64,000 nt of DNA. Source: Halothermothrix sp. GTDB lineage: Bacteria; Bacillota; Halanaerobiia; DY22613. Positions 1 through 64,000 of this stretch are shown piece after piece (within the stretch, counting starts at the first letter, position 1; every line of letters begins with the position of its first letter). The stretch spans positions 248,001 to 312,000 of the forward strand of contig JAENYK010000002.1 of assembly GCA_016841825.1 (NCBI GenBank), given 5' to 3'. A program made the position numbers and the translations under genes. The notes under the pieces were generated by a model that saw only the letters and a program-made list of their open reading frames with translations, ran no database searches and was not told the origin of the DNA.

Positions 1-158
1 ACGCCTGGGATGCCATGACTTCAAATCGTTCGTATAGAAAAGCTTTACCCGTGAAGGCAGCTATTGAGGAGTTAGAAAAGAATAAGGGTACTCAATTTGA
101 CCCTTACATCATTAATACGCTTCAAAAAGGTTCTTTCATTCAATTGAAAAAAATTTAA
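1..158 (+). CDS. C-terminal end of an HD-GYP-type phosphodiesterase (partial)
   Basis: The open frame enters from the left edge and stops at 156-158. The 51 readable residues include AWDAMTSNRSYRKALP and a later GTQFDP, the signature of the end of HD-GYP domains (usual form YDAMTSDRPYRKA ... GTQFDP). These domains hydrolyse cyclic di-GMP in the cytoplasm, usually as the output of a signalling protein. The catalytic HD and GYP residues and any sensor domain lie outside the window, so activity cannot be judged. A hairpin terminator follows directly. It is of interest because a c-di-GMP riboswitch lies at 44.56 kb. Family assignment is fairly sure; the full architecture is unknown. Confidence 0.8.
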   Translation, partial: AWDAMTSNRSYRKALPVKAAIEELEKNKGTQFDPYIINTLQKGSFIQLKKI

Positions 159-176
159 AATTGTTATTTTTCAATG

Positions 177-205
177 AGCGTCAGTTATTTCTGACGCTTT
201 AATTT
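177..205 (+). terminator. Intrinsic terminator after the HD-GYP gene
   Basis: AGCGTCAG (177-184) pairs perfectly with CTGACGCT (191-198) over a 6-nt loop, followed by a short T-rich tail. Confidence 0.75.
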
Positions 206-508
206 ATGTTTCATGTGAATTATTAATAACTCCTGAAAAAAGGGGAGAAAAGTTTTTTTGCTTAATATGTGTAACTTCTTTCAGAAAAAGAGGTAATTTT
301 ATTAAAAGGAAGGATGGTCGATAGGTAATTTGTTCATGTTTCAGTAAAATACTATCTCAATTATTATGGAAATAGTACCTGTAATTTGTGGTAGACTTAG
401 ATGGTTAATAATAAATGCTAAAGTAATTTAGATTAATGATGAGGTATGTACTAAATACTATCAGAAAATTTGAAAAATAAAGAAAGTATAACACTAACTA
501 AAAATTAC
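206..508. other. Gene-free AT-rich spacer upstream of guaB
   Basis: No coding frame with a ribosome binding site and no strong hairpin was seen on either strand. The stretch is very AT-rich. The only recognisable signals lie downstream of it (promoter at 509 and guaB leader). Confidence 0.5.
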
Positions 509-537
509 TTGACATAGGTAAATGTGTTTGATAGACT
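509..537 (+). promoter_or_regulatory. Sigma-A-type promoter and leader of guaB
   Basis: TTGACA at 509-514 is followed after 17 nt by TAGACT at 532-537, giving a predicted leader of about 90 nt. In the leader CTGGA (550-554) can pair with TCCAG (565-569), while ATTCTATT (554-561) can pair with AATAGAAT (578-585). The two pairings exclude one another. No known purine riboswitch core is visible. Confidence 0.55.
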
Positions 538-601
538 GATAAAAAAATGCTGGATTCTATTTTGTCCAGTATTCTTGAATAGAATTTATTTACTTTGTTA
601 G

Positions 602-2089
<1,488 letters not shown>

Positions 2090-2117
2090 TTTGGCTATAT
2101 TTTATAATAATGTTTGG

Positions 2118-2156
2118 GATCAAAAAGACTGATTTAGTCCAGTCTTTTTGATCTTT
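2118..2156 (+). terminator. Intrinsic terminator of guaB
   Basis: GATCAAAAAGACT (2118-2130) pairs perfectly with AGTCTTTTTGATC (2141-2153) over a 10-nt loop. Confidence 0.85.
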
Positions 2157-2553
2157 CGGGGATATTTTTGCAGATAAATTTTTGAAAAATGCTGAGTTGC
2201 TGCCGGATCATTCCCCGAGAATCTGATGTAGTAGTTTGCTCTTTGAATGCAAAATTTAAAAAAATTATACCACTTTTTTAAAAAACGCACATACTATAAC
2301 AAATATAATTAAATATGCATCAACTATGTGAATATTATCTCTTGAGATAATTAAAAATATTATAAAATTAGCCCATTTTTTTATTTAAAAAAGTAAATTA
2401 ATGGTATATTTATTGAAAAATAAATGTAAAAATTAATTTTCGTAAATAATAATGTGAAATAAATAACTATGAAGGAAAAACGAAAATTACAGAGAATTTT
2501 TTATATTCATAGGCTTAAAAGATTATGGAGAAGAACAGGGAGCGATTTTAATT
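2157..2553. other. Gene-free AT-rich spacer upstream of the lactate regulator
   Basis: No plausible gene is present on either strand. The section from about 2260 to 2480 is almost pure A and T. It presumably holds the promoter of the regulator gene at 2554, but I could not single out a convincing -35/-10 pair. Confidence 0.45.
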
Positions 2554-3252
2554 ATGAAATTCAATCCAATTAAAGATAAAAAAGTTTATGAACAGATTAT
2601 AGATCAGATTAAAGATATGATTTATGAAGGTGAACTCAAGAAAGGTGACAAACTTCCTTCTGAAAGAACCTTGACTGATGATTTAAAGGTCAGTCGAGCA
2701 TCTATTAGAGAAGCTTTTAGTGCTCTGGAGATGATTGGTCTAATTGAAAGTCGGCATGGTGAAGGAACTTTTATCAAAGAGAACACTGATGAGAATTTTT
2801 TAAAGCCTTTATCTCTCCTCTTTATGTTAGAAGAAGATGTGGAAAAAGAGTTGATCGAGTTACGCAAGATGATAGAGATCACTGGTGCCAGGTTTGCTGC
2901 AATGCGTGCTACAGAAGAAAATTTAACAGAGATGAGTAAATACGTTCAATTAATGGAAGAGAGTCGTGGTAATGCAGTGCTTAGTCGTGAAGCGGACAAA
3001 GGGTTTCATTATGCTCTCGCTAAAGCTACTGGTAACCACCTGGTCTATAAACTGCTTAATTCAATATCTGAAGTTATTGATATTTATTTGGCGCGCGCCA
3101 TGCAGCGAATTGTTCAAGATGAAGAGAAGACCAGAGATTTAATCTCTCAGCACAAAGAGATTTATAAGACCATTCGTAATAGAGATGCCTCAGAGGCACA
3201 GAGAGTTATGGAGAAACATCTAACCTGGTCTGAAGATTTGTTAGAGTTATAA
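2554..3252 (+). CDS. FadR-subfamily GntR transcription regulator of the lactate locus
   Basis: The product has 232 residues. The N-terminal GntR winged helix (residues 8-75) contains KGDKLPSERTLTDDLKVSRASIREAFSALEMIGLIESRHGEGTF, cited here in part: PSERTL and VSRASIREA are the family hallmarks. An all-helical FCD ligand domain follows (about 90-225) with D/H residues that bind metal in this subfamily (EADKGFHYALAKATGN). LldR, PdhR and FadR belong here and sense lactate, pyruvate or acyl-CoA. Its position in front of a lactate permease and a complete lactate oxidation set suggests a lactate-sensing regulator, comparable with LctA/LldR. GGTC/GACC inverted repeats of the kind this family binds lie at 3270-3288 and 5124-5134. 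The ligand is inferred from context, not from the sequence. Confidence 0.88.
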   Translation: MKFNPIKDKKVYEQIIDQIKDMIYEGELKKGDKLPSERTLTDDLKVSRASIREAFSALEMIGLIESRHGEGTFIKENTDENFLKPLSLLFMLEEDVEKELIELRKMIEITGARFAAMRATEENLTEMSKYVQLMEESRGNAVLSREADKGFHYALAKATGNHLVYKLLNSISEVIDIYLARAMQRIVQDEEKTRDLISQHKEIYKTIRNRDASEAQRVMEKHLTWSEDLLEL

Positions 3253-3269
3253 CTTTTTTTATAAACAAC

Positions 3270-3288
3270 TGGTCAGTCCACCTGACCA
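3270..3288. promoter_or_regulatory. Putative operator for the FadR/LldR-type regulator (permease side)
   Basis: TGGTCAG (3270-3276) and CTGACCA (3282-3288) form a perfect inverted repeat with a 5-nt spacer, with a further GACCA at about 3292. FadR-subfamily regulators bind sites of the TGGT-N3-ACCA type. The same half-site recurs upstream of etfB at 5124-5134. Confidence 0.5.
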
Positions 3289-3330
3289 CCCGACCATGCG
3301 CAAGGGAAATTATCATTAGGAGGTGTGAGT

Positions 3331-3344
3331 AACGTTTAAACGTT
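3331..3344. repeat. 14-bp perfect palindrome upstream of the lactate permease
   Basis: AACGTTTAAACGTT is a perfect palindrome about 60 bases before the permease start. It could be a second operator or an mRNA feature. I do not recognise the binding protein. Confidence 0.4.
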
Positions 3345-3401
3345 CCAGAAAAAATGAACACTAGATGAACCAGGATAACAACTAAATGAGGAGGAAGAAG
3401 A

Positions 3402-5057
3402 ATGAGTAATCTTGCAATTCAAGCATTGTTAGCAAGTGTTCCAATTATTATTGTCGGGATTCTGATGGTGGGTTTTGTCTGGCCATCTAAAAAAGCTATG
3501 CCTTTGGGATATTTGAGTGCATTAATTATTGGTCTTCTGGCCTGGAAGATGCCTTTTAAATGGGTGATAGCTTCTACTTTAAGCGGTGTAATGACTACAG
3601 TGAATATTCTTCTAATCGTTTTCGGGGCGATCTTAATTCTGAAAATTCTGCAATCCGGTGGCGCGGTAGACACTATAGGTGCTAGTCTGACAGGTGTCAC
3701 AAAAGACCGACGAGTACAGGTCTTACTGGTAGGTTGGTTACTGGTCACTTTTTTTGAAGGTGCAGCAGGATTTGGTACTCCGGCAGCAGTGGCAGCACCA
3801 TTGCTGGTAGGATTAGGATTCCCACCTCTGGTATCTGTAATTATTGCTCTGTTGGCTGACAGTACTCCTGTTAGTTTTGGTGCTGTAGGTATTCCAATCT
3901 GGGGTGGTTTTGCTGCATTGGAAAGTGTAGCACAAAGTGGAGGTACTTTTCAACAGTTTCTGGTGAGTATTGGTTTTTATACAGCAGTGATTCATGGCAT
4001 AATTGGAACTTTTGTTCCTTTATTTGCGGTTATGCTGATGACAAAAATTACCAGAGGCTCTTTTAGAGATGGTTTTAAGGTCTGGCCAGTTGCTGTTTTT
4101 GCTGGTGCTGCCTTTACTATTCCTTTTATGTTGATTTCAGCCTTTGTCGGTCCAGAACTTCCATCTCTCTTAGGTTCTTTAATCGCCATTCCGATTGTAG
4201 TATTTGTAATTTCTAAAGGTTGGCTCAATCCAAAAGATGAATGGTCTTTGCCGGCGAGGAAAGACTGGCCTGCTGAATGGGTGGGTTCTGTAGAACCTGG
4301 CGATGGTCAGGTAGAACTAAAGATGTCTATTTTTAAAGCATGGTTACCATATATCTTGATTGGTCTGATTCTCTTAATCAGTAGATTAGAATTCTTTGGT
4401 GTAGCTCCGATTTTGAAATCTTTTGTGATTAAATGGTCCAATATTTTGGGGACTAATTTGTCTAATAGTTTGGAACCTTTCTATAATCCTGGAATCTTTC
4501 CATTTATCTTTATTGCTTTATTGATGCCATTATTTTTCGGTATGGATAAAAAACAGGTGAAAACTGCGTGGAGGGATACCTTTAAAGCGGTTACACCGGC
4601 AGCCATTGCCCTGGTTTTCACTCTGGGTATGGTACGAATAATGATGGATTCCGGTTTAGCTGTTAATGGCGATTCAATGTTGATTGTTCTGGCAAAGGCA
4701 GCTTCCAGTATAGTCGGTCAAGCATGGTTATTCTTTGCACCATTTGTAGGCATTTTAGGTGCGTTTATCTCTGGTAGTAACACGGTTTCTGACATAATGT
4801 TTGGCAATTTCCAGTTTGCAACTGCGGTCCAGGTGGGAACTTCTAAAACCATGGCTCTGGCACTACAAGCTATTGGCGGCGCGGCAGGTAATATGATCTG
4901 TGTGCATAATGTAGTGGCAGCCTGTGCTACTGTAGGAATTGTGGGTAAAGAAGGTCTGGTTATTCGAAAGAATCTTATACCAGCACTGCTCTACGGGCTA
5001 TTGGCAGGAATTATCGGCTGGATTATTGTTAGTGTATTTCAGATAGGGTTGTACTAA
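3402..5057 (+). CDS. lctP: L-lactate permease (LctP family)
   Basis: This 551-residue integral membrane protein has the length and hydrophobic profile of LctP/LldP lactate permeases (about 12-14 membrane segments), which take up lactate with protons. Family hallmarks seen are [24 protein letters not shown], cited in part ([11 protein letters not shown]), the [15 protein letters not shown] stretch, and [12 protein letters not shown] with [18 protein letters not shown] near the C-terminus. A strong GGAGG lies 8-12 bases before the ATG. The regulator gene precedes it and the EtfBA-dehydrogenase genes follow after a gap containing a hairpin and a new promoter. It should supply lactate to the oxidation complex encoded downstream. 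Confidence 0.93.
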
Positions 5058-5071
5058 GATAAGTATTCATA

Positions 5072-5096
5072 ACTCCCCTCCAGATTGGGGGGGAGT
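5072..5096 (+). other. GC-rich hairpin after lctP (not a classic terminator)
   Basis: ACTCCCC at 5072-5078 can pair with GGGGAGT ending at 5096. No T-run follows, so it may partly terminate, stabilise the 3' end or set differential expression between permease and etf genes. Confidence 0.45.
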
Positions 5097-5123
5097 CACT
5101 AAGATGTTATGAAGACAAGTAAC

Positions 5124-5172
5124 AGGTCAGACCATTAGGTTATTTGACAAAGCAAATGTTGTAATATGGGAT
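5124..5172 (+). promoter_or_regulatory. Putative operator plus promoter of the etfBA-ldh operon
   Basis: AGGTCAGACCA (5124-5134) contains the perfect palindrome GGTC-A-GACC and matches FadR/LldR-type operators. It sits just upstream of a consensus -35 TTGACA (5144-5149). The -10 at 17-nt spacing is poor (TGGGAT, 5167-5172), which would fit a promoter that needs activation or is tightly regulated. Confidence 0.5.
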
Positions 5173-5232
5173 GAATTGTACTAAATTTTAAAAAATAATA
5201 ATATTAAAAAAAATTAAAATGAGGTGAACGCC

Positions 5233-6021
5233 TTGGATATTTTAGTATGTATTAAACAAGTTCCTGAGACAAATGAGGTAGAAGTAGATGAGAAAACCGG
5301 AGTGCTGAAACGTGATGGAATTGATTCAAAGATGAATCCTTATGATTTATACGCGATTGAGACAGCATTACAACTAAAAGAAGAGCAGGGAGGTAGGGTG
5401 ACTGTCCTTACCATGGGTCCCCCACAGGCAGAAGAGATTATTAGAGAAGGCTTTATGATGGGAGCAGATGCGGGATATATTCTTTCAGATCGCAGATTTG
5501 CCGGTGCAGACACGCTGGCCACCGGTTATACATTGGCATCTGGAGTCAAAAAGATTGGCGAGTTTGATCTGCTAATATGCGGCATGCAGACGACTGATGG
5601 TGATACAGCACAGGTTGGGCCTGCAATTGCAGAGATTTTGCAGATTCCCCATGTTGCTTATGTGAATAAGATAGAAGGTGTTACAGAGACAAATCTCACT
5701 GTGCAGAAAGATATGGCTGATTCGATTGAACGGGTTGAAGTGTCTTTTCCGGCATTGATTACTGTAACCAAAGAGGTTAACCAGCCGCGCTTACCATCCT
5801 TTAAACGGAAGCTGGAGACCAGAGATTGGGAGATAAAGATGCTCACTTTAGATGATTTTGCAGATAGAAAAGAAGAGCATTATGGGCTAAAAGGTTCACC
5901 GACTCAGGTTGAGAGAATCTTTCCACCTGAATCTAACGTAGAGAAGACTACCTGGGAAGGTTCAGGTGAAGAATTGGCTGGCCTTATTTACAACAAGCTG
6001 AAGGAGATGAAATTCGTATGA
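5233..6021 (+). CDS. etfB: Electron transfer flavoprotein beta subunit (lactate dehydrogenase-associated)
   Basis: This 262-residue protein begins [12 protein letters not shown] and shows [26 protein letters not shown] and [26 protein letters not shown], cited in part (ADTLATG), all typical EtfB. EtfB binds one flavin and, in bifurcating complexes, NAD. I place the start at TTG 5233 because GAGGTG lies six bases upstream. The in-frame GTG at 5224 overlaps that ribosome binding site and has none of its own. Its stop overlaps the etfA start (ATGA), so the two subunits are translationally coupled. It matches LctB of the lactate dehydrogenase/Etf complex by context. Confidence 0.93.
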
Positions 6022-7217
6022 GTCTGTTAAGTGTAGATTATATCAAATGTAACTTATGTCAGAAATGTGTGGAGGCCTGTCCTTTTGCAGCTATTGATGT
6101 TATAGATGATAAGATTGAATTTAATGAAGCCTGTAAAGTCTGTAAAATCTGTATCAAACAGTGTCCAGAAGGAGCTATCTCCCTGGCTGAGACTAACCAA
6201 AAATCTGTTAATAAAGATGAATATACAGGAGTGCTGGTATTTGCAGAACAGGTTGAAGGAGAAGTACATCCAGTAACCTATGAATTGATTGGTAAGGGTA
6301 AAGAACTGGCTGATAAGTTGGGTCAAGATGTGAATGCGGTTCTAATTGGTCATGGTTTTGATAAACAGGCTGAAAATATTCTGGGCTATGGTGTGAATAA
6401 TGTATATGTTTACGATCAACCTGAATTAGCTCATTATCGGGTTGAACCTTACGCAGCAGTTCTGGAAGATTGTATTCAGAAGTTTAAGCCAACCATTATT
6501 CTGGTGGGTGCGACTTCTATTGGACGTTCGCTGGCTCCCAGAATCTCTACCCGGTTTAAAACAGGCCTTACTGCTGATTGTACGGTTCTGGATGTTAAAG
6601 AGAATACCGATCTGATTCAAATTAGACCTGCTTTCGGTGGTAATATTATGGCTCAGATAATAACTCCTAAACATCGACCGCAGATGGCTACAGTCCGTTA
6701 TAAGGTAATGACTGCACCTGCTGAAGTAGAGAATCCAACCGGTAAGATTGTCATTTGCTCAGTTGATGGTAGTAAATTATCAAGTGGAGTTTCGGTGCTG
6801 CAGGTGACGAAAAAACCGCAGGTAGACAGTATTGTTGACGCTGATGTGATTATTGCTGCCGGGCGCGGTGTTAGAGAAGAAAAAGATATGAAAATGCTGT
6901 TTGAGTTGGCTGAACTGTTAAATGGTAAGCTAGCAGTAACCAGACCATTGATTGAAAATGGTTGGGGGAGTTATCATCAACAGATCGGTTTATCTGGGAG
7001 AAGCGTGCGTCCCAAGTTGATTATTACTGTTGGAATCTCTGGTTCTGTACAGTTTGTTGCCGGCATGAAGAATGCAGAATGTATCTTTGCCATTAATAGT
7101 GATCCAACTGCCAGTATCTTCAATGTTGCACATTATGGTATCGTTGGTGATCTGTATGAAGTGTTACCTCGCCTAATTGAGCAGGTGAAGGAAGGGGGAA
7201 CTATCGATGCATTATAA
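6018..7217 (+). CDS. etfA: Electron transfer flavoprotein alpha subunit with N-terminal two-cluster ferredoxin domain
   Basis: Of 399 residues, the first 60 form an added 2[4Fe-4S] ferredoxin domain with cysteine sets [12 protein letters not shown] and [12 protein letters not shown]. The remaining part is EtfA: an N-terminal alpha/beta domain ([23 protein letters not shown]) and a C-terminal FAD domain with [20 protein letters not shown] and [23 protein letters not shown], each cited in part. Such ferredoxin-fused EtfA proteins are known from anaerobic lactate dehydrogenase/Etf complexes, where electrons pass to or from ferredoxin. Overlap with etfB (4 bp) and with the dehydrogenase gene (11 bp) indicates one stoichiometric complex. 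Confurcation is inferred from the family, not shown here. Confidence 0.94.
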
Positions 7218-8598
7218 AAAACTGACTCAGGCTGATATTGACCATTTAAAAAGTATTTTGAGTTCGGAAAGAGTTTATGTTGGAGATCAGATTTTAGAAG
7301 ATTATGCTCATGATGAGCTTGCAGAAATAAAGGTTTTTCCGGATGTAGTTCTCGAACCTGAGACCACTGAAGAAGTAGCTAATATTATGAAATTTGCCAG
7401 TGAGCACCATATTCCTGTAACCCCTCGTGGTTCGGGCACTGGTCTTTGTGGTGCTGCTGTTCCAAAGGAGGGAGGTATTCTTCTGATAACGACCCGGATG
7501 AATAAAGTATTTGAAATTGATGAAGAGAACCTGATGGCTGTGGTTCAACCGGGGGTAATTCTGTTAAACTTTATTGAGACTGTCACCAAACTCGGTCTGA
7601 TGTATCCACCTGATCCGGGGGAAAAAAGTGCTACTCTTGGCGGTAATGTGATGACTAATGCTGGTGGAATGAGGGCTGTTCAATATGGTGTTACCAGGGA
7701 TTATGTTGAGGGTATGGAAGTAGTATTACCAGATGGTGAAGTGATTGAACTGGGAGGTAAGGTTGTTAAAAATAGTTCCGGGTATAGTCTAAAAGATTTG
7801 ATTATCGGCTCTGAGGGTACACTGGGCATTATTACTAAACTGACTCTTCGCCTTGTGCCAATGCCCAAAAAACAGGTTAGTCTGCTAATCCCATATGCCA
7901 GTCTGGATGATGCTATTGATACTGTACCAAAGATTATTAATGCTAAACTGGTTCCAACAGCCATTGAATTTATGGAAAGAGACGTTATCAATGCAGCTAC
8001 TGAGTATCTGGGTAAAGTATTTCCTGACTCTTCGGCACCGGCCTATCTGTTATTAACTTTCTACGGTAATAGTAAGTCTGAGTTAGAAGAGGTTTATGAG
8101 CAGGCAGCACAGGTGTGTTTACAAAACAAAGCTTTTGACGTATTGATTGCCAATACAAAAGAACGTCAGGATTCTATCTGGGAGACCAGGGGTACTTTTC
8201 TGGAAGCTTTAAAAGCAATGAGTCATTTAGAAGAGTGTGATGTAGTAGTTCCCCGGAATAAGGTCGCAGAATTTGTTAAGTTTACTGATGGTTTGGAAGA
8301 AAAGTATGATATTCGGATTCGTAGTTTTGGTCATGCGGGTGATGGTAACTTGCACATCTATATTTTGAAAGATGAGCTGGTTGAAGAGATCTGGCAAACA
8401 AAACGTCTGGCAGTAATGGATGAGATGTATCAGAGAGCTAAAGAATTAAAAGGTCAGGTATCCGGAGAACATGGAATTGGTACCGCTAAAAAGCCTTATC
8501 TTCATGATTCTTTAGGATTGATTCAGATAGAATTGATGCGAAAGATTAAAGCTAGTTTTGATCCTTTGAATATTTTGAACCCGGGTAAGGTAGTTTAA
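7207..8598 (+). CDS. FAD-linked lactate dehydrogenase (GlcD/LctD-like)
   Basis: This 463-residue cytoplasmic flavoprotein has a PCMH-type FAD domain at about residues 35-215 (TPRGSGTGLCGAAVP, GEKSATLGGNVMTNAGGMRA in part, GSEGTLGIIT) and a C-terminal FAD-oxidase domain at about 215-460. The latter shows RSFGHAGDGNLHI and QVSGEHGIGTAKK, the metal- and substrate-binding motifs of D-lactate dehydrogenase and glycolate oxidase GlcD. It starts inside etfA (11-bp overlap) with AGGAAGGGGG upstream. In this context it is the lactate-oxidising subunit that passes electrons to EtfAB. The specificity could also be glycolate or another 2-hydroxy acid, but the permease and racemase neighbours favour lactate. 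Confidence 0.9.
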   Translation: MHYKKLTQADIDHLKSILSSERVYVGDQILEDYAHDELAEIKVFPDVVLEPETTEEVANIMKFASEHHIPVTPRGSGTGLCGAAVPKEGGILLITTRMNKVFEIDEENLMAVVQPGVILLNFIETVTKLGLMYPPDPGEKSATLGGNVMTNAGGMRAVQYGVTRDYVEGMEVVLPDGEVIELGGKVVKNSSGYSLKDLIIGSEGTLGIITKLTLRLVPMPKKQVSLLIPYASLDDAIDTVPKIINAKLVPTAIEFMERDVINAATEYLGKVFPDSSAPAYLLLTFYGNSKSELEEVYEQAAQVCLQNKAFDVLIANTKERQDSIWETRGTFLEALKAMSHLEECDVVVPRNKVAEFVKFTDGLEEKYDIRIRSFGHAGDGNLHIYILKDELVEEIWQTKRLAVMDEMYQRAKELKGQVSGEHGIGTAKKPYLHDSLGLIQIELMRKIKASFDPLNILNPGKVV

Positions 8599-8602
8599 AA
8601 GA

Positions 8603-8632
8603 AAAAGGGGGCGTGAATTCGCCCTCTTTTGG
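8603..8632 (+). terminator. Hairpin terminator between the dehydrogenase and larA
   Basis: AAAAGGGGGCG (8603-8613) pairs with CGCCCTCTTTT (8620-8630) with one G-T wobble. The T-run lies in the 3' arm, so it may attenuate rather than fully stop transcription into larA. Confidence 0.7.
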
Positions 8633-8661
8633 TCCTAATTAAAATCGGGGAGGAGTAAATA

Positions 8662-9936
8662 ATGGCAGAGATTAGAATTCCTTATGGTCGCGGCTTGATT
8701 AGGTTAAAGCTGCCAGAGGAAAAGGTTCAGGCTATCCTGGAATCAAAGGCACATCATTATAAGCCTGAGAATTCCGAAGAAGAGCTAGTAGAACTGGCCC
8801 TGGATAATCCTATTGGTAGTCAGAAGTTAGAGGAGTTGGTTAAAGGTAAGAACAAAGTTGTAATTATTACCAGCGACCACACTCGACCTGTTCCCAGTAA
8901 GGTAACAATGCCGATTCTTTTAAGGCGGCTCCGAAAAGGTAATCCAGATGTGGATATTACCATTTTGATCGCTACCGGTTATCATCGTGAGACGTCTATT
9001 GAAGAGATGATTGATAAATTTGGGGCTGAGGTGGTGGAGAATGAGAAGTTTGTTAACCATTTTAGTCGTCAAGAAGAGGATCAGATCTTGTTTGGTACGT
9101 TACCCTCTGGAGGTGAGTTCTGGATAAATCGGTTAGCAGTAGAGGCGGATTTACTAATAGCAGAAGGTTTTATTGAGCCACATTTCTTTGCTGGATTTTC
9201 TGGTGGCCGCAAAAGCATATTGCCGGGAGTTGCCGGGGCGAAAACTATTCTTGCGAACCACTGTTCCGAGTTTATCGCCAGTGACTATGCGAGAACTGGG
9301 ATCCTGGAGAATAATCCTATACATCAGGATATGCTTTATGCCGCCGAAAAAGCAAACCTGGCATTTATTTTAAATGTGGTTATTGATGCGAAAAAGAAGG
9401 TTGTTAAGGCCTTTGCAGGTCATTATAATGAAGCACATATTAAAGGGACTGAGTTTGTCAAAGAATTGGCCGGAGTGAGAGCTGTTCCCGCTGATATTGT
9501 GATTACTTCTAACGGTGGATATCCTCTGGATCAGAACATTTATCAGACTGTTAAAGGAATGACAGCTGCTGAAGCTAGCATCAAAGAAGACGGGGTAATC
9601 ATAATTGTATCTGCATGTAGTGATGGCCATGGTGGTGAATCTTTTTACCGGGCTTTGGCTGAAGTTGATGACCCACGGGAATGGACAGAGAAAGTATTAC
9701 AGATTCCCCGGGATAAGACTTTACCAGATCAGTGGGAATCACAAATTCTAGCACGGATATTAGAAAAACACGAAGTTATTTTGGTAACTGATCAATGTGC
9801 CCGACAGATGATTACAAATATGCATATGCGTCACGCATCTAATATTGAAGAAGCTTTGCAACTGGCAGAGCAAATTACAGGTGTAGATGCTACAATTACG
9901 GTAATTCCAGATGGGGTTTCAGTAATAGTTGAGTAA
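8662..9936 (+). CDS. larA: LarA-family nickel-dependent lactate racemase
   Basis: This 424-residue cytoplasmic protein has the hallmarks of LarA: SDHTRPVPSK, ATGYHRETSIEEM and EPHFFAGFSGGRKSILPGV. The last includes the lysine (GGRK) to which the nickel-pincer nucleotide cofactor is attached in Lactiplantibacillus LarA, and histidines at the positions expected for metal and catalysis (YHR, EPHFF, NH in ILANHCSEF). It interconverts D- and L-lactate, so that both isomers taken up by the permease can be oxidised. The cofactor-making genes larB, larC and larE are not in this window. Some LarA homologues act on other 2-hydroxy acids; the locus context supports lactate. AGGAG lies 8 bases before the ATG. 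Confidence 0.88.
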   Translation: MAEIRIPYGRGLIRLKLPEEKVQAILESKAHHYKPENSEEELVELALDNPIGSQKLEELVKGKNKVVIITSDHTRPVPSKVTMPILLRRLRKGNPDVDITILIATGYHRETSIEEMIDKFGAEVVENEKFVNHFSRQEEDQILFGTLPSGGEFWINRLAVEADLLIAEGFIEPHFFAGFSGGRKSILPGVAGAKTILANHCSEFIASDYARTGILENNPIHQDMLYAAEKANLAFILNVVIDAKKKVVKAFAGHYNEAHIKGTEFVKELAGVRAVPADIVITSNGGYPLDQNIYQTVKGMTAAEASIKEDGVIIIVSACSDGHGGESFYRALAEVDDPREWTEKVLQIPRDKTLPDQWESQILARILEKHEVILVTDQCARQMITNMHMRHASNIEEALQLAEQITGVDATITVIPDGVSVIVE

Positions 9937-9941
9937 TCAGT

Positions 9942-9978
9942 GATAGACCTTGCTGACAAAGAGCAAGGTCTATCGGTT
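9942..9978. terminator. Bidirectional terminator between larA and the convergent gene
   Basis: GATAGACCTTGCT (9942-9954) pairs perfectly with AGCAAGGTCTATC (9962-9974) over a 7-nt loop. It sits between two convergent genes. Confidence 0.8.
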
Positions 9979-9989
9979 ATTCAAGAAAT

Positions 9990-10727
9990 TTATAATTGCC
10001 CATTTCTGAGAGTAAAAACAATAATTCTTCTGGTAATATTTTCAGCACGGTTGGCAGGTACTCCCTGTCTAATCATAGTTTCGATTAATTGAGGTCTTTC
10101 TCGGTCGAGCAATAATAGCATCTGGTCTGCTCTGGATTGAATGCTGCCTATTGGTGAGATTCGATCGATATTTCTTAATGTAAATTCGATTATGTCGCTA
10201 ACAATTCTTCTGGCATTTCGACGGGGAATATTGTAAATGTTAGTTAACCCTAAGAAGTTGGGGAATCTCCTTTCAAATAGTCTTAGAAGTCGCTCCGTTT
10301 CTGCATTGATATTACTATCATTATGATCGATAATCTCTAAAGTCGCTCTAATTACGCCTTTAATATATCTTTCCAGGACGTTTTCAGGAACGCCTATAAC
10401 CTTAAGAGCTAGGAGAAGTCTTTGGTTTTCATCAACAAAACTGCGATAGAGAATATTTACTTTTCTGTTGAGATCTCCGGGTACATTTGGAGCATTGGTA
10501 ATAGTAAATTCGATGATTCTTCTTGTCAAAACCTGGATGATTGCAGGAGGAATGTTGTAACGCTCTAAAAGTTGCAATAAATGGGGATATCGATTTATGA
10601 TTATTGAGTAGATTTGATCTATATTTTGACGACTCTGATTCAGATTATTGGATATCTGGTTTTGATAGAACCACCCTAAATAATAATTTGCCCATTGTAA
10701 GTAAAGGTTAGACTGTGGGTAATCCAT
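9990..10727 (-). CDS. Uncharacterised protein with four ~54-residue repeats
   Basis: I do not recognise this 245-residue protein. It has no signal peptide or membrane segment. After a Tyr/Asn/Gln-rich N-terminus (1-40) it consists of four diverged repeats whose IP/VP dipeptides fall at residues 59-60, 113-114, 167-168 and 223-224, a period of 54-56. The unit reads roughly D/E-R-x-P-x-L-L, a polar stretch, G/N-[IV]-P, then R-x-I-I-E-F-T-L-R-N: compare RRIIEFTITN, IVSDIIEFTLRN and RRIIVFTLRN. The repeats look helical. AAGGAGGTG precedes the ATG on the minus strand. It is transcribed alone, convergent with larA. Structural or scaffold roles are possible but unproven. Confidence 0.8.
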   Translation of the reverse strand: MDYPQSNLYLQWANYYLGWFYQNQISNNLNQSRQNIDQIYSIIINRYPHLLQLLERYNIPPAIIQVLTRRIIEFTITNAPNVPGDLNRKVNILYRSFVDENQRLLLALKVIGVPENVLERYIKGVIRATLEIIDHNDSNINAETERLLRLFERRFPNFLGLTNIYNIPRRNARRIVSDIIEFTLRNIDRISPIGSIQSRADQMLLLLDRERPQLIETMIRQGVPANRAENITRRIIVFTLRNGQL

Positions 10728-10891
10728 TAATTACACCTCCTTAATTTTATACTTTATTATACTTAAATTTGATGGAATGGTTACTTTTTTTCTTTTCTGA
10801 ATTGATTATTATTGAAATGGCGGAGTAATTGGCAGAGTAAATGGGTAATCTATTGTCTATGCTCTGACTATTGAACTATATAAACTGAGAT

Positions 10892-10926
10892 AAAAAGCTA
10901 CAGGTGGAAATCTGTGGTTTTTTATT
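10892..10926 (+). terminator. Orphan terminator-like hairpin upstream of the GNAT gene
   Basis: AAAAAGCTACAG (10892-10903) pairs with CTGTGGTTTTTT (10912-10923) with two wobbles and a T-run. No gene on the plus strand leads into it, so it may end a short leader RNA or small RNA starting after 10740. Confidence 0.55.
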
Positions 10927-10995
10927 GTTCCTTTTAGGAAGGGAAATAGATTATTTTTGTAGAAAACAAACATTAAGAAATGGAGGTGTTAATTC

Positions 10996-11796
10996 ATGAA
11001 TACAATAAAAAAAGTGGCTTCTTTCGAAGAGATAAAAAATTTACGGGGACAATACATTTTTTCTTTATCAGGACCACTGGAGCCGTTGATTGAAGAATGG
11101 ATTGATTATGATGCCAATTTTTACGTTTTGGAGAAAGATAATCAGCAAGTGGCTTACTTCTGCGTGAATTCAGGGCAGAGATTGTTACAGTTTTATGTTA
11201 TCGATTCAGATGTTAGTCAGATTCAAGATATTTTTTCTTATCTGCTATCGGAGGAATTTTTTAATCAGGCCTGGATTACCACTCGTGATAATTTAGCTGT
11301 TTCGGTGGCGATGGAGTTTCAGAGAAAGGTGACAGTTACTGATTATCTATTTCAGGATTCAGAGAAAGACCTAAGATACTTTGGTTGGGTATTGACTAAT
11401 TTTACCGATACCAATTTTCGGATCGCTGCCAGAGAAGATATACCTGTTATACATAAAGTTACTAAAGGTTTTCATGATTTCTTACATTACAATCTGGAAG
11501 GCAGTATAGCAGATAAGGAGATTTTCGTCTTATACAAAAATAGCATACTGTTAGGTACCGGAGTTATCGCCAGTAAGAATTGCCATCCTCCATATACTGA
11601 TGTGGGTATGTATGTTAATGAGGATTACCGCCGCCAGAATGTGGGGACATATATTCTGGTTAAACTAAAAGAATACTGTTACAATAATGGTTTTGTCCCA
11701 ATCTGCAGCTGCCATCGGGCTAATCTGGCCTCCAAAAAGACTCTGGAAAAAGCAGGTTTTGTCAGTAAAGATAGAGCTTTATTAGTTGATTTTTGA
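10996..11796 (+). CDS. GNAT-family N-acetyltransferase
   Basis: This 266-residue cytoplasmic protein has a typical acetyl-CoA-binding GNAT fold in its C-terminal half (about 140-262): FRIAAREDIPVI, the beta4 stretch YTDVGMYVNEDYR, then RRQNVGTYILVKLKEY, which fills the role of the Q/R-x-x-G-x-G/A pyrophosphate loop, and ANLASKKTLEKAGFV at the end. The N-terminal half is a diverged second GNAT-like domain, as in two-domain members of the family. AATGGAGGTG lies 7 bases before the ATG. The substrate is not predictable. It is immediately followed by the structured RNA at 11808 and may be co-transcribed with it. Confidence 0.85.
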   Translation: MNTIKKVASFEEIKNLRGQYIFSLSGPLEPLIEEWIDYDANFYVLEKDNQQVAYFCVNSGQRLLQFYVIDSDVSQIQDIFSYLLSEEFFNQAWITTRDNLAVSVAMEFQRKVTVTDYLFQDSEKDLRYFGWVLTNFTDTNFRIAAREDIPVIHKVTKGFHDFLHYNLEGSIADKEIFVLYKNSILLGTGVIASKNCHPPYTDVGMYVNEDYRRQNVGTYILVKLKEYCYNNGFVPICSCHRANLASKKTLEKAGFVSKDRALLVDF

Positions 11797-11807
11797 GGTA
11801 GAAATAT

Positions 11808-11957
11808 TTAACGACATTTCAGAAGGGTAGTCCCCAGTCTCTATAGTTGGGATAAATAACAAAATAGTGTTTACTTCAGTGGAGGGACAAATACCTTTCT
11901 GAAGTCGTTAAATTTATAAAGTATTAACAGCTTGCTGTTAATGCGACTTTGATGAGG
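11808..11957 (+). ncRNA. Unidentified structured RNA, copy 1
   Basis: About 150 nt here match 41422-41574 at roughly 80 percent identity outside any coding frame. The 5' strand AACGAC-AT-TTCAGAAGGG pairs with CCTTTCTGAA-GTCGTT near 11893-11910. Inside is a small helix TCCC.../...GGGA and the conserved single-stranded stretch TTTACTTCAGTGGAGG. A 3' hairpin ATTAACAG-CTTG-CTGTTAAT is followed by GCGACTTT. Differences between the copies fall in loops or keep pairing, including two double compensatory changes in the inner helix. ACTTCAG and the 5' strand compete for the same CTGAAGT, which suggests alternative folds. It matches no RNA class I can name with confidence. A terminator follows at 11958. 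Confidence 0.75.
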
Positions 11958-11986
11958 GATTCTTCGGGTGAGGAATCACTTTTTTA
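11958..11986 (+). terminator. Terminator of structured RNA copy 1
   Basis: GATTCTTC (11958-11965) pairs with GAGGAATC (11970-11977) over GGGT, then CACTTTTTT. Copy 2 lacks this element. Confidence 0.7.
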
Positions 11987-12068
11987 TTATTTATTCGTTA
12001 AATGACGATAAAAAATCTTTGCAACCACAGGTTGAAGCAAGGTTAAAGTTAAATGGAAGTTTTTGTAG

Positions 12069-12095
12069 CCAGGAGTCTATCCTGGTTCTTTTTTT
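12069..12095 (+). terminator. Intrinsic terminator upstream of the ABC exporter pair
   Basis: CCAGGA (12069-12074) pairs with TCCTGG (12080-12085) over GTCTA and is followed by TTCTTTTTTT. It may end a second small transcript from 11990 onwards or back up the terminator at 11958. Confidence 0.7.
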
Positions 12096-12192
12096 ACAAT
12101 AATTTATTATGTTACTTAAGATAGGGGATTAATTATTTTTGTTAGTATATTAATAATTTTGATTGTTATTTTAATAAATTGGAAATTTATCA

Positions 12193-12221
12193 TTGACATA
12201 GTGCTTGGAGGATAGTATAAT
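12193..12221 (+). promoter_or_regulatory. Perfect-consensus sigma-A promoter of the ABC exporter pair
   Basis: TTGACA (12193-12198), exactly 17 nt, TATAAT (12216-12221). The predicted leader is about 100 nt and AT-rich. Confidence 0.85.
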
Positions 12222-12328
12222 ACAATTAATAAATTTAATTGAAAAGTTAATAATATTAAGGGATATGTTGTTATTATTAAATTTAGCATTGGGTTATATA
12301 AATATTAATCTTAAAGGAGGATTATTTG

Positions 12329-14089
12329 ATGAAGAATAAGGGAACAATGCAGGGAAATTTTAAGAGATTAGTAAAGATTATTCCCAATAAAGGGCTATTA
12401 ATTGTAGCTATTATATTAATAGTCTGGCAATCTATCTCTAAAATTATATTTTCACATTTTTTACGAGAATTTATAGACACTGCACTGGCTAGAGATATAA
12501 AAGGTTTCATGAGTGTGGTCTATTTGATGAGTGGAGTAATGATAGTAGAGATTATTACAGTCTATGTTAGACGAAAGGCTTCAGGAAAGTATTCTGAGAA
12601 GGGTGTTGCTATATTGAGAACGATGACTGCAAAAAGGTTAGCACAGCTACCTGTTGCTGAATTGGAAGCAAAGCATTCGGGAGATTATATTTCGCGGATG
12701 ACTAATGATATAAATCGGGTAAGGGAATTTATTGTTACGACCATTTTTTATCTAATTTATTATCCATTGACTTCGATAGGTGCTCTACTCTATTTAAGTA
12801 TACTCAACTGGAAGTTGACTCTGGTAACTAGCTGTGTGACACCATTAATTCTGCTTACCGCATCATTATTGAGTAAGCCTATTACTAAATATATGAAACA
12901 ACGACAAGAACAGTTGGGGATTGTAAATAGTTTAGCTCAGGATTCAATCTCAGGTATTGAGGTAGCCAGATCTTTTGGGTTACATAAGTGTCTGGAAGAG
13001 AAGTATTCTGATGCTGTAGCACTATCGGTTAAAAGTGCAAAAGCAGTGGCAAAGCGAAATGGGATTATGCGAGGTTTTTCTGAAGTATTGAATTTTGTAC
13101 CTTTTATAATCTGTTTTGTGATCGGAGGTTATTGGGCTATTAACGGTGAGATGACTCCAGGTAGTCTCCTTGCATTCATTAATTTGTTAAATAATTTGAC
13201 ATTTCCTGTAAGCATGCTGCCAGAGATAATCGGTCGGACAAGGGGAGATATGGTTGCAGCTGAGAGAGTTTTTGAGATTTTAGATCACTCACTAGAACGG
13301 GAAACTGGTGAATCTTTTGAAATTACAGAGGGAGGGCAGGTTATCCAATTTATCGATGTGGATTTTGCCTATGTAGATCAGCTGGTATTAAATAAATTAT
13401 CTTTGGAAATAAACCATGGAGAGATGGTAGCACTGGTTGGTCCCAGTGGCGGAGGTAAGAGTACTATAGTCAAATTAATTCAGGGGTATTATGATAATTA
13501 TCGAGGTCAGATTAATCTTTTTGCTAAGTCTATGCAAGAATGGAATTTATCTGCTGTTAGAGAACATATGGCTCTGGTAGCTCAGGATATTTATCTATTT
13601 CCGGGAACCATCAAAGAGAATATCGGTTATGGTAATCCAGACGCTTCTGAGGATGAGATAATTGCTGCTGCCAAAGCTGCCAACGCTCATCAGTTTATTA
13701 CAGAATTAAATAATGGTTATGAGACCAGAGTAGGAGAGCTTGGGGGTAAGTTATCTGGGGGAGAAAAACAGCGTTTGTCTATTGCCAGGGCTATTTTGAA
13801 GAACGCTCCTCTACTACTTTTGGATGAAGCGACGTCGGCTTTAGATACTGGCTCGGAGATGTTGGTACAGCAGGCTTTAGATAAATTTATGAAAGATAGA
13901 ACAACCGTTGTTATTGCTCACCGTCTATCGACTATTAGAAATGCTGACCGGGTATTGGTGATCGATCAGGGAAAAATTGTGGAAGTAGGTATCCATGAAG
14001 AGTTATTGGAAAAAGGTGGATTATATAGTCAGTTGTATTTGAGGCAACTGGAAAATGAACAAAGAACAGCTAAAAGGGAGGTAGTGTAA
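12329..14089 (+). CDS. ABC exporter half-transporter 1
   Basis: This 586-residue fusion has an N-terminal six-segment exporter membrane domain (about 1-310) and a C-terminal ATPase (about 340-575). Walker A is GPSGGGKST, the Q-loop VAQDIYLFPGTIKENI, the signature LSGGEKQRLS, Walker B LLLLDEATSALD with the catalytic glutamate, and the H-loop IAHRLS. I chose the ATG at 12329, 8 bases after AAAGGAGG, over the in-frame TTG one codon earlier. The next gene starts directly after its stop codon and encodes a similar half-transporter, so a heterodimer exporting lipid, drug or peptide across the cytoplasmic membrane is likely. The substrate is unknown. Confidence 0.93.
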   Translation: MKNKGTMQGNFKRLVKIIPNKGLLIVAIILIVWQSISKIIFSHFLREFIDTALARDIKGFMSVVYLMSGVMIVEIITVYVRRKASGKYSEKGVAILRTMTAKRLAQLPVAELEAKHSGDYISRMTNDINRVREFIVTTIFYLIYYPLTSIGALLYLSILNWKLTLVTSCVTPLILLTASLLSKPITKYMKQRQEQLGIVNSLAQDSISGIEVARSFGLHKCLEEKYSDAVALSVKSAKAVAKRNGIMRGFSEVLNFVPFIICFVIGGYWAINGEMTPGSLLAFINLLNNLTFPVSMLPEIIGRTRGDMVAAERVFEILDHSLERETGESFEITEGGQVIQFIDVDFAYVDQLVLNKLSLEINHGEMVALVGPSGGGKSTIVKLIQGYYDNYRGQINLFAKSMQEWNLSAVREHMALVAQDIYLFPGTIKENIGYGNPDASEDEIIAAAKAANAHQFITELNNGYETRVGELGGKLSGGEKQRLSIARAILKNAPLLLLDEATSALDTGSEMLVQQALDKFMKDRTTVVIAHRLSTIRNADRVLVIDQGKIVEVGIHEELLEKGGLYSQLYLRQLENEQRTAKREVV

Positions 14090-15853
14090 GTGAAGAAAAA
14101 TAGTTTTCTACGCCTATTTGGATTTATGGGTAAAACGCTACCGTTATATATTTTGGGTATCCTTGGATTAAGTGCAGCTGGGTTTATTTTAAATCTTTTC
14201 GCAGGATTAGCTTTACGGGATATGTATGATGCTATAGCTATATCTGACATGTCTATGGTGATCAAATCCACTAGATTATTTGGGGTGGTGGTGGTTTGTG
14301 CAGTAATTTGGATTCCAATTTTTCAATATCTTGTAGACTCAGCGGCAGCAATTACTACTGGTAATATACGCAATCGTGTATTTAAACATGTTCAAAGATT
14401 GCCGATAGGTTATTTTAATCACAAACATAGTGGTGACCTAATCTCCAGGTTGACCAATGACATCAGTGAGACTGAGAAGGCGTATTCTACAACATTTATC
14501 AACCTTTGTTCAAAAATATTAATTGGTGTCGGAACTGCACTAATTATGTTTATCCATGAATGGCGACTGGCAACTTTGTCGATAATTATTGGACTGTGCT
14601 CATTGATAATTAATTCTCTAGGTGCGAGGTGGATTAAAAAACTAAGTGTGGAAGTCCAGAAAAATTTAGGTAATTTGACCGAGAAGTTGTCAGATATTTT
14701 AGTAGGCTTCAAGGTGATCAGGAGTTTTAATCTATCTAGATTCATTTTAGGAAAATATTCGCAGGATAATGACAAAGTTTACGCTTTTTCTTATCGAAGA
14801 GTGGGTATAAGCGCTATTTTGGCTAGCGTAAATACATTTTGTGGGGTATTTAGTTTTGTGGGATTGTTTGGGGTAGGTTGTTATCTGGTACTTCAAAATG
14901 AGATTACTATTGGTGTTATCTTGCTAGTGATACAATTGCAAAATGGGGTACATGAACTCTTTGGAACTTTAACCAGTTTTATTACAGAATTGCAGAGCTC
15001 TTTGGCAGCATCAGAAAGGTTGTTTGAAATATTAGAGGAAGATATTGAACCTGTTACATATCAGATGGAAAAAGGAAGTAAGAGCGATGAAGGGATAATT
15101 GTTTTTGATAATGTTGGATTCTGTTATGCTGAAGGAGAAAAGATCTTTCAGAATTTAAGTTTCACTGTAGATAAAGGAAGAACGGTTGCTCTGGTGGGTT
15201 CCAGTGGTGGTGGAAAAAGCACAATTCTTAAGTTGATTCAGGGTTTTTATCGACCTAATCAGGGTGTGATAGCTATTGGAGGAAAACCATTAAATCAACA
15301 AACATTGGTAGAGATTAGATCACAGACTGCTTATGTGCCCCAGGATGCTTTTCTATTTTCTGGTACCATTGCTGAGAATATTGGATATGGTCGGGAGGAT
15401 GCTACTTTGGAGGAGATAATAGCAGCAGCCAGGATGGCTAATGCCCATGAATTTATTACTGCATTGGAAAAAAGATATGATACTTTAGTTGGTGAACGTG
15501 GTACCCATCTTTCTGGTGGACAGCGTCAGAGAATTGCTATTGCCCGGGCAATACTAAAAGATGCACCAATTTTACTTCTGGATGAAGCTACATCAGCTCT
15601 GGATAATGAATCTGAATATTTGGTTCAGGAAGCTTTGCAGAAACTGATGCACGGAAGGACAACTTTAGTAATCGCTCATCGTCTGTCAACTATTCAGAAT
15701 GCAGATCAAATTTTGGTCATTAAAGATGGAATGATGGTAGAAGTCGGGACACATCTACAGCTTTTACAGATAGCAGATGGAGTTTATCAACAGTTGTATT
15801 ATCAACAATTTGTAGAAAATGATAAAGGTCAACAGATAGCTGCTAACGGTTGA
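14090..15853 (+). CDS. ABC exporter half-transporter 2
   Basis: 587 residues, same architecture as its upstream neighbour: membrane domain (about 1-320) and ATPase (about 345-580) with Walker A GSSGGGKST, PQDAFLFSGTIAENI, signature LSGGQRQRIA, Walker B ILLLDEATSALD and IAHRLS. The GTG start abuts the stop of the first gene and GGGAGG lies within the end of that gene, so translation is coupled. Both ATPase sites look intact. That differs from heterodimeric exporters in which one Walker B glutamate is replaced. The two proteins may form a heterodimer or act independently. A bidirectional terminator follows at 15945. Confidence 0.92.
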   Translation: MKKNSFLRLFGFMGKTLPLYILGILGLSAAGFILNLFAGLALRDMYDAIAISDMSMVIKSTRLFGVVVVCAVIWIPIFQYLVDSAAAITTGNIRNRVFKHVQRLPIGYFNHKHSGDLISRLTNDISETEKAYSTTFINLCSKILIGVGTALIMFIHEWRLATLSIIIGLCSLIINSLGARWIKKLSVEVQKNLGNLTEKLSDILVGFKVIRSFNLSRFILGKYSQDNDKVYAFSYRRVGISAILASVNTFCGVFSFVGLFGVGCYLVLQNEITIGVILLVIQLQNGVHELFGTLTSFITELQSSLAASERLFEILEEDIEPVTYQMEKGSKSDEGIIVFDNVGFCYAEGEKIFQNLSFTVDKGRTVALVGSSGGGKSTILKLIQGFYRPNQGVIAIGGKPLNQQTLVEIRSQTAYVPQDAFLFSGTIAENIGYGREDATLEEIIAAARMANAHEFITALEKRYDTLVGERGTHLSGGQRQRIAIARAILKDAPILLLDEATSALDNESEYLVQEALQKLMHGRTTLVIAHRLSTIQNADQILVIKDGMMVEVGTHLQLLQIADGVYQQLYYQQFVENDKGQQIAANG

Positions 15854-15944
15854 AGATAATTGTTGGTTATTATAATTTGCCTCCATATTCATTTTTTTAA
15901 TGATACTGAACAAGCGGCGAAGTATCTAGTTATCTCAGCCAATT

Positions 15945-15980
15945 TTAAAGAGGAACCTCATTGGAGATTCCTCTTTAATT
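15945..15980. terminator. Bidirectional terminator between convergent genes
   Basis: TTAAAGAGGAA (15945-15955) pairs with TTCCTCTTTAA (15968-15978). It serves the exporter operon and the convergent gene at 15983. Confidence 0.8.
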
Positions 15981-15982
15981 GT

Positions 15983-16444
15983 TTAGCTATTTGTCGAAGA
16001 ACTAAACTTCTTCTTCGCATTAGTACCATTATTATCATTATCAGCACCATTACTCTCCGGGAAAACAGGACCTTCAAGGATTACTGGACCAACCCTGGTT
16101 TGACTGATAGGACGAACAGTGACATTAATTGGGAATAAAGTGCCACCATATTCCAATAAAGTGGTGCCACCCCAAATACTAGTATTAAAGGTTGGTTCGA
16201 GTGTAAATCGGGTAAGTTCTTCCACTTCCCCATTAGTAGGAACCTCAAGGGTAGCGAGATAGTCCGTAAATGGTCCGAAAACATCTGGCTCAGGCAAGTT
16301 TATGCCAACAATAGTTACCCGTTGAAGCGGTGGCTCAAATGCAGTTATCTCAAAGGTAGATACTCCGGCAATAAAAAGATCTTCCGCCGGGCCTACGGGA
16401 ATAAGTGGGTTGATGATAATAAAAGATCCTTGTCGTTTTTCCAT
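15983..16444 (-). CDS. Uncharacterised 153-residue protein
   Basis: I do not recognise this protein. It has no signal peptide or membrane segment. The sequence is rich in beta-branched residues, Pro and Gly, with stretches such as PLQRVTIVGINLPEPD and GGTLFPINVTVRPIS, suggesting a beta-sandwich or fibre-like fold. The last ~20 residues are Asn/Asp/Ser/Lys-rich and probably disordered. GAGGAGG precedes the ATG on the minus strand, which supports real translation and argues against the overlapping plus-strand frame at 15860-16138. It is transcribed alone and converges on the exporter operon. A surface or coat-like structural protein is one possibility, by inference only. Confidence 0.72.
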   Translation of the reverse strand: MEKRQGSFIIINPLIPVGPAEDLFIAGVSTFEITAFEPPLQRVTIVGINLPEPDVFGPFTDYLATLEVPTNGEVEELTRFTLEPTFNTSIWGGTTLLEYGGTLFPINVTVRPISQTRVGPVILEGPVFPESNGADNDNNGTNAKKKFSSSTNS

Positions 16445-16620
16445 TTAACATATCCTCCTCGTTTATTTTATCTTATTGTATGTGGAGAATGAAAAAAGTG
16501 TGTTTGGCAAAGAAAATGAGACTAATATTTAAAAGTTTTAACGAATAATTCTATTATCTTAAGGAGAAATGAGATATAATATCAAATAAGGAGTATTGCA
16601 GAGCTGAAGGGGGTGAAACA

Positions 16621-17565
16621 TTGAGAGATTTAGTATTGAAAGTCACTAATTTGAGTAAATCTTTTGGAGACAGGAAAGTTGTTAATAACATCTGTCTTGA
16701 GATAAACGAAGGAGAGGTTCATGGCTTTCTTGGACCTAATGGTGCCGGAAAGACTACCACTATCAAGATTATTCTTGGTTTACTCCATGCTGACCAGGGA
16801 GAGGTATGGGTTAATGGGTATGATCTAAAGGAAAATTTCAATGATGCTATAAAGCGAGTAGGAGCTATAGTGGAAACTCCTCAGTTCTATGCTTATCTTA
16901 GTGGTTATCAGAATTTAAAATTAATAGCTAATTTACATCCTGATGTGGACGAAGATCGAATTTTGGAAGTTCTTAAATTGGTGAATCTGGAAACAAGAGC
17001 TGTTGATAAAGTAAAAAGTTATTCTCTGGGGATGAAGCAAAGATTGGGTCTAGCCAGAGCCCTATTGAACTACCCAAGATTGGTTATCCTTGATGAACCG
17101 ACTAATGGTCTAGATCCCCAGGGAATTCTGGAGATGAGGCGTTTAATTGATAGTCTAGCAAAAAATATGGGTATAACCTTTTTTATCTCTACGCATTTAT
17201 TGCATGAGGTCGAACAGACCTGTGATCAGGTGGCAATATTAAACAAAGGAGAGATCATAGCAAAAGGCACTGTGAGAGAACTTTTGCATCGGGAAGATGA
17301 AGCGATACAGATTACTACAGTATTAGGTGATCTTAATCGGTTAATAGGTTGTCTTCAAAGTGTGGATTTTATTAAATCTATTGAGATAATTTCTGATGGT
17401 GTTCGGGTAGAACTTCCAAAAGATTGTTCTGTTCAGTTAATCAAATTGTTGGTGGCTAATGATATCGATATAAAATATGTGATTCCTGTTAATACATCTT
17501 TAGAAGAGGTTTTTATTAACTTAATAGAAGGTGGGGAAAAGATTGTACAGGTTACTAAAGAATGA
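16621..17565 (+). CDS. ABC transporter ATP-binding protein (BcrA/NatA type)
   Basis: 314 residues with Walker A GPNGAGKTTT, signature YSLGMKQRLGLARALL, Walker B LVILDEPTNGLDPQG and H-loop STHLLHEVEQ. A C-terminal extension of about 90 residues is typical of bacitracin/lantibiotic and sodium exporters. The start is TTG at 16621, three bases after AAGGGGGTGAAACA, with the first in-frame conserved residues directly following; no better ATG exists. TATAAT at 16575-16580 may be the -10 element. The gene overlaps the permease gene that follows. Together they form an ABC-2-type exporter of unknown substrate; antimicrobial peptide immunity is a common role in this family. Confidence 0.9.
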   Translation: MRDLVLKVTNLSKSFGDRKVVNNICLEINEGEVHGFLGPNGAGKTTTIKIILGLLHADQGEVWVNGYDLKENFNDAIKRVGAIVETPQFYAYLSGYQNLKLIANLHPDVDEDRILEVLKLVNLETRAVDKVKSYSLGMKQRLGLARALLNYPRLVILDEPTNGLDPQGILEMRRLIDSLAKNMGITFFISTHLLHEVEQTCDQVAILNKGEIIAKGTVRELLHREDEAIQITTVLGDLNRLIGCLQSVDFIKSIEIISDGVRVELPKDCSVQLIKLLVANDIDIKYVIPVNTSLEEVFINLIEGGEKIVQVTKE

Positions 17566-18307
17566 ACTGCAGAAAGTCTTTGCACAGAAGAAAATGTATG
17601 TTTTTGGGGCAATAATAGTAGTTTGGGTTGTCTTATTAACTCTAGTTAGTTATATTGGGATAGTAAATCAAGGAGCGGAAGGACAGAGTTTTCCATATGA
17701 CAATTTGGGTCTGATGGCTGATTTTTTATATCCGATATTTGCCATAGTATTGCTTGCTGAATTAATCTCAGAAGAATTATCTACTGGAACATTTAAGCTT
17801 TTTCTGGTTCATCCGGTCAGTCGTAATCAACTTCTTCGAGCTAAATTGCTGGCTATTGCCATTTTAATTTTTGTTCTAATGCTGGTGTCTATAGTTACCA
17901 GTTACATTACGGGGACTGTTACTTTTGGTTGGGGAGAAAGTTTTAAAATAGGAGGGCAAATTATGTCTTCAAGCCAGGGTGTATTTTGGACATTTGGAGC
18001 ATATATAATATCGTTAATGGCGATAATGGCCTTTGTTCTCTTGATTACCCCATTAGCACTGGAATTGGAAGGTAGTGGAGCGGTAGTAGGTGCTTTGATT
18101 GGTATATATTTTGCGATAAGTATTGTCCGAATATTTGCTGCGGAATTAAGACCAGTTATTATCCTTACGTATTTTCGCTTTTACGATGGAATATTTACTG
18201 GCATGGATTGGAAGAGTATCGTATTTGGTAGTGGAATTATGTTCATCTATGGGTTAATTGGTTACTTAGTCTCTGTAAAAATATTGAAAAAGAAAGATTT
18301 TATCTAA
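17543..18307 (+). CDS. ABC-2 type transporter permease
   Basis: This 254-residue membrane protein has about six hydrophobic segments and the family pattern of a short cytoplasmic start (MYRLLKNELQKVFAQKKMYV), the ELSTGTFKLFLVHPVSRNQLLRAKLL loop (cited in part: TGTFKLFLVHPVSR) and three C-terminal segments. I prefer TTG 17543 as start because AAGGTGGGG lies upstream at normal distance. An in-frame GTG at 17531 would add four residues but overlaps that site. It overlaps the ATPase gene by 23 bases, so the two are coupled. It forms the channel of the exporter whose ATPase is encoded just upstream. Confidence 0.85.
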   Translation: MYRLLKNELQKVFAQKKMYVFGAIIVVWVVLLTLVSYIGIVNQGAEGQSFPYDNLGLMADFLYPIFAIVLLAELISEELSTGTFKLFLVHPVSRNQLLRAKLLAIAILIFVLMLVSIVTSYITGTVTFGWGESFKIGGQIMSSSQGVFWTFGAYIISLMAIMAFVLLITPLALELEGSGAVVGALIGIYFAISIVRIFAAELRPVIILTYFRFYDGIFTGMDWKSIVFGSGIMFIYGLIGYLVSVKILKKKDFI

Positions 18308-18483
18308 AAAATATTGTTGATTATCGAAAGTTGTTCATAATTGACCTATTGGTTGTTTATCAAAAAATTTGCCTTTATTTACTCAGACAAAAGTGAAACT
18401 TTGTCACTTATCTAAAAGGGAAAAGAACTTTTTTGGCGAAGAGAATGATTGGAATGGAATAAAAATGTTTAAGGGGGTAGCTT

Positions 18484-19575
18484 ATGAATAAATTAATACT
18501 ATCATTTATATGTATTACTTTGCTTCTGTGTTCCGGGATTATTTTAGCAGAAGATTCCGGAGTTTCTGAGGATTTAGGTCTGGCTGAATGTATTGAATAT
18601 GCCTTAAAATATCATCCAGATATTGAATCGGCAAAATTTACTCTTTTTGAGGCAGAGACGGAACTAAAACGATTGAAATTAGAGGATCCACGGACTATTG
18701 CTCAGAAAGAGTATGAAGATGCTGAACAAGTTGTTGAACAGGCCAAAGAGAGTCTGCGAGAGGCATGTATGAATCTGGCACTTAATGTTGAAAACAAGTA
18801 TTATCAGATTTTAAAAGAGATTCAAACAGTGAATAATACCAGATTATCTCAGGAGAGGGCAGAGAAGCAGATGGCTATCGTTGAGATCAAATTTGATAAT
18901 GGATTAATTCCGAAGAAAGAATTTGAGACTATGCAGAAGAGTTTGCAGGATGCAAAAAAAGCATACAACCAGGCTCTTTTTGGTCTGGAGACGATGAGGA
19001 TGGAGCTGAATTTAACCATCGGTCGGGATATAGATGTTTTTTTTACGTTAAAAGATAAAGAGTTTGTATTTGAGCCTTTAGAAATCGATCTGGAGACAGT
19101 TACTGAGTTTGCTTTGGAACATAGTAAAGATATTAAATCTTCCAGAGATACGTTGAATCAGGCAAAAGAAGATCTGGAATTGGTCAGACAGACTGAGGCT
19201 TCTGAGTTGGATATTTTGAAAGCTGAACATCAATTAAAGATGGCTGAGATCAGTTTGCAGAGAACCAGACAACAGGTTATTATTCAAATACGCAGCCAGG
19301 TGATGGGTTTTCAATCGAGTAAGGACGAGATTGAAGAGGTTAATCAGGATCTGGAAGAAGCGAGAAATAATCTGCAGGTTTTAAGCCTGAAATACGAAGC
19401 TGGATTGGTCTCATTAAGCCAACTTTTAGAGGGAGAGCAAACTTTGAAAGAGGCGGAGATCGAATGTGTTCAGGTAATTTATGATTACAATCTGGCAAAA
19501 GCTTCTTTTAATCAATCTATTGGAAAGGACTATTCTCTGTATCAATCAATTGTGGAAGAAGGAAGTGATAAGTGA
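18484..19575 (+). CDS. TolC-like outer-membrane efflux protein 1
   Basis: 363 residues with a signal peptide (hydrophobic 5-22, cleavage near LAEDSG) and long amphipathic helices with heptads over most of the length, for example EYEDAEQVVEQAKESL and KYEAGLVSLSQLLEGEQ. GL-x-S/P-x-x-x-x-E/Q repeats like NGLIPKKEFE are typical of outer membrane efflux proteins. It is shorter than TolC (about 470). Such proteins form a trimeric channel through an outer membrane, so their presence implies a diderm envelope. It is the first gene of a six-gene efflux operon and overlaps a second TolC-like gene by one base. AAGGGGG precedes the ATG. Confidence 0.82.
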   Translation: MNKLILSFICITLLLCSGIILAEDSGVSEDLGLAECIEYALKYHPDIESAKFTLFEAETELKRLKLEDPRTIAQKEYEDAEQVVEQAKESLREACMNLALNVENKYYQILKEIQTVNNTRLSQERAEKQMAIVEIKFDNGLIPKKEFETMQKSLQDAKKAYNQALFGLETMRMELNLTIGRDIDVFFTLKDKEFVFEPLEIDLETVTEFALEHSKDIKSSRDTLNQAKEDLELVRQTEASELDILKAEHQLKMAEISLQRTRQQVIIQIRSQVMGFQSSKDEIEEVNQDLEEARNNLQVLSLKYEAGLVSLSQLLEGEQTLKEAEIECVQVIYDYNLAKASFNQSIGKDYSLYQSIVEEGSDK

Positions 19576-20960
19576 TGAAAACCAGGATCTGGTTAATATT
19601 GGCGAGTAGCCTAATAATTATATTGGTAGCAAGTCCGATATTGATGGCGGCAGAGGGCTTGACCTTAAGGGAATGGATTGAACGGGCTTTTGCAGAGAAT
19701 CAGCAGTATCAATTGATTTTGCAGGATCATAAATTGTCACTGGAAGCTTTAAATACTGCAAAGACTGGTGGACCAGGGGAGATATCTTTGACGGTAAATA
19801 GCTTGACAATCGATCAGGATGGTCTACAGGATGATTATGGAATGGGCCTGGGTTATGGGTGGAAGTTTCCGAATGATCTTTCGCTAACAGGTAGCAATCA
19901 ATTGGGTATTAATACTCAGGGTGAAGTTAGTTTAACTGGCGGTGTTGGCTTTGGACTGAATCTGCTGGATTTTTTGAATTCGGAAAAGAATGAAGAAATG
20001 GAACAGAAATATAATGAGGAAAAGATGAGATTATATAAGGCCAAAGCAGCATTAATCAAAGATGTAGTAACAAAGTATTATCAAGTTATTATTGCTCATG
20101 GTGATCTTTTGCAGGTGGAAAAAGATTTACAGATTAAAAAGGAACAGTTGGAGAAACAGAAGATAAAGCTGGATGCTGGTTTGATCTCTCAAAATGATTA
20201 TTATCAGGGTGAGGATCAATTTAAAGAGGCTGAGGCGGAGTTTAAAGAAGCCCGGGACGAGTTGAAGTCAGCCAGAAGAGATTTTGCCTGGATATATGGA
20301 AAAGTGGAGATGGACGAGGGGATAAATAAAGAACTGGATCAATTAATAGAAGGAGATGTTTATCAATTAGCAGCTGTGAAAGTGGAAGATTTTCTGGTCA
20401 ATTGGGATTTGGAGAAGTTGGATGAATATCTGGAGAATATTGTGACTTATCAGGAAGCATTACAGGCTGTGCACTCTGCTGAAAAGGCTTTAGAACAGGT
20501 CAAGAATTCAAATCAATGGGACATATCTCTTTCAGGGAATGTAAATTATGAGATCTCTTCGGAGATTACGTATAGTGCTGCTGTGGGTATCGGTAAAACC
20601 TTATACGATCCAGATTTAGTAAGAGAGATTAAGCAGTCAGAGATCGCACTGAAACGCCAGAGGTTAGACCTTACCGAACAGAAAAATAAGTTGATCTATG
20701 ATCTGGTGAATCAAGTGGAGACTATTGGGGAGTTAAAGACAGATATTGACGAACTATCTATAGATTTAGTGGATGCGAGGACAGAGTTGGCCAGACTTAG
20801 AGAGCAATACGGACAGGGATACATCTCTGATGAACGGATTGCTCAGGCTGAACTCACCGTTCTGGGACGTGAATTTGCTATTGTAGAATTATATCAGCAA
20901 CTAACCACAGCTAAACTAACTCTGGGAGAGTTATTATGTATTGAAAACTATTATAAGTAA
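19575..20960 (+). CDS. TolC-like outer-membrane efflux protein 2
   Basis: 461 residues with a signal peptide (hydrophobic 6-24, ending SPILMAAEG). The body combines beta-rich stretches (about 60-120, ISLTVNSLTID, NWKFP-like aromatic patches) with long coiled-coil helices (EKDLQIKKEQLEKQKIKLDAGLISQNDYYQ, cited in part: KLDAGLISQNDYY). This fits an outer membrane efflux protein with two structural repeats. I chose ATG 19575, overlapping the stop of the previous gene (TGATG), rather than GTG 19572. Having two different TolC-like genes side by side suggests a hetero-oligomer or two alternative outlets for the same pump. It precedes two MacB-like permeases. Confidence 0.8.
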   Translation: MKTRIWLILASSLIIILVASPILMAAEGLTLREWIERAFAENQQYQLILQDHKLSLEALNTAKTGGPGEISLTVNSLTIDQDGLQDDYGMGLGYGWKFPNDLSLTGSNQLGINTQGEVSLTGGVGFGLNLLDFLNSEKNEEMEQKYNEEKMRLYKAKAALIKDVVTKYYQVIIAHGDLLQVEKDLQIKKEQLEKQKIKLDAGLISQNDYYQGEDQFKEAEAEFKEARDELKSARRDFAWIYGKVEMDEGINKELDQLIEGDVYQLAAVKVEDFLVNWDLEKLDEYLENIVTYQEALQAVHSAEKALEQVKNSNQWDISLSGNVNYEISSEITYSAAVGIGKTLYDPDLVREIKQSEIALKRQRLDLTEQKNKLIYDLVNQVETIGELKTDIDELSIDLVDARTELARLREQYGQGYISDERIAQAELTVLGREFAIVELYQQLTTAKLTLGELLCIENYYK

Positions 20961-20985
20961 GCTATAGTTAAGGGAGGTAAGTATA

Positions 20986-22290
20986 TTGAGATTTAGAGAT
21001 AAGATACGCTGGTCACTGCGTCAGATTAGAACGAGAATTTTAGAATCTTTGTTAATCGTTCTGGGTATCGGATTAGGGGTAGCTGTAATCTGCAGTGTTT
21101 TAGGTTTGATGGATTTTTATTCAACATCAACTCAAATGTACACAGATTCTCTATATTTTCGCACTTTGGAGATAATTCCAACGAGCAGAGGGTCTAGTAT
21201 GGAGACAAGGGAGAAGGCGTTGGTTTCATTAGGGCAGTCCGATCAGGAGCCGAAACAGTTGACACTGGAGGATTATTATGCTTTACAGGAGGTCAGATTG
21301 GAAGGTACTCAACATATCTGGAGTGTCAGGAGGTTTGATGAAGCTGTTCAGGAAATAGATGACTATCCTGAGTTTAAAAGTTATGAAGAAGAGCGTCAAT
21401 GGAGAAGAGATAACTATCAGACTGTAATATTAACGACTCCGGACATTTTCGCTGCTACACAATTAAAAGTATTGGATGGAGATGTATTTAGGGAGACTGA
21501 TTTGAGAGAGAGAAATAAAGTGGTTGTTATGGGTAAAGGAGCTGCAGAGAAGCAGTTTGCTGAAGAAGATCCTATTGGTAAAGAGTTAATGCTAAAAGAT
21601 AATTTTTATACAGTTATCGGTGTTGTAGAAACTCAGCTTGACCCGGAGAAGGAGATATATATTCCGAATATTGGCAATGTAGAAGATCTGAATTATGCTA
21701 TCTATATTCCATACTTGAGTTACAATTTCAATAATGACGATCAGGAGGATAATATAGATAGTTTAAATATTTTGGCCAATCCTGAAGAGGAAATTAGTAA
21801 TTATTATGGTCGTTTGCGGGATTATTTGGGGCAAATGTATGGACAGCAACTAACCGTTCAAGGTTATTCTATCTATCAACAGGAGACTGATGATCAAATT
21901 GGTGCACTTCAAAAAGCTATTGGTATCTTTGCCAGTATTTCTCTGTTAATTGCTGCTGTGAATATTTTGAATCTTATGATGGCACGGGTCTTCAGAAGAT
22001 ATAAACATATTGGGGTATCCACAGCTATTGGTGCCAGTCGAAATGATATCTTTAAGCTATTTATTTATGAAGCACTACTACTCGGATTTTTTGGTAGTAT
22101 TATCGGTTTAGGTCTGGCTTTTGGGGCGTTACAGCTGCTGAGCAATTTTATGGGTACTGAGTTAAGTCTATCAGCTATCAAAATTCTAATAGGTATTGGA
22201 ATAGCTTTAGTCACCAGTTTAATCTTTGGTTTATATCCAGCCAGTCAGGCAGCGAAGATTAATCCTGTTGACGCCTTGAGAACAGATTAA
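20986..22290 (+). CDS. MacB/FtsX-like ABC permease 1
   Basis: 434 residues with the MacB topology: one N-terminal membrane segment (about 20-40, LLIVLGIGLGVAVICSVLG), a large periplasmic domain (about 45-305, MacB-PCD type with KVVVMGKGAAEKQFAEEDPIGKELML, cited in part), then three C-terminal segments and the FtsX signature (IGVSTAIGASRNDIFKLFIYEALLLG, cited in part: TAIGASRNDI; ending YPASQAAKINPVDALRTD). There is no ATPase domain; that is encoded separately at 24928. The start is TTG with GGGAGGTAAG upstream. In this type of pump the permease moves substrate from the periplasm out through TolC, without full transmembrane transport. Confidence 0.9.
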   Translation: MRFRDKIRWSLRQIRTRILESLLIVLGIGLGVAVICSVLGLMDFYSTSTQMYTDSLYFRTLEIIPTSRGSSMETREKALVSLGQSDQEPKQLTLEDYYALQEVRLEGTQHIWSVRRFDEAVQEIDDYPEFKSYEEERQWRRDNYQTVILTTPDIFAATQLKVLDGDVFRETDLRERNKVVVMGKGAAEKQFAEEDPIGKELMLKDNFYTVIGVVETQLDPEKEIYIPNIGNVEDLNYAIYIPYLSYNFNNDDQEDNIDSLNILANPEEEISNYYGRLRDYLGQMYGQQLTVQGYSIYQQETDDQIGALQKAIGIFASISLLIAAVNILNLMMARVFRRYKHIGVSTAIGASRNDIFKLFIYEALLLGFFGSIIGLGLAFGALQLLSNFMGTELSLSAIKILIGIGIALVTSLIFGLYPASQAAKINPVDALRTD

Positions 22291-22303
22291 AGGAGGGATG
22301 AAC

Positions 22304-23614
22304 ATGCTCCACGGTTTTATTTTTGCATTTAAAATGATTAAGAAGCGTCCTATGCGGATGTGTTTAACTTTGCTGCAGGTAGGTGCAGGAGTAGCAGCTA
22401 TTGCGATAGTGTTGAGTTTTGTTTTCTCGTTAATGGCTGATACAGATGAAGGGGAGAGTGTAATTTTTACTGTTCAGGCAGGTATGGAAAGAGTTATGAA
22501 TGGTGGAATCCAACGTAGTATTATGTCAGCTTTTACCGATGAGATAGTTGAGGCTTTTCGAGAGGAGAGTCACTATTTAGATTCAATCAGTGTTTTTGTT
22601 TCAAATTATCAGGGAATGGTTCAATATGATGGAATGAGCTATATGTATAATGAACTGTTAGGGGTGAGTCCTGGTTACACTCAGATCGTAAACTTGAGTA
22701 TGCTTGAAGGGAGTTTTTTTACTCAAGCTGATATAGATAGTGATAATAAGGTTCTGGTAATCTCCAAAGAGGCTAATGAGGAACTATTTGGTAAGGAGAG
22801 CGGAGTTGGAAAGGTGATAAATATGGGGCGTGATGCTGATATCCAGAATGCGACTGAAGGTTGGAAGATTATCGGTATCTATTCCAGAGAAGATCAGCCT
22901 AATGCTTATCAAATTTTCCCTCATTTTATTGCACCATATACTCTGGTAACTTATCGTCCTCCGCAAATGGCTGATGAGTCCCAGGAGATACGAGAATTTA
23001 AACCTACGTATCATTCTTTATTGGTGTCCGTAAGGTCTGAGAATGTGGAAGAGTTTAAAAAAGAGATGCAAATGATCTTTTCCCATGAATTTAATCATGA
23101 AGCAGTCGGGAATTCGGGATTTGATATGGAAAAAGCGGATCTGATGTTTCAGGAAAGGACATTTATCGGAGCAGAGCAGCGCCAGGAAGTAGGTAAGTCA
23201 TTTGGTCTGCTTATGGGTTCATTTGCATTTGTGGCAGTGGTAGTCAGTTCTATTGGCATATTGAGTACAATGCTAGTTAGTGTTGTTGAAAGAACAAGAG
23301 AGATAGGTTTGAGGAGAAGTTTGGGGGCATCACGCTGGAACATAGTCGGACAAATATTAGCTGAGTCTATGATGTTGGCGTTTTTGGGTGGACTGTTAGG
23401 GATTGTTTTGGCCTTTATCTTTATTGAACCAATAATTAATGGACTGATCTTAAAAACAATCTTTCAGAATTTGATGGGGGTTTCGGCAGTGGTATCTATA
23501 TATCCGATTTTGATCTCTATGGCGGGAATTTTGTTTGTTGGATTTGTTGCAGGAATTTACCCGGGATTTCAGGCTTCCCGTTTGATGCCAGTAGATGCGT
23601 TGAGAGAGAGCTAA
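22304..23614 (+). CDS. MacB/FtsX-like ABC permease 2
   Basis: 436 residues with the same four-segment MacB/FtsX layout: N-terminal segment at about 18-40, periplasmic domain to about 300, three C-terminal segments, with REIGLRRSLGASRWNIVGQIL (cited in part: LRRSLGASRWN) and a final YPGFQASRLMPVDALRES. I set the start at ATG 22304, six bases after AGGAGGG; the earlier in-frame ATG at 22298 touches that site. It probably pairs with permease 1 as a heterodimer driven by the ATPase at 24928. The periplasmic domain differs clearly from that of permease 1, so the two are not recent duplicates. Confidence 0.9.
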   Translation: MLHGFIFAFKMIKKRPMRMCLTLLQVGAGVAAIAIVLSFVFSLMADTDEGESVIFTVQAGMERVMNGGIQRSIMSAFTDEIVEAFREESHYLDSISVFVSNYQGMVQYDGMSYMYNELLGVSPGYTQIVNLSMLEGSFFTQADIDSDNKVLVISKEANEELFGKESGVGKVINMGRDADIQNATEGWKIIGIYSREDQPNAYQIFPHFIAPYTLVTYRPPQMADESQEIREFKPTYHSLLVSVRSENVEEFKKEMQMIFSHEFNHEAVGNSGFDMEKADLMFQERTFIGAEQRQEVGKSFGLLMGSFAFVAVVVSSIGILSTMLVSVVERTREIGLRRSLGASRWNIVGQILAESMMLAFLGGLLGIVLAFIFIEPIINGLILKTIFQNLMGVSAVVSIYPILISMAGILFVGFVAGIYPGFQASRLMPVDALRES

Positions 23615-23644
23615 GATAACAATATTAATAGGTGGTGATGATTG

Positions 23645-24928
23645 ATGAAAGATGAACCTATCATTCAAGATCGACCAAAGCGAAGGAGAAAAAGTGGTCG
23701 TAATAGGAATTTGAATTTGATAATTTTTGTGGTAGTTTTTCTGGTATTAATCGTAGCGATTCCGTATTATCTCTTTGTACCCAGGGAAGAGACCTTTAAG
23801 CTTCAACAGTATGAGCAGGCTGCAGTCACTGTACGGGATTTTATCAAAAATGTAAGTGCATCTGGCACGGTGGTGGCCAGTGATAAATCGGTTATTAAAA
23901 GTGAGATACCAGGCACAGTAATAGGTATATTCTATCAACCAGGAGAAATAATTTCAAAAGGAGACATTCTGGTTGAATTAGCCTCTGATGAGTTGGAAGA
24001 TGATCTGCAAACAGCTGAATCTGAGTATCAGAAAAAGGTCAAGGAACAGAAACAACTGGTATTAGATCATCAGAGGAATATACAGCAGCTTGATGAAAAT
24101 ACGAAATCTGCAGAAGAGGAATATGAAGCGATTAAAGCGGAATATCCTGTTTGGGAACAGCTTTATCAATTGGGAGAAATCTCGAAATCTCAATTAGAAG
24201 CTGAGAAGAAAAAGGTGGAGCAGGCAGCAAAGAAAATAAACGATTTGCAGGAAAACAGGGTTTATACTATTGATAAATACGAATTAGATCAGGAAGCATT
24301 GGCAGGAATAATTGCCGATTATGAAAGGAATGTAAAAAAATTACAGGAAGATATTGATTCTTGCAAAATTGCAGCAGATATTGATGGAAAGTTAGTTACT
24401 CTTCCGGTAAAGATCGGAGATAGTATTCAGATAGGTAATACAATAGCAGAGGTGATTGATGATACTTCTTTGATTGTTGAAGGCGAAGTTTCCCAAAATG
24501 TGATAGACGCTGTAGAGGTAGGTCAAAAGGTTAACATTAATGCCGGTAGTAATCAGTATATTGGTGAGGTCACCTTTATTGCCGCCATTGCTAATGAATC
24601 TAATATAGCGATAGAAGTGGCTTTTGATCAGGTTCCGGCGGAATTAAGACCTCAGACTTCAGTGGCTCTAGATATTCAGGTTGGTATCTTCGAAGATTGT
24701 CTTGCATTACCGAGGGGACGTTATCTGAGCAGTGGTATGGAGAGATATGTATATCTGATTGATGGAGAGAAGGGAATAAAGACCCAGGTTTCTTTTGGTT
24801 TAATCAATGGGAATTATGTGGAGGTTAAGGCGGGACTTGCTGAGGGTGATATGATAATTAGTGGTTCATATGATAGTTTTATTCATCTAGATGAGATAGA
24901 GATTAATCCGGAAGGGGGAATTGACTAA
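23645..24928 (+). CDS. Periplasmic adaptor (MacA/HlyD-type membrane fusion protein)
   Basis: 427 residues with a basic cytoplasmic N-terminus (RPKRRRKSGR), one membrane anchor (about 25-47), a first half of lipoyl domain (SGTVVASDKSVIKSEIPGTV), a helical hairpin with heptads (about 115-235) and the second lipoyl half (KIAADIDGKLVTLPVKIGDSI, cited in part). A beta-barrel and membrane-proximal domain follow. It links the inner-membrane permeases to the TolC-like channels. The start is ATG 23645, one codon after the in-frame TTG, with GGTGGTGAT upstream. The stop overlaps the ATPase start (TAATG). Confidence 0.9.
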   Translation: MKDEPIIQDRPKRRRKSGRNRNLNLIIFVVVFLVLIVAIPYYLFVPREETFKLQQYEQAAVTVRDFIKNVSASGTVVASDKSVIKSEIPGTVIGIFYQPGEIISKGDILVELASDELEDDLQTAESEYQKKVKEQKQLVLDHQRNIQQLDENTKSAEEEYEAIKAEYPVWEQLYQLGEISKSQLEAEKKKVEQAAKKINDLQENRVYTIDKYELDQEALAGIIADYERNVKKLQEDIDSCKIAADIDGKLVTLPVKIGDSIQIGNTIAEVIDDTSLIVEGEVSQNVIDAVEVGQKVNINAGSNQYIGEVTFIAAIANESNIAIEVAFDQVPAELRPQTSVALDIQVGIFEDCLALPRGRYLSSGMERYVYLIDGEKGIKTQVSFGLINGNYVEVKAGLAEGDMIISGSYDSFIHLDEIEINPEGGID

Positions 24929-25650
24929 TGATTGAACTTAATGGTGTGAGGAAGATTTATGAAATGGGTGAAGTAGAAGTTCAGGCCTTAAAGGGAATAG
25001 ATTTGAAGATTGAAAGAGGAGAGTTTATCTCAATTATGGGACCAAGTGGTTCTGGTAAATCTACTTTGCTGCACATTTTGGGAGGATTAGATATTCCGAC
25101 TGAAGGTGACTATATGTTAGAGGGTGTTGAGATTACGGAGTTAAAGGATCGGGAATTGTCTCGAATTCGGAATCATCATTTTGGTTTCGTATTTCAGAGC
25201 TATAATCTGTTTCCTGAGCTAACTGCTGTAGAGAATGTAATGGTTCCTCTGATGTATGCCCGGATGGCAGGAAAGAAGCGCAAAGAGAAAGCAGTACAGT
25301 TGTTGGAATCTTTAGACCTGGGACATCGGATTAATCATTATCCAAGCCAATTATCTGGTGGTGAACAGCAGAGAGTCGCAGTAGCACGGGCTCTGGCTAA
25401 TGACCCAACCCTGCTGTTGGCTGATGAGCCTACAGGTAATCTGGCCACTCATCAGGGCCAGGAGATCATGAATATCTTCAAACGGTTGAACGAAGAAGGT
25501 GTAACTATCGTTCTGGTTACTCATGACCCGGTGGTGGGTTCTTACGGTAAACGCTTAGTTGGCGTAAAAGATGGTTATCTGGTAATTGATCGGTCAATTG
25601 AGAGTGATACGCTGATCGATATGGCCGAGATTGTCCAGGCGGCGGTATAA
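24928..25650 (+). CDS. ABC ATPase of the MacB-like efflux system (LolD/MacB type)
   Basis: 240 residues with Walker [12 protein letters not shown]-loop [18 protein letters not shown] (family-typical), signature [15 protein letters not shown], Walker [17 protein letters not shown] and VTHDP. The DEPTGNL-x-T/S motif is typical of LolD/MacB/FtsE-type ATPases that drive FtsX-like permeases. It overlaps the adaptor gene and closes the structural part of the operon, giving ATPase + two permeases + adaptor + two outer-membrane factors. A response regulator gene follows 74 bases later. Confidence 0.94.
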
Positions 25651-25724
25651 GAGGAAACCAACTTAGAAGATAGGGAATAAGCTGATCACAGAAATATTTA
25701 AAACAGCTAAGGGGGATAGGTTAC

Positions 25725-26414
25725 ATGAATAAGAATCTTCTACTGGTAGAAGATGAACCTGGGATTAGAAAGTTGATTTTAATGTATTTAAGAGATGAAA
25801 ATTTTAATGTTTTAGAAGCTGAAGACGGAGAAGAAGCACTCAGGCTTTTCAGAGCCTATCCCATTGATTTTGTTATTTTAGATATTATGCTTCCTCAACT
25901 TGACGGTTTGAAGGTTTGTGAATATATTCGTAATTCCTCAGATGTGCCGATTATTATGCTTACCGCCAAAACTCAGGAAGAGGATAAACTTAGAGGATTT
26001 GAATACGGAACGGATGAGTATGTTACTAAACCGTTCAGTCCTAAAGTGTTAGTTGCCAGGATAAAAGCACTGCTGAACAGGGTTGAAGGAAAAGTCAGTA
26101 AAGGAAATAGCATATTTTCTATAGAAGGCCTGAATGTCAATTATATTACCGGAAAGGTGACAGTTGATAGCATAAATGTGAAGCTAACCCACAAAGAATT
26201 TGATCTGTTGGTTTTTCTGATACGAAATAAAGGAATTATTCTGTCCAGAGATACTATTTTGAACAGTGTGTGGGGATATGATTATTATGGTGACCCACGT
26301 ACTGTTGATACGCATATTAAAAGGCTTAGGGAAAAGCTCCAGACCAGAAGTACCTATATTACAACAATTAGAGGCAGAGGATATAGTTTTGAGGTGTCAG
26401 ATGAAAATTCCTAA
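25725..26414 (+). CDS. OmpR/PhoB-family response regulator
   Basis: 229 residues: receiver domain at 1-118 with the acidic pair EDE, phospho-acceptor in FVILDIMLPQLDG, MLTAK (Thr/Ala switch region) and the conserved lysine in VTKPF; a winged-helix output domain at about 130-225 ending RTVDTHIKRLREKL and TIRGRGYSFE. GGGGGATAGG-type ribosome binding sequence precedes the ATG. It overlaps the histidine kinase gene by 14 bases. Its position suggests that it controls the efflux operon immediately upstream, by inference. Confidence 0.94.
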   Translation: MNKNLLLVEDEPGIRKLILMYLRDENFNVLEAEDGEEALRLFRAYPIDFVILDIMLPQLDGLKVCEYIRNSSDVPIIMLTAKTQEEDKLRGFEYGTDEYVTKPFSPKVLVARIKALLNRVEGKVSKGNSIFSIEGLNVNYITGKVTVDSINVKLTHKEFDLLVFLIRNKGIILSRDTILNSVWGYDYYGDPRTVDTHIKRLREKLQTRSTYITTIRGRGYSFEVSDENS

Positions 26415-27981
26415 AAGTATTACCTTTAAGCTTTTCGTTATTTTGCTGCTGTCTTTTTTTGTTTTGACAAGTATTTTGCTCTATGTTCAGGTATTTGTCG
26501 TCAGCAGGCTCTATTTAACAACAGAATACACTAAGCAGAGAAAAGAATCATTATCTGGACAACTCACAGAACTCAACAGGGAATATCTGAGTCTGCATAA
26601 TAGGAGATATTCGATAAATGTGCAGCGGGGTGGGAAAATTGACGAGAATAAATATTCTGATCTTATTTTAAATAATTCCATTTTGGAGATTTTGGGGAAA
26701 TTTGAAAGAGCTAATCGTGCTTATGTAGTAATTTTAGATGATGATTATCATCTAAAGTATATTACTGAAGAAGGGAGAGCAAGCCTTAGAGACTCTCACT
26801 TGCGCAGTCTGATTCATACTTTGAAAAACGATCTGGTTAAGGGACATCGCAATCTGAGTTTCAGAGTCAGAGGTCTCTTCAATCTGCCTTCTCAATATAT
26901 AGCGGTATCACAGCCCATATACTTAACTAATTATACCGAATGTGAATACATGGTGGCTATTACACCAGAAGTTTATACCGACCAGAACGTCATGGTTTTA
27001 AAAAAATATGTTGTCTACATTTTTCTGGTTGCTGCCTTGTTAACTATTGTTTTATCTGGAATATTGTCTTATCTTGTAACTCGTCCAGTTGTAAAAATAA
27101 ATAAAACAGCGTCCAGAATGATCGAGATGGATTTTAAAGAAAGATGTGATATTCAAACAGATGATGAAATTGGAAATCTGGCTAGAAGTTTGAATTTTCT
27201 CTCTGAGAAACTGGATGCAACTTTACAACAGCTCCAGCAGGCTAATGAAAAGCTGCAAAATGACCTGGATATGCAGAGAGAACTTGATTTGCTCAGGAGA
27301 GATTTCATCGCTGCCGTATCTCATGAGTTCAAAACACCAGTAACTTTGATTAGAGGTTATACCGAAAGTATTAAAGATAAGGTAGCCCGGGAGAATGAGA
27401 GAGAGTTGGTTCTGGATACTATCATTACGGAAGTAGGCAAAATAGATACATTAGTCCAGGATTTGCTTGATCTTTCGAGTATGGAGTCTTCTGGTTATAG
27501 ATTGAAAGAGGGCGAATTCTATATTGATGACCTTCTGCAGAACATTTTTATGAAATATGAACTTTTAATGACAAATAAAAAGGTTAATTTTAAAAATGAT
27601 ATAGGGTATCAGGATACTCTTGTAGAAGGGGATAGTTATAGGATTGAACAGGTTGTTACTAATTTTTTGAATAACGCTGTGGCGAATACCGAGGTAGGGA
27701 GTTCAATTATTTTATTATCCCGAAAAGAAGGAAACCTGGTATATGTTGCTGTTGAAAATGAAGGCAGCCCTATCCCGGATGAAGAGATGAATAGAATCTG
27801 GGAGAAGTTTTATAAAGCAGATAAATCCAGGACGAGAAAATCCACTGGTGGTACGGGTCTGGGATTATCTATCTGTAAAGCTATCTTAGATAATCATGGC
27901 TGTACTTATGGTGTAGAAAATACTAAGTGTGGAGTAAGATTTTATTTTTATCTAAAAGTAGCCTCCGGAGATGTTTCTTGA
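26401..27981 (+). CDS. Membrane-bound sensor histidine kinase
   Basis: 526 residues: membrane segment 1 (about 9-32), extracytoplasmic sensor of about 170 residues, segment 2 (about 205-230), HAMP, then HisKA with AAVSHEFKTPVTLIRGYTES (H is the phosphorylated residue) and a HATPase domain with NFLNNAVANT, the DEEMNRIWEKFYKADKSRTRK stretch (in part) and GGTGLGLSICKAIL. I set the start at ATG 26401, with GAGGTG six bases upstream, inside the end of the regulator gene. The frame is open further upstream, but no ribosome binding site supports a longer protein. It is the partner of the OmpR-type regulator and may sense envelope stress or the pump substrate. Confidence 0.92.
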   Translation: MKIPKSITFKLFVILLLSFFVLTSILLYVQVFVVSRLYLTTEYTKQRKESLSGQLTELNREYLSLHNRRYSINVQRGGKIDENKYSDLILNNSILEILGKFERANRAYVVILDDDYHLKYITEEGRASLRDSHLRSLIHTLKNDLVKGHRNLSFRVRGLFNLPSQYIAVSQPIYLTNYTECEYMVAITPEVYTDQNVMVLKKYVVYIFLVAALLTIVLSGILSYLVTRPVVKINKTASRMIEMDFKERCDIQTDDEIGNLARSLNFLSEKLDATLQQLQQANEKLQNDLDMQRELDLLRRDFIAAVSHEFKTPVTLIRGYTESIKDKVARENERELVLDTIITEVGKIDTLVQDLLDLSSMESSGYRLKEGEFYIDDLLQNIFMKYELLMTNKKVNFKNDIGYQDTLVEGDSYRIEQVVTNFLNNAVANTEVGSSIILLSRKEGNLVYVAVENEGSPIPDEEMNRIWEKFYKADKSRTRKSTGGTGLGLSICKAILDNHGCTYGVENTKCGVRFYFYLKVASGDVS

Positions 27982-28038
27982 GTCGAGAAGTTTTCATCTT
28001 TATAAAGTAACTGTCAATTGGGGGTTACTGAAAAATGT

Positions 28039-28088
28039 AAATAAAAAGAATCAGAGATTTTCCCAAATCTCTGATTCTTTTTATTTAT
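28039..28088 (+). terminator. Very strong intrinsic terminator after the efflux/two-component operon
   Basis: A perfect 22-bp stem (28039-28060 with 28065-28086) around the 4-nt loop TCCC, with a T-rich 3' arm. Confidence 0.9.
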
Positions 28089-28261
28089 AAAGATTCCAAA
28101 CCAATCAATCTTTATTTTCTCTCAAAAGGGCTGGATAATCTTCTCTTTCGCTGGTATTAACCTTTCTATGGAGATTGTCAATAAAATAAATGGTGTTTTG
28201 TAACATGGATGTCACAGAACAATCTTACGATATATTTAAAACATTTGATTGAGGTGACTGT

Positions 28262-29158
28262 ATGAAAATCAAAAAAATTATTAAATTACTTATTTTAATT
28301 TTAGTTTTAGTCTTTATTATCTATTGGGTATATGGAGGGGATATAAAAAATTTGTCAAAAGATGATGTGCTTTATAAACAAAATCTTTCTAAAGATAACG
28401 AATCGGGGTATATTGGAACCAATTTTAATATTAAGTCAGAAGCTGCTATTGTCATTGAAGCAGATGATGGGAAAATATTATTCGCTAAAAATGAAAATAG
28501 AAAGATGTTTCCGGCAAGCATAACGAAGCTTATGACCGCATTATTACTTGCTGAAAAGATGAACAAACAGGATATTTTAACCTATGATCGTCGAGCAAAA
28601 GAACAGGAGGCAAACAAACTGGACTTTCAGGTGGGGGTCACCATGTCTGTAGAAAATGCCATGCAGGGTATGCTCGTATTTTCTGCTAATGATATAGCTT
28701 ATATGATTGGAGAAAACATATCTGGCACTATAGCAAAATTTGCCAGGCTTATGAATGAAAAAGCCAGTCGCTTAGGGTTGAAGAATACTCATTTTGTCAA
28801 TTCTTGCGGACTTCATGACAATGATCATTATACGACAGCCAGAGATCTGGGGATTTTAGCAAGAGAAATCTATCAAAATAAGTGGATTATGAATGTTCTG
28901 GGCATGGAATCTGCACATGTAAAGGCGACAGATGGAAAGGGAATGATTGTTTATAATACTAATAAGCTTCTTGGCAAAAATGGATGTATCGGAGGTAAAA
29001 CCGGATATACTGCCCGGGCAGGAAAGTGTCTCGTAGCTTATTATAAGAAAGATAATAGAGTAGTAATTGGTATAGTTTTAAATGCACCGAATGATCTGGC
29101 TTTGAGTGAGGATATGAGAAAGATTGTTGATTGGAGTTTGAGAAACAAGAATAGTTGA
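28262..29158 (+). CDS. D-alanyl-D-alanine carboxypeptidase (DacF/DacB-type penicillin-binding protein)
   Basis: 298 residues with an N-terminal membrane anchor or signal (about 5-24) and the three S11 peptidase motifs: SITK (active-site serine and lysine in PASITKLMTALLLAEK), SAN (LVFSANDIAYMIG) and KTG (GGKTGYTARAGKCL). It trims pentapeptide side chains of peptidoglycan outside the cytoplasmic membrane. It is shorter than PBP5/DacF (about 380) and lacks the C-terminal beta domain. DacF-like enzymes with this architecture can act in vegetative cell wall or spore cortex. GAGGTGA lies upstream of the ATG. It is a single-gene unit. Confidence 0.9.
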   Translation: MKIKKIIKLLILILVLVFIIYWVYGGDIKNLSKDDVLYKQNLSKDNESGYIGTNFNIKSEAAIVIEADDGKILFAKNENRKMFPASITKLMTALLLAEKMNKQDILTYDRRAKEQEANKLDFQVGVTMSVENAMQGMLVFSANDIAYMIGENISGTIAKFARLMNEKASRLGLKNTHFVNSCGLHDNDHYTTARDLGILAREIYQNKWIMNVLGMESAHVKATDGKGMIVYNTNKLLGKNGCIGGKTGYTARAGKCLVAYYKKDNRVVIGIVLNAPNDLALSEDMRKIVDWSLRNKNS

Positions 29159-29315
29159 AATGGACAGGAATCTGGCGATTGATGTAGAATAGAGTTAAAT
29201 TGGGAATGCTATCTATTGGTATAAACTATTATTAAATTTAAAGATCTGGATAGAAGTCAGCAAAGAAGATACATAGAGGTTCAAAGAGCCTACTATAAGG
29301 AGGAGTGAATAATTA

Positions 29316-30284
29316 ATGAAAGTTCTCGTAACACGAAAAATTCCCGAAAAGGGGCTAAAATTACTTCAGGAAAAGTATACGGTAGAGATTAATCCCCATG
29401 ATCGTTCTATGACCAGAGAAGAGATTATGGAAGCAGTGAAAGATAAGGACGCTTTGCTCACCATGCTTTCAGACCCGATTACGTCCGACGTAATAGCTGC
29501 TGCACCTAATCTAAAAGTTATCACCAATTATGCGGTAGGTTATAATAATATTGATGTAAAGGCTGCCAGCGGACGTGGAATTATGGTGTGTAATACTCCG
29601 GGCGTTCTTACTGAAGCGACAGCGGATTTGGCCTGGGCTTTGTTGATGGCAGTGAGTCGAAGAATTGTGGAGTCTGACAAATATGTCCGTGAAGATAAGT
29701 TTGTTGGGTGGGCTCCGATGCTGCATCTGGGGGGAGACTTTTATGGACAAACTCTGGGTATTATTGGTATGGGCAGGATCGGTACTTCGGTAGCGCGTCG
29801 TGGTGCTTTAGGATTTAAGATGAAGGTTCTCTACACAGCTAATTCTCCTAAAACTGATGCGGAAAAAGAGTTTGGGGCGAAAAAGGTAAGTTTAGAGGAA
29901 TTGTTAAAAGAATCTGATTATGTATCCATTAATTGTCCGTTGACTCCAGATACCAGATATATGATTGGTCCAAAAGAATTGAGAATGATGAAACCAACAG
30001 CGTATCTGATTAACACCGCCCGTGGACCTGTAGTGCAGGAGAGTGCATTGGTTGATGCTTTGAAAAAAAGAGTAATCGCTGGTGCAGGTCTGGATGTTTT
30101 TGAAGATGAACCTGCCTTAGCACCTGGTTTAGCTGAATTGGACAATGCGGTAGTGACTGCTCATATTGGTAGTGCGACTACTAGAACCAGAGATCGGATG
30201 TCAGAGATGAATGCCGAGGACATTATCAGTGCTTTAGAGGGAAGAAGACCTGTAAATTTGGTTAATCCAGAGGTTGTGAGATAG
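29316..30284 (+). CDS. D-isomer-specific 2-hydroxyacid dehydrogenase (glyoxylate/hydroxypyruvate reductase-like)
   Basis: 322 residues. NAD(P)-binding fold with GMGRIGTSVARR, followed by the family's SINCPLTPDTRYMIG, NTARGPVVQESAL (catalytic Arg), FEDEP (Glu) and TAHIGSATTRTRDRM (His). The N-terminal region with TMLSDPITSDVIAAAPNLKVI (in part) and NYAVGYNNIDVKAA is closest in pattern to glyoxylate reductases. It reduces a 2-keto acid such as glyoxylate or hydroxypyruvate with NAD(P)H in the cytoplasm. GGAGGAG precedes the ATG and a terminator follows. The exact substrate cannot be read from the sequence; D-lactate dehydrogenase activity is less likely. Confidence 0.88.
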   Translation: MKVLVTRKIPEKGLKLLQEKYTVEINPHDRSMTREEIMEAVKDKDALLTMLSDPITSDVIAAAPNLKVITNYAVGYNNIDVKAASGRGIMVCNTPGVLTEATADLAWALLMAVSRRIVESDKYVREDKFVGWAPMLHLGGDFYGQTLGIIGMGRIGTSVARRGALGFKMKVLYTANSPKTDAEKEFGAKKVSLEELLKESDYVSINCPLTPDTRYMIGPKELRMMKPTAYLINTARGPVVQESALVDALKKRVIAGAGLDVFEDEPALAPGLAELDNAVVTAHIGSATTRTRDRMSEMNAEDIISALEGRRPVNLVNPEVVR

Positions 30285-30345
30285 TTTGGCAATTAATGGA
30301 TATAGATTATATGGATAAGATTAGTGTTCTGATTTTTCGAATTAG

Positions 30346-30374
30346 ACCCTGGGTTAGCTCAGGGTTGTTTTTTA
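30346..30374 (+). terminator. Intrinsic terminator of the hydroxyacid dehydrogenase gene
   Basis: ACCCTG (30346-30351) pairs with CAGGGT (30360-30365) followed by TGTTTTTTATT. The remaining 225 bases before the next gene hold nothing recognisable. Confidence 0.75.
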
Positions 30375-30599
30375 TTAAAAAGAGTGAACAGTCTCAGGAA
30401 GATTAAACAAATTCACAGAGAAGCAGGTAAATAACTCTTCCAGATAGAATACTTTGTAAGAAAAATATATGTCCAGGCATTGCCTAAGAACTTTCATACA
30501 TAAGTTAACTGTTTTCGGGGAATAATAGTTTTTGGACAAGCACAGCTGTTTTATCATTTGCATAAAATACTGGAGACCCATCAATGGGAGGGGAGTAGA

Positions 30600-30803
30600 A
30601 TGATTGAACAAACACATCGATGTATCTTCTGTGGCAATATTACCATAGACGGTATTCAATTACGTGGAAGGTTAATCTGTTCTGAGTGTGAACAAGAGTT
30701 GATTAATACTCAGGTTGATGAACCTGCCTATCAAAGCTATAAGCAGGGGATTAAAGCCATCTGGAAAGAAGCTATTACATTGGATTCAAGATTAAACGAG
30801 TAA
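30600..30803 (+). CDS. csfB: Sigma-G inhibitor Gin (CsfB)
   Basis: 67 residues with two CxxC pairs, CIFC (8-11) and CSEC (about 27-30), forming a zinc-binding fold. The following VDEPAYQSYKQGIKAIW matches the end of Bacillus Gin (DPDYAFYVKKLKSI). Gin binds sporulation sigma factor G in the forespore and blocks early activity. I start at ATG 30600 after GGGAGGGGAG; the frame is open further upstream but without a ribosome binding site. In Bacillus csfB stands just before the yaaN-tmk-yaaQ-holB block, and here too it leads that block (xpaC, yaaN and tmk are missing). It supports an endospore-forming ancestry. Confidence 0.85.
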   Translation: MIEQTHRCIFCGNITIDGIQLRGRLICSECEQELINTQVDEPAYQSYKQGIKAIWKEAITLDSRLNE

Positions 30804-30808
30804 ATCGG

Positions 30809-30964
30809 TTATGATTTGATTTTATTTAAATCTTCTTTGACCTGACGTAAGGTATTAATATCTACACCTATTTGTTTAGCAATTTCATAATCGTTCATTC
30901 CCATTGACCAGGATTCTACAAAACGATGGTTCGGGCTTTTTTTAAATTTTTTGTCTTCTAACAT
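30809..30964 (-). CDS. Small helix-turn-helix-like protein (51 residues)
   Basis: A 51-residue minus-strand frame between Gin and DarA genes, starting at ATG 30964 with a strong AAGGAGG 9 bases upstream. The middle section MNDYEIAKQIGVDINTLRQVK looks like a helix-turn-helix (in part: EIAKQIGVDINTLR), as in small sigma-like or transposon-type DNA-binding proteins. The N-terminus is basic (KKFKKSPNHR). It runs opposite to and ends 6 bases from the Gin stop. I do not know its family. It might regulate the sporulation genes next to it, by inference from position only. Confidence 0.65.
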   Translation of the reverse strand: MLEDKKFKKSPNHRFVESWSMGMNDYEIAKQIGVDINTLRQVKEDLNKIKS

Positions 30965-31151
30965 ATGATATTCCTCCTTAATTGAATCTCTGTTCTTAAT
31001 ATTGCCAAATGGGTTATTTTTTATTACATGTTCTTCATTCAGGACTTGAAAAATTTATTAAATAGAGGAGAAGGAAGATTTCTATAGAATATAACATTAA
31101 GGGTTTACTATATCTATTATTTCATTGAAGAATTTCATCCGGAGAGAGGAG

Positions 31152-31490
31152 ATGAGGAGAATGAAATTAGTAATGGCTATAGTACATGACAAAGATGCTC
31201 ATAATCTGGCTGATGCTCTGGTAGCTAATAAGGTACAGGCTACCAAATTGGCATCGACGGGAGGCTTTTTACGCGAAGGGAATACTACTTTTCTGATTGG
31301 AGTAGACGAGGAGAGAGTGTCAGAGATTATAGAGATTATTCGGAATAATTGTAAGTCCAGGACTCAGACTGTCACTCCTGTCTATCCAGTGGGTAATTCT
31401 GTAGAGACTGGCATTACATACCCTACAGAGATTTTGGTTGGAGGGGCGACAGTTTTCGTAGTAGATGTAGAGCAATTTTTAAAACTCTAG
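31152..31490 (+). CDS. darA: PII-like c-di-AMP receptor DarA (YaaQ, DUF970)
   Basis: 112 residues. The pattern KLVMAIVHDKDAHNLADAL, KLASTGGFLREGNTTFLIGV (TGGFL-x-x-GNTT is the family signature) and a C-terminal GGATVFVVDVEQF match DarA/YaaQ, a trimeric PII-like protein that binds cyclic di-AMP in Gram-positive bacteria. I start at ATG 31152, with GGAG seven bases upstream. A second in-frame ATG at 31161 gives the more usual MKLV start but has its only AGGAG one base away. Neighbours holB and ricT follow as in Bacillus. It is probably a sensor protein without catalytic activity. Confidence 0.9.
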   Translation: MRRMKLVMAIVHDKDAHNLADALVANKVQATKLASTGGFLREGNTTFLIGVDEERVSEIIEIIRNNCKSRTQTVTPVYPVGNSVETGITYPTEILVGGATVFVVDVEQFLKL

Positions 31491-31561
31491 TCCATTATGC
31501 TGACGAGTTTTGCATTTAATTCATTATAATTTTAACGGTATTTGAAGGAGTTGGCTTTGAT

Positions 31562-32557
31562 ATGGCTTTTCAGGATGTCATCGGGCACAATACGGTAGTG
31601 AATCTACTGAAGCGGGCATTGGTGAACCAACGGGTGAACCATGCCTATCTCTTTGTCGGCCCTGAAGGAGTGGGTAAGGAATTAATCGCTGTTCAATTTG
31701 CTAAAGCTATAAATTGTTTAAAAGATACGGACGATAGTTGTGGAGGATGTCGATCATGTAGAAAATTTGCCAGTGGTAATCATCCGGATTTCCAGATTAT
31801 CCGTCCAGCAGAGAATAGTATTGGTATTGAAGAGATACGTGCTTTGCAAAAAGATATGGTATATAAACCATATGAGAGTAGCCGGAAGATATATATTATT
31901 GATGATGCTGAGATGATGACTCCGGAAGGGGCTAATAGTCTATTAAAAACTTTAGAAGAACCTCCTGAATATGCAGTACTTATTCTGATTACTGCTCAAA
32001 AAGATAGTATATTGCCAACGCTTATATCTCGTTGTCAATTGATTCAATTCTCAAAACTTTCACAAGAAGAATTACGAACATTTCTCCAAAATCAGAGTAC
32101 TGATGTCGAAGATCTTAAATTGGAAGAGATTCTTCAGTTGGCTGAAGGTAGTATTGGACAAGCATTTAAACTTTTGGAAGATGGTCAGATTTGGGATGAT
32201 CGAAAGCTGCTTTTAGATTTTTTGTTTAAGCTAGGCGATAAGACTAATTTGGAGATTTATGAACTGCTCCAAAATTTGAATCTGGGGAAAGATCTTCGTC
32301 AATGGGACAGGTTGTTGAGAATTGTCAAAACCTTTTACCGAGATTTGATGATTTTAAAAACTATGGATGAACCTGATTTGGTAATTAATCGGAGTTATTT
32401 TGCAGATATGCAGCAGATTAAAAGTCAATATTCAGGGGAAGATTTAGAGAAGGTTATAAAACTTATCGAAAGAACAAATAATGTTATTATGACCAATGTG
32501 GATCGAGAATTGGCTTTTGAGGTAATGCTGCATAAGATTAAGGCACGAAGGATGTGA
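31562..32557 (+). CDS. holB: DNA polymerase III delta' subunit
   Basis: 331 residues of the clamp-loader AAA+ family. Walker A is degenerate, GPEGVGKEL, as usual in delta'; a zinc module follows (C-x8-CGGCRSC at about 52-66), then IIDDAEMMTPEGANSLLKTLEEPPEYAVLILITA (in part: NSLLKTLEEPP). The sensor motif ends in TLISRCQ where gamma/tau subunits have SRC. It is part of the complex that loads the beta sliding clamp onto primed DNA. Its stop overlaps the ricT start, as in the conserved yaaQ-holB-yaaT order. Confidence 0.93.
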   Translation: MAFQDVIGHNTVVNLLKRALVNQRVNHAYLFVGPEGVGKELIAVQFAKAINCLKDTDDSCGGCRSCRKFASGNHPDFQIIRPAENSIGIEEIRALQKDMVYKPYESSRKIYIIDDAEMMTPEGANSLLKTLEEPPEYAVLILITAQKDSILPTLISRCQLIQFSKLSQEELRTFLQNQSTDVEDLKLEEILQLAEGSIGQAFKLLEDGQIWDDRKLLLDFLFKLGDKTNLEIYELLQNLNLGKDLRQWDRLLRIVKTFYRDLMILKTMDEPDLVINRSYFADMQQIKSQYSGEDLEKVIKLIERTNNVIMTNVDRELAFEVMLHKIKARRM

Positions 32558-33318
32558 TTAGGGTGCAGGTTGTTGTAGGAGTTAGTTTTAAAAAAGCTGG
32601 GAAAGTGTATTATTTTGACCCCAGTGATTTTGAATTACGTTATGATGATAAGGTTATTGTTGAGACTTCTCGTGGTATTGAGCTAGGGGAGGTTGTTATC
32701 AATCCGAAAGAAGTTTCCGAAGAAGAGATTATTCAACCTTTAAAAAAGGTAATCAGAAAAGCTACGACCAAAGACCTTGAACAGCTAGAGATTAACCAAC
32801 AAAAGGAACTAGAAGCGTATGATATTTGTTTAGAGAAGATTGCTAAACATGGACTACCGATGAAACTGGTTGATGTTGAGTACACCTTTGATAATAATAA
32901 GGTTATCTTTTACTTTACTGCGGAGGGTCGGGTTGATTTTCGAGAACTGGTGAAAGATCTGGCCAGTGTTTTTCGAACAAGAATTGAGCTTAGACAGATT
33001 GGTGTTCGAGATGAAGCCAAAATGATTGGCGGTCTGGGACCCTGCGGTTTACAGTTGTGTTGTAAGACTTTTTTACGGGAATTTGAACCTATCAGTATTA
33101 AGATGGCAAAAACTCAGGAATTATCGCTAAATCCAGCGAAGATTTCCGGAATCTGTGGTCGTTTGATGTGTTGTTTACGATATGAATGTGATACTTATGA
33201 AGACGATATTACTGAAGATGATGAGATTATTTTGACAGATGACGATGATTTTATTCTGCTGGACGATGAGGATATTGCCAAAAAACATTTTAGACGCAAT
33301 AATGGCAATGATTCTTGA
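32554..33318 (+). CDS. ricT: PSP1-domain protein RicT (YaaT)
   Basis: 254 residues. The PSP1 domain shows VVVGVSFKKAGKVYYFDPSD, cited in part, and the cysteine sets LGPCGLQLCCKTFL and GICGRLMCCLRYEC, which in Bacillus RicT hold iron-sulfur clusters in a complex with YlbF and YmcA. That complex affects RNase Y maturation activity, competence, biofilm formation and sporulation. The C-terminus is extremely acidic (residues about 215-245 contain DDDD and DDED runs). GTG 32554 overlaps the holB stop; GTG 32563 is an alternative start. A terminator lies 55 bases downstream. Confidence 0.9.
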   Translation: MIRVQVVVGVSFKKAGKVYYFDPSDFELRYDDKVIVETSRGIELGEVVINPKEVSEEEIIQPLKKVIRKATTKDLEQLEINQQKELEAYDICLEKIAKHGLPMKLVDVEYTFDNNKVIFYFTAEGRVDFRELVKDLASVFRTRIELRQIGVRDEAKMIGGLGPCGLQLCCKTFLREFEPISIKMAKTQELSLNPAKISGICGRLMCCLRYECDTYEDDITEDDEIILTDDDDFILLDDEDIAKKHFRRNNGNDS

Positions 33319-33372
33319 AATAGCGGAATTGGACCAGTTTTGAGAAAACCATAATTTGCTTAGAATCATGAG

Positions 33373-33403
33373 AAAGCATTCCTGGTATCTGGGAATGCTT
33401 TTC
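33373..33403 (+). terminator. Intrinsic terminator after ricT
   Basis: AAAGCATTCC (33373-33382) pairs with GGAATGCTTT (33392-33401) and a T-run overlaps the 3' arm. Confidence 0.8.
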
Positions 33404-33445
33404 ATTGAAATGTTTAGATGAATATCTTTTATGGAGGTCAGGCCG

Positions 33446-33784
33446 ATGGATGAAGAAATTTTAAACTTATTGGCACATTTTAGAGAATCATTACAGGCAT
33501 TGACCCTGGATTTTCAAAAGATTAAAGATACTACATATCATTTGTATAAGGAGAAAGAAGAATTGGCCCGGGAGAATGAAAATTTACGCAAACTCCTTTT
33601 CACCAGGGAAGAGGTGCAGGTTAAAGAAGGACAACCCCAGCAATTAGGTGCCGGTTATGCTAACCTGGCTCGCCTGTATGAGGAGGGCTTTCATATCTGT
33701 CACCTTAATTTTGCGGAAAAACGTCGGGGAGATTGTCTTTTTTGTCAAAAACTATTGGAAGGGCCAGAAAAACAGGAGTATTAA
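33446..33784 (+). CDS. yabA: Replication initiation control protein YabA
   Basis: 112 residues: an N-terminal coiled coil (about 1-60, [14 protein letters not shown]) and a C-terminal zinc-binding domain with [38 protein letters not shown], cited in part: GFHICHLNF and CLFC. YabA binds DnaA and the sliding clamp and limits replication initiation. The start is ATG 33446, after GGAGG at 33433-33437; the earlier ATG at 33431 overlaps the ribosome binding site. It lies in conserved order between ricT and the tRNA methyltransferase gene. Confidence 0.9.
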
Positions 33785-33785
33785 T

Positions 33786-34541
33786 ATGAAAGATGGATTT
33801 AAGTTATTACCTGATGAAGAACTTCATACTCTAATCCAGGATCAATTATATATTTTGCAGAAAAAAGAGCATTTTAGGTTTGGTATTGACGCTGTTCTTC
33901 TGGCTAATTGGGCAAAAGTTAAGTCAGGAGATGAGGTGATTGATCTGGGAACAGGTTCTGGAATCATTCCTCTACTCATAGCTTACAAGAAGCGGCCAAA
34001 AAGAATTGTGGGTATAGAGATTCAAGAAGAGATGGCTAATCTGGCTGCAAGAAGTGTAGATCTAAATAATTTTGCAGGGGAGATTGAGATATTCTGTCAG
34101 GATTTGCGGAATATCAGGGAGATATTTTTACCTAATACGTTTTCATTAGTGGTGAGTAACCCGCCATATTTTTCGGTGAACCGTGGAGAACAGAGTCTAA
34201 ATGATGCCAGAGCAGTAGCCCGTCATGAGATAAGCTGTAACTTTACAGATTTAGCAGAGGCTGCTGCTTATTTATTGGGGACTGGTGGAAGGTTTATCAT
34301 AATTCATAAACCTGAACGAATACCGGAGATTTTTGGTCAACTTTTTAGGGTCAGGTTAGAGCCTAAAGTAATGTGTTTAATCCAGCCCCGGATTGATAAA
34401 TCTCCTAATCTGGTTCTCCTGGAAGCTGTGATGGATGGTAAACCTGGACTTAAGGTTCAACCTAATTTGGTGATATATGATGAATCCGGGAATTATACGC
34501 CTAAAGTACTTCAGATGTATAATGGGGTTGGAGGACGGTAA
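33786..34541 (+). CDS. tRNA1(Val) adenine-N6-methyltransferase-like protein (YabB/TrmN6)
   Basis: 251 residues of a Rossmann SAM-dependent methyltransferase. Motif I is DLGTGSGIIPLL; the NPPYF motif shows an amino-N6 methyltransferase; HFRFGIDAVLLANWAK at the N-terminus is typical of the YabB/YfiC group that modifies A37 of tRNA(Val). The start is ATG 33786, one base after the yabA stop, with CAGGAG upstream. The frame stays open 46 codons upstream, but that part overlaps yabA and lacks a start signal. The GIY-YIG gene yazA, usual between this gene and rsmI in Bacillus, is absent. Confidence 0.87.
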   Translation: MKDGFKLLPDEELHTLIQDQLYILQKKEHFRFGIDAVLLANWAKVKSGDEVIDLGTGSGIIPLLIAYKKRPKRIVGIEIQEEMANLAARSVDLNNFAGEIEIFCQDLRNIREIFLPNTFSLVVSNPPYFSVNRGEQSLNDARAVARHEISCNFTDLAEAAAYLLGTGGRFIIIHKPERIPEIFGQLFRVRLEPKVMCLIQPRIDKSPNLVLLEAVMDGKPGLKVQPNLVIYDESGNYTPKVLQMYNGVGGR

Positions 34542-34631
34542 AAATATTTTGCATAGCCAGGAGTATTATTAATTATTTTATACGGAAGGCACTATAAGTA
34601 ATTTTTGATAGTAAAAAAGGTGGTGAGTTTG

Positions 34632-35483
34632 GTGGCAGGTAAGATCTATCTGGTGGGAACCCCTATTGGTAATCTGGATGATATAACCTATCGGGCTGTT
34701 CGGGTATTGAAAGAAGTTGATCTGATAGCTGCCGAGGATACAAGACATAGTCGGCGACTTTTGGGTCATTTTGAGATAACAACTCCTCTGATTAGTTTTC
34801 ATGAACATAATGAACTGGAAAAAAGTCAGGAGTTGGTCGGGAAAGTAAAGCAGGGGACTAACCTGGCCTTGATTACAGATGCGGGTATGCCAGGTATCTC
34901 TGATCCCGGATATCGTCTTGTGGTAGAAGCCTGGAAAGCAGAGTTGGAGATAGTTCCAGTTCCTGGCCCTACAGCTATGATTTCTGCTCTTGTGGTTTCG
35001 GGAATGGCGACAGATCGCTTTACTTTTGAAGGATTTCTGCCGAGAAAGAAGAATCAGCGCCAGGAGAGATTACGGGAACTGATAATTGAACCGAGAACTA
35101 TGGTCTTTTATGAGGCACCACATCGTTTGCTGGCAACTTTGACAGATATTCTGGAGATTATGGGTGAGGATCGAGTAGTGATGGTAGCCAGAGAGTTAAC
35201 GAAAAAATACGAAGAGAAGATTAGAGGACGGGTTAGTGATGTTTTACAACATTTTTCTGAGTATCTTCCCAAAGGAGAGTTAGTTATTGTGATCGAAGGT
35301 AAGGGAATAATTAAGCTAAAAGCAGAAACTCAGGGATGGGAAGAGATGAGTGTGATTCAACATCTGCAGCTGTTAGTTGATGCTGGAATGACCAAAAAAC
35401 AGGCAATTAGGACAGTTGCTCAGGAACGTGGCCTTTCGAAGAGCGAAGTTTATCAGGAAGCTATTCAAATTGAGATAAACTAA
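34632..35483 (+). CDS. rsmI: 16S rRNA (cytidine-1402-2'-O)-methyltransferase
   Basis: 283 residues. It begins MAGKIYLVGTPIGNLDDITYRAV (in part: LVGTPIGNLDD) and continues with IAAEDTRHSRRLL, ALITDAGMPGISDPGY and PGPTAMISALVVSG, the SAM-binding signature of tetrapyrrole-methylase-type RsmI. It methylates the ribose of C1402 in the decoding centre. I chose GTG 34632, preceded by AAAGGTGGTG at suitable distance; frames from TTG 34605 lack a ribosome binding site. A long-stem terminator follows. Confidence 0.93.
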   Translation: MAGKIYLVGTPIGNLDDITYRAVRVLKEVDLIAAEDTRHSRRLLGHFEITTPLISFHEHNELEKSQELVGKVKQGTNLALITDAGMPGISDPGYRLVVEAWKAELEIVPVPGPTAMISALVVSGMATDRFTFEGFLPRKKNQRQERLRELIIEPRTMVFYEAPHRLLATLTDILEIMGEDRVVMVARELTKKYEEKIRGRVSDVLQHFSEYLPKGELVIVIEGKGIIKLKAETQGWEEMSVIQHLQLLVDAGMTKKQAIRTVAQERGLSKSEVYQEAIQIEIN

Positions 35484-35556
35484 GAAAACAGAGTATCATC
35501 TACAATAGGTGTTACTGAGAAGCTCACATAGATAGATGATTACTCTGTTTTCTTTG
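35484..35556 (+). terminator. Long-stem terminator of rsmI
   Basis: GAAAACAGAGTATCATCTA (35484-35502) pairs with 35533-35552 with a single bulged T. The enclosed 30 nt contain a shorter GTG.../...CAC pairing. The T-rich 3' arm gives plus-strand polarity. Confidence 0.75.
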
Positions 35557-35561
35557 GTATA

Positions 35562-35592
35562 AAAAAAACACCCTCTTCAGAGAAAGGGTGAA
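35562..35592 (-). terminator. Intrinsic terminator of abrB (minus strand)
   Basis: On the minus strand CACCCT pairs with AGGGTG (35585-35590 and 35569-35574) and is followed by a run of eight T residues. Confidence 0.85.
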
Positions 35593-35610
35593 TTGATCGC
35601 TTAATATATC

Positions 35611-35856
35611 TTATGCAGACCGCATATCCTCAATGCAATCTTTACAGATGATCTTGTTTTTAAAAGTAACAGTTTCGCCAGCATTACCACAGAATACACA
35701 TGCTGGTTCATACTTTTTCAGGATAATTTTTTCCTCGTCAACGTAAATTTCTAGAGCATCTTTTTCTGCGATTCTTAAAGTTCTACGCAACTCAACAGGA
35801 ATAACAACCCGACCAAGTTCGTCCACTTTACGTACGATACCAGTTGATTTCATCAT
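35611..35856 (-). CDS. abrB: AbrB-family transition-state regulator with C-terminal zinc-type motif
   Basis: 81 residues. The N-terminal SpoVT-AbrB swapped-hairpin DNA-binding domain reads KSTGIVRKVDELGRVVIPVELRRTL, in part GIVRKVDELGRVVIP, followed by KDALEIYVDEEKIILKKY. The C-terminal part carries CVFCGNAG and CKDC, two CxxC pairs, whereas the Bacillus AbrB C-terminus is an oligomerisation domain without this set. AbrB-type proteins repress stationary-phase and sporulation genes during growth. The location between rsmI and metG matches Bacillus, including the reversed orientation. GGGAGG lies upstream of the first of two adjacent ATG codons. Confidence 0.93.
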   Translation of the reverse strand: MMKSTGIVRKVDELGRVVIPVELRRTLRIAEKDALEIYVDEEKIILKKYEPACVFCGNAGETVTFKNKIICKDCIEDMRSA

Positions 35857-35901
35857 TGTATTTTTCCTCCCTTATTCGTTTTTATCTAATTTCATAATCA
35901 A

Positions 35902-35930
35902 AGTATACCATGTTTTCCAGCTTAAGTCAA
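35902..35930 (-). promoter_or_regulatory. Promoter of abrB
   Basis: On the minus strand TTGACT (complement of 35925-35930), 17 nt, TATACT (complement of 35902-35907). The 209 bases between this promoter and the metG promoter at 36140 are AT-rich and otherwise featureless. Confidence 0.8.
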
Positions 35931-36139
35931 CATAACTTTCAAAAAAATTTAAAAAAGTTAAATCCTGAAAATAAACAAGTTCTGTTAAAAGGAAATTTCG
36001 TAATAACCGAATTAAAATAATAATTGTTTGTCCTAACTGAAATTATATAAAGAATTCCATGGTTTGTCAAGTAAGGGAGGACCTAATTTAATTTTTACTC
36101 AAAAATTTATAAAAAAAATAATGTTAAAAGTGATTTTAC

Positions 36140-36169
36140 TTGACATCTATCCATGTAATCGGTTATTAT
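36140..36169 (+). promoter_or_regulatory. Promoter of the metG T-box transcript
   Basis: TTGACA (36140-36145), 18 nt, TATTAT (36164-36169). It lies directly upstream of the T-box leader. Confidence 0.75.
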
Positions 36170-36175
36170 ATAATA

Positions 36176-36527
36176 AAACTGATAGATACATATACTATCT
36201 TTAAAGGTGATGAAGGGAAGAGTAGGATTCCGGAAAGATTACAGAGAACCGTGGTTGCTGAGAGACGGTATCTTAAAGGTTTCTGAAGATGGTCCCGGAA
36301 CTGATGGGCTGAAGCTGGGCATGCTGCAGATTATTTGCACAAACTTAGTTAGTAGGTCTGTACGGATTGGCATCCGTTATTCGCTGCCAGAGTTTGAGTA
36401 ACAGGTTTGGACATTATTGAGTGAAAGAACTCACTGAGGTTAACAGTGTGAACTGTTGATAAACCAGGGTGGTACCGTGGGAATATGCTCCCGCCCCTTG
36501 TATAACTGCAAGGGGTGGGAGCTTTTT
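36176..36527 (+). promoter_or_regulatory. T-box riboswitch (probably methionyl-tRNA responsive) with terminator
   Basis: The leader has T-box Stem I elements (GATGAAGGGAAGAGTAG; AGAGAACCGTGG with GCTGAGAGACGG) and the hallmark T-box AGGGTGGTACCGTGG (36466-36480), whose TGGT can pair with an ACCA tRNA end. It ends in the terminator GCTCCCGCCCCTTG (36487-36500) paired with CAAGGGGTGGGAGC (36509-36522), then TTTTT. Uncharged tRNA should stabilise the antiterminator and allow read-through to metG. Methionine specificity is inferred from the genes behind it; an ATG is present in the candidate specifier area near 36321 but I did not fold Stem I. The 64-codon frame inside is a shadow. Confidence 0.92.
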
Positions 36528-36554
36528 ATATTAAGGAGGAGTGATTTTTTGGGA

Positions 36555-36890
36555 ATGCAAGGAAATATTATCTGACAACTGCCATTGATTATGTGAACTC
36601 GAAGCCTCATCTGGGTCATTCATACGAGAAGGTGGCAGCTGATGTGTTGGCACGGTATTTTCGTTTACAGGGTTATGATGTCAAATTACAGTTAGGAGTA
36701 GATGAACACAGCATCAATGTAGATCGGAAAGCACGGGAGTTAGGGTTGGATACACAGGACTATTGTGATCAGATAGTCGAGAGATTTTGCATCGGTTGGC
36801 TCAGGAGTGTGCACTTTCCTGGTCAGTGATTGATGGTAATTGTTGACAGGATAGATTACAGTCGGAGAAGAGATGCAATCTGGTAAACCA
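36555..36890 (+). pseudogene. Decayed second methionyl-tRNA synthetase gene (N-terminal fragment)
   Basis: Directly behind the T-box terminator, with AAGGAGGAG upstream, lies a broken copy of a different metG. After ATG 36555 a frame change is needed to read YYLTTAIDYVNSKPHLGHSY, then KVAADVLARYFRLQGYDV, LGVDEHSINV and KARELGLDTQDYCDQIVERF, which align with the N-terminus of bacterial MetG (HLGH is its HIGH motif). A second frame change follows at about 36787 (HRLAQECALSWSVIDG in another frame) and similarity is then lost. The rest of the gene (about 500 codons) is gone. It is unlike the intact metG next door, so it is a replaced paralogue and not a tandem duplicate. Confidence 0.85.
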
Positions 36891-36985
36891 CTGTATCCAT
36901 AGATTGAAGACAAAGGGGAGAGTATGAAGTTGTTAAAGATTTAGTATTTTGTGATATAAATTTAAACGTTAAAGGAGTGAATAAG

Positions 36986-38929
36986 ATGAGTAAAAAAACT
37001 TTTTACATCACTACACCGATTTATTACCCCAGTGACAAGTTACACATTGGGCATGCTTATACGACGGTTGCTGCCGATGCTATTACTCGATATAAGCGAA
37101 TGAACGGTTATGATGCTTTCTTTTTGACAGGTACAGATGAACATGGACAAAAGATTGCCCGCAAAGCTGCCGAGAGGGGGATTACTCCCAAAGAGTATGT
37201 GGATGAGATTGTTAGCTGGATTAAGAATTTATGGAGTGAATTACGAATTAGTAATAATGAATTTATCCGTACTACAGACGAGAGACATTATCGGGTTGTG
37301 CAGCATGTTTTTCAAACTATCTATGAGAAAGGTGATATTTATAAAAGTGAATATGAAGGTTGGTATTGTACTCCCTGTGAGACCTTCTGGACAGAACGTC
37401 AGTTAGAAGAAGGTAACTGCTGTCCTGACTGTAACCGGCCTACTGAAAAGATGAAAGAGGAGAGTTATTTCTTTAAGATGTCTAAATACGCAGATCAGTG
37501 GTTAGAGTTTATTGAGGAAAATCCCGATTTTATTCAGCCAGAATCTAGACGGAATGAGATGATTAATTTTGTCAAATCTGGTCTGGAAGATCTGTGTGTT
37601 TCACGGAGTTCTCTAAAATGGGGAGTACCGGTTCCGATTGACCAAGGTCATGTAATCTATGTGTGGTTTGATGCTCTATCTAATTATCTAACTGGTATTA
37701 AGTATCTGGAAGACGATGAATTCTTCAACAAATACTGGCCTGCCGATCTTCACCTGGTTGGAAAGGAGATTATGCGTTTTCATACGATTCAGTGGCCGAT
37801 TATGTTAATGTCTATGGGTTTGCCTTTACCCAAAAAAGTGTTTGGTCATGGTTGGTTGGTGATGAAGGATGGTAAGATGTCCAAATCTAAAGGAAACGTG
37901 GTTGACCCGTTGGTTTTAAAACAAGATTTTGGCTTAGATGCTATCAGATATTACCTCTTAAGAGAGATGTCTTTTGGAGCCGATGGTTCTTATTCTACCG
38001 AATCTTTGATCGGTCGGATTAATTCAGATCTGGCAAATGACCTGGGGAACTTACTAAATCGGACAATTGCTATGGTTCAGAAATACTTTGGCGGAACTAT
38101 CCCTGAGATAGGATCAGCAACTGATTTTGATCAAGAGCTACAAGCGGTAGCAGCCGCTGTTGTTCAGAGCATGGAAAAGAGTATGGAAGAATTACAGATG
38201 AATGTGGCTTTAGAAGAATTATGGAATCTGGTACGTCGGGCCAACAAATATATTGATGAGACTCAACCCTGGATTCTGGCAAAAGATGAAACCAAAAAGC
38301 CCATTTTGGGAACAGTTCTTTATCATTTATGTGAAGCTTTAAGGATTATTGGGGTTGCTTTAAAGCCATTCCTGGTAGAAACTGCTGAAAAAATGGGTGA
38401 ACAGTTAGGTATTGGGGAGAAGATGGATGCTGCTCAATGGTCAGAGACCAGGTGGGGGCTTCTACAACCCGGTACTCAGGTGAAAAGTTCAGTAGAACCT
38501 ATTTTTCCACGGATTGATCTGGAAGAATATTTTGCTCAAAAAGCTTCTGATAAGGAGTCAAAACCTGTTGAATCTAAAAAGAAAGAGAAAAAAGAGGAGA
38601 AAGATTTGATTACTTTTGATCAGTTTCAGAAGTTAGATTTACGGGTGGCTGAAATTCTGGAGGCCGAAGCAGTGAAAGGAAGTAATAAATTGTTGAAAGT
38701 ACAGGTAGAAATTGGAGAAGAAAGGCGTCAATTGGTAGCTGGAATCGCTAAGCATTATGACCCAGAAGAGTTAGTTGGTAAAAAGGTAATCATGGTTTAT
38801 AACATGAAACCTGCCAAAATATTTGGAGTGGAATCTAATGGAATGATTCTGGCTGGGTCTACGGCTGATGATATCCTGGCTGTATCAGCTTTAGATAAGG
38901 ATCTTCCCTCTGGAAGTCGGGTAAAGTAA
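36986..38929 (+). CDS. metG: Methionyl-tRNA synthetase with C-terminal tRNA-binding domain
   Basis: 647 residues of class I synthetase, charging tRNA(Met) with methionine. HIGH motif at LHIGHAYTTVAADAI, the KMSKS loop at DGKMSKSKGNVVDPL, the zinc knuckle CTPCETFWTERQL...CCPDC, an anticodon-binding helical domain at about 370-510, a Lys/Glu-rich linker and a C-terminal EMAPII-like tRNA-binding domain (LDLRVAEILEAEAVKGSNKLL, in part) at about 545-647. I chose ATG 36986, 8 bases after AAAGGAG; GTG 36977 overlaps that site. It is controlled by the T-box at 36176 through the remains of the older gene in between. Confidence 0.96.
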   Translation: MSKKTFYITTPIYYPSDKLHIGHAYTTVAADAITRYKRMNGYDAFFLTGTDEHGQKIARKAAERGITPKEYVDEIVSWIKNLWSELRISNNEFIRTTDERHYRVVQHVFQTIYEKGDIYKSEYEGWYCTPCETFWTERQLEEGNCCPDCNRPTEKMKEESYFFKMSKYADQWLEFIEENPDFIQPESRRNEMINFVKSGLEDLCVSRSSLKWGVPVPIDQGHVIYVWFDALSNYLTGIKYLEDDEFFNKYWPADLHLVGKEIMRFHTIQWPIMLMSMGLPLPKKVFGHGWLVMKDGKMSKSKGNVVDPLVLKQDFGLDAIRYYLLREMSFGADGSYSTESLIGRINSDLANDLGNLLNRTIAMVQKYFGGTIPEIGSATDFDQELQAVAAAVVQSMEKSMEELQMNVALEELWNLVRRANKYIDETQPWILAKDETKKPILGTVLYHLCEALRIIGVALKPFLVETAEKMGEQLGIGEKMDAAQWSETRWGLLQPGTQVKSSVEPIFPRIDLEEYFAQKASDKESKPVESKKKEKKEEKDLITFDQFQKLDLRVAEILEAEAVKGSNKLLKVQVEIGEERRQLVAGIAKHYDPEELVGKKVIMVYNMKPAKIFGVESNGMILAGSTADDILAVSALDKDLPSGSRVK

Positions 38930-38954
38930 GTTAATAGGCTGTTTTGCGTAGAAG

Positions 38955-38994
38955 AGAAAGGGTGTTGCCCGTGGTTTAAGGCGACACCCTTTCT
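38955..38994 (+). terminator. Terminator of metG
   Basis: AGAAAGGGTGTTGCC (38955-38969) pairs with GGCGACACCCTTTCT (38980-38994) with one wobble; the T-tail is weak. Confidence 0.7.
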
Positions 38995-39154
38995 GTGTCT
39001 TCAGGAGATTATACATTTTACGAAGAGATAGTAAAAAATTCATGAAAAAGAATATTACATATTGTTTTGTTTATGCGATTTTATATAAAATTTTCTATTT
39101 ACAAAGGTATATTTAGGAAAATGGAGAAATAAAGGGTATAAAGGGGGTGGAAGA

Positions 39155-39457
39155 ATGGTTTTGGCAATATTTGCTCTAATATTCTCTGTAGTGACCTTGT
39201 TAATAGGTTATTTAATTGAATATCAGCAGATGGTAGAAATTATTGCTGATTACGATGCCCAGAAAGTGACTGATAAAGAGGAATTCGCAAAATGGGTGGG
39301 TTCTAATCTGATTTTGCTGGGAACTGTTGGTTTTCTGATAGGTATAGCAGGTTTTTTTACCCCCGGAACTAGTAAAATTTTAGTATTATTTTTTGTGGGT
39401 ATTTTGATTGTTATCGCAGGTCGAATTTCTATGGGATGTGAAAAATTTGAAAAGTAA
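39155..39457 (+). CDS. Small integral membrane protein (DUF3784-like)
   Basis: 100 residues with three hydrophobic segments (about 2-20, 48-70, 74-92) and a short charged loop between the first two (DYDAQKVTDKEEFAKWVGSN). Length and layout resemble the DUF3784 family of Firmicutes, whose function is unknown; that assignment is tentative. AAGGGGGTGG precedes the ATG. It stands alone between metG and the next small gene. Confidence 0.7.
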   Translation: MVLAIFALIFSVVTLLIGYLIEYQQMVEIIADYDAQKVTDKEEFAKWVGSNLILLGTVGFLIGIAGFFTPGTSKILVLFFVGILIVIAGRISMGCEKFEK

Positions 39458-39651
39458 GCTTGTTGAATATTTATATCATTGGAACTTTGCTAATTTGTTT
39501 TAGTGTACAGGTTGATGAGGTATAGTGTCATAGTATACACCGTTTTATGCTTTTAAGTAGATTAAGCATCTGGTAATTTGGAACCTAATCAGGTATAACC
39601 CTTATCTTTCTGAATAAAATAATACAGAATAAAAAAGAAAGGGTGATTACT

Positions 39652-40206
39652 TTGATAATAGACAGAAAAGGATTGATATTTTTCGCTCTAGTTTTATGTT
39701 TTTTAATGGGATTTTTTATTTTCCTTGGTGGTGTATCGTTTTCCCGGGAGAAAATTTGTTATATTTATGGTCCAACTTTGCAAACTGTGACTGCGTCAGT
39801 TCCTGTTCAAAATCATGATCTGCCATTGCCTAAACCATCTTCAATTACAACTGAGAGAGAGAAAGTAAGGCTAGATCTCGAACGGATCACTGTTCATAAG
39901 TATTTTATTGTTTATTCTGTTCTTTATGGGGATCAGAGTCATAGTGCTTATCATCTTTTTTTGACTGATCTGGATAGAAATTCATTGGATAAAGAAAAGA
40001 TCACTGAAATTTGGTTAATGACAAAAGATGGAGAAAAGATCGAGCAGATTGCAGAACCGACAGTATTTGATTTTCCTCAGGATCAACCGCTTAAGTGGAA
40101 GATTGGAGTTATTGCCAAATTCCCCTATCAAGTAAGTAGGGATCAACATAGTCTGTATTTACGTTATGAGGGAAAGGTTTTTGAATTGAATGAGATAGAG
40201 TACTAG
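39652..40206 (+). CDS. Hypothetical exported or membrane-anchored protein
   Basis: 184 residues with a single N-terminal hydrophobic segment (about 7-28, LIFFALVLCFLMGFFIFLGG) and a soluble remainder outside the cytoplasmic membrane of mixed composition. No conserved domain is recognised. I prefer TTG 39652 as start because AAAGGGTG lies 6 bases upstream; the in-frame GTG 39643 overlaps it. It is followed by a terminator at 40288 and not linked to neighbours by spacing. Confidence 0.7.
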   Translation: MIIDRKGLIFFALVLCFLMGFFIFLGGVSFSREKICYIYGPTLQTVTASVPVQNHDLPLPKPSSITTEREKVRLDLERITVHKYFIVYSVLYGDQSHSAYHLFLTDLDRNSLDKEKITEIWLMTKDGEKIEQIAEPTVFDFPQDQPLKWKIGVIAKFPYQVSRDQHSLYLRYEGKVFELNEIEY

Positions 40207-40287
40207 ATTCGTTAGGATTTATGATCTGTATATTTTCTTAACTGGAGTTTGGTATGGAGGAATTTGAAAATTGAAGTTAAAAATTAT

Positions 40288-40318
40288 AAAACAGAGGTGA
40301 AAGAACCTCTGTTTTTAT
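40288..40318 (+). terminator. Intrinsic terminator upstream of tatD
   Basis: AAAACAGAGGT (40288-40298) pairs perfectly with ACCTCTGTTTT (40305-40315), then T-rich. Confidence 0.85.
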
Positions 40319-40373
40319 TATCTGTTCGGGCTAATTTATGAAAAAGGTCCCAGGGTGTCTGTTACTCTTTGAC

Positions 40374-40402
40374 TTGCTAATTTTGCTAAATTTGAATATA
40401 AT
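40374..40402 (+). promoter_or_regulatory. Promoter of tatD
   Basis: TTGCTA (40374-40379), 17 nt, TATAAT (40397-40402). Confidence 0.65.
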
Positions 40403-40457
40403 AAATGGTGGTACATCTAAGGTATAAGTGAATTAATTATTTGAGGAGGTAGTAAAG

Positions 40458-41225
40458 ATGTTAATCGAAACCCATGCACATTTGGATTCCCATAAGTTTA
40501 AAAGAGATTTGGACCAGGTTCTACAGCGGGCAAAAGAGGCTGGTATTGAATATATTTTTAATATTGGAGCTGGAGAACGAAGTAGTCAGGAATCGGCTGC
40601 CCTGGCTAAGCAATATTCTCAGATTTATGCTACTATAGGAGTTCATCCTCATGATGCAAATGAAGTGACCGGAGATACGCTGCGCTTGTTTAGAGAATTG
40701 GCTAAAGAGGAAAAAGTTAGAGCAATTGGAGAGATCGGTCTGGATTATCATTATGATTTTTCACCCCGGGATGTGCAGCAGCGGGTGTTCCGGGCTCAAT
40801 TAAGGCTGGCTCATGAGTTAAAGATGCCTGTGGTGATTCATAGTAGAGAAGCTGATAAAGATACTATGGAGATTTTGCGTCAAGAAGAAGTGGACAAGTT
40901 GGGGGGGATTATGCATTGTTTTGCTGGAGATGTCAAAATGGCAGAAGAATGCCTGCGATTGAATCTGAAGTTAGCCTTTGGGGGTGTTATTACTTTTGAT
41001 AATGCCAGGAGTACTCGTGAGGTTGTAAAAGCCATTCCACTGGAACATTTACTGCTGGAGACAGATTGCCCTTATTTAACACCGGTTCCTCATAGAGGTA
41101 AGCGTAACGAACCTGCATATCTTCGTTTGGTTGCAGAAAAGATGGCAGAAATCAAAGGTGTAGAGTTAGCAGAAGTAGCGCGGGTGACCACTAAGAACGC
41201 AAAGGCGGTATATGGCATAAAGTAG
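40458..41225 (+). CDS. tatD: TatD-family metal-dependent deoxyribonuclease
   Basis: 255 residues of the TatD amidohydrolase-like TIM barrel: HAHLDSHKF (metal-binding His-x-His), GEIGLDYHYD (Glu ligand), VIHSREADKD, IMHCFAGD, and LETDCPYLTPVPHRGKRNEP. Family members are 3'-5' DNA exonucleases, some linked to quality control or RNA/DNA repair. In Bacillus yabD follows metG in the same order as here. GGAGGTAG lies 8 bases before the ATG. In Bacillus yabE, rnmV and ksgA come next; here 13.5 kb of other genes intervene. Confidence 0.93.
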   Translation: MLIETHAHLDSHKFKRDLDQVLQRAKEAGIEYIFNIGAGERSSQESAALAKQYSQIYATIGVHPHDANEVTGDTLRLFRELAKEEKVRAIGEIGLDYHYDFSPRDVQQRVFRAQLRLAHELKMPVVIHSREADKDTMEILRQEEVDKLGGIMHCFAGDVKMAEECLRLNLKLAFGGVITFDNARSTREVVKAIPLEHLLLETDCPYLTPVPHRGKRNEPAYLRLVAEKMAEIKGVELAEVARVTTKNAKAVYGIK

Positions 41226-41381
41226 TCTTGGTGTACATTTTTCGTAGAAGTTGGGATAGAATTTTGTTTTCCGACTTAGTGATTTATGTGGTAATTAATA
41301 TGGAATAGGGTTATTAAAGAATTTTTTTCATTTATAATAAACATATAGGAAAAAATTATTACCAGACACGTATCCCCTTAA

Positions 41382-41410
41382 TTGTTTTCTCTTAATTTTT
41401 ATGGTATAAT
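41382..41410 (+). promoter_or_regulatory. Extended -10 promoter of structured RNA copy 2
   Basis: TTGTTT (41382-41387), 17 nt, TATAAT (41405-41410) preceded by TGG, an extended -10. The start would lie around 41417, just before the RNA's closing helix. Confidence 0.7.
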
Positions 41411-41416
41411 ATAGAA

Positions 41417-41580
41417 GTAATTTTAACGACATTCCAGAAGGGAAGTCTCCCAGTTCCTATAGGTGGGAGTATAAATAACCAAATAATGTTTACTTCAGTG
41501 GAGGTACAAATCCCCTTCTGAAGTCGTTAAACTTAAGGCATTAACAGCCCGCTGTTAATGCGACTTTAATGGAGGATAAT
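41417..41580 (+). ncRNA. Unidentified structured RNA, copy 2
   Basis: Homologue of the RNA at 11808-11957. The closing helix AACGAC-AT-TCCAGAAGGG pairs with CCCTTCTGAA-GTCGTT; the inner helix CTCCCA/TGGGAG shows two double compensatory changes against copy 1 (T-A to C-G and C-G to T-A). The stretch TTTACTTCAGTGGAGG and the 3' hairpin ATTAACAG-CCCG-CTGTTAAT-GCGACTTTAAT are kept. Unlike copy 1 it has its own strong promoter and no terminator is visible, so the transcript could continue into the DUF362 gene 75 bases later and act as a leader. Sequence identity to copy 1 is about 80 percent over 150 nt. Confidence 0.78.
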
Positions 41581-41655
41581 TTGTGGGTAGAGTAAGTTTT
41601 CCGAACCATCGGGGTATGCTATAGATAGCATATACGATAGATGGGAGGAAAGAGA

Positions 41656-42579
41656 ATGAGAAAAGAACGCAGAATAAGCGAACCAGTGGTTGCAATTACT
41701 TCAAATCCCTTTGAAGGCGATGCTTTGGTTGAAGCATTAAATCTTTTACCTTTAGAGAATCTGATTCAGGTAGAGGATACGGTAGTGATTACCCCTAACT
41801 GGGTTAAAAATCTACCACCAGAAACAGGAACTGTGGTGGGACCTGAGACTTTGCGACAGTTAATTCGCTATATTAAAGGAAAAAATCCACAAAGAATAGT
41901 TATTGCTGTTGGTTCAGGAGGTTCCCCAACGCCACAAGTTTTTGAAGAGGTAGGATACCGTCCAATTGTGGAAGAAGAGGGTGTAGAGTTCATTGATCTA
42001 AATTATGGACCCTACACGGAGATTAAATTAAATCACCACGCTCCAGCATCAACCAGGCTAAACCAACTATATGAAGAGACAGATGTTCTGATCTCCTTTA
42101 CCCAGATAAAAGTTCATGAGGAGGCGACTGTATCTCTGGGGATAAAAAATATTGCTTTAGGATGGCCGCCTGCAGAAATTCATGGTTTCCCTAAAAAAGA
42201 GCAGGGGATTCATACAGATTTACACAATTTTATCCGGGCTATGTCAGAAAAGATGACTATTGATTTAACTATTCTGAGTGGGGATCAGGGAATGGTAGGG
42301 ACTGGCCCTGATGGTGGTAGACCAGTTAATGCTGATTTAATAATTGCGGGTACAGATCCAGTTGCAGTAGATGTAGTGGGATCTCGTCTGCTAGGCTTTC
42401 GACCCCAGGCGATTAATTATCTAGATCAATTGATTAGAGCAGAATATGGTCAGGGAGATTTGGCTAAAGTGACCATGAAAGGGTTACAGTTAGATATGGC
42501 AGAAGATATCTTTTCTAAGGCTGCTTATGGTCAAGGGATTGTTTTAGATGTAAGGGAAATATTACCACTACATATTTAG
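41656..42579 (+). CDS. DUF362-domain protein
   Basis: 307 residues. DUF362 hallmarks are the early VVITPNWV and ETLRQLIRYIKGKNPQRIVIAVGSGGSP (in part), then ISFTQIKVHEEATVSLGIKNIALGWPP and the C-terminal DLIIAGTDPVAVDVVGSRLLGF. These proteins are widespread in anaerobes; biochemical function is not established, and some carry iron-sulfur domains, which this one lacks. I start at ATG 41656 after GGGAGGAA; the in-frame ATG 41641 lies upstream of that site. It is the first gene behind structured RNA copy 2 and may be controlled by it. Confidence 0.85.
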   Translation: MRKERRISEPVVAITSNPFEGDALVEALNLLPLENLIQVEDTVVITPNWVKNLPPETGTVVGPETLRQLIRYIKGKNPQRIVIAVGSGGSPTPQVFEEVGYRPIVEEEGVEFIDLNYGPYTEIKLNHHAPASTRLNQLYEETDVLISFTQIKVHEEATVSLGIKNIALGWPPAEIHGFPKKEQGIHTDLHNFIRAMSEKMTIDLTILSGDQGMVGTGPDGGRPVNADLIIAGTDPVAVDVVGSRLLGFRPQAINYLDQLIRAEYGQGDLAKVTMKGLQLDMAEDIFSKAAYGQGIVLDVREILPLHI

Positions 42580-42666
42580 TTTTTTTGAAAATAAATTTAA
42601 AAGGATTCTAAAAAAATATGTCGAAGTGGAATAAGTAACATCCTTTCTTCAAAAGGGGCAATATTA

Positions 42667-43818
42667 ATGGATAAAAAAGTTGGTTTAAAGCAATTAGATT
42701 TAATATTGGATCGTACGCTTAAGACTTTAGAAGATGGTAAGACAGAAATTTTTGATATTGCAGAAAATGCCCGAAAGGAAGCTGAAAGAGTAAGAAGTGA
42801 ACTGGAGAAGATAAAAGCAGATACGACTGAGCTTATTCGTCAAGTTGATCAGATGGAAGTAATCAACAAGAAGGCTCGTTTGCGTCTTTTGGAGGTTAGT
42901 CGTGATTTTGAGTATTATACTGAAGATGAGATTAAAACAGCCTACGAGAAGGCTGAAGAGACTCTTGTCAAGTTGACTATCTTACGGGAGAAAGAAGAAA
43001 ATCTTCGACAGAAACGTAATGAGTTTGAGCGGCGGTTGATTAATATGGTAAATACTGTTCGCAAAGCTGAGAATCTGGTTGCCCAGGTTGGTATCGTAGT
43101 GGATTTCTTACTTGGGAGTTTGAATGATATTAGCTCACAAATGGAAGATTTACAACAAAGGAGTCAGCTAGGTATTCGGATTATCCAGGCTCAGGAAGAA
43201 GAGAGAAAGCGGGTTGCTCGTGAAATTCACGATGGACCTGCTCAATCCATTGCCAATGTAGTTTTTCGAAGTGAATATGTAGAGCGTCTTATGGATACTG
43301 ATATAGATGCAGCTAAGATTGAGTTAAGCGATTTGAAAACTCAAGTACGTAATACTTTACAGGAGATTCGAAAGATTATCTTTGATTTGAGGCCGATGGC
43401 TTTAGATGATCTAGGGTTGATTCCTACATTGCGCAGATATTTGGATAAATTTTATCAGAGAACAGGTCTTCGAACTGACATGATGGTTATCGGTTCAGAA
43501 AAAAGATTGCCCCAGTCGATTGAGGTAACAATATTTAGGATTGTTCAGGAAGCTTTGAATAACGTACATAAGCATGCCCGAACACAAAAGGCAAAAGTGA
43601 AGATTGAGTTCCAACAGAGTCATATAAATCTGGTTATTGAAGACCGGGGGGTAGGTTTTAAGTTAGAAAAAGCACTTACCATGACAAGCGAAAGAGAAAA
43701 TTATGGTTTATTAAGTCTGGGTGAACGTGCGGAACTGGTAGGTGGGGAATTAAAAATTCTTACTTCTCCTGGTAAAGGGACGAAGATAATTGGAAAAATA
43801 CCGATAAGAAAGGAGTAA
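42667..43818 (+). CDS. degS: DegS-like cytoplasmic sensor histidine kinase
   Basis: 383 residues with no membrane segment. The N-terminal ~175 residues form a long coiled coil (DegS sensor domain, rich in Glu, Lys and Arg heptads). HisKA_3 follows with EERKRVAREIHDGPAQSIANVVFRSEYVERL, in part REIHDGPAQSIANV (H phosphorylated), then a HATPase domain with ALNNVHKHA, DRGVGFK and YGLLSLGERAELVGG. Length and layout match Bacillus DegS (385 residues), which controls exoenzymes, motility and biofilm. The next gene encodes the DegU partner and starts 5 bases after the stop. AAAAGGGG precedes the ATG. Confidence 0.9.
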   Translation: MDKKVGLKQLDLILDRTLKTLEDGKTEIFDIAENARKEAERVRSELEKIKADTTELIRQVDQMEVINKKARLRLLEVSRDFEYYTEDEIKTAYEKAEETLVKLTILREKEENLRQKRNEFERRLINMVNTVRKAENLVAQVGIVVDFLLGSLNDISSQMEDLQQRSQLGIRIIQAQEEERKRVAREIHDGPAQSIANVVFRSEYVERLMDTDIDAAKIELSDLKTQVRNTLQEIRKIIFDLRPMALDDLGLIPTLRRYLDKFYQRTGLRTDMMVIGSEKRLPQSIEVTIFRIVQEALNNVHKHARTQKAKVKIEFQQSHINLVIEDRGVGFKLEKALTMTSERENYGLLSLGERAELVGGELKILTSPGKGTKIIGKIPIRKE

Positions 43819-43823
43819 TGTTC

Positions 43824-44468
43824 ATGGATAAAATAAAAGTTCTAGTTGCAGATGATCATCTTCTGGTAAGAGAAGGCATTTGTAAACTATTAGAATTAGA
43901 TGATAAAATTACAGTTATTGGCGAGGCAATAGATGGAGAAGACGCTGTTAATAAAGCAAGAAAACTGCAGCCCAATCTAATTTTGATGGATTTGAATATG
44001 CCTAAATTGAGCGGTATTCAGGCTGCTGAACAGATTAAAACAATTTATCCTGAGATCAAAGTAATTATTTTGACGATTCATGATGATGAAGAATATGTTT
44101 TTGAAGTTTTAAAAGCTGGTGCTGAGGGATACTTACAAAAGGATGTTAGTGCGGAGGAACTAAGGTCTGCACTCCAGATGGTTTCTAATGGTGAAACCTT
44201 ATTTCCGGCCTCAGTAATCAATCGTGTAATGGGAAGAGAAAGGTCGAAACCTGAAGATACCATTGAAGATATCTTGACTGATCGAGAGATAGAAGTGTTG
44301 GAAATGATGGCTAAAGGAAATAATAATCGCACAATTGGAGAAAAATTGTTTATTAGCGAAAAAACGGTTAAAAATCATGTGAGCAGTATCTTAAAAAAGT
44401 TGGAAGTGAATGACAGAACACAGGCTGTTATTTATGCAATTAAGAAAGGTTGGGTAAAAGTTAAATAA
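43824..44468 (+). CDS. degU: DegU-like NarL/LuxR-family response regulator
   Basis: 214 residues: receiver domain with ADDHLLVREG, phospho-acceptor in LILMDLNMPKLSG, LTIHDD and the lysine of LQKDVS; LuxR-type helix-turn-helix at about 145-210 with LTDREIEVLEMMAKGNNNRTIGEKLFISEKTVKNHVSSILKKL, in part EKTVKNHVSSIL. I start at ATG 43824, 8 bases after AAAGGAG; ATG 43818 is only 2 bases from that site. It is the partner of DegS. Since DegSU controls the switch between motility and sessile life in Bacillus, its place next to a c-di-GMP riboswitch RNA is suggestive but not proof of a functional link. Confidence 0.92.
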   Translation: MDKIKVLVADDHLLVREGICKLLELDDKITVIGEAIDGEDAVNKARKLQPNLILMDLNMPKLSGIQAAEQIKTIYPEIKVIILTIHDDEEYVFEVLKAGAEGYLQKDVSAEELRSALQMVSNGETLFPASVINRVMGRERSKPEDTIEDILTDREIEVLEMMAKGNNNRTIGEKLFISEKTVKNHVSSILKKLEVNDRTQAVIYAIKKGWVKVK

Positions 44469-44523
44469 GGCTTTTGTAATAGAAATATAGGGCCAATGTT
44501 GTATAGAATTTCCTTATACACTG

Positions 44524-44532
44524 TGGTAAGAT
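44524..44532 (+). promoter_or_regulatory. Possible extended -10 promoter of the riboswitch transcript
   Basis: TGG-TAAGAT (44524-44532) lies 30 bases upstream of the aptamer. The -35 region is poor, so this call is weak; read-through from degSU is the alternative. Confidence 0.35.
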
Positions 44533-44559
44533 AATGACATGAAGTACACAGCTCACAGA

Positions 44560-44645
44560 TGAAAAAGGCAAACCTATTGAAAGATAGGGACGCAAAGCCA
44601 AGGGTCTAAGGTGAGAGATTTCTCCGCTATGACAGCCGGTTGCCA
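44560..44645 (+). promoter_or_regulatory. c-di-GMP-I (GEMM) riboswitch aptamer
   Basis: The conserved core is all present: GGCAAACC (44567-44574), the GAAA tetraloop (44579-44582), GGGACGCAAAGCCA (44587-44600), GGGTCTAAGG as tetraloop receptor, then CTATGACAGCCGG and GGTTGCC (44638-44644) closing P1. This class binds cyclic di-GMP with very high affinity and usually controls motility, adhesion or envelope genes. The next protein gene on the strand begins 1.2 kb later; between lies the non-coding RNA region at 44721-45505. Confidence 0.95.
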
Positions 44646-44720
44646 TCAAAAAAAGGCAGGTCTATTCATGCACACAATTTCGACCTATTCTTTTGGCAAC
44701 CCAGGAGAATGGGTTTTTTT
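44646..44720 (+). terminator. Expression platform of the c-di-GMP riboswitch: terminator and competing antiterminator
   Basis: A terminator hairpin AACCCA (44698-44703), GGAGAA loop, TGGGTT (44710-44715) is followed by TTTTT. The 5' arm overlaps GGCAACC (44695-44701), which is perfectly complementary to GGTTGCC (44638-44644), the P1 3' strand. With c-di-GMP bound, P1 is held and the terminator can form; without it, GGTTGCC:GGCAACC breaks the terminator. The sequence therefore predicts an OFF switch: c-di-GMP stops transcription of the downstream RNA. This polarity is inferred from pairing only. Confidence 0.75.
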
Positions 44721-45504
44721 ATTCCCATCTCCCAAGTCTGTGGGTGCTATTTTAAAGAAGAATGGAGGTGAACTTGGTTTAATTAGTAACTTATAGCACT
44801 ATTAAATTGCAGAATATAGTCAAAATTTAATCGTATTTGGATTAATAATAGTATTAGTTAGCACTTTGGTGGTCGGTCACTTATTATAGTGAACGGCAGC
44901 CTGTGAAATTTAATGATATAGCTGACAGTTGTAATTTCACTTACGGTGTAAGTCCTCCAACTATTAGCACCGGAGTGGATGTCCTCCAACTTAAAACACC
45001 ATGATGCATTCCTCCAACTTTAGCATCAGGTGTGATGTCCTCTAACTAAGAATGCTGGAGCTATATCAAAACAACAAATTGTGCATGCAAGACCTTGTTC
45101 TCAGGTTCCTCCCCTGAGTGCAGGTGGAAAAATGTACGGAAGAATTGGAATCCCCCTCGATTTTTAGGAAGGGAATCTTGGGTCCTCCTCCTCAAGTAAA
45201 AACAATTGGAGAAGAACTCATAGTTGGAATCCTCCACTGACTATGGGTTAACGGAAAATGAATTGTTAATTGCAGTGTTTTATTAATGGGAATTGAAATT
45301 AATTGCAGACTTGAGGATGTCCTCCCTCAAGAGTTTAAATTAATTGCACGTTACACATTGAGGAGTATCAAGTGTTGGTATGTTACCCGAGATGTCCTCC
45401 TTGGGTAACATGTCCTCTGTTAAGAAATCCTTAAAAATGAATCCTCTTAGAAACCTCCTCTAAGGATAAGAACCCTACTTGAAAAAGTGGGGTTCTTATT
45501 TTAT
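44721..45504 (+). ncRNA. Large hairpin-rich RNA with repeated CCUCC (anti-Shine-Dalgarno) loops
   Basis: No credible coding frame exists here. From 44944 on, hairpin follows hairpin, and most show TCCTCC or TCCTCT in the loop. Motifs lie at 44953, 44982, 45010, 45038, 45107, 45183, 45230, 45320, 45395, 45413, 45442 and 45454. Clear stems include TGATGC/GCATCA (45002-45028), CTCAGG/CCTGAG (45100-45118), CATAGT/ACTATG (45219-45245), CTTGAGG/CCTCAAG (45310-45331) and ATGTTACCC/GGGTAACAT (45380-45411). Stems differ in sequence while loops agree (GATGTCCTCC, TCCTCCAACT), which points to selection on the loop. CCUCC equals the 16S anti-Shine-Dalgarno core. The transcript ends at the terminator 45468-45504, on the same strand as the riboswitch. 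Confidence 0.8.
45468..45504 (+). terminator. Intrinsic terminator of the hairpin-rich RNA
   Basis: AAGAACCCTACTT (45468-45480) pairs with AAGTGGGGTTCTT (45485-45497) over a GAAA loop, followed by ATTTTATT. The T-rich tail lies on the plus strand only, which fixes the direction of transcription. Confidence 0.88.
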
Positions 45505-45544
45505 TCAGAAGTATTTGGATCAAATAAATTAATGCCGATAACTA

Positions 45545-45654
45545 GGTTCTATGACTCCCACTTCTATAAGTGGGAACTGCCTTGGTCTATTTCAGGTGAG
45601 GTTGAATTCTCATCTGAAAGCCCCGAGGTTCAGCTTTAGCTGAACGAGTTCACT
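45545..45654 (+). repeat. HEARO/omega-RNA-like dispersed repeat, copy A
   Basis: First of three related ~100-110-nt elements (others at 49319 and 54095). It has three hairpins: TCCCACTT-CTAT-AAGTGGGA, TTCAGGTGAG/CTCATCTGAA and GTTCAGC-TTTA-GCTGAAC, followed by GAGTTCACT. The layout recalls the HEARO (IscB-associated) RNA or a TnpB-type element end; no associated ORF is present. The family name is from memory and tentative. Confidence 0.65.
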
Positions 45655-45746
45655 GGAGATAGAAAAAAAGAAGTAGTAGATTTGGGTGGAAAAATTACTC
45701 AGGCCAAAACAGTATGTATGGTAGTAATTAACAGGAGGTAAAAGCT

Positions 45747-45797
45747 ATGGTTGTAGCCAATATTACAAAAGAGAAGAATATCTGCGTTCATCTCTAA
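45747..45797 (+). CDS. Possible 16-residue peptide with consensus ribosome binding site
   Basis: MVVANITKEKNICVHL is preceded by CAGGAGGTAAAAGCT, an ideal Shine-Dalgarno sequence at normal spacing, 86 bases before the outer-membrane protein gene. It may be a leader peptide or chance. There is no other support. Confidence 0.3.
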   Translation: MVVANITKEKNICVHL

Positions 45798-45882
45798 GTA
45801 GCAAAAGTATGTTTGGAAAATTGAAGGGTTTGTTAAGATACCCTGAGTTTGAATAATTGAATAAGTAAGGGGTGAAAACATA

Positions 45883-48075
45883 TTGAGATTACGAATCACA
45901 GCACTCATTTTACTACTATTTGTTATACTGTTTCCCCTTCGAGTATTGGCTCTGGAATTGAACTTTGAAGGTCAAAAAGATTTTTGGACAGATGTTTATT
46001 TACAGATTATAGCAGATGAGTTAACTGGTCAGAAGACTTATCTAACAGACTGGTCATATGGACAGTCTTTTGATCTGCATTTTCAAGGAGAAGATGAGAT
46101 GAGCTACGTTAGGGGGTATATTACAGACAACCCCCAATTGATGGATCAAACTTTTCTAGATGTGCTAATCAAAGATTATACCTTACAATGGAACAATTAT
46201 GATCAGGCTTTTGCGGTACCATCCTGGTTTAACATGAATCAAAAATTTACCGGATTAAGGGCTGGATTTATGAACTCTACTGATCGAATTAACCTGAGCG
46301 GTGTGCAGGGTGATATGATCTTACGAGAAGATGATATTCTGATCACTCCAGGCGCAGAGAAGTATGGGATTAGTCTGTTTTATGCACCTGTGTCTACCGA
46401 ATCGTTTCAAATCTGGCTAGATAATCGTGAATTGACTTACTATGAAGACTATGTCGTAGATTATAATTTAGGTATTGTTCAACTTAAATTTCCCGTTGTT
46501 AAACCTGGAGTTTTGCATGTGAAATATTTTCAGGAGGGCCAGGGGTATCTGGTCTTTGGTGGGAGATATGATCATGCTTTTTCTCCCAAGTTAGAAGGTG
46601 GGGGATTGATGATGCTGGCCCGAGGTGAAGGGATTAATTATGGTCTACTCGGTAGTGAATGGATCTATCATTATAAACCATGGTGGACTATGGAGTTGAA
46701 TGCTGGATTGGTTCTGCAGACAGCTAACCCTCTGGAAGGCGATCTGGTATCAACTGGTTATTATAATGAGTTAACAGGTGATCCTGTAGTCAATGATGAA
46801 GATGACCTGGTGAGTGTTCAGGAAGATATGAACGAAAAGATTAGTGATAATCTGTTATCTGGTGAAATTGACGATGGATGGAAAGATTCTCTCCTAATCG
46901 ACACTAACTGGCGGATTGCCAATTACTTTGAATTACCGGGAATGGAGATGATGATAGATTATCAGGTGATAGAAAATAATATGCAAAATCTGTTATTTGG
47001 TGGCTGGGAAGGGAAAAAATTGAGTATTAGCGGACAATATGAAAAAGACAACTTCTTTATCCGTCACCAGCAAAATCACCAATGGACACTTGATAATTAT
47101 CTTTTTCAGCGAGATGGAGAATTAGAGATGGTGTATTTTACTGAACACTGGATACCATATCTTTACTATTCTCTACAAGAGCAATCTGGGTATGTTAGTC
47201 AGCATGGAATTGCTGAGTTAGGGTATATGATCGATCTGATGGAGGATCTGGGATCAATGACTTATCAACTGGGAGTGGATATAGAGACATCACCGGAAGA
47301 AGGTATTTGGCATGGTTTAGAACCTTATCTGGGTGTTAGATATGATAAAAATGTTGAAGATAGTTTGGGAGCACGTATCTATGGGCAGAGAGGTGGTAAA
47401 TTTGCTCAATTGATAGTTGATGGTAAATGGAGTGAAGGGCCTTTAGAATGGAAAGGTAATCTGCACTATCTTCCCGAATATTATCGGATTGAGCAGGGGG
47501 TTGTTTGGAATGATCTTTCTGTAGACGTTAATTTGAATAGTATTTATCGAAAGTATTTTGCTGATGATGATGAATATTTGAATTTGGAGTTGAATTTGGA
47601 TTGGTCTACTTTTCTGGAAGAACAGGCGATGGTCTGGGTGAGTCTTTTACGGGATAGGATAGATGGTGAGTTAGAGAGAAATTATAAAATAGGTTTTGAA
47701 AAAGCTATTCTGGATAATTTGACAGGGTATGGAGAGATAAGTATAGGAGATATTGAACAGTACTATTCTGGGGGAATCCGGGGAAGTCGGGGTCCAATTG
47801 ATTATGATGTGAATTATACCTGGTCTAAATCTCCTGATCTTATAGGTAGTCTGGATATATTGACTCAGAAGAATAAAGTGGCTTTCTCAGCGGGGATTTT
47901 GGATTTTTGGAACACTTATGGTGAAGTAGAAATAGATAATTTGGGTCAATGGCAAGGTGATTTGGGTGTGCAATACCCAATTCAACCACAGTTGGATGTA
48001 GGTCTTCAATATTCGGTAGATAAGATTGTAGATTATAGTCATCAGATGACTTTACGGACAGTATATCATTTTTAA
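45883..48075 (+). CDS. Large outer-membrane beta-barrel-like protein
   Basis: 730 residues with a signal peptide (hydrophobic 5-22, cleavage near VLALELNFEG). The mature part is rich in alternating hydrophobic/polar strands with many Tyr, Trp, Asp and Gly residues and ends in the aromatic YHF, the C-terminal phenylalanine expected for outer-membrane barrel insertion. A small domain at about 185-225 (YYEDYVVDYNLGIVQLKFPV, in part DYNLGIVQLKF) is seen in other surface proteins. I do not recognise a transport class. The start is TTG with AAGGGGTG upstream. Together with the next gene it forms a small operon of outer-membrane proteins behind the c-di-GMP RNA. Confidence 0.72.
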   Translation: MRLRITALILLLFVILFPLRVLALELNFEGQKDFWTDVYLQIIADELTGQKTYLTDWSYGQSFDLHFQGEDEMSYVRGYITDNPQLMDQTFLDVLIKDYTLQWNNYDQAFAVPSWFNMNQKFTGLRAGFMNSTDRINLSGVQGDMILREDDILITPGAEKYGISLFYAPVSTESFQIWLDNRELTYYEDYVVDYNLGIVQLKFPVVKPGVLHVKYFQEGQGYLVFGGRYDHAFSPKLEGGGLMMLARGEGINYGLLGSEWIYHYKPWWTMELNAGLVLQTANPLEGDLVSTGYYNELTGDPVVNDEDDLVSVQEDMNEKISDNLLSGEIDDGWKDSLLIDTNWRIANYFELPGMEMMIDYQVIENNMQNLLFGGWEGKKLSISGQYEKDNFFIRHQQNHQWTLDNYLFQRDGELEMVYFTEHWIPYLYYSLQEQSGYVSQHGIAELGYMIDLMEDLGSMTYQLGVDIETSPEEGIWHGLEPYLGVRYDKNVEDSLGARIYGQRGGKFAQLIVDGKWSEGPLEWKGNLHYLPEYYRIEQGVVWNDLSVDVNLNSIYRKYFADDDEYLNLELNLDWSTFLEEQAMVWVSLLRDRIDGELERNYKIGFEKAILDNLTGYGEISIGDIEQYYSGGIRGSRGPIDYDVNYTWSKSPDLIGSLDILTQKNKVAFSAGILDFWNTYGEVEIDNLGQWQGDLGVQYPIQPQLDVGLQYSVDKIVDYSHQMTLRTVYHF

Positions 48076-48082
48076 TACTAAG

Positions 48083-48101
48083 CCCCATCTTAAGGATGGG
48101 G
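48083..48101 (+). other. Hairpin between the two outer-membrane protein genes
   Basis: CCCCATC (48083-48089) pairs with GATGGGG (48095-48101). No T-run follows, so it more likely tunes the relative expression of the two genes than ends transcription. Confidence 0.5.
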
Positions 48102-48124
48102 TTGATCTATAGGAGTGGGGTTAA

Positions 48125-49021
48125 ATGACAAAGAGAAGAATAATACTAATAGCCCTGAGTATATTTATTTTAAGTTCAAATTTACCTGCTGCGGCTGTAG
48201 GAGTTACTGAACAACCTATACCCTGGTTGGATTGGGGAGTTGATGCTAGAGGGATTGGTCTGGGGCGAAGTAATACAGTAATTGATAGTCGTGGAGCAGC
48301 CATTATTTATAATCCGGCAGAACTGGCCTGGCAGAAGAGCAATTATCTGACTCTGATGCATACTCCAATGGAAAGTGATTTTACGATTAATTACGATTAC
48401 TTGGGAGTGGGCTATCGATTGGATAAAGTGAATACAGGGTTTGGTATAGGGTATCAACGGTTGGCTGTTGAGTATATTGAGGAGTATAATAACGAAGGTC
48501 AGTTTGTTGGCTTCTTTGATGATGTGGAACAGTCTCTTACGATAGGTTTTGGTCAGATGGTTATTCCAGATCTGGCTGTAGGTGGAGCAGTAAAGTTAAT
48601 TAAGCAAAATATGTATGATGATCGGGGCTCGGGATATTCTCTGAATCTGGGGATGAAATGGCAACCTGTGGAGCAGATGATGATCGGAGCTATGGTTAAC
48701 AATCTAACTGGACAGGTCAAATGGTCCACTGATCATGTGGAAAGACAGCCTTTGAGGATGAGGTTGGGTGCTCTTTATATGTGGCCTGAGCAGGGTTTAA
48801 AGATAATGGGCGAGTATCTTCATGACCAGGATGATTCACCTATCCATCTGGGTATAGAAAAAGAATATAAGGAAAATTTACGTTTTCGCGCCGGTTTAGA
48901 TGGACTGACACCTACCTTTGGTCTGGGACTTATTATGGGTAGATTGGAAGTTGATTATGCTTTAATGCTAGATCTGGACTCTGGTAAAAGACAATATTTA
49001 TCTCTTAATTGGAGGTATTAA
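48125..49021 (+). CDS. PorV/FadL-like outer-membrane beta-barrel protein
   Basis: 298 residues with a signal peptide (hydrophobic 5-22, cleavage after PAAA). The start of the mature protein shows DARGIGLGRSNTVIDSRGAAIIYNPAELAW, in part RGIGLGRSNTVID and YNPAELA, the pattern (ar-x-x-gmGga ... yyNPA-x-La) shared by PorV, UPF0164 and FadL/OmpP1-type barrels. The rest alternates strands and loops and ends LNWRY with a C-terminal aromatic residue. AGGAGTGGGG precedes the ATG. It follows the large barrel protein by 50 bases, so the two are likely co-expressed. Function may be surface transport or assembly; not determinable here. Confidence 0.78.
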   Translation: MTKRRIILIALSIFILSSNLPAAAVGVTEQPIPWLDWGVDARGIGLGRSNTVIDSRGAAIIYNPAELAWQKSNYLTLMHTPMESDFTINYDYLGVGYRLDKVNTGFGIGYQRLAVEYIEEYNNEGQFVGFFDDVEQSLTIGFGQMVIPDLAVGGAVKLIKQNMYDDRGSGYSLNLGMKWQPVEQMMIGAMVNNLTGQVKWSTDHVERQPLRMRLGALYMWPEQGLKIMGEYLHDQDDSPIHLGIEKEYKENLRFRAGLDGLTPTFGLGLIMGRLEVDYALMLDLDSGKRQYLSLNWRY

Positions 49022-49066
49022 ACTGACCTTTTTGTGAAAGAATAGGTTGTGGAGGTGTTTGCCTAA

Positions 49067-49252
49067 ATGAAAATACCAAAAGAACCGACAACTACAAGCT
49101 GGGCAGTGAGTGGTTTAGGTATTGCGGTATCAGCTCTGGGTGCTTCTATGCTTTCTAAGAAAGTTGGAGCAGGAATCTTAGGTTTCGGTCTGGCACATGT
49201 TGTCCTTGGACAGTTGGACCGCTATAGACCTACTGTAAAGAGACATTGGTAG
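49067..49252 (+). CDS. Small membrane-associated protein (61 residues)
   Basis: 61 residues with one or two hydrophobic segments (about 12-26 and 33-48, GAGILGFGLAHVVLG) flanked by basic residues at the C-terminus (RYRPTVKRHW). GGAGGTGTTTGCCTAA precedes the ATG at usable distance. I do not recognise a named family; similar glycine/alanine-rich small proteins occur in many Firmicutes. A terminator follows directly. Confidence 0.65.
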   Translation: MKIPKEPTTTSWAVSGLGIAVSALGASMLSKKVGAGILGFGLAHVVLGQLDRYRPTVKRHW

Positions 49253-49263
49253 GAAACACCTCG

Positions 49264-49298
49264 AAAGGGATAGGGAGATAATCTCCTTATCCTTTTTT
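49264..49298 (+). terminator. Intrinsic terminator after the 61-residue protein gene
   Basis: AAAGGGATA-GGGAGA pairs with TCTCC-TTATCCTTTTT (49264-49297) with small bulges. Confidence 0.75.
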
Positions 49299-49318
49299 AT
49301 TTGATTAAGAGAAAAATT

Positions 49319-49426
49319 AGTGAACTCGTTCAGCTAAAACTGAACCTCAGGGCTTTAGGTGGGGATTCAACCTCACCTGAAGTAGGCCAAAGCAGCTCCT
49401 ACTTATAGAAGTGGGAGTTATAGAAT
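49319..49426 (-). repeat. HEARO/omega-RNA-like dispersed repeat, copy B
   Basis: Reverse-complement orientation of the element at 45545. All three hairpins are kept (one side of the first has a single change), as are CTGAGGTTCAG and GAGTTCACT. No ORF is associated. Confidence 0.65.
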
Positions 49427-49438
49427 TTAGATATACGG

Positions 49439-49652
49439 CATAAAAATTATCTGAGATTTAGATTGTTTTTAGAGCCGGGCTATATACTAAAATAGAATTA
49501 GGATTCGAAATATCTGTCCCCCCAGATTTTTCGAAATCTCTCGCGCTTCGTCGCAGAAACACCCTCCTGAAAAGGCTGTCTTTTATGATACCAGAAGATT
49601 TAAATGTCTGGATGCGAATCTTTGGTGCAATCATAAAATGATGGCCTTTCAT
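49439..49652 (+). ncRNA. Tandem structured RNA R1 (C-rich loops)
   Basis: One of two homologous units 284 bases apart. Shared blocks in the same order and spacing are TTTAGATTGTTTTTAGA (49457), ATCTGTCCCCCCAG (49512), GAAACACCCTCCT (49556) and a 3' compound hairpin. In the hairpin TTTTATGAT (49581-49589) pairs with ATCATAAAA (49630-49638) and ACCAGAAGATT with AATCTTTGGT, showing a loop with GTCTGGAT. A conserved CATAAAAA lies 18 bases before the first block as a candidate -10. Stems differ from R2 while pairing is kept. Both the CCCCCC and CCCTCCT segments could pair with Shine-Dalgarno sequences. I know no RNA family that fits. Confidence 0.75.
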
Positions 49653-49723
49653 ATTTCGTAGAGATATAATTCTGAGTAATCGGAGAATGTGATGGAAAAG
49701 TGATGTTAATCTCTGAGATATAT

Positions 49724-49936
49724 CATAAAATACGTCAAAATTTAGATTGTTTTTAGACGTGGATGATAAACTTAAAATAGTTCATGACTGGATACTATCT
49801 GTCCCCCCAGGTAGTTCGGATTAAGTTGTGAAAACGCTGAAACACCCTCCTAACAAGAAACCACCTATGAACTGCTGAAGGTTTAATAGTCTGGATTGAC
49901 CTTCTGCTTAGACTCATATTGGGTGGTTTTTCACTT
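49724..49936 (+). ncRNA. Tandem structured RNA R2 (C-rich loops)
   Basis: Second unit: TTTAGATTGTTTTTAGA (49741), ATCTGTCCCCCCAG (49797) and GAAACACCCTCCT (49839), then the hairpin AAACCACC-TATGA (49858-49870) with TCATA and GGTGGTTT (49914-49929), and inner GAAGGT/ACCTTC. Outer and inner stems are almost entirely different in sequence from R1 but pair at the same places, strong evidence for a conserved fold. CATAAAATA (49724-49732) is a candidate -10 at the same distance as in R1, resembling the CATA-N3-TA type used by sporulation sigma factors. The 3' stem runs into TTTTTCACTTT, so it can double as a terminator. Confidence 0.77.
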
Positions 49937-50044
49937 TCTCCCAACGGAAAAATCAGCATTTATTCTGAAGTTATGGTAAAATGGATAATAGGTATCTGGA
50001 ATAGTCAGGATAATTGACTGCTGTTAGATTGAGGAGGGAATAAA

Positions 50045-50896
50045 GTGCAAGAAATTAGAGGATACATATTAATTATTATCTCAATGCTAATCTGGGGGAG
50101 TGTGGGCATTTTTGGAAGATTAATTGAAGAACCTTCAACAGTAATTGTTTTTTATCGGGTGATTTTGGCTTTTATTATTCTGTTTGTACTCTGGATTTTC
50201 AATGGGAGTGTGGGTTTATCAAAGTTGAGAACTAATTGGAAGTTAGCGGTTGGAAGTGGATTGGCTCTGGGTCTTAACTGGTATTTCTTTTTTACTGCTA
50301 TTCAGCGAACGACTGTGGCTAAGGCTGTTTTAAGTTATTATACGGCGCCGATAATTGTGACCATTCTTTCACCACTGCTGCTAAAGGAGAAAATCGAGAA
50401 GCAGACGCTTATAGCATTGATTATAGGGTTTGGGGGAATAGTGGTGATGATGACCGGTTCTGGGGGTGGATTTAGTCTAGAAGATCTGTCGGGCATTGGA
50501 GCAGGGTTGATGGCGGCATTTTTATATGCCCTGTTAACTATTTCGGGTAAATTAGTCGATCTGCCGATCAGGTTGTTGGTTCTGATTCAGACTGGTGTTT
50601 CCAGTATTATTTTTCTGCCATATGTTGTTAATCGTCCATTACCTGATTTTGATAATATGGTGCTTTTGATTATCATCGGGGTAGTTCATACTGCATTGGC
50701 TCTAAGTTTATACTTCACTGCACTTAAATGGGTTAAGGTGCAGCATGTAGGCATTTTAGGTTATCTAGACCCCCTGAGCGCAATTATCTATGCTTTATTA
50801 TTTTTTGGAGAGATACCGCAAATGGCGTCAGTAGCTGGAGGAATCTTGATTTTATCTAGTAGCTATTTGGTAATGCGTAAACCTGGACATAATTAA
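50045..50896 (+). CDS. DMT-superfamily (EamA) transporter
   Basis: 283 residues with ten predicted membrane segments in two EamA repeats (about 5-130 and 145-275). Typical stretches are WGSVGIFGR, VIVFYRVILAFIILF, AKAVLSYYTAPIIVTILSPLLLKEKI, in part YYTAPIIV, and a second repeat ending LGYLDPLSAIIYALLFFGEI. These proteins export or import small metabolites such as amino acids, nucleosides or sugars-phosphates in the cytoplasmic membrane. The start is GTG with GAGGAGGG upstream. It is a single gene between RNA R2 and a bidirectional terminator. Substrate unknown. Confidence 0.9.
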   Translation: MQEIRGYILIIISMLIWGSVGIFGRLIEEPSTVIVFYRVILAFIILFVLWIFNGSVGLSKLRTNWKLAVGSGLALGLNWYFFFTAIQRTTVAKAVLSYYTAPIIVTILSPLLLKEKIEKQTLIALIIGFGGIVVMMTGSGGGFSLEDLSGIGAGLMAAFLYALLTISGKLVDLPIRLLVLIQTGVSSIIFLPYVVNRPLPDFDNMVLLIIIGVVHTALALSLYFTALKWVKVQHVGILGYLDPLSAIIYALLFFGEIPQMASVAGGILILSSSYLVMRKPGHN

Positions 50897-51009
50897 GCGA
50901 TTAGATACAACTTTTTTATCCGGGTTATGTTAAAACTCACTTAGTTTAGAGTTAAGGTGGATAGATGGTGATAGAGTTTTTAATATAGAATTTTGCATCG
51001 TGTTAATGA

Positions 51010-51041
51010 AAAACCTCCGAAGCATCATCTTCGGAGGTTTT
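51010..51041. terminator. Bidirectional terminator between convergent genes
   Basis: AAAACCTCCGAAG (51010-51022), CATCAT loop, CTTCGGAGGTTTT (51029-51041): a perfect 13-bp stem. Confidence 0.9.
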
Positions 51042-51053
51042 GCGGTTCGAGAG

Positions 51054-52307
51054 TTACTTATTTAAACGATCTTTAACAATATCCCAGAACCGATCTTCTT
51101 CATTACCAAGTCTCCAGATGGCGATGCCCTGAAGATTGTATTTGTTAACTAGGTTTAGCTTAAGATCTAGACTGTAGCTACTTTCGAACCAGACTTGATG
51201 CTGTACTCCATTACTGTCCTTATAGTAGAAATAAGGTACGCCAGCTTCAGAATTCCACTGAACCCGGGCATTTTTACGCTCTGCGAGTTCAATAGCTTTT
51301 TTTGCTGCAATATCTTGTCCTTTGCCAGTAGAAGGCCAATCATAGCCATAGTTGGCGATTCCTAAAAGTAGTTTTTTTGCAGGAATATAGCGTAATGCAT
51401 TAATTATATTCTCTTCTACCCATTTGATTGGCGCTACAGGTCCGGCAGGGCCAGTGGACCAGTGATTATCATAAGTCATAATAATCATTTTATCAACATA
51501 AGGAGCCAGGGAAGCGTAATCATAAGCTCCATTCAATTCCTGTGGTACATCCACTTGTGGAAAAACAGAGATGTGTAATTGTTTTCCGCGAGCATGGAGT
51601 TTTTGTGATAGTTCCCTGATGAAAATAGTGAATCCATCTTTTGTCCAGGCTGGGATAAACTCAAAGTCGATGTTTACACCAGAATAGTTATTCTTCTGGA
51701 CAAGGGCAACAATATTCTCCACTGCTCGATGACGGATGTTAGGATCAGTCAGCATGGCACTATTAGTTTTGTCATTGTTGATTAGTGGGACAAGTTGTTG
51801 GCCATGTTGACGAACAAATTGGCTAACTTCTGATTCTGAACCACCAAATTTGGTAGCCAGGTCACCATTGGAAGTGACTGTATACCAGAAAGGTGAAACT
51901 GTATCAATGGCCTGATGATTACGCTGCAGAGATGGAAAAGATTCAACCCCTGGTGTATCCCAGTTAACAAAAAATCCTAACACTTCTTTCTCACCTGCAG
52001 AAAGATATTTTTGATTAGGATAAGTGTTATAATTGCCGTCATTATCTGGAATAGAAGAAGCTGGTGGATCACCTGGATTGACATCCACTTTCTGTTCTCC
52101 AGTTAGTTTCTCTAAGAAAAGGGCCATTACAATAATGACAATTCCCTTAATAATAGTAGTATTTTCCCCGAATAATGAACCGGTTGCCAGACCGGATGCT
52201 GCTTCTGCGGTACCGGTGGTTACTAAAAACATAACCGGAGCCAGCAAAATAAAAACTAATAAAAACGCCGTCAATCTGCATCTAGCAGGAGAATATTGTG
52301 TTCTCAT
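51054..52307 (-). CDS. GH18-family glycoside hydrolase, membrane-anchored or secreted (YaaH/SleL-like catalytic domain)
   Basis: 417 residues. The N-terminus has a signal or anchor (MRTQYSPARCRLTAFLLVF, then an Ala-rich end TAEAA) and a second hydrophobic segment at about 55-72. The GH18 barrel starts at about 110 (EVLGFFVNWDTPG) and contains YSGVNIDFEFI, in which the glutamate is the catalytic acid of the D-x-x-D-x-[DE]-x-E motif, then MIIMTYDNHW and IWRLGNEED. Related enzymes cleave peptidoglycan glycan strands in spore cortex or cell wall, or chitin. LysM repeats are absent. I start at ATG 52307 after AGAAGGGAG, giving 8 residues fewer than the longest frame. Confidence 0.85.
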   Translation of the reverse strand: MRTQYSPARCRLTAFLLVFILLAPVMFLVTTGTAEAASGLATGSLFGENTTIIKGIVIIVMALFLEKLTGEQKVDVNPGDPPASSIPDNDGNYNTYPNQKYLSAGEKEVLGFFVNWDTPGVESFPSLQRNHQAIDTVSPFWYTVTSNGDLATKFGGSESEVSQFVRQHGQQLVPLINNDKTNSAMLTDPNIRHRAVENIVALVQKNNYSGVNIDFEFIPAWTKDGFTIFIRELSQKLHARGKQLHISVFPQVDVPQELNGAYDYASLAPYVDKMIIMTYDNHWSTGPAGPVAPIKWVEENIINALRYIPAKKLLLGIANYGYDWPSTGKGQDIAAKKAIELAERKNARVQWNSEAGVPYFYYKDSNGVQHQVWFESSYSLDLKLNLVNKYNLQGIAIWRLGNEEDRFWDIVKDRLNK

Positions 52308-52377
52308 CGACTTACTCCCTTCTATTGCCATTTATAGTGGTGTGTGTAATTGCTGCGTCTAACATACGTCTGTATTT

Positions 52378-52406
52378 ATTATACCTTGAATCAACCATAA
52401 TTTCCA
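52378..52406 (-). promoter_or_regulatory. Candidate promoter of the GH18 gene
   Basis: On the minus strand TGGAAA, 17 nt, TATAAT (complement of 52378-52383). The -10 is perfect and the -35 is moderate. Confidence 0.55.
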
Positions 52407-52792
52407 GCTTAGCTGGCTAGAACATATTGGTAGAGTACTGGCTTGACTTATTAGAGGTTTATAAAAATACTAAAAATAGGTTTTGATTCAATTATTTAAG
52501 GGTAAGCTAAAGATTTTTACGAGTTCTTATTATAACTCGAAAGAAAAATAATTGCAAGGTTTTTAAGTGATTATCATATATTTTCCAGATTAAATTCTAC
52601 TGAATTATAAATAATTATAACAAAATACTATTCTTTTAAGATAAATAAACCATTTTTTGCTGCAAATGAAAAATTGGGGTGGATAACTTGCCTGTATCAG
52701 ATCAAAAAAACTGATAAGATACGGGAAAAAGTTTGTTAAGAAAGAGATATTTATGTTATAATAACTACAGTGTGAAGGGAGGTTGAAGAGTT
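52407..52792. other. Intergenic region with a dyad and a promoter
   Basis: No gene seen. At 52690-52726 CCTGTATC pairs with GATACGGG around a second dyad TATCAG/CTGATA, a possible operator. TTGTTA (52733-52738), 18 nt, TATAAT (52757-52762, preceded by TGT as extended -10) is a good promoter for the radical SAM gene. The remainder is AT-rich and featureless. Confidence 0.5.
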
Positions 52793-53380
52793 ATGATGAC
52801 CATTGCTTATCAGATCGGTAGTGGACTGTATTTAAATCTGACCAATCGTTGTACAAATAATTGTGAATTTTGTGTTCGTAGAGATAAATCTGGTCTGGAA
52901 GGTCATGAGTTATGGTTGGATAGGGAACCAGACTTTACCGAAGTGATCAAGGCTATTGGTGATCCAACCAAATACGCAGAAGTTGTTTTTGTGGGATTCG
53001 GAGAACCTTTAACCAGGATTGAACTGGTAAAACAGGTAGCTCAATGGTTAAAAGATCAGCAGATGCCTGTTCGGATTAACACTAATGGTCAAGCCAATTT
53101 GATTCATGGTCGGAATGTCCTACCGGAATTGGAAGGACTTGTGGATACCATTTCTATTAGTTTGAATGCTACTTCTGCCGAAGAGTATGACAGGTTATGT
53201 CATTCGGTATATGGCGAAGAGGCGTATACTGCTCTTTTAGATTTTACTAAAGAGGCCAAAAAATATATTCCTAATGTTATCTTATCGATTGTGGATTATG
53301 GTGGAGTGGATATTACCAGAGCAAAAGATATTGCTTCAGAACTTGGAGTAAAATTAAGAGTGAGGGAGTATATAGAGTAA
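52793..53380 (+). CDS. Radical SAM protein, TatD-linked type
   Basis: 195 residues. NLTNRCTNNCEFCVRRD carries the CxxxCxxC motif that holds the [4Fe-4S] cluster for reductive SAM cleavage; VFVGFGEPLTRIELV gives the GE motif, and INTNGQANL and VDTISISLNATSAEEYDRLC, in part ISLNATS, complete the short barrel. The pattern matches the small 'TatD-associated radical SAM' group often found beside tatD genes. Here tatD lies 12 kb upstream, with lineage-specific DNA in between. The reaction is unknown. AGGGAGG lies upstream of two adjacent ATG codons. The transaldolase gene follows 28 bases later. Confidence 0.87.
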   Translation: MMTIAYQIGSGLYLNLTNRCTNNCEFCVRRDKSGLEGHELWLDREPDFTEVIKAIGDPTKYAEVVFVGFGEPLTRIELVKQVAQWLKDQQMPVRINTNGQANLIHGRNVLPELEGLVDTISISLNATSAEEYDRLCHSVYGEEAYTALLDFTKEAKKYIPNVILSIVDYGGVDITRAKDIASELGVKLRVREYIE

Positions 53381-53408
53381 ATTATACATATAAGGGGGTC
53401 TATAAAAA

Positions 53409-54056
53409 ATGAAAATTTTCATCGACACTGCGAATCTGGATGAGATTCGTGATATTTATCAGTTAGGTATTTTATCGGGAGTAACTACTAATCCATCATT
53501 AATTGCAAAAGAATCTGGACGGGAGTTCAAAGAGATCATTAGTGAGATTAGCGAATTAGTTCCAGGTCCAATTAGTGCAGAAGTTATCAGTTTAGAAACA
53601 GAAGGTATGGTTAAGGAAGCTGAAGAATTAGCGGCTATTGCTGAGAACATTGTCATTAAACTTCCGATGACTAAAGAAGGTTTAGCAGCCACCAAAATTC
53701 TAAGTTCTAAAGGGATTAAGACTAATGTAACTCTAATCTTTTCTGCAAACCAGGCTCTTTTAGCAGCATCTGCGGGTGCTACCTATGTCAGTCCATTTTT
53801 AGGTCGTTTGGATGATATTGGTCAAGAAGGGATGGATCTGGTTCGGGATATTATGCAAATCTTTGAAAACTACGGTATTGAAACTGAAGTTATTGCTGCC
53901 AGTATTCGCCACCCACAACATGTGTTGATGGCTGCTCTGGCTGGTTCTGATATTGCAACAATTCCCTATAAAGTTATTAATCAGATGATGAAACATCCCA
54001 TGACTGATAAAGGAATTCAGGCTTTTTTGTCTGATTGGGAGAAAACTAACAAGTAG
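53409..54056 (+). CDS. Transaldolase / fructose-6-phosphate aldolase family
   Basis: 215 residues, the short form of the family. [41 protein letters not shown] (catalytic lysine), [35 protein letters not shown], in part [11 protein letters not shown], and ASIRHPQHV. It transfers dihydroxyacetone units in the non-oxidative pentose phosphate pathway in the cytoplasm; some members act as fructose-6-phosphate aldolases. AAGGGGG precedes the ATG. It probably shares a transcript with the radical SAM gene upstream. Confidence 0.93.
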
Positions 54057-54094
54057 ATGTGAACTTTACTAAATAAATAGTGTAGTGTATATCT

Positions 54095-54193
54095 AAGTTC
54101 TATGACTAAGTGGGAGCTGCCTTGTTCTACTTTAGGTGGGGTTGAATCCCCATCTGAAGCCCCGAGGTTCAGCTTTTGCTGAACGAGTGCACT
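54095..54193 (+). repeat. HEARO/omega-RNA-like dispersed repeat, copy C
   Basis: Plus-strand copy with an 11-base deletion that removes one arm of the first hairpin, but with intact TTTAGGTGGGG/CCCCATCTGAA and GTTCAGC-TTTT-GCTGAAC hairpins and GAGTGCACT end. Stem changes relative to copies A and B preserve pairing. Confidence 0.65.
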
Positions 54194-54198
54194 ATAAG

Positions 54199-54236
54199 AA
54201 AAGAGCCCTGGTTTCGATGTTCGGGCTCTTTTTTTG
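54199..54236. terminator. Bidirectional terminator
   Basis: AAGAGCCC (54201-54208) pairs with GGGCTCTT (54223-54230), T-runs on both strands. Confidence 0.8.
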
Positions 54237-54242
54237 GTTGAT

Positions 54243-54551
54243 CTATTTTTCTTTTTTCTCATGGTTTGCACGATATTTTTCTCTGGCAATTCTTTCAGAA
54301 GCTTCTATCATACCATCAAGGGCGAAGCGACCAGTGGTACCATATTCAGCAGCAGGTGAACCAGTAAGAACTGCATCTGAAGTTCGACCAATTAACCCCG
54401 CAGTATCTAATTCGACTTTACCGCCAGTTAATTTGTCATCTGCATTGACTGTAGGGGAGTTAATAGTATTGGCAGCTGTTACCTCTGGAGTCTCTTCTCC
54501 GGGGAAAGTGAGACGTTTTTCTAAATCTTTTTTTACTTTGTCATCAGCCAT
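54243..54551 (-). CDS. Hypothetical soluble protein (102 residues)
   Basis: 102 residues, highly charged at both ends (MADDKVKKDLEKRL ... ARENYRANHEKKEK-like tail) with a low-complexity middle rich in Thr, Ala, Gly and Asp. No signal peptide, membrane segment or known domain. AAAGGAGG lies 8 bases upstream of the ATG on the minus strand, and a terminator follows, which supports a real gene. A small structural, stress or spore protein is possible; I cannot assign a function. Confidence 0.68.
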   Translation of the reverse strand: MADDKVKKDLEKRLTFPGEETPEVTAANTINSPTVNADDKLTGGKVELDTAGLIGRTSDAVLTGSPAAEYGTTGRFALDGMIEASERIAREKYRANHEKKEK

Positions 54552-54771
54552 GGTATAAACCTCCTTTTTGATTTGAATAGACTTTGTGATAAGTTAGTTC
54601 TACTGATAGTTTGGCTTGCGGCTGGGAAATCATACTATTGAAATAGCCCTAATTGTGTGTTATAATGCAATTGACTCCCAATTATTGGATTATTTCTTGC
54701 TGATATAAAAATGTACTTATAAAGTTGGATTACTCACACGTCAGTGATGAGTCAGAGATGAGGGGTAAAAT

Positions 54772-55641
54772 ATGGACAAACAGATCGGAACACCTGCAGC
54801 AACAGTGGAGATAATGAAGAAGTTCAACATCTCTCCCAGTAAGTCGTTAGGTCAGAATTTTCTTATTGACAATAATATTTTGGATAAGATTATTGCTGCT
54901 GGGGAGATTACAAAAAAGGATCATGTGGTGGAGGTTGGTCCCGGAATCGGTTCTTTAACTCAGAGATTGGCAGAAGTTGCGGGTAAATTGACAGTAATTG
55001 AGAAGGATAAACATTTGATTCCAGTGTTAAAAGAGGTCCTGGCTCCGTATACTAATATAAGCTATATAGCAGAGGATGTACTGAAAGTGGATTGGACTGC
55101 AATTGTCTCAGAGAGAGAGAGGTTGAAAGTTATTGCTAATCTCCCCTATTATATAACTACACCAATTGTTATGGGCTTATTGGAGAATCGTGTGCCCACA
55201 GAATTAATGGTTTTTATGGTCCAAAGAGAAGTTGCAGAGCGAATGGTCGCTGGCCCTGGTGGTAAAGATTATGGATCTCTGTCGATTGCGGTACAATTCT
55301 ATTCTCAACCCGAAATTGTAACAATTGTACCTCCCACAGTATTTATTCCCCGTCCTAATGTGGATTCTGCAGTGATTAAATTGATTACTTTGGAAAAACC
55401 CCCCATAGATGTTTTGAGTGAAGAGATTTTTTTTAAAGTTGTTAGAGCATCTTTTCAACAGAGAAGGAAGACTTTACGCAATTCACTTTCTAAATCTCCT
55501 GAATTACCAATCTCTAAAGAGCAGGTGGAAGAAGCGTTAGAGGCAGCAGGAATTAACCCACAACTAAGGGGTGAGAAGTTAAGTCTTAAAGAGTTTGGTT
55601 TCATAAGTGATCAAATATATCAATTAATAAAAAATAAGTAG
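54772..55641 (+). CDS. rsmA: 16S rRNA dimethyladenosine transferase
   Basis: 289 residues. SKSLGQNFLIDNNILDKI (the family N-terminus), SAM-binding VEVGPGIGSLTQRLAE, and the catalytic ANLPYYITTPI motif, followed by VQREVAERM and the C-terminal helical domain with FIPRPNVDSAVIKL. KsgA/RsmA dimethylates A1518 and A1519 of 16S rRNA late in 30S assembly. GATGAGGGG precedes the ATG. In Bacillus it follows tatD-yabE-rnmV and precedes yabG and veg, as here apart from the upstream insertion and the ykuK-like gene. Confidence 0.95.
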   Translation: MDKQIGTPAATVEIMKKFNISPSKSLGQNFLIDNNILDKIIAAGEITKKDHVVEVGPGIGSLTQRLAEVAGKLTVIEKDKHLIPVLKEVLAPYTNISYIAEDVLKVDWTAIVSERERLKVIANLPYYITTPIVMGLLENRVPTELMVFMVQREVAERMVAGPGGKDYGSLSIAVQFYSQPEIVTIVPPTVFIPRPNVDSAVIKLITLEKPPIDVLSEEIFFKVVRASFQQRRKTLRNSLSKSPELPISKEQVEEALEAAGINPQLRGEKLSLKEFGFISDQIYQLIKNK

Positions 55642-55649
55642 GTGATTTC

Positions 55650-56129
55650 ATGTATTTTACCAGCCCTACCAGAGGAAGATTGAACCTGGATGAAATCTAT
55701 ACGAGTATAATTGAATTTGTCAATGAAGCACCTGATCTAAAACACCGATTAATTGTCGGAAGTGATTCTCAAACGAGAGAAGAGGATGTATGTTTTGTGA
55801 CAGCAATCATTATCTATCGTGAGGGAAAAGGTGGAAGATATTTTTATCATAAAGAGTATCAGAAGATTCATCCCAGTATCAAACAGCGAATCTTCTACGA
55901 AACTGCCAAGAGTCTGGAACTGGCTAGTGAATTAACCGGTAGATTATCCAGGAATGATATTGTCGAAGGACAATTACAGATTGAGATTCATCTTGACGTA
56001 AGCCATAACGGTGAAAGTAAGGAATTAATTAAAGAAGTTGTAGGGATGGTTGTGGGTAGTGGATATGATGCGAGAATCAAACCCGAATCTTATGGTGCTT
56101 CAAAAGTAGCTGATAAATACACGAAATAG
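55650..56129 (+). CDS. YkuK-like DUF458 family protein (RNase H-like fold)
   Basis: 159 residues. MYFTSPTRGRLNLDEI and RLIVGSDSQTREEDVCFVTAIIIYREGKGGRYFY, in part VGSDSQTR, then IEIHLDVSHNGESKELIKEVVGMVVGSGYDARIKPESYGAS, in part HLDVSHNG, match the YkuK/DUF458 family, predicted to have an RNase H-like fold with Asp residues (GSDSQ, HLD) as possible metal ligands. Function is not established. It starts 8 bases after rsmA with AGGTGAT upstream, so it is in the rsmA operon. Confidence 0.88.
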   Translation: MYFTSPTRGRLNLDEIYTSIIEFVNEAPDLKHRLIVGSDSQTREEDVCFVTAIIIYREGKGGRYFYHKEYQKIHPSIKQRIFYETAKSLELASELTGRLSRNDIVEGQLQIEIHLDVSHNGESKELIKEVVGMVVGSGYDARIKPESYGASKVADKYTK

Positions 56130-56228
56130 CGTTACACACCATTGGATAAAGGAGTTTTGTGAGTAACGCCTGCTAGAGAGTTTTCATACTATAGAGTAGT
56201 GAGAAGATTTCTGGCGGGAGGTGGAGGG

Positions 56229-57068
56229 ATGGGTAAAGAAATCCAACCTGGTGACCTGGTGATACGTTTATCATATGGTGGTGACCTGATTTTTCAGGTA
56301 ATCTGGATAGACGAAAACAAACAGACGGCTTTTTTAAGGGGACGTGATATTCGTCTGATGGCAGATGCTCCTTTAGCTGATCTGGCTTTATATATAAAAG
56401 AAAAAAAAAATCAAAATGAGCAATACCCTTATCAAAAATTGGCTTTTATTGATTATGATAAAAGAGTGCAGCGGAGGTCGAAGACAAAGCCTGTATTTGA
56501 ACAACAATTAGATGATTATGGACAGATTTTGGGTACAGTATTGCATCTAGATGGCGATAAAAGTTATCTTGAGAAATGTTTATCTAAATATGACGAATTA
56601 AAAATCAATGCAAATGGGTATTATATAGATGAAGAGGAACAACCTGCAAAAGTTCAAGCATTGCTCAATAAACATCTCCCGGATGTACTGGTAATAACTG
56701 GTCATGATGGAATGAGAAGATCAGGAAGTAACGATTTAGCCGATTACCATAGTTCCAGATATTTTATTGAGAGTGTTAAAAAAGCTAGAGAGTTAGTGCC
56801 TGATAAGGATGCACTGGTTATTTTTGCTGGAGCTTGTCAATCTTATTATGAAGCATTGATTCAGGCAGGGGCAAACTTTGCCAGCTCGCCTAATAGAATT
56901 AATATCCATACATTGGATCCGGTTAAAGTTGTAGAGGTCATTGTTCAGACTTCTGTAAAAGAGATTGTTTCGGCAATGGAAGTGATTCAACATTCAATTT
57001 CAGGAATCGAAGGGATTGGTGGTATAGAGTCAAGAGGAAAAATGCGCCTGAGTTTACCGAAAATATAA
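56229..57068 (+). CDS. yabG: Sporulation-specific protease YabG
   Basis: 279 residues. It opens IQPGDLVIRLSYGGDLIFQV, in part, and continues KLAFIDYDKRV, GTVLHLDGDKSYLEKCLSKY, VLVITGHDGMRRSG, YHSSRYFIESVKKAREL and FAGACQSYYEALIQAGANFASSPNRINIHTLDPV, in part ACQSYYEALI, all typical YabG. This cysteine protease processes spore coat proteins late in sporulation (cysteine and His-Asp residues in the GHDG and ACQS segments are the likely site). I start at ATG 56229 after GGGAGGTGGAGGG; the 10-residue extension from the upstream ATG lacks a site. It supports spore formation in this lineage. Confidence 0.92.
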   Translation: MGKEIQPGDLVIRLSYGGDLIFQVIWIDENKQTAFLRGRDIRLMADAPLADLALYIKEKKNQNEQYPYQKLAFIDYDKRVQRRSKTKPVFEQQLDDYGQILGTVLHLDGDKSYLEKCLSKYDELKINANGYYIDEEEQPAKVQALLNKHLPDVLVITGHDGMRRSGSNDLADYHSSRYFIESVKKARELVPDKDALVIFAGACQSYYEALIQAGANFASSPNRINIHTLDPVKVVEVIVQTSVKEIVSAMEVIQHSISGIEGIGGIESRGKMRLSLPKI

Positions 57069-57085
57069 ACATCGTCCTACGATTT

Positions 57086-57115
57086 TTGACAAGAATGCAA
57101 CAAGTATGATATGCT
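57086..57115 (+). promoter_or_regulatory. Promoter of veg
   Basis: TTGACA (57086-57091), 18 nt, TATGCT (57110-57115), 35 bases before the veg start codon. The Bacillus veg promoter is also a strong sigma-A promoter. Confidence 0.7.
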
Positions 57116-57149
57116 ATTGTTAAGAGAACGTCTTGAAAGGTGGTTTTAT

Positions 57150-57416
57150 ATGTCAAAGAATGTTCTTGAAGGTATAAAGAAGGATTTGGACTCTTTTGTC
57201 GGCCAGCGAGTTACTCTAAAAGCTAATCGAGGACGTCGGAAAATTTTGCAGCGAGAAGGCATTCTTGAATCAACCTATCCTAATATTTTTGTAATCAAAA
57301 TTGAGGGAGAGTACAGTCCGCGGAGGATATCTTACAGTTATGCTGATATCCTGACAGAGACAGTGGAGATCAAAATTAAGGAAAAAAACACAAAAATTGG
57401 TAGTGTTAGTATCTGA
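57150..57416 (+). CDS. veg: Veg family protein
   Basis: 88 residues: MSKNVLEGIKKDLDSFVGQRVTLKANRGRRKILQREGILESTYPNIFVI, in part VGQRVTLKANRGRRK and GILESTYPNIFVI, ending with RRISYSYADILTETVEI. This is the conserved Veg/DUF1021 family with a small beta-barrel likely to bind nucleic acid. In Bacillus it stimulates biofilm formation and transcription of matrix genes by an unclear route. The start is ATG 57150 after GAAAGGTGG; the longer frame from 57111 lies partly in the promoter. A terminator follows. Confidence 0.93.
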   Translation: MSKNVLEGIKKDLDSFVGQRVTLKANRGRRKILQREGILESTYPNIFVIKIEGEYSPRRISYSYADILTETVEIKIKEKNTKIGSVSI

Positions 57417-57422
57417 TCCATC

Positions 57423-57452
57423 AACCCAGAGTTCATAACTCTGGGTTTTTTG
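57423..57452 (+). terminator. Intrinsic terminator of veg
   Basis: AACCCAGAGTT (57423-57433), CAT, AACTCTGGGTT (57437-57447), then TTTTTG: a perfect 11-bp stem. Confidence 0.88.
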
Positions 57453-57481
57453 TTGACCATTTTCCCAAATTATGCTATCAT
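57453..57481 (+). promoter_or_regulatory. Promoter of the membrane protein gene at 57520
   Basis: TTGACC (57453-57458), 17 nt, TATCAT (57476-57481). Confidence 0.65.
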
Positions 57482-57519
57482 TTAGAGGGGGAAATACTAT
57501 TACACCGGAGGTGATTTTT

Positions 57520-57834
57520 TTGAATCTTCAGGTATTGTGGATTGTCCTGGGTGGTGCTTTTGGGGGATTTATTAAAGCAATCTTTGACGGAGAACATAAG
57601 CTAATGGCTCCAACATTTAAGGGTAAATATTTTTATATGGGATTTCTTGCTAATCTGGTAATCGGTATAGGAAGTGCCATTGTCGGGATTGGTTATCTTT
57701 TAAGTGTTTTTAAACAGGGTACTACTCCATTAGATGGTATTCAACTATTGGCTACCAGTATCGCTTTCGGAATAGCATCCAATGCTATTATCGAAGGTAT
57801 TGTTGAACGGGTTAAGAAAGATGTACCAGGATAA
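57520..57834 (+). CDS. Small integral membrane protein (DUF4257-like)
   Basis: 104 residues with three hydrophobic segments (about 2-20, 42-66 and 80-95) and the loop FDGEHKLMAPTFKGKYFYMGF. The pattern with GGAFGGFIKAIFDGEH resembles the DUF4257 family; function unknown and the family name is tentative. I start at TTG 57520 because GGAGGTGATTTT precedes it; the frame is open to ATG 57472 but that lies within the promoter and has no ribosome binding site. A strong terminator follows at 57930. Confidence 0.75.
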   Translation: MNLQVLWIVLGGAFGGFIKAIFDGEHKLMAPTFKGKYFYMGFLANLVIGIGSAIVGIGYLLSVFKQGTTPLDGIQLLATSIAFGIASNAIIEGIVERVKKDVPG

Positions 57835-57929
57835 TCTGGATTAATCTATTTTTCACAATGTATTGCTAGATCTATTATTAACGAATTTGTGAATAGCCCA
57901 GACGGTGGGATTATAAATAAATAGATATT

Positions 57930-57967
57930 ACAAAACTCATAGATTTTTATGTCTATGAGTTTTGTCT
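57930..57967 (+). terminator. Intrinsic terminator with 14-bp perfect stem
   Basis: ACAAAACTCATAGA (57930-57943) pairs with TCTATGAGTTTTGT (57952-57965). Confidence 0.75.
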
Positions 57968-58257
57968 ATTTGTGAGATAACGATTTAAACCCGGGGAAAA
58001 TGAAGTTACATCCCGGGCTTAAGTAGCTTGAATTTGACTGAGCTTAGAGGTTAATTAATGAATGAGAATTACTCCATCTCATTCATTATTGTCATTGGAT
58101 GTTGCGAATACTGAGAGACTGGTTGTAAGTAAGATTAGTAACAATAAATTGTTAGATAACTGTAGAGAACGGAGAATAAGAGGTATTTATTGTATCTATG
58201 CAGAAATATTTTTATGAGTTAAATTAAAGGCCAGACTAATACAAGGAGGAGAAAGAT
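57968..58257. other. Gene-free region with two further dyads
   Basis: CCCGGG-centred arms near 57991-57997 and 58012-58018 (extended by TTAA on both sides) and TAATGAATGAGA (58056-58067) with TCTCATTCATTA (58077-58088) form hairpins one after the other. No coding frame. They may be part of a small RNA or operators of the downstream peptidase gene. Confidence 0.45.
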
Positions 58258-59364
58258 ATGCAAACCAGGCGTCCGCGAATTCGGGAGATCATATCGATTG
58301 GAGAGCTTCCCCCGGGACCAATGAATAGTATAATTGACGTTAAAGGTGTAAAGGTAGGGCATAGTACGATAATTAGAGGAGAGGGTGAGTTGAAGATAGG
58401 AGAAGGGCCTGTAAGAACTGGAGTAACCGCGATTATTCCTCATGTAGGTAATGTTTATCAGGAGAAGGTTACAGCAGCTGCACACGTGATTAATGGCTTT
58501 GGCAAATCTATAGGATTGGCTCAGATTCAAGAATTAGGAAGCCTGGAGACTCCTATTTTGTTGACCAATACGTTAAATGTCGCTAGAGTGAGTGATGCTC
58601 TGATTACATATATGTTGAAGACCAATCCCGAAATTGGAATAACTACCGGTACGGTGAACCCTGTGGTTGGGGAATGTAATGATGGATATCTGAATGATAT
58701 TCAAGGGAGGCATGTCAGTGAAGCAGATGTTCTGGCAGCGATTGAAGGAGCGACGAATTGTTCTGTGGAAGAAGGGGCTGTGGGTGCCGGAACGGGAATG
58801 TATTGTTATCATTTTAAAGGTGGTATCGGAACTGCTTCACGGTTGATTCAGTATGAAGAGGAGACATATGTAGTTGGTGTGCTAGTGGTCTCTAATTTTG
58901 GCCGCCGGGAGGATTTAACTATTGCCGGAATACCTATAGGACGTGAGTTGAAAGATTGGCCGAATGAGACTCAAAACAAAACTGATGATGGTTCGATTAT
59001 GATTGTGCTGGCTACAGATGCTCCTTTATCTTCGCGGCAGTTGGGGAGACTGGCCCGGAGAGTGCCGCTGGGATTAGCCAGAACAGGATCTATAGTCTCT
59101 CATGGTAGTGGAGATTTTGTCATCGCTTTTTCTACAACTTATCGTAAACCTCATAAAACGGAACATCATCTGGCACAGTGGGAGCGAATTTTGGAAGATG
59201 GAAAATTAATTGATCTATTTTTTAGGGGAACAGTAGAGGTGGTAGAAGAAGCAGTCCTAAATTCGCTGACTGGTTCTAAAACGGTAGTAGGAAGAGATGG
59301 ACATACAGCGTATGGGTTACCTATTGAGCAGGTTAAAGAACTCTTAACCAGGTATGGAAGATAA
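58258..59364 (+). CDS. P1-family (DmpA-like) aminopeptidase
   Basis: 368 residues of the N-terminal-nucleophile P1/DmpA family. RPRIREIISIGELPPGPMNSIIDVKGVKVGHST, in part VGHSTI, then RTGVTAI, TNTLNVARVSDAL, VGECNDGYLND, GAVGAGTGMYCYHFKGGIGTASR, in part GTGMYCYHFKGGIGT, and DDGSIMIVLATDAPLS. The Gly-Ser of DDGSI is the expected self-cleavage site that exposes the catalytic serine of the beta chain. Family members hydrolyse N-terminal L- or D-amino acids or beta-peptides. There is no signal peptide. AAGGAGGAG precedes the ATG. The substrate is unknown. Confidence 0.9.
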   Translation: MQTRRPRIREIISIGELPPGPMNSIIDVKGVKVGHSTIIRGEGELKIGEGPVRTGVTAIIPHVGNVYQEKVTAAAHVINGFGKSIGLAQIQELGSLETPILLTNTLNVARVSDALITYMLKTNPEIGITTGTVNPVVGECNDGYLNDIQGRHVSEADVLAAIEGATNCSVEEGAVGAGTGMYCYHFKGGIGTASRLIQYEEETYVVGVLVVSNFGRREDLTIAGIPIGRELKDWPNETQNKTDDGSIMIVLATDAPLSSRQLGRLARRVPLGLARTGSIVSHGSGDFVIAFSTTYRKPHKTEHHLAQWERILEDGKLIDLFFRGTVEVVEEAVLNSLTGSKTVVGRDGHTAYGLPIEQVKELLTRYGR

Positions 59365-59456
59365 TCTGTATATCTGTTGATCTATAAATTATCTCCTCAC
59401 TCATCTGTCTTTATGTGAATAAAATAGTATATCACTAAAGGTAGGTGATTTATTTT

Positions 59457-60488
59457 ATGAGAAAACGTAAGGCGGAACTAAAAGACGTAATTGAATACTA
59501 TAGAAAAAAACTGCGAAATATGGATCAGGTCGTAGGACTGGGACGTGGTTTTAAAGAAATCAATGGGGAAAAGACGGATGAAGAATCAATTCAGTTTCTG
59601 GTAAAACAGAAAAAACCCAAAGATCAACTGAGGCGCCGTGATATTATCCCTGCAAAATTAGCTGGTTATTATACAGATGTGATTCAAATTGGGCATGTGC
59701 AGGCATTAAGTTTGCGTACTAACCGCATCCGCCCCGCGAGGCCTGGATTGAGTCTGGGTCATTATCTGATATCTGCAGGAACTTTTGGAGCAGTGGTCTA
59801 TGACCTGCAGACTGGTCAACCTTTAATTCTTTCCAATAATCATATTCTAGCTAATACAACATCAACTGATCGACAACGGGCAGAAGTCGGTGACCCAATC
59901 CTGCAGCCAGGTAGTTATGACGGTGGTGATGATGCCGATGTGGTGGGTTATCTGGAACGGTATGTTCCTATTGAGATGGAGAATACGGAGAGAGTCTCGA
60001 TGTTCGGTCGGGGGATTACCAAACTTTTAAATTTTGTGATGAATCTGTTTACTCCGTCGGTTCGAGGTAAACCAAAATATCGGGTCAAAATGATGCGTCA
60101 GGGAAGGGAAAATCTTGTAGATTGTGCGGTAGCAACCCCTGTAAATTCAGATATAATTCGTGGGGATATTATTGATATTGGAAAGGTGGCAGGTGTGAAT
60201 AAAGTTGAATTAGGAACATGGGTACAGAAGAGTGGAAGAACTTCGGGTTTGACTTCGGGTCGGGTTCGAACTTTAGATGCTATGGTAACTGTTGAAATGG
60301 GTAATGGTGAAACTGCAGTTTTTACTGATCAAATAGTTATTGATGCTTCATCCCAGGGGGGAGATAGTGGATCATTGGTATTAGATGAGCATAACAAAGC
60401 AGTTGGTCTGTTGTTTGCGGGTTCAGAAGAAGCAACAATTTGCAATCCAATAATGGCTGTTTTGAATGCATTAAAAGTGAGATTTTAA
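59457..60488 (+). CDS. Trypsin-like serine peptidase-like protein without signal peptide
   Basis: 343 residues. A chymotrypsin-fold domain occupies about 95-340. Catalytic triad candidates are His in LILSNNHILA, Asp in LVDCAVATPV and Ser in QGGDSGSLVLDEHNKAVGLLFAGS, in part GGDSGSLV. The N-terminal 90 residues, with VVGLGRGFKEINGEKTDEESIQFLVKQK, in part, resemble domains found next to such peptidases in bacteria and phage. It lacks a signal peptide, so it is either cytoplasmic or in the spore. I start at ATG 59457 with AGGTAGGTGA upstream. Physiological substrate unknown. A terminator follows. Confidence 0.83.
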   Translation: MRKRKAELKDVIEYYRKKLRNMDQVVGLGRGFKEINGEKTDEESIQFLVKQKKPKDQLRRRDIIPAKLAGYYTDVIQIGHVQALSLRTNRIRPARPGLSLGHYLISAGTFGAVVYDLQTGQPLILSNNHILANTTSTDRQRAEVGDPILQPGSYDGGDDADVVGYLERYVPIEMENTERVSMFGRGITKLLNFVMNLFTPSVRGKPKYRVKMMRQGRENLVDCAVATPVNSDIIRGDIIDIGKVAGVNKVELGTWVQKSGRTSGLTSGRVRTLDAMVTVEMGNGETAVFTDQIVIDASSQGGDSGSLVLDEHNKAVGLLFAGSEEATICNPIMAVLNALKVRF

Positions 60489-60509
60489 TATATACGAGTA
60501 AATAAACTG

Positions 60510-60538
60510 ATCGGTAGAGAAAACTACCGATTTTTTTT
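60510..60538 (+). terminator. Intrinsic terminator of the serine peptidase gene
   Basis: ATCGGTAG (60510-60517) pairs with CTACCGAT (60524-60531), then TTTTTTT. The next 210 bases hold nothing recognisable before the promoter at 60751. Confidence 0.88.
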
Positions 60539-60750
60539 ATTTCTTATTTTAATAATTGGTTTTTCTATAGATTATTGGCTTTTATTTTACACTTTTTAGA
60601 TGATCTAATGTCAAAATTTGCTGGTAGTAGATTGTTTATCAGGGAAAATGTGGCTTGTTTCTAATATTGCTTTATGGGCAACAAAATCCGTATCTAAAGG
60701 AATAACAGGCATAAAAAACAATAAATTTGTATTCTTAATGCTATTTTTTC

Positions 60751-60778
60751 TTGAAATTACCTAAAAATGTGGTATAAT
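60751..60778 (+). promoter_or_regulatory. Extended -10 promoter of the HEAT-repeat gene
   Basis: TTGAAA (60751-60756), 16 nt, TATAAT (60773-60778) with TGG directly in front. Confidence 0.75.
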
Positions 60779-60857
60779 TTAAATAAGTGCAGACTATAAA
60801 AACGCAGAATTGGAGAGAGAAAAAAAACAGATATAATCATATAAAGGAGGGGGAATC

Positions 60858-61484
60858 ATGGATGAATTATTTCTGTCGTTAGATGAAAGGCTTGATCAGA
60901 TGGCAAAGATGACCTACACAGAGATATATAAAGAGATGGATATGATTATTGAGGAGTATCCAGAAAAAGAGGTTTATTCCAGATTGATCGAGCGATTGTC
61001 TGCCTTTACGACAAAATTAAGACGGGCTGCTATCTATGGACTGGCACGGATTGGTAGTGAGGAAGCTGCGACTCAATTAATGTACCAACTTCGGTCCAGT
61101 AAAAAGGGGATTCGGATGGAAGCCAGGAAAGCTTTGGGGGAGATCGGTGGATACAAGGTTGTACAAGTTCTGATTAAAGGAATGGGGTACAAAGACTGGT
61201 TTGCCCGGGAGACTGCGGGGAAAGCTCTTGCTGAATTGGGTACTCCAGAGGCATTGCCTACATTGATTAATGTGATCTTTAACGATCGTAGTGACAAGGT
61301 TCGCAAATCTGCTGCTATAGCCATTAAAAAGATATTAGAGCGTAGTGGTAGTAGAGATCTAGTGGAAAGTCTAGATGAATTTTTAAAACCATATAGAAAT
61401 AAACCGGGATATAAAGGGTTTAAACTTCTAGAATCTGAACTCGTATTAGAAACATGTGATAATTTGATTAGAAATGTAAGCTAA
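60858..61484 (+). CDS. HEAT-repeat protein
   Basis: 208 residues of helical repeats. Units are recognisable at about 45-75 (RRAAIYGLARIGSEEAATQLMYQL), 76-105 (GIRMEARKALGEIGGYKVVQVLIKGM), 106-137 (WFARETAGKALAELGTPEALPTLINVI) and 138-165 (DKVRKSAAIAIKKIL), each cited in part: EARKALGEIG and TAGKALAELG show the repeat core. Such proteins act as scaffolds or, in some families, as phycobilin lyases; lyase function is very unlikely here. GGAGGGGG lies before the ATG. No enzyme domain; partner unknown. Confidence 0.85.
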   Translation: MDELFLSLDERLDQMAKMTYTEIYKEMDMIIEEYPEKEVYSRLIERLSAFTTKLRRAAIYGLARIGSEEAATQLMYQLRSSKKGIRMEARKALGEIGGYKVVQVLIKGMGYKDWFARETAGKALAELGTPEALPTLINVIFNDRSDKVRKSAAIAIKKILERSGSRDLVESLDEFLKPYRNKPGYKGFKLLESELVLETCDNLIRNVS

Positions 61485-61507
61485 ATACACTTTAGATCGG
61501 GAGAGAT

Positions 61508-61536
61508 AAAAAGAGAGCCTGTAGGCTCTCTTTTTT
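61508..61536 (+). terminator. Intrinsic terminator of the HEAT-repeat gene
   Basis: AGAGAGCC (61512-61519), TGTA, GGCTCTCT (61524-61531), flanked by A- and T-runs. Confidence 0.88.
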
Positions 61537-61776
61537 ATGTATTAATTGTCAATAGGAAATTTTTTTGCCGATTAGTAATTTCCTAAACCGGTTAAAGAGA
61601 ATGCTATGCCAAATAATTTAGAAAAATCATTGAAATGACTAAAATTAATTGAAAAAGGTGTTAATTCCGTGATCTGTGCTTTTTTCTTATCCAAACTCAA
61701 ATTTTCTTATAACTATTTTCCCTATTTAAACATATACATTATATAGAAAGCTTATTGGAAAGGAGGGTTGGGATAA

Positions 61777-64000
61777 ATGAAAGTAGTCTTTTGGTTAGAT
61801 CCTAAAATTGGTTTTGATTGTACAACACCAGAAGTCTTAGCAAGGATTGCAGATGGTCTGGCTAGTTTAGGTTATGAGGTGGAATTGTTAGTAGAAGACC
61901 AGATTTTGGATGATTATAAGGTAGAAAAGGCTTCCAGACGGGTTTATTATACGCAAAGTGGGCAGCAGATTGTTGCCGACCTTTTAATCTGTAATTCATT
62001 GAACAAACTCTTAAGAACAGATTTGCAAAGGGTAGGTGGCAGAATGTGGCTGGCTTTAGAAGAAGATGTAACAGAAGTAGCCGAAATCTTTGAAAAATAC
62101 CAACTCCATGATGCAGTTCAGGTGCTTACTCTGGCGAAAGAGATAAAAAATAAATTACAGAATATAGAAATTGACTCCACTCTAATTCAGCCAGGTTTAA
62201 AGCTAGAGCGATTTAAATCTTTTTCGCCGAAAACAAAAAAGAGTTGGGGAATCACGGTAAGTTTTTTTGGTTCCAATCAGGAAGTATTAAGCCAGGTTTT
62301 GCAAGGTGTAGAGATGGCTTCAAATTCATTGAATCGTCTAAAGGTGCAGTTACTTACTGATCGGGAATACCAGTTCAAAACTTTTTTGACTATGGAAACA
62401 ATGATTAAACCGTCACAGGATGAAAGAATTAAAGCTTATGAGAAGTCGGATATAATTATTCATATCCCTGGTGCAGAAAGATTCTCTCTGGTTCCTTTGG
62501 AAGGAATGGCGGTAGGTTTACCGGTTATTTTGCTGGATCACCCAGGAATAAAGCAATATGCTAAAAATCGGGAAAACTCCCTGATTATAAAAAAAATTAA
62601 TCCCACTGATATTGCCCTTTCCATCTTAAATATCACTAAATTTGGTAATATTAGGCAAAAACTAAAAAGTTATGGTTTACAAGTTGTTCAAAATTATGAC
62701 CTAAGTACCAGCATTAAGGGTCTGGAAAGTTTGATAGATCAAATGATTCCAACAAAGGATGATCTTGTTCATGAATCAGATAATTCTGAGCAGGAGATGG
62801 TTGATATTGTGGTAGTTAATCATAATTCAGGTTCCGGGATCAAAGATTGTCTGGCTCTTTTGAGGAAATATACATTGAATACGTCTTATTCTTCAAGAAT
62901 TATTGTAGTAGATAATGGAAGCAGTGACGAGAGTCTTGGCTATCTGCAAAAACAAGAGGAGATCACTCTGATCGCTAATCAACAGAATGGGGGCTATGCC
63001 AAAGCATGTAATCAGGGCATTTTAGCGGGCAAAGGTAATTATATTTTACTCTTGCATAGCGATAGTAAGGTTACTGAAGGATGGTTAGTACCGCTTCTCA
63101 AAGCAATCAAAGATCCAAAAGTTGGAATGGCTGTTCCGCGGATAATTACTACTGTACAGGAAGGATTAGACACAAATGAAGAAAACTTATCTGGAGAATT
63201 GGAAGAGATAGAGGCAGCCGAAGATTCGGTTGAGCGAAATTTACATATTGCTGAAACTGAACAACGGGCTAAAGATTCAGTGGAATTTGCAGTTGGATGC
63301 AAAATGATTAAGCGAAAACTTTTAAATCAGATTGGTTTGTTGGCAGAGGAGTTTTTCTTATACTGCGAAGAGATGGATTATTCCTTAAGAATAAAAGAAA
63401 AAGGCTATGAGATTAAGGATGTTCCTGAATCGGTGGTAATACATGACTGTGATCAGGCCTGGCAAAAACTATCTCCAGAGATGCAGCTGCAGAGAGATAA
63501 ATATTTGAACGAGAGCAAAAAATACTTTAAAGAAAAGTGGGGTACTCTTGATCTGGTTACATCACCAACACGAGAAGTAGATGGAATCATTCTCTTGAGT
63601 ATTAATCCCTGGCAGAGAAAAGCACAGCGTACAGAAGCAGTAATGGATTATTTTACCCGTCAAGGTCAAAAAATTGTCTATGTAGAACCCTATTGCTCTG
63701 CAGCGATTCCAATTGTTTTAGGGCAAGGACAGTATATTTATACGCCAAAAGGTAGTGGAACTATCTATCATAATCTACAAAATTCGGGAAGTAGAACCGA
63801 GATGATCGACGATTTGAAGGGATACCTGGGTGAATGGGAGATTAAACAACCACTGCTCTGGATTGAAGTTTCCTGGTGGGAGCCAGTACTGAAACATGTG
63901 GAGCATCTATATCAAATATACGTAGCCCCGGGAACCCTTCTGGGGGATGATATAGAGACATATCAACAACTCAAAGCCAGATATGGTAGTGATGAAGAAT
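61777..64000 (+). CDS. Multidomain glycosyltransferase (partial, runs off the window)
   Basis: At least 741 residues; the frame is open to the right edge. Residues 1-320 form a GT-B-type domain whose C-terminal half has HIPGAERFSLVPLEGMAVGLPVI, in part LVPLEGMAVGLPVI, the E-x7-E-like donor site of GT4 enzymes. Residues about 340-590 form a GT2 domain: VDIVVVNHNSGSG, IVVDNGSSDESLGYL, NQQNGGYAKACNQG, LLLHSDSKVT and the ED-containing EMDYSLRIKEKGY. From about 600 a third domain begins (IILLSINPWQRKAQRTEAVMDYF, in part). Fused transferases of this kind build surface polysaccharide or glycosylate surface proteins. GGAGGG lies 9 bases before the ATG. It is cytoplasmic, probably membrane-associated. 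Confidence 0.87.
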   Translation, partial: MKVVFWLDPKIGFDCTTPEVLARIADGLASLGYEVELLVEDQILDDYKVEKASRRVYYTQSGQQIVADLLICNSLNKLLRTDLQRVGGRMWLALEEDVTEVAEIFEKYQLHDAVQVLTLAKEIKNKLQNIEIDSTLIQPGLKLERFKSFSPKTKKSWGITVSFFGSNQEVLSQVLQGVEMASNSLNRLKVQLLTDREYQFKTFLTMETMIKPSQDERIKAYEKSDIIIHIPGAERFSLVPLEGMAVGLPVILLDHPGIKQYAKNRENSLIIKKINPTDIALSILNITKFGNIRQKLKSYGLQVVQNYDLSTSIKGLESLIDQMIPTKDDLVHESDNSEQEMVDIVVVNHNSGSGIKDCLALLRKYTLNTSYSSRIIVVDNGSSDESLGYLQKQEEITLIANQQNGGYAKACNQGILAGKGNYILLLHSDSKVTEGWLVPLLKAIKDPKVGMAVPRIITTVQEGLDTNEENLSGELEEIEAAEDSVERNLHIAETEQRAKDSVEFAVGCKMIKRKLLNQIGLLAEEFFLYCEEMDYSLRIKEKGYEIKDVPESVVIHDCDQAWQKLSPEMQLQRDKYLNESKKYFKEKWGTLDLVTSPTREVDGIILLSINPWQRKAQRTEAVMDYFTRQGQKIVYVEPYCSAAIPIVLGQGQYIYTPKGSGTIYHNLQNSGSRTEMIDDLKGYLGEWEIKQPLLWIEVSWWEPVLKHVEHLYQIYVAPGTLLGDDIETYQQLKARYGSDEE

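Follow-up and report, generated by a model that had tools for sequence, protein, structure and literature searches.

The window analyzed here, a stretch of 64,000 nucleotides from a Halothermothrix sp. genome, contains in this order degS, degU, a c-di-GMP-I riboswitch and a dense array of TCCTC[CT] motifs. In the list below, G001 denotes a genome of a sister genus, the sole other member of this bacterial family (f1) among the genomes searched.

42667-43818 (+): DegS sensor kinase gene, upstream of the riboswitch (Pfam DegS, 1.5e-53; HisKA_3)
43818-44468 (+): DegU-like response regulator gene, upstream of the riboswitch (Pfam Response_reg, GerE)
44524-44532 (+): possible extended -10 promoter, TGG-TAAGAT, suggested by alignment only
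44557-44647 (+): c-di-GMP-I riboswitch aptamer (RF01051, 77.5 bits, gathering score 35, model positions 1-87)
44638-44701 (+): antiterminator, GGTTGCC (44638-44644, the aptamer 3' strand) with GGCAACC (44695-44701), from pairing analysis
44682-44722 (+): intrinsic riboswitch terminator with a stem of 15 bp and a T tract (terminator scan; core the same in G001)
44764-44771 (+): Shine-Dalgarno (SD)-like GGAGGTGA in the RNA leader, read from the sequence; G001 counterpart AAGGAGGTG
44944-45466 (+): array of 13 TCCTC[CT] copies, at 44953, 44982, 45010, 45038, 45107, 45183, 45186, 45230, 45320, 45395, 45413, 45442 and 45456 (motif count)

About 375 nt beyond the array, on the same plus strand, follows an outer-membrane-type (OMP-type) gene (45883-48075). 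The interval at 45545-45660 resembles an IS200/IS605-type end or the remnant of a guide RNA in that it holds several short inverted repeats (CCCACTTCTATAAGTGGG, GTTCAGCTTTAGCTGAAC), and a T-box leader lies further upstream in the window at 36201-36501 (RF00230, 109.5 bits). In other genomes (family f3), a c-di-GMP-I riboswitch is placed directly upstream of degS, not downstream of degU (G015:C1:239557-239640; G006:C2:196569-196652), which connects c-di-GMP and DegSU in a second way.

The aptamer scores above the RF01051 gathering threshold over the full model. The partner of its GGUUGCC, GGCAACC, sits at the top of the terminator, and this pairing is lengthened by AGGTC/GACCT and, in G001, additionally by AAAGAG/CTCTTT. 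Because the antiterminator of the window uses bases of both the aptamer P3 base and the terminator, it excludes both, and the predicted logic is therefore that ligand turns the RNA off and that the RNA is on when ligand is absent. The sequence supports gating of the array RNA by the riboswitch, which is predicted to be an OFF switch; the fold energies (for the free fold -47.0 in the window and -73.4 in G001, for the antiterminator -41.3 and -73.1) do not prove the direction of switching. The candidate promoter was unflagged by a consensus scan, and the aligned place in G001 reads TGT-TATTAT. A perfect SD-like GGAGGTG(A) is kept in both f1 RNA leaders (44764-44771; G001 L003 3238-3248), with no downstream open reading frame (ORF) beyond an overlapping four-codon GTG frame; it could be a cis pairing partner of the CCUCC loops or the relic of a lost gene.

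The array is exceptional within its surroundings, with 13 plus-strand copies of TCCTC[CT] in 523 nt compared to 12 on that strand in all the other 63.5 kb of the window, where the richest other 523-nt stretch holds two on the plus or four on the minus strand. Dinucleotide shuffles of the region average 0.67 copies and reached 13 in none of 1000. The motif positions in a preliminary description of this DNA were all correct, each being TCCTCC, TCCTCT or CCTCCTCT on the plus strand, and the one at 45183, TCCTCCTCC, consists of two overlapping copies. The loop sequences that it described as shared, GATGTCCTC[CT] and TCCTC[CT]AACT, were also borne out. No plus-strand ORF of at least 60 amino acids was found in the array. 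The region folds, by prediction, better than its shuffles (z -4.9) and resolves into the following elements.

44945-45047 (+): the first four units, diverged tandem hairpin repeats of 28-29 nt with TCCTC[CT]AACT (repeat comparison)
45080-45118 (+): conserved core TGTGCATGCAAGACCTT and hairpin CTCAGG-TTCCTCC-CCTGAG (alignment with G001, folding)
45183-45195 (+): TCCTCCTCCTCAA, the same in G001 (alignment)
45219-45245 (+): hairpin CATAGT...TCCTCC...ACTATG (alignment with G001, predicted fold)
45267-45348 (+): linker TAATTG[AC]A, repeated at 45267, 45300 and 45341 (motif count)
45310-45331 (+): hairpin CTTGAGG-ATGTCCTC-CCTCAAG (predicted fold)
45382-45409 (+): hairpin GTTACCC-GAGATGTCCTCCTT-GGGTAAC (predicted fold)
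45446-45464 (+): hairpin with loop AACCTCC (predicted fold)
45467-45507 (+): terminator-like hairpin AAGAACCCTACTT-GAAA-AAGTGGGGTTCTT, then ATTTTATT (predicted fold; counterpart in G001)

Placement of the motifs mostly in hairpin loops, as proposed earlier, holds in part: about 8 of the 13 sites are predicted to be mainly open, while about 5 are predicted to be largely paired (44982, 45038, 45183/45186 and 45413). Motif bases nevertheless have a mean predicted unpaired probability of 0.60, compared to 0.40 at shifted positions, and only 3 of 615 shifts score as high; loop exposure of the array motifs is thus supported by the sequence. The linker UAAUUG[AC]A occurs between hairpins three times in the window RNA and four times in the G001 RNA (L003 3470-3620), compared to shuffle means of 0.06 and 0.05. 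The terminator-like hairpin was missed by the consensus terminator scan, and the RNA presumably ends at it, near 45507. The preliminary description lacked this terminator as well as the riboswitch and the antiterminator/terminator pair, and it is because of these elements that the array appears to be a signal-gated RNA.

The array DNA was searched against 41 genomes, in which G001 was the only match. There, DegS (77% identical), DegU, riboswitch, RNA and terminator follow one another as in the window; the two riboswitch cores are almost the same, and the 45 nt around the terminator are identical in the alignment. The G001 RNA is shorter, lacks the four tandem units and retains TGTGCATGCAAGACCTT and TCCTCCTCCTCAA. 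Its hairpin loops, UUCCUCUU, AAAUCCCC and CUGUCCUC, are of CCUCC/CCCCC type on stems that mostly differ from those of the window, such that the loop motif is conserved while the stems change. Motif bases are again predicted to be exposed (unpaired 0.72, 0.42 expected; 1 of 335 shifts as high). The counterpart of the hairpin at 45219-45245, ATAATTGGG-CTGTCCTC-CCCAATTAT, shows one compensatory pair, from G-C to A-U; covariation is limited in this family since only two sequences are known. Between the array and the OMP-type gene, G001 has a CpaE/MinD-like gene and repeat elements. A MITE-like repeat with inverted ends (TGCAAAAAGCTAATTTT...) is present there in three copies within 5 kb (L003 about 763-962, 3666-3880 and 5363-5530), one of them directly behind the array, and the DUF362 gene beside degS, which is whole in the window, is broken there into two frames (L003 1-756).

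Other searches for f1 relatives gave no further array. The DegS/DegU neighborhoods of other class members contained none (four of those stretches being without a detected DegU), viral contigs held none, and the conserved 17-mer core matched elsewhere only with two mismatches. A TCCTCC-triplet pattern hit the window's genome at its own locus only, and many of its other matches across the class look like coding or simple sequence. A DegS protein query against GTDB contigs, a set that may leave out the window's own clade, returned three distant relatives.

Within the class, the sequence downstream of c-di-GMP-I riboswitches was read for about 90 of them, with about 20 to 40 further ones outside this count. 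Among 85 stretches of 420 nt outside f1, sense-strand CCTCC was absent from 72, occurred once in 8, and three to five times in 5. The last five, together with G010, belong to a single other bacterial family (f4: G004, G007, G010, G013, G016, and G019), whose six genomes have a different RNA of this design, in the order riboswitch, terminator, TCCTCCTTATCAATCCTCCTTTCTAA and a GC-rich terminator with a T run. In the five same-genus genomes the motif block UCCUCCUUAUCAAUCCUCCUUUCUAA is identical despite variable flanks; the G010 RNA has diverged, with a single change in the first motif and more changes beyond it. The block ends in a stretch, CCUCCUUUCUAA, identical to the 16S rRNA 3' tail as read in G001, and CCTCCTTTCTAA likewise equals that tail (GGATCACCTCCTTTCTAAGGA); no 16S ends were found in the assemblies of the f4 genomes themselves. 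The same five genomes carry a further hairpin after the block with an invariant CCCCUCC loop, in whose outer stem three pairs each occur as three Watson-Crick types and a fourth pair as two, in alignments made by hand and with MAFFT, so that stem covariation around a fixed loop is found in this family.

The genes flanking the f4 RNA lie on the opposite strand and resemble, with names assigned by eye, an amidohydrolase and a CDP-alcohol phosphatidyltransferase, the latter replaced by an unrelated ORF in G010; the only product of the riboswitch is therefore this RNA, with no protein gene. Transcripts cut after the 5' arm of the f4 terminator are predicted to fold an alternative stem, which would act as an antiterminator. 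The two linear f4 motifs have predicted exposures of 0.44-0.94 in five genomes and 0.24 in G010, and the CCCCUCC loop at least 0.87 in five of five. Apart from the riboswitch and the motif, no homology at the sequence level was noticed between the RNAs of f1 and f4, and separate origins are likely rather than proven.

Collectively, sequence and homology support the riboswitch, the alternative of terminator and antiterminator, the motif array, its synteny and a second family of the same design. On this basis we think it probable that the locus encodes a multivalent anti-SD noncoding RNA (ncRNA), made at low c-di-GMP, that blocks translation start on SD-bearing mRNAs; its transcription, the direction of the switch, translational repression and the set of targets are inferred as follows. 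The ncRNA gene would start downstream of degU, its 5' end being a c-di-GMP-I riboswitch that works by transcription attenuation. With c-di-GMP bound, the aptamer would hold GGUUGCC, the antiterminator would be blocked and transcription would stop near 44722. With ligand absent, GGUUGCC would pair with GGCAACC, the terminator would be lost, and an RNA of roughly 0.95 kb, ending near 45507, would be made. About a dozen UCCUC[CU] elements would be displayed on this full-length RNA, many in the loops of hairpins. The exposed ones would pair with GGAGG-type SDs and keep the 30S subunit from binding to several or many mRNAs, such that part of the proteome would be repressed at low c-di-GMP. The anti-SD interpretation had already been offered in the preliminary description and withstands two of the checks suggested there, in that G001 keeps the loop motif on changed stems and the f4 stem covaries; the f4 16S-tail stretch also speaks for it. 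By prediction, not all motifs are exposed. As for GGAGG being common among the genes of the window, it stands within 20 nt upstream of 13 of the 44 ORF starts, and GGAGG or GGAG/GAGG/AGGA within that distance of 25 of the 44.

Single array elements are predicted to bind start regions of the window at about -9 to -11 kcal/mol, compared to -12.8 for the 16S tail, and since by this prediction they bind SDs less well than that tail, an effect would need abundance or multivalency. Hfq, encoded in five of five genomes tested, counts in favor of the multivalent anti-SD RNA. Instead of many mRNAs, the RNA might pair mainly with one or two purine-rich RNAs (an sRNA or a few mRNAs), as a sponge or narrow regulator. 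An extended sequence common to the loops (GATGTCCTCC, TCCTCCAACT) would fit this, as would 10-nt matches in two plausible ribosome binding sites of the genome, those of a PlsC-like acyltransferase (L164) and an LptF/G-like permease (L186), named by eye and within chance. The loop extensions are not kept in G001, however, and the window's genome shows no excess of exact complements to the two shared loop motifs taken as 10-mers: matches number 8 and 16, of which 3 in each case are inside the array itself, compared to 10 and 31 for reversed-pattern controls. We consider so narrow a role improbable; the lack of enrichment also weighs against the multivalent anti-SD RNA. Going by these names, L164 and L186 would both serve envelope lipid functions. 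The array could also be merely a long 5' leader of the OMP-type gene at 45883-48075, with the riboswitch controlling that gene and the CCUCC hairpins modulating its translation or decay in cis. That gene follows on the same strand, and G001 too has an OMP-type gene downstream; yet a terminator-like hairpin closes the array in both species, the CpaE/MinD-like gene and repeats intervene in G001, and the f4 RNA has no same-strand gene after it, making such a leader a doubtful account of the array.

The main rival is a riboswitch-gated protein sponge of Rli55 type, in which hairpins and UAAUUG[AC]A linkers would titrate an RNA-binding protein and CCUCC would be its recognition element, not an antisense seed. 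It has a precedent in Rli55, a riboswitch-gated ncRNA that sequesters EutV (PMC8079631), and modular repeats combining a loop motif with a linker motif in both f1 species agree with it. Nevertheless, we judge it unlikely, given that no candidate protein was found, that the array matches no known RNA family, and that the exact 16S-tail stretch of the f4 RNA is part of a linear segment, a fact accounted for by pairing but not by a protein that binds hairpins. At this locus the general Rfam models, used in place of a dedicated ANTAR model, gave no match above threshold other than the c-di-GMP-I riboswitch, and at low threshold nothing else was credible either. The functional RNA could instead be transcribed from the minus strand and act in the manner of CsrB, as a decoy whose GGA loops titrate CsrA; the complement of the CCUCC loops is GGAGG, and CsrA is encoded in four of the genomes examined (G000, G001, G004, and G013). 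Such a decoy is disfavored and seems very improbable: riboswitch and terminators are on the plus strand, to which the T run of the f4 terminator is likewise confined, the scan gave no terminator on the minus strand past the end of the array on that strand, promoter-like sites were no more frequent than in shuffles, and G010, an incomplete metagenome-assembled genome, carries the f4 RNA without a CsrA match.

If the multivalent anti-SD RNA is accepted, its implications concern how c-di-GMP acts. Riboswitches for this ligand are usually taken to control, in cis, the gene that follows. In the two families described here, which differ in RNA architecture, their output seems to be an RNA that acts in trans; in one family this RNA reproduces the ribosomal anti-SD tail exactly, and these bacteria may use c-di-GMP to switch an RNA brake on protein synthesis. 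If true, a second messenger would be linked to translation initiation without a protein regulator. A bolder version is offered only tentatively: c-di-GMP would directly tune translation through riboswitch-gated RNAs with many anti-SD copies, which would brake a large fraction of the mRNAs that have an SD and would exist, with different architectures, in no fewer than two families of this bacterial class. The arrangement suggests a simple search for more such RNAs, namely for anti-SD motifs behind orphan riboswitches.

Among known RNAs, the CsrB/RsmZ decoys likewise consist of many hairpins with one short loop motif, in their case GGA loops that bind CsrA. The plus-strand loops of the array are CCUCC, not GGA, and the transcribed strand, as marked by the transcription signals, offers no such GGA loops, so that the earlier likeness to an inverse of CsrB is an analogy only. 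RF02278 (Betaproteobacteria toxic small RNA), a family discussed as anti-SD-like, has a weak local match at the array 3' end, and membership is rejected at 21 bits with a gathering score of 50 (E 0.2). Multiple C/U-rich anti-SD motifs predicted to be exposed in loops or linear stretches are a property that the array has in common with LhrC/NmsR-like anti-SD sRNAs. In the LhrC family of Listeria, several C/U-rich motifs in loops and single strands repress translation by pairing with SD regions, and the presence of more than one site is thought to permit binding of several mRNAs; these RNAs are 105-121 nt long, carry 2-3 UCCC motifs and are induced via LisRK or Sigma B (PMC8079631). The array, compared by description and not by sequence, differs in having about 13 UCCUC[CU] behind a c-di-GMP-I riboswitch, whereas no riboswitch is described for LhrC. 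Similarly, NmsRA/NmsRB of Neisseria lower target mRNA translation through a pair of anti-SD motifs, the first placed in a loop and the other single-stranded (PMC5362039), but have two motifs only and no described riboswitch, and are not related to the array RNA by anything compared here. The merRNA of Bdellovibrio is an ncRNA that contains a c-di-GMP riboswitch and is not followed by a conserved ORF (PMC3627812); again compared by description and not by sequence, it is a proposed c-di-GMP reservoir, not a gated anti-SD RNA. In Rli55 and AspocR of Listeria, a B12 riboswitch decides completion of the ncRNA by premature termination and is OFF with ligand; Rli55 sequesters EutV through an ANTAR element and AspocR is antisense to pocR (PMC8079631). 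These share with the array the form of a riboswitch-gated regulatory ncRNA, and differ in their B12 ligand and in that no repeated anti-SD motifs are described for them. The Rli55-like combination of riboswitch and ncRNA without a co-regulated gene is found in f4, while the f1 array has its own terminator-like end and a gene follows later. Literature text searches, which mostly did not cover subscription papers, returned no report of an anti-SD sRNA combined with riboswitch gating. Taken separately, anti-SD sRNAs, riboswitch-gated ncRNAs and an orphan c-di-GMP-riboswitch ncRNA are each already known.
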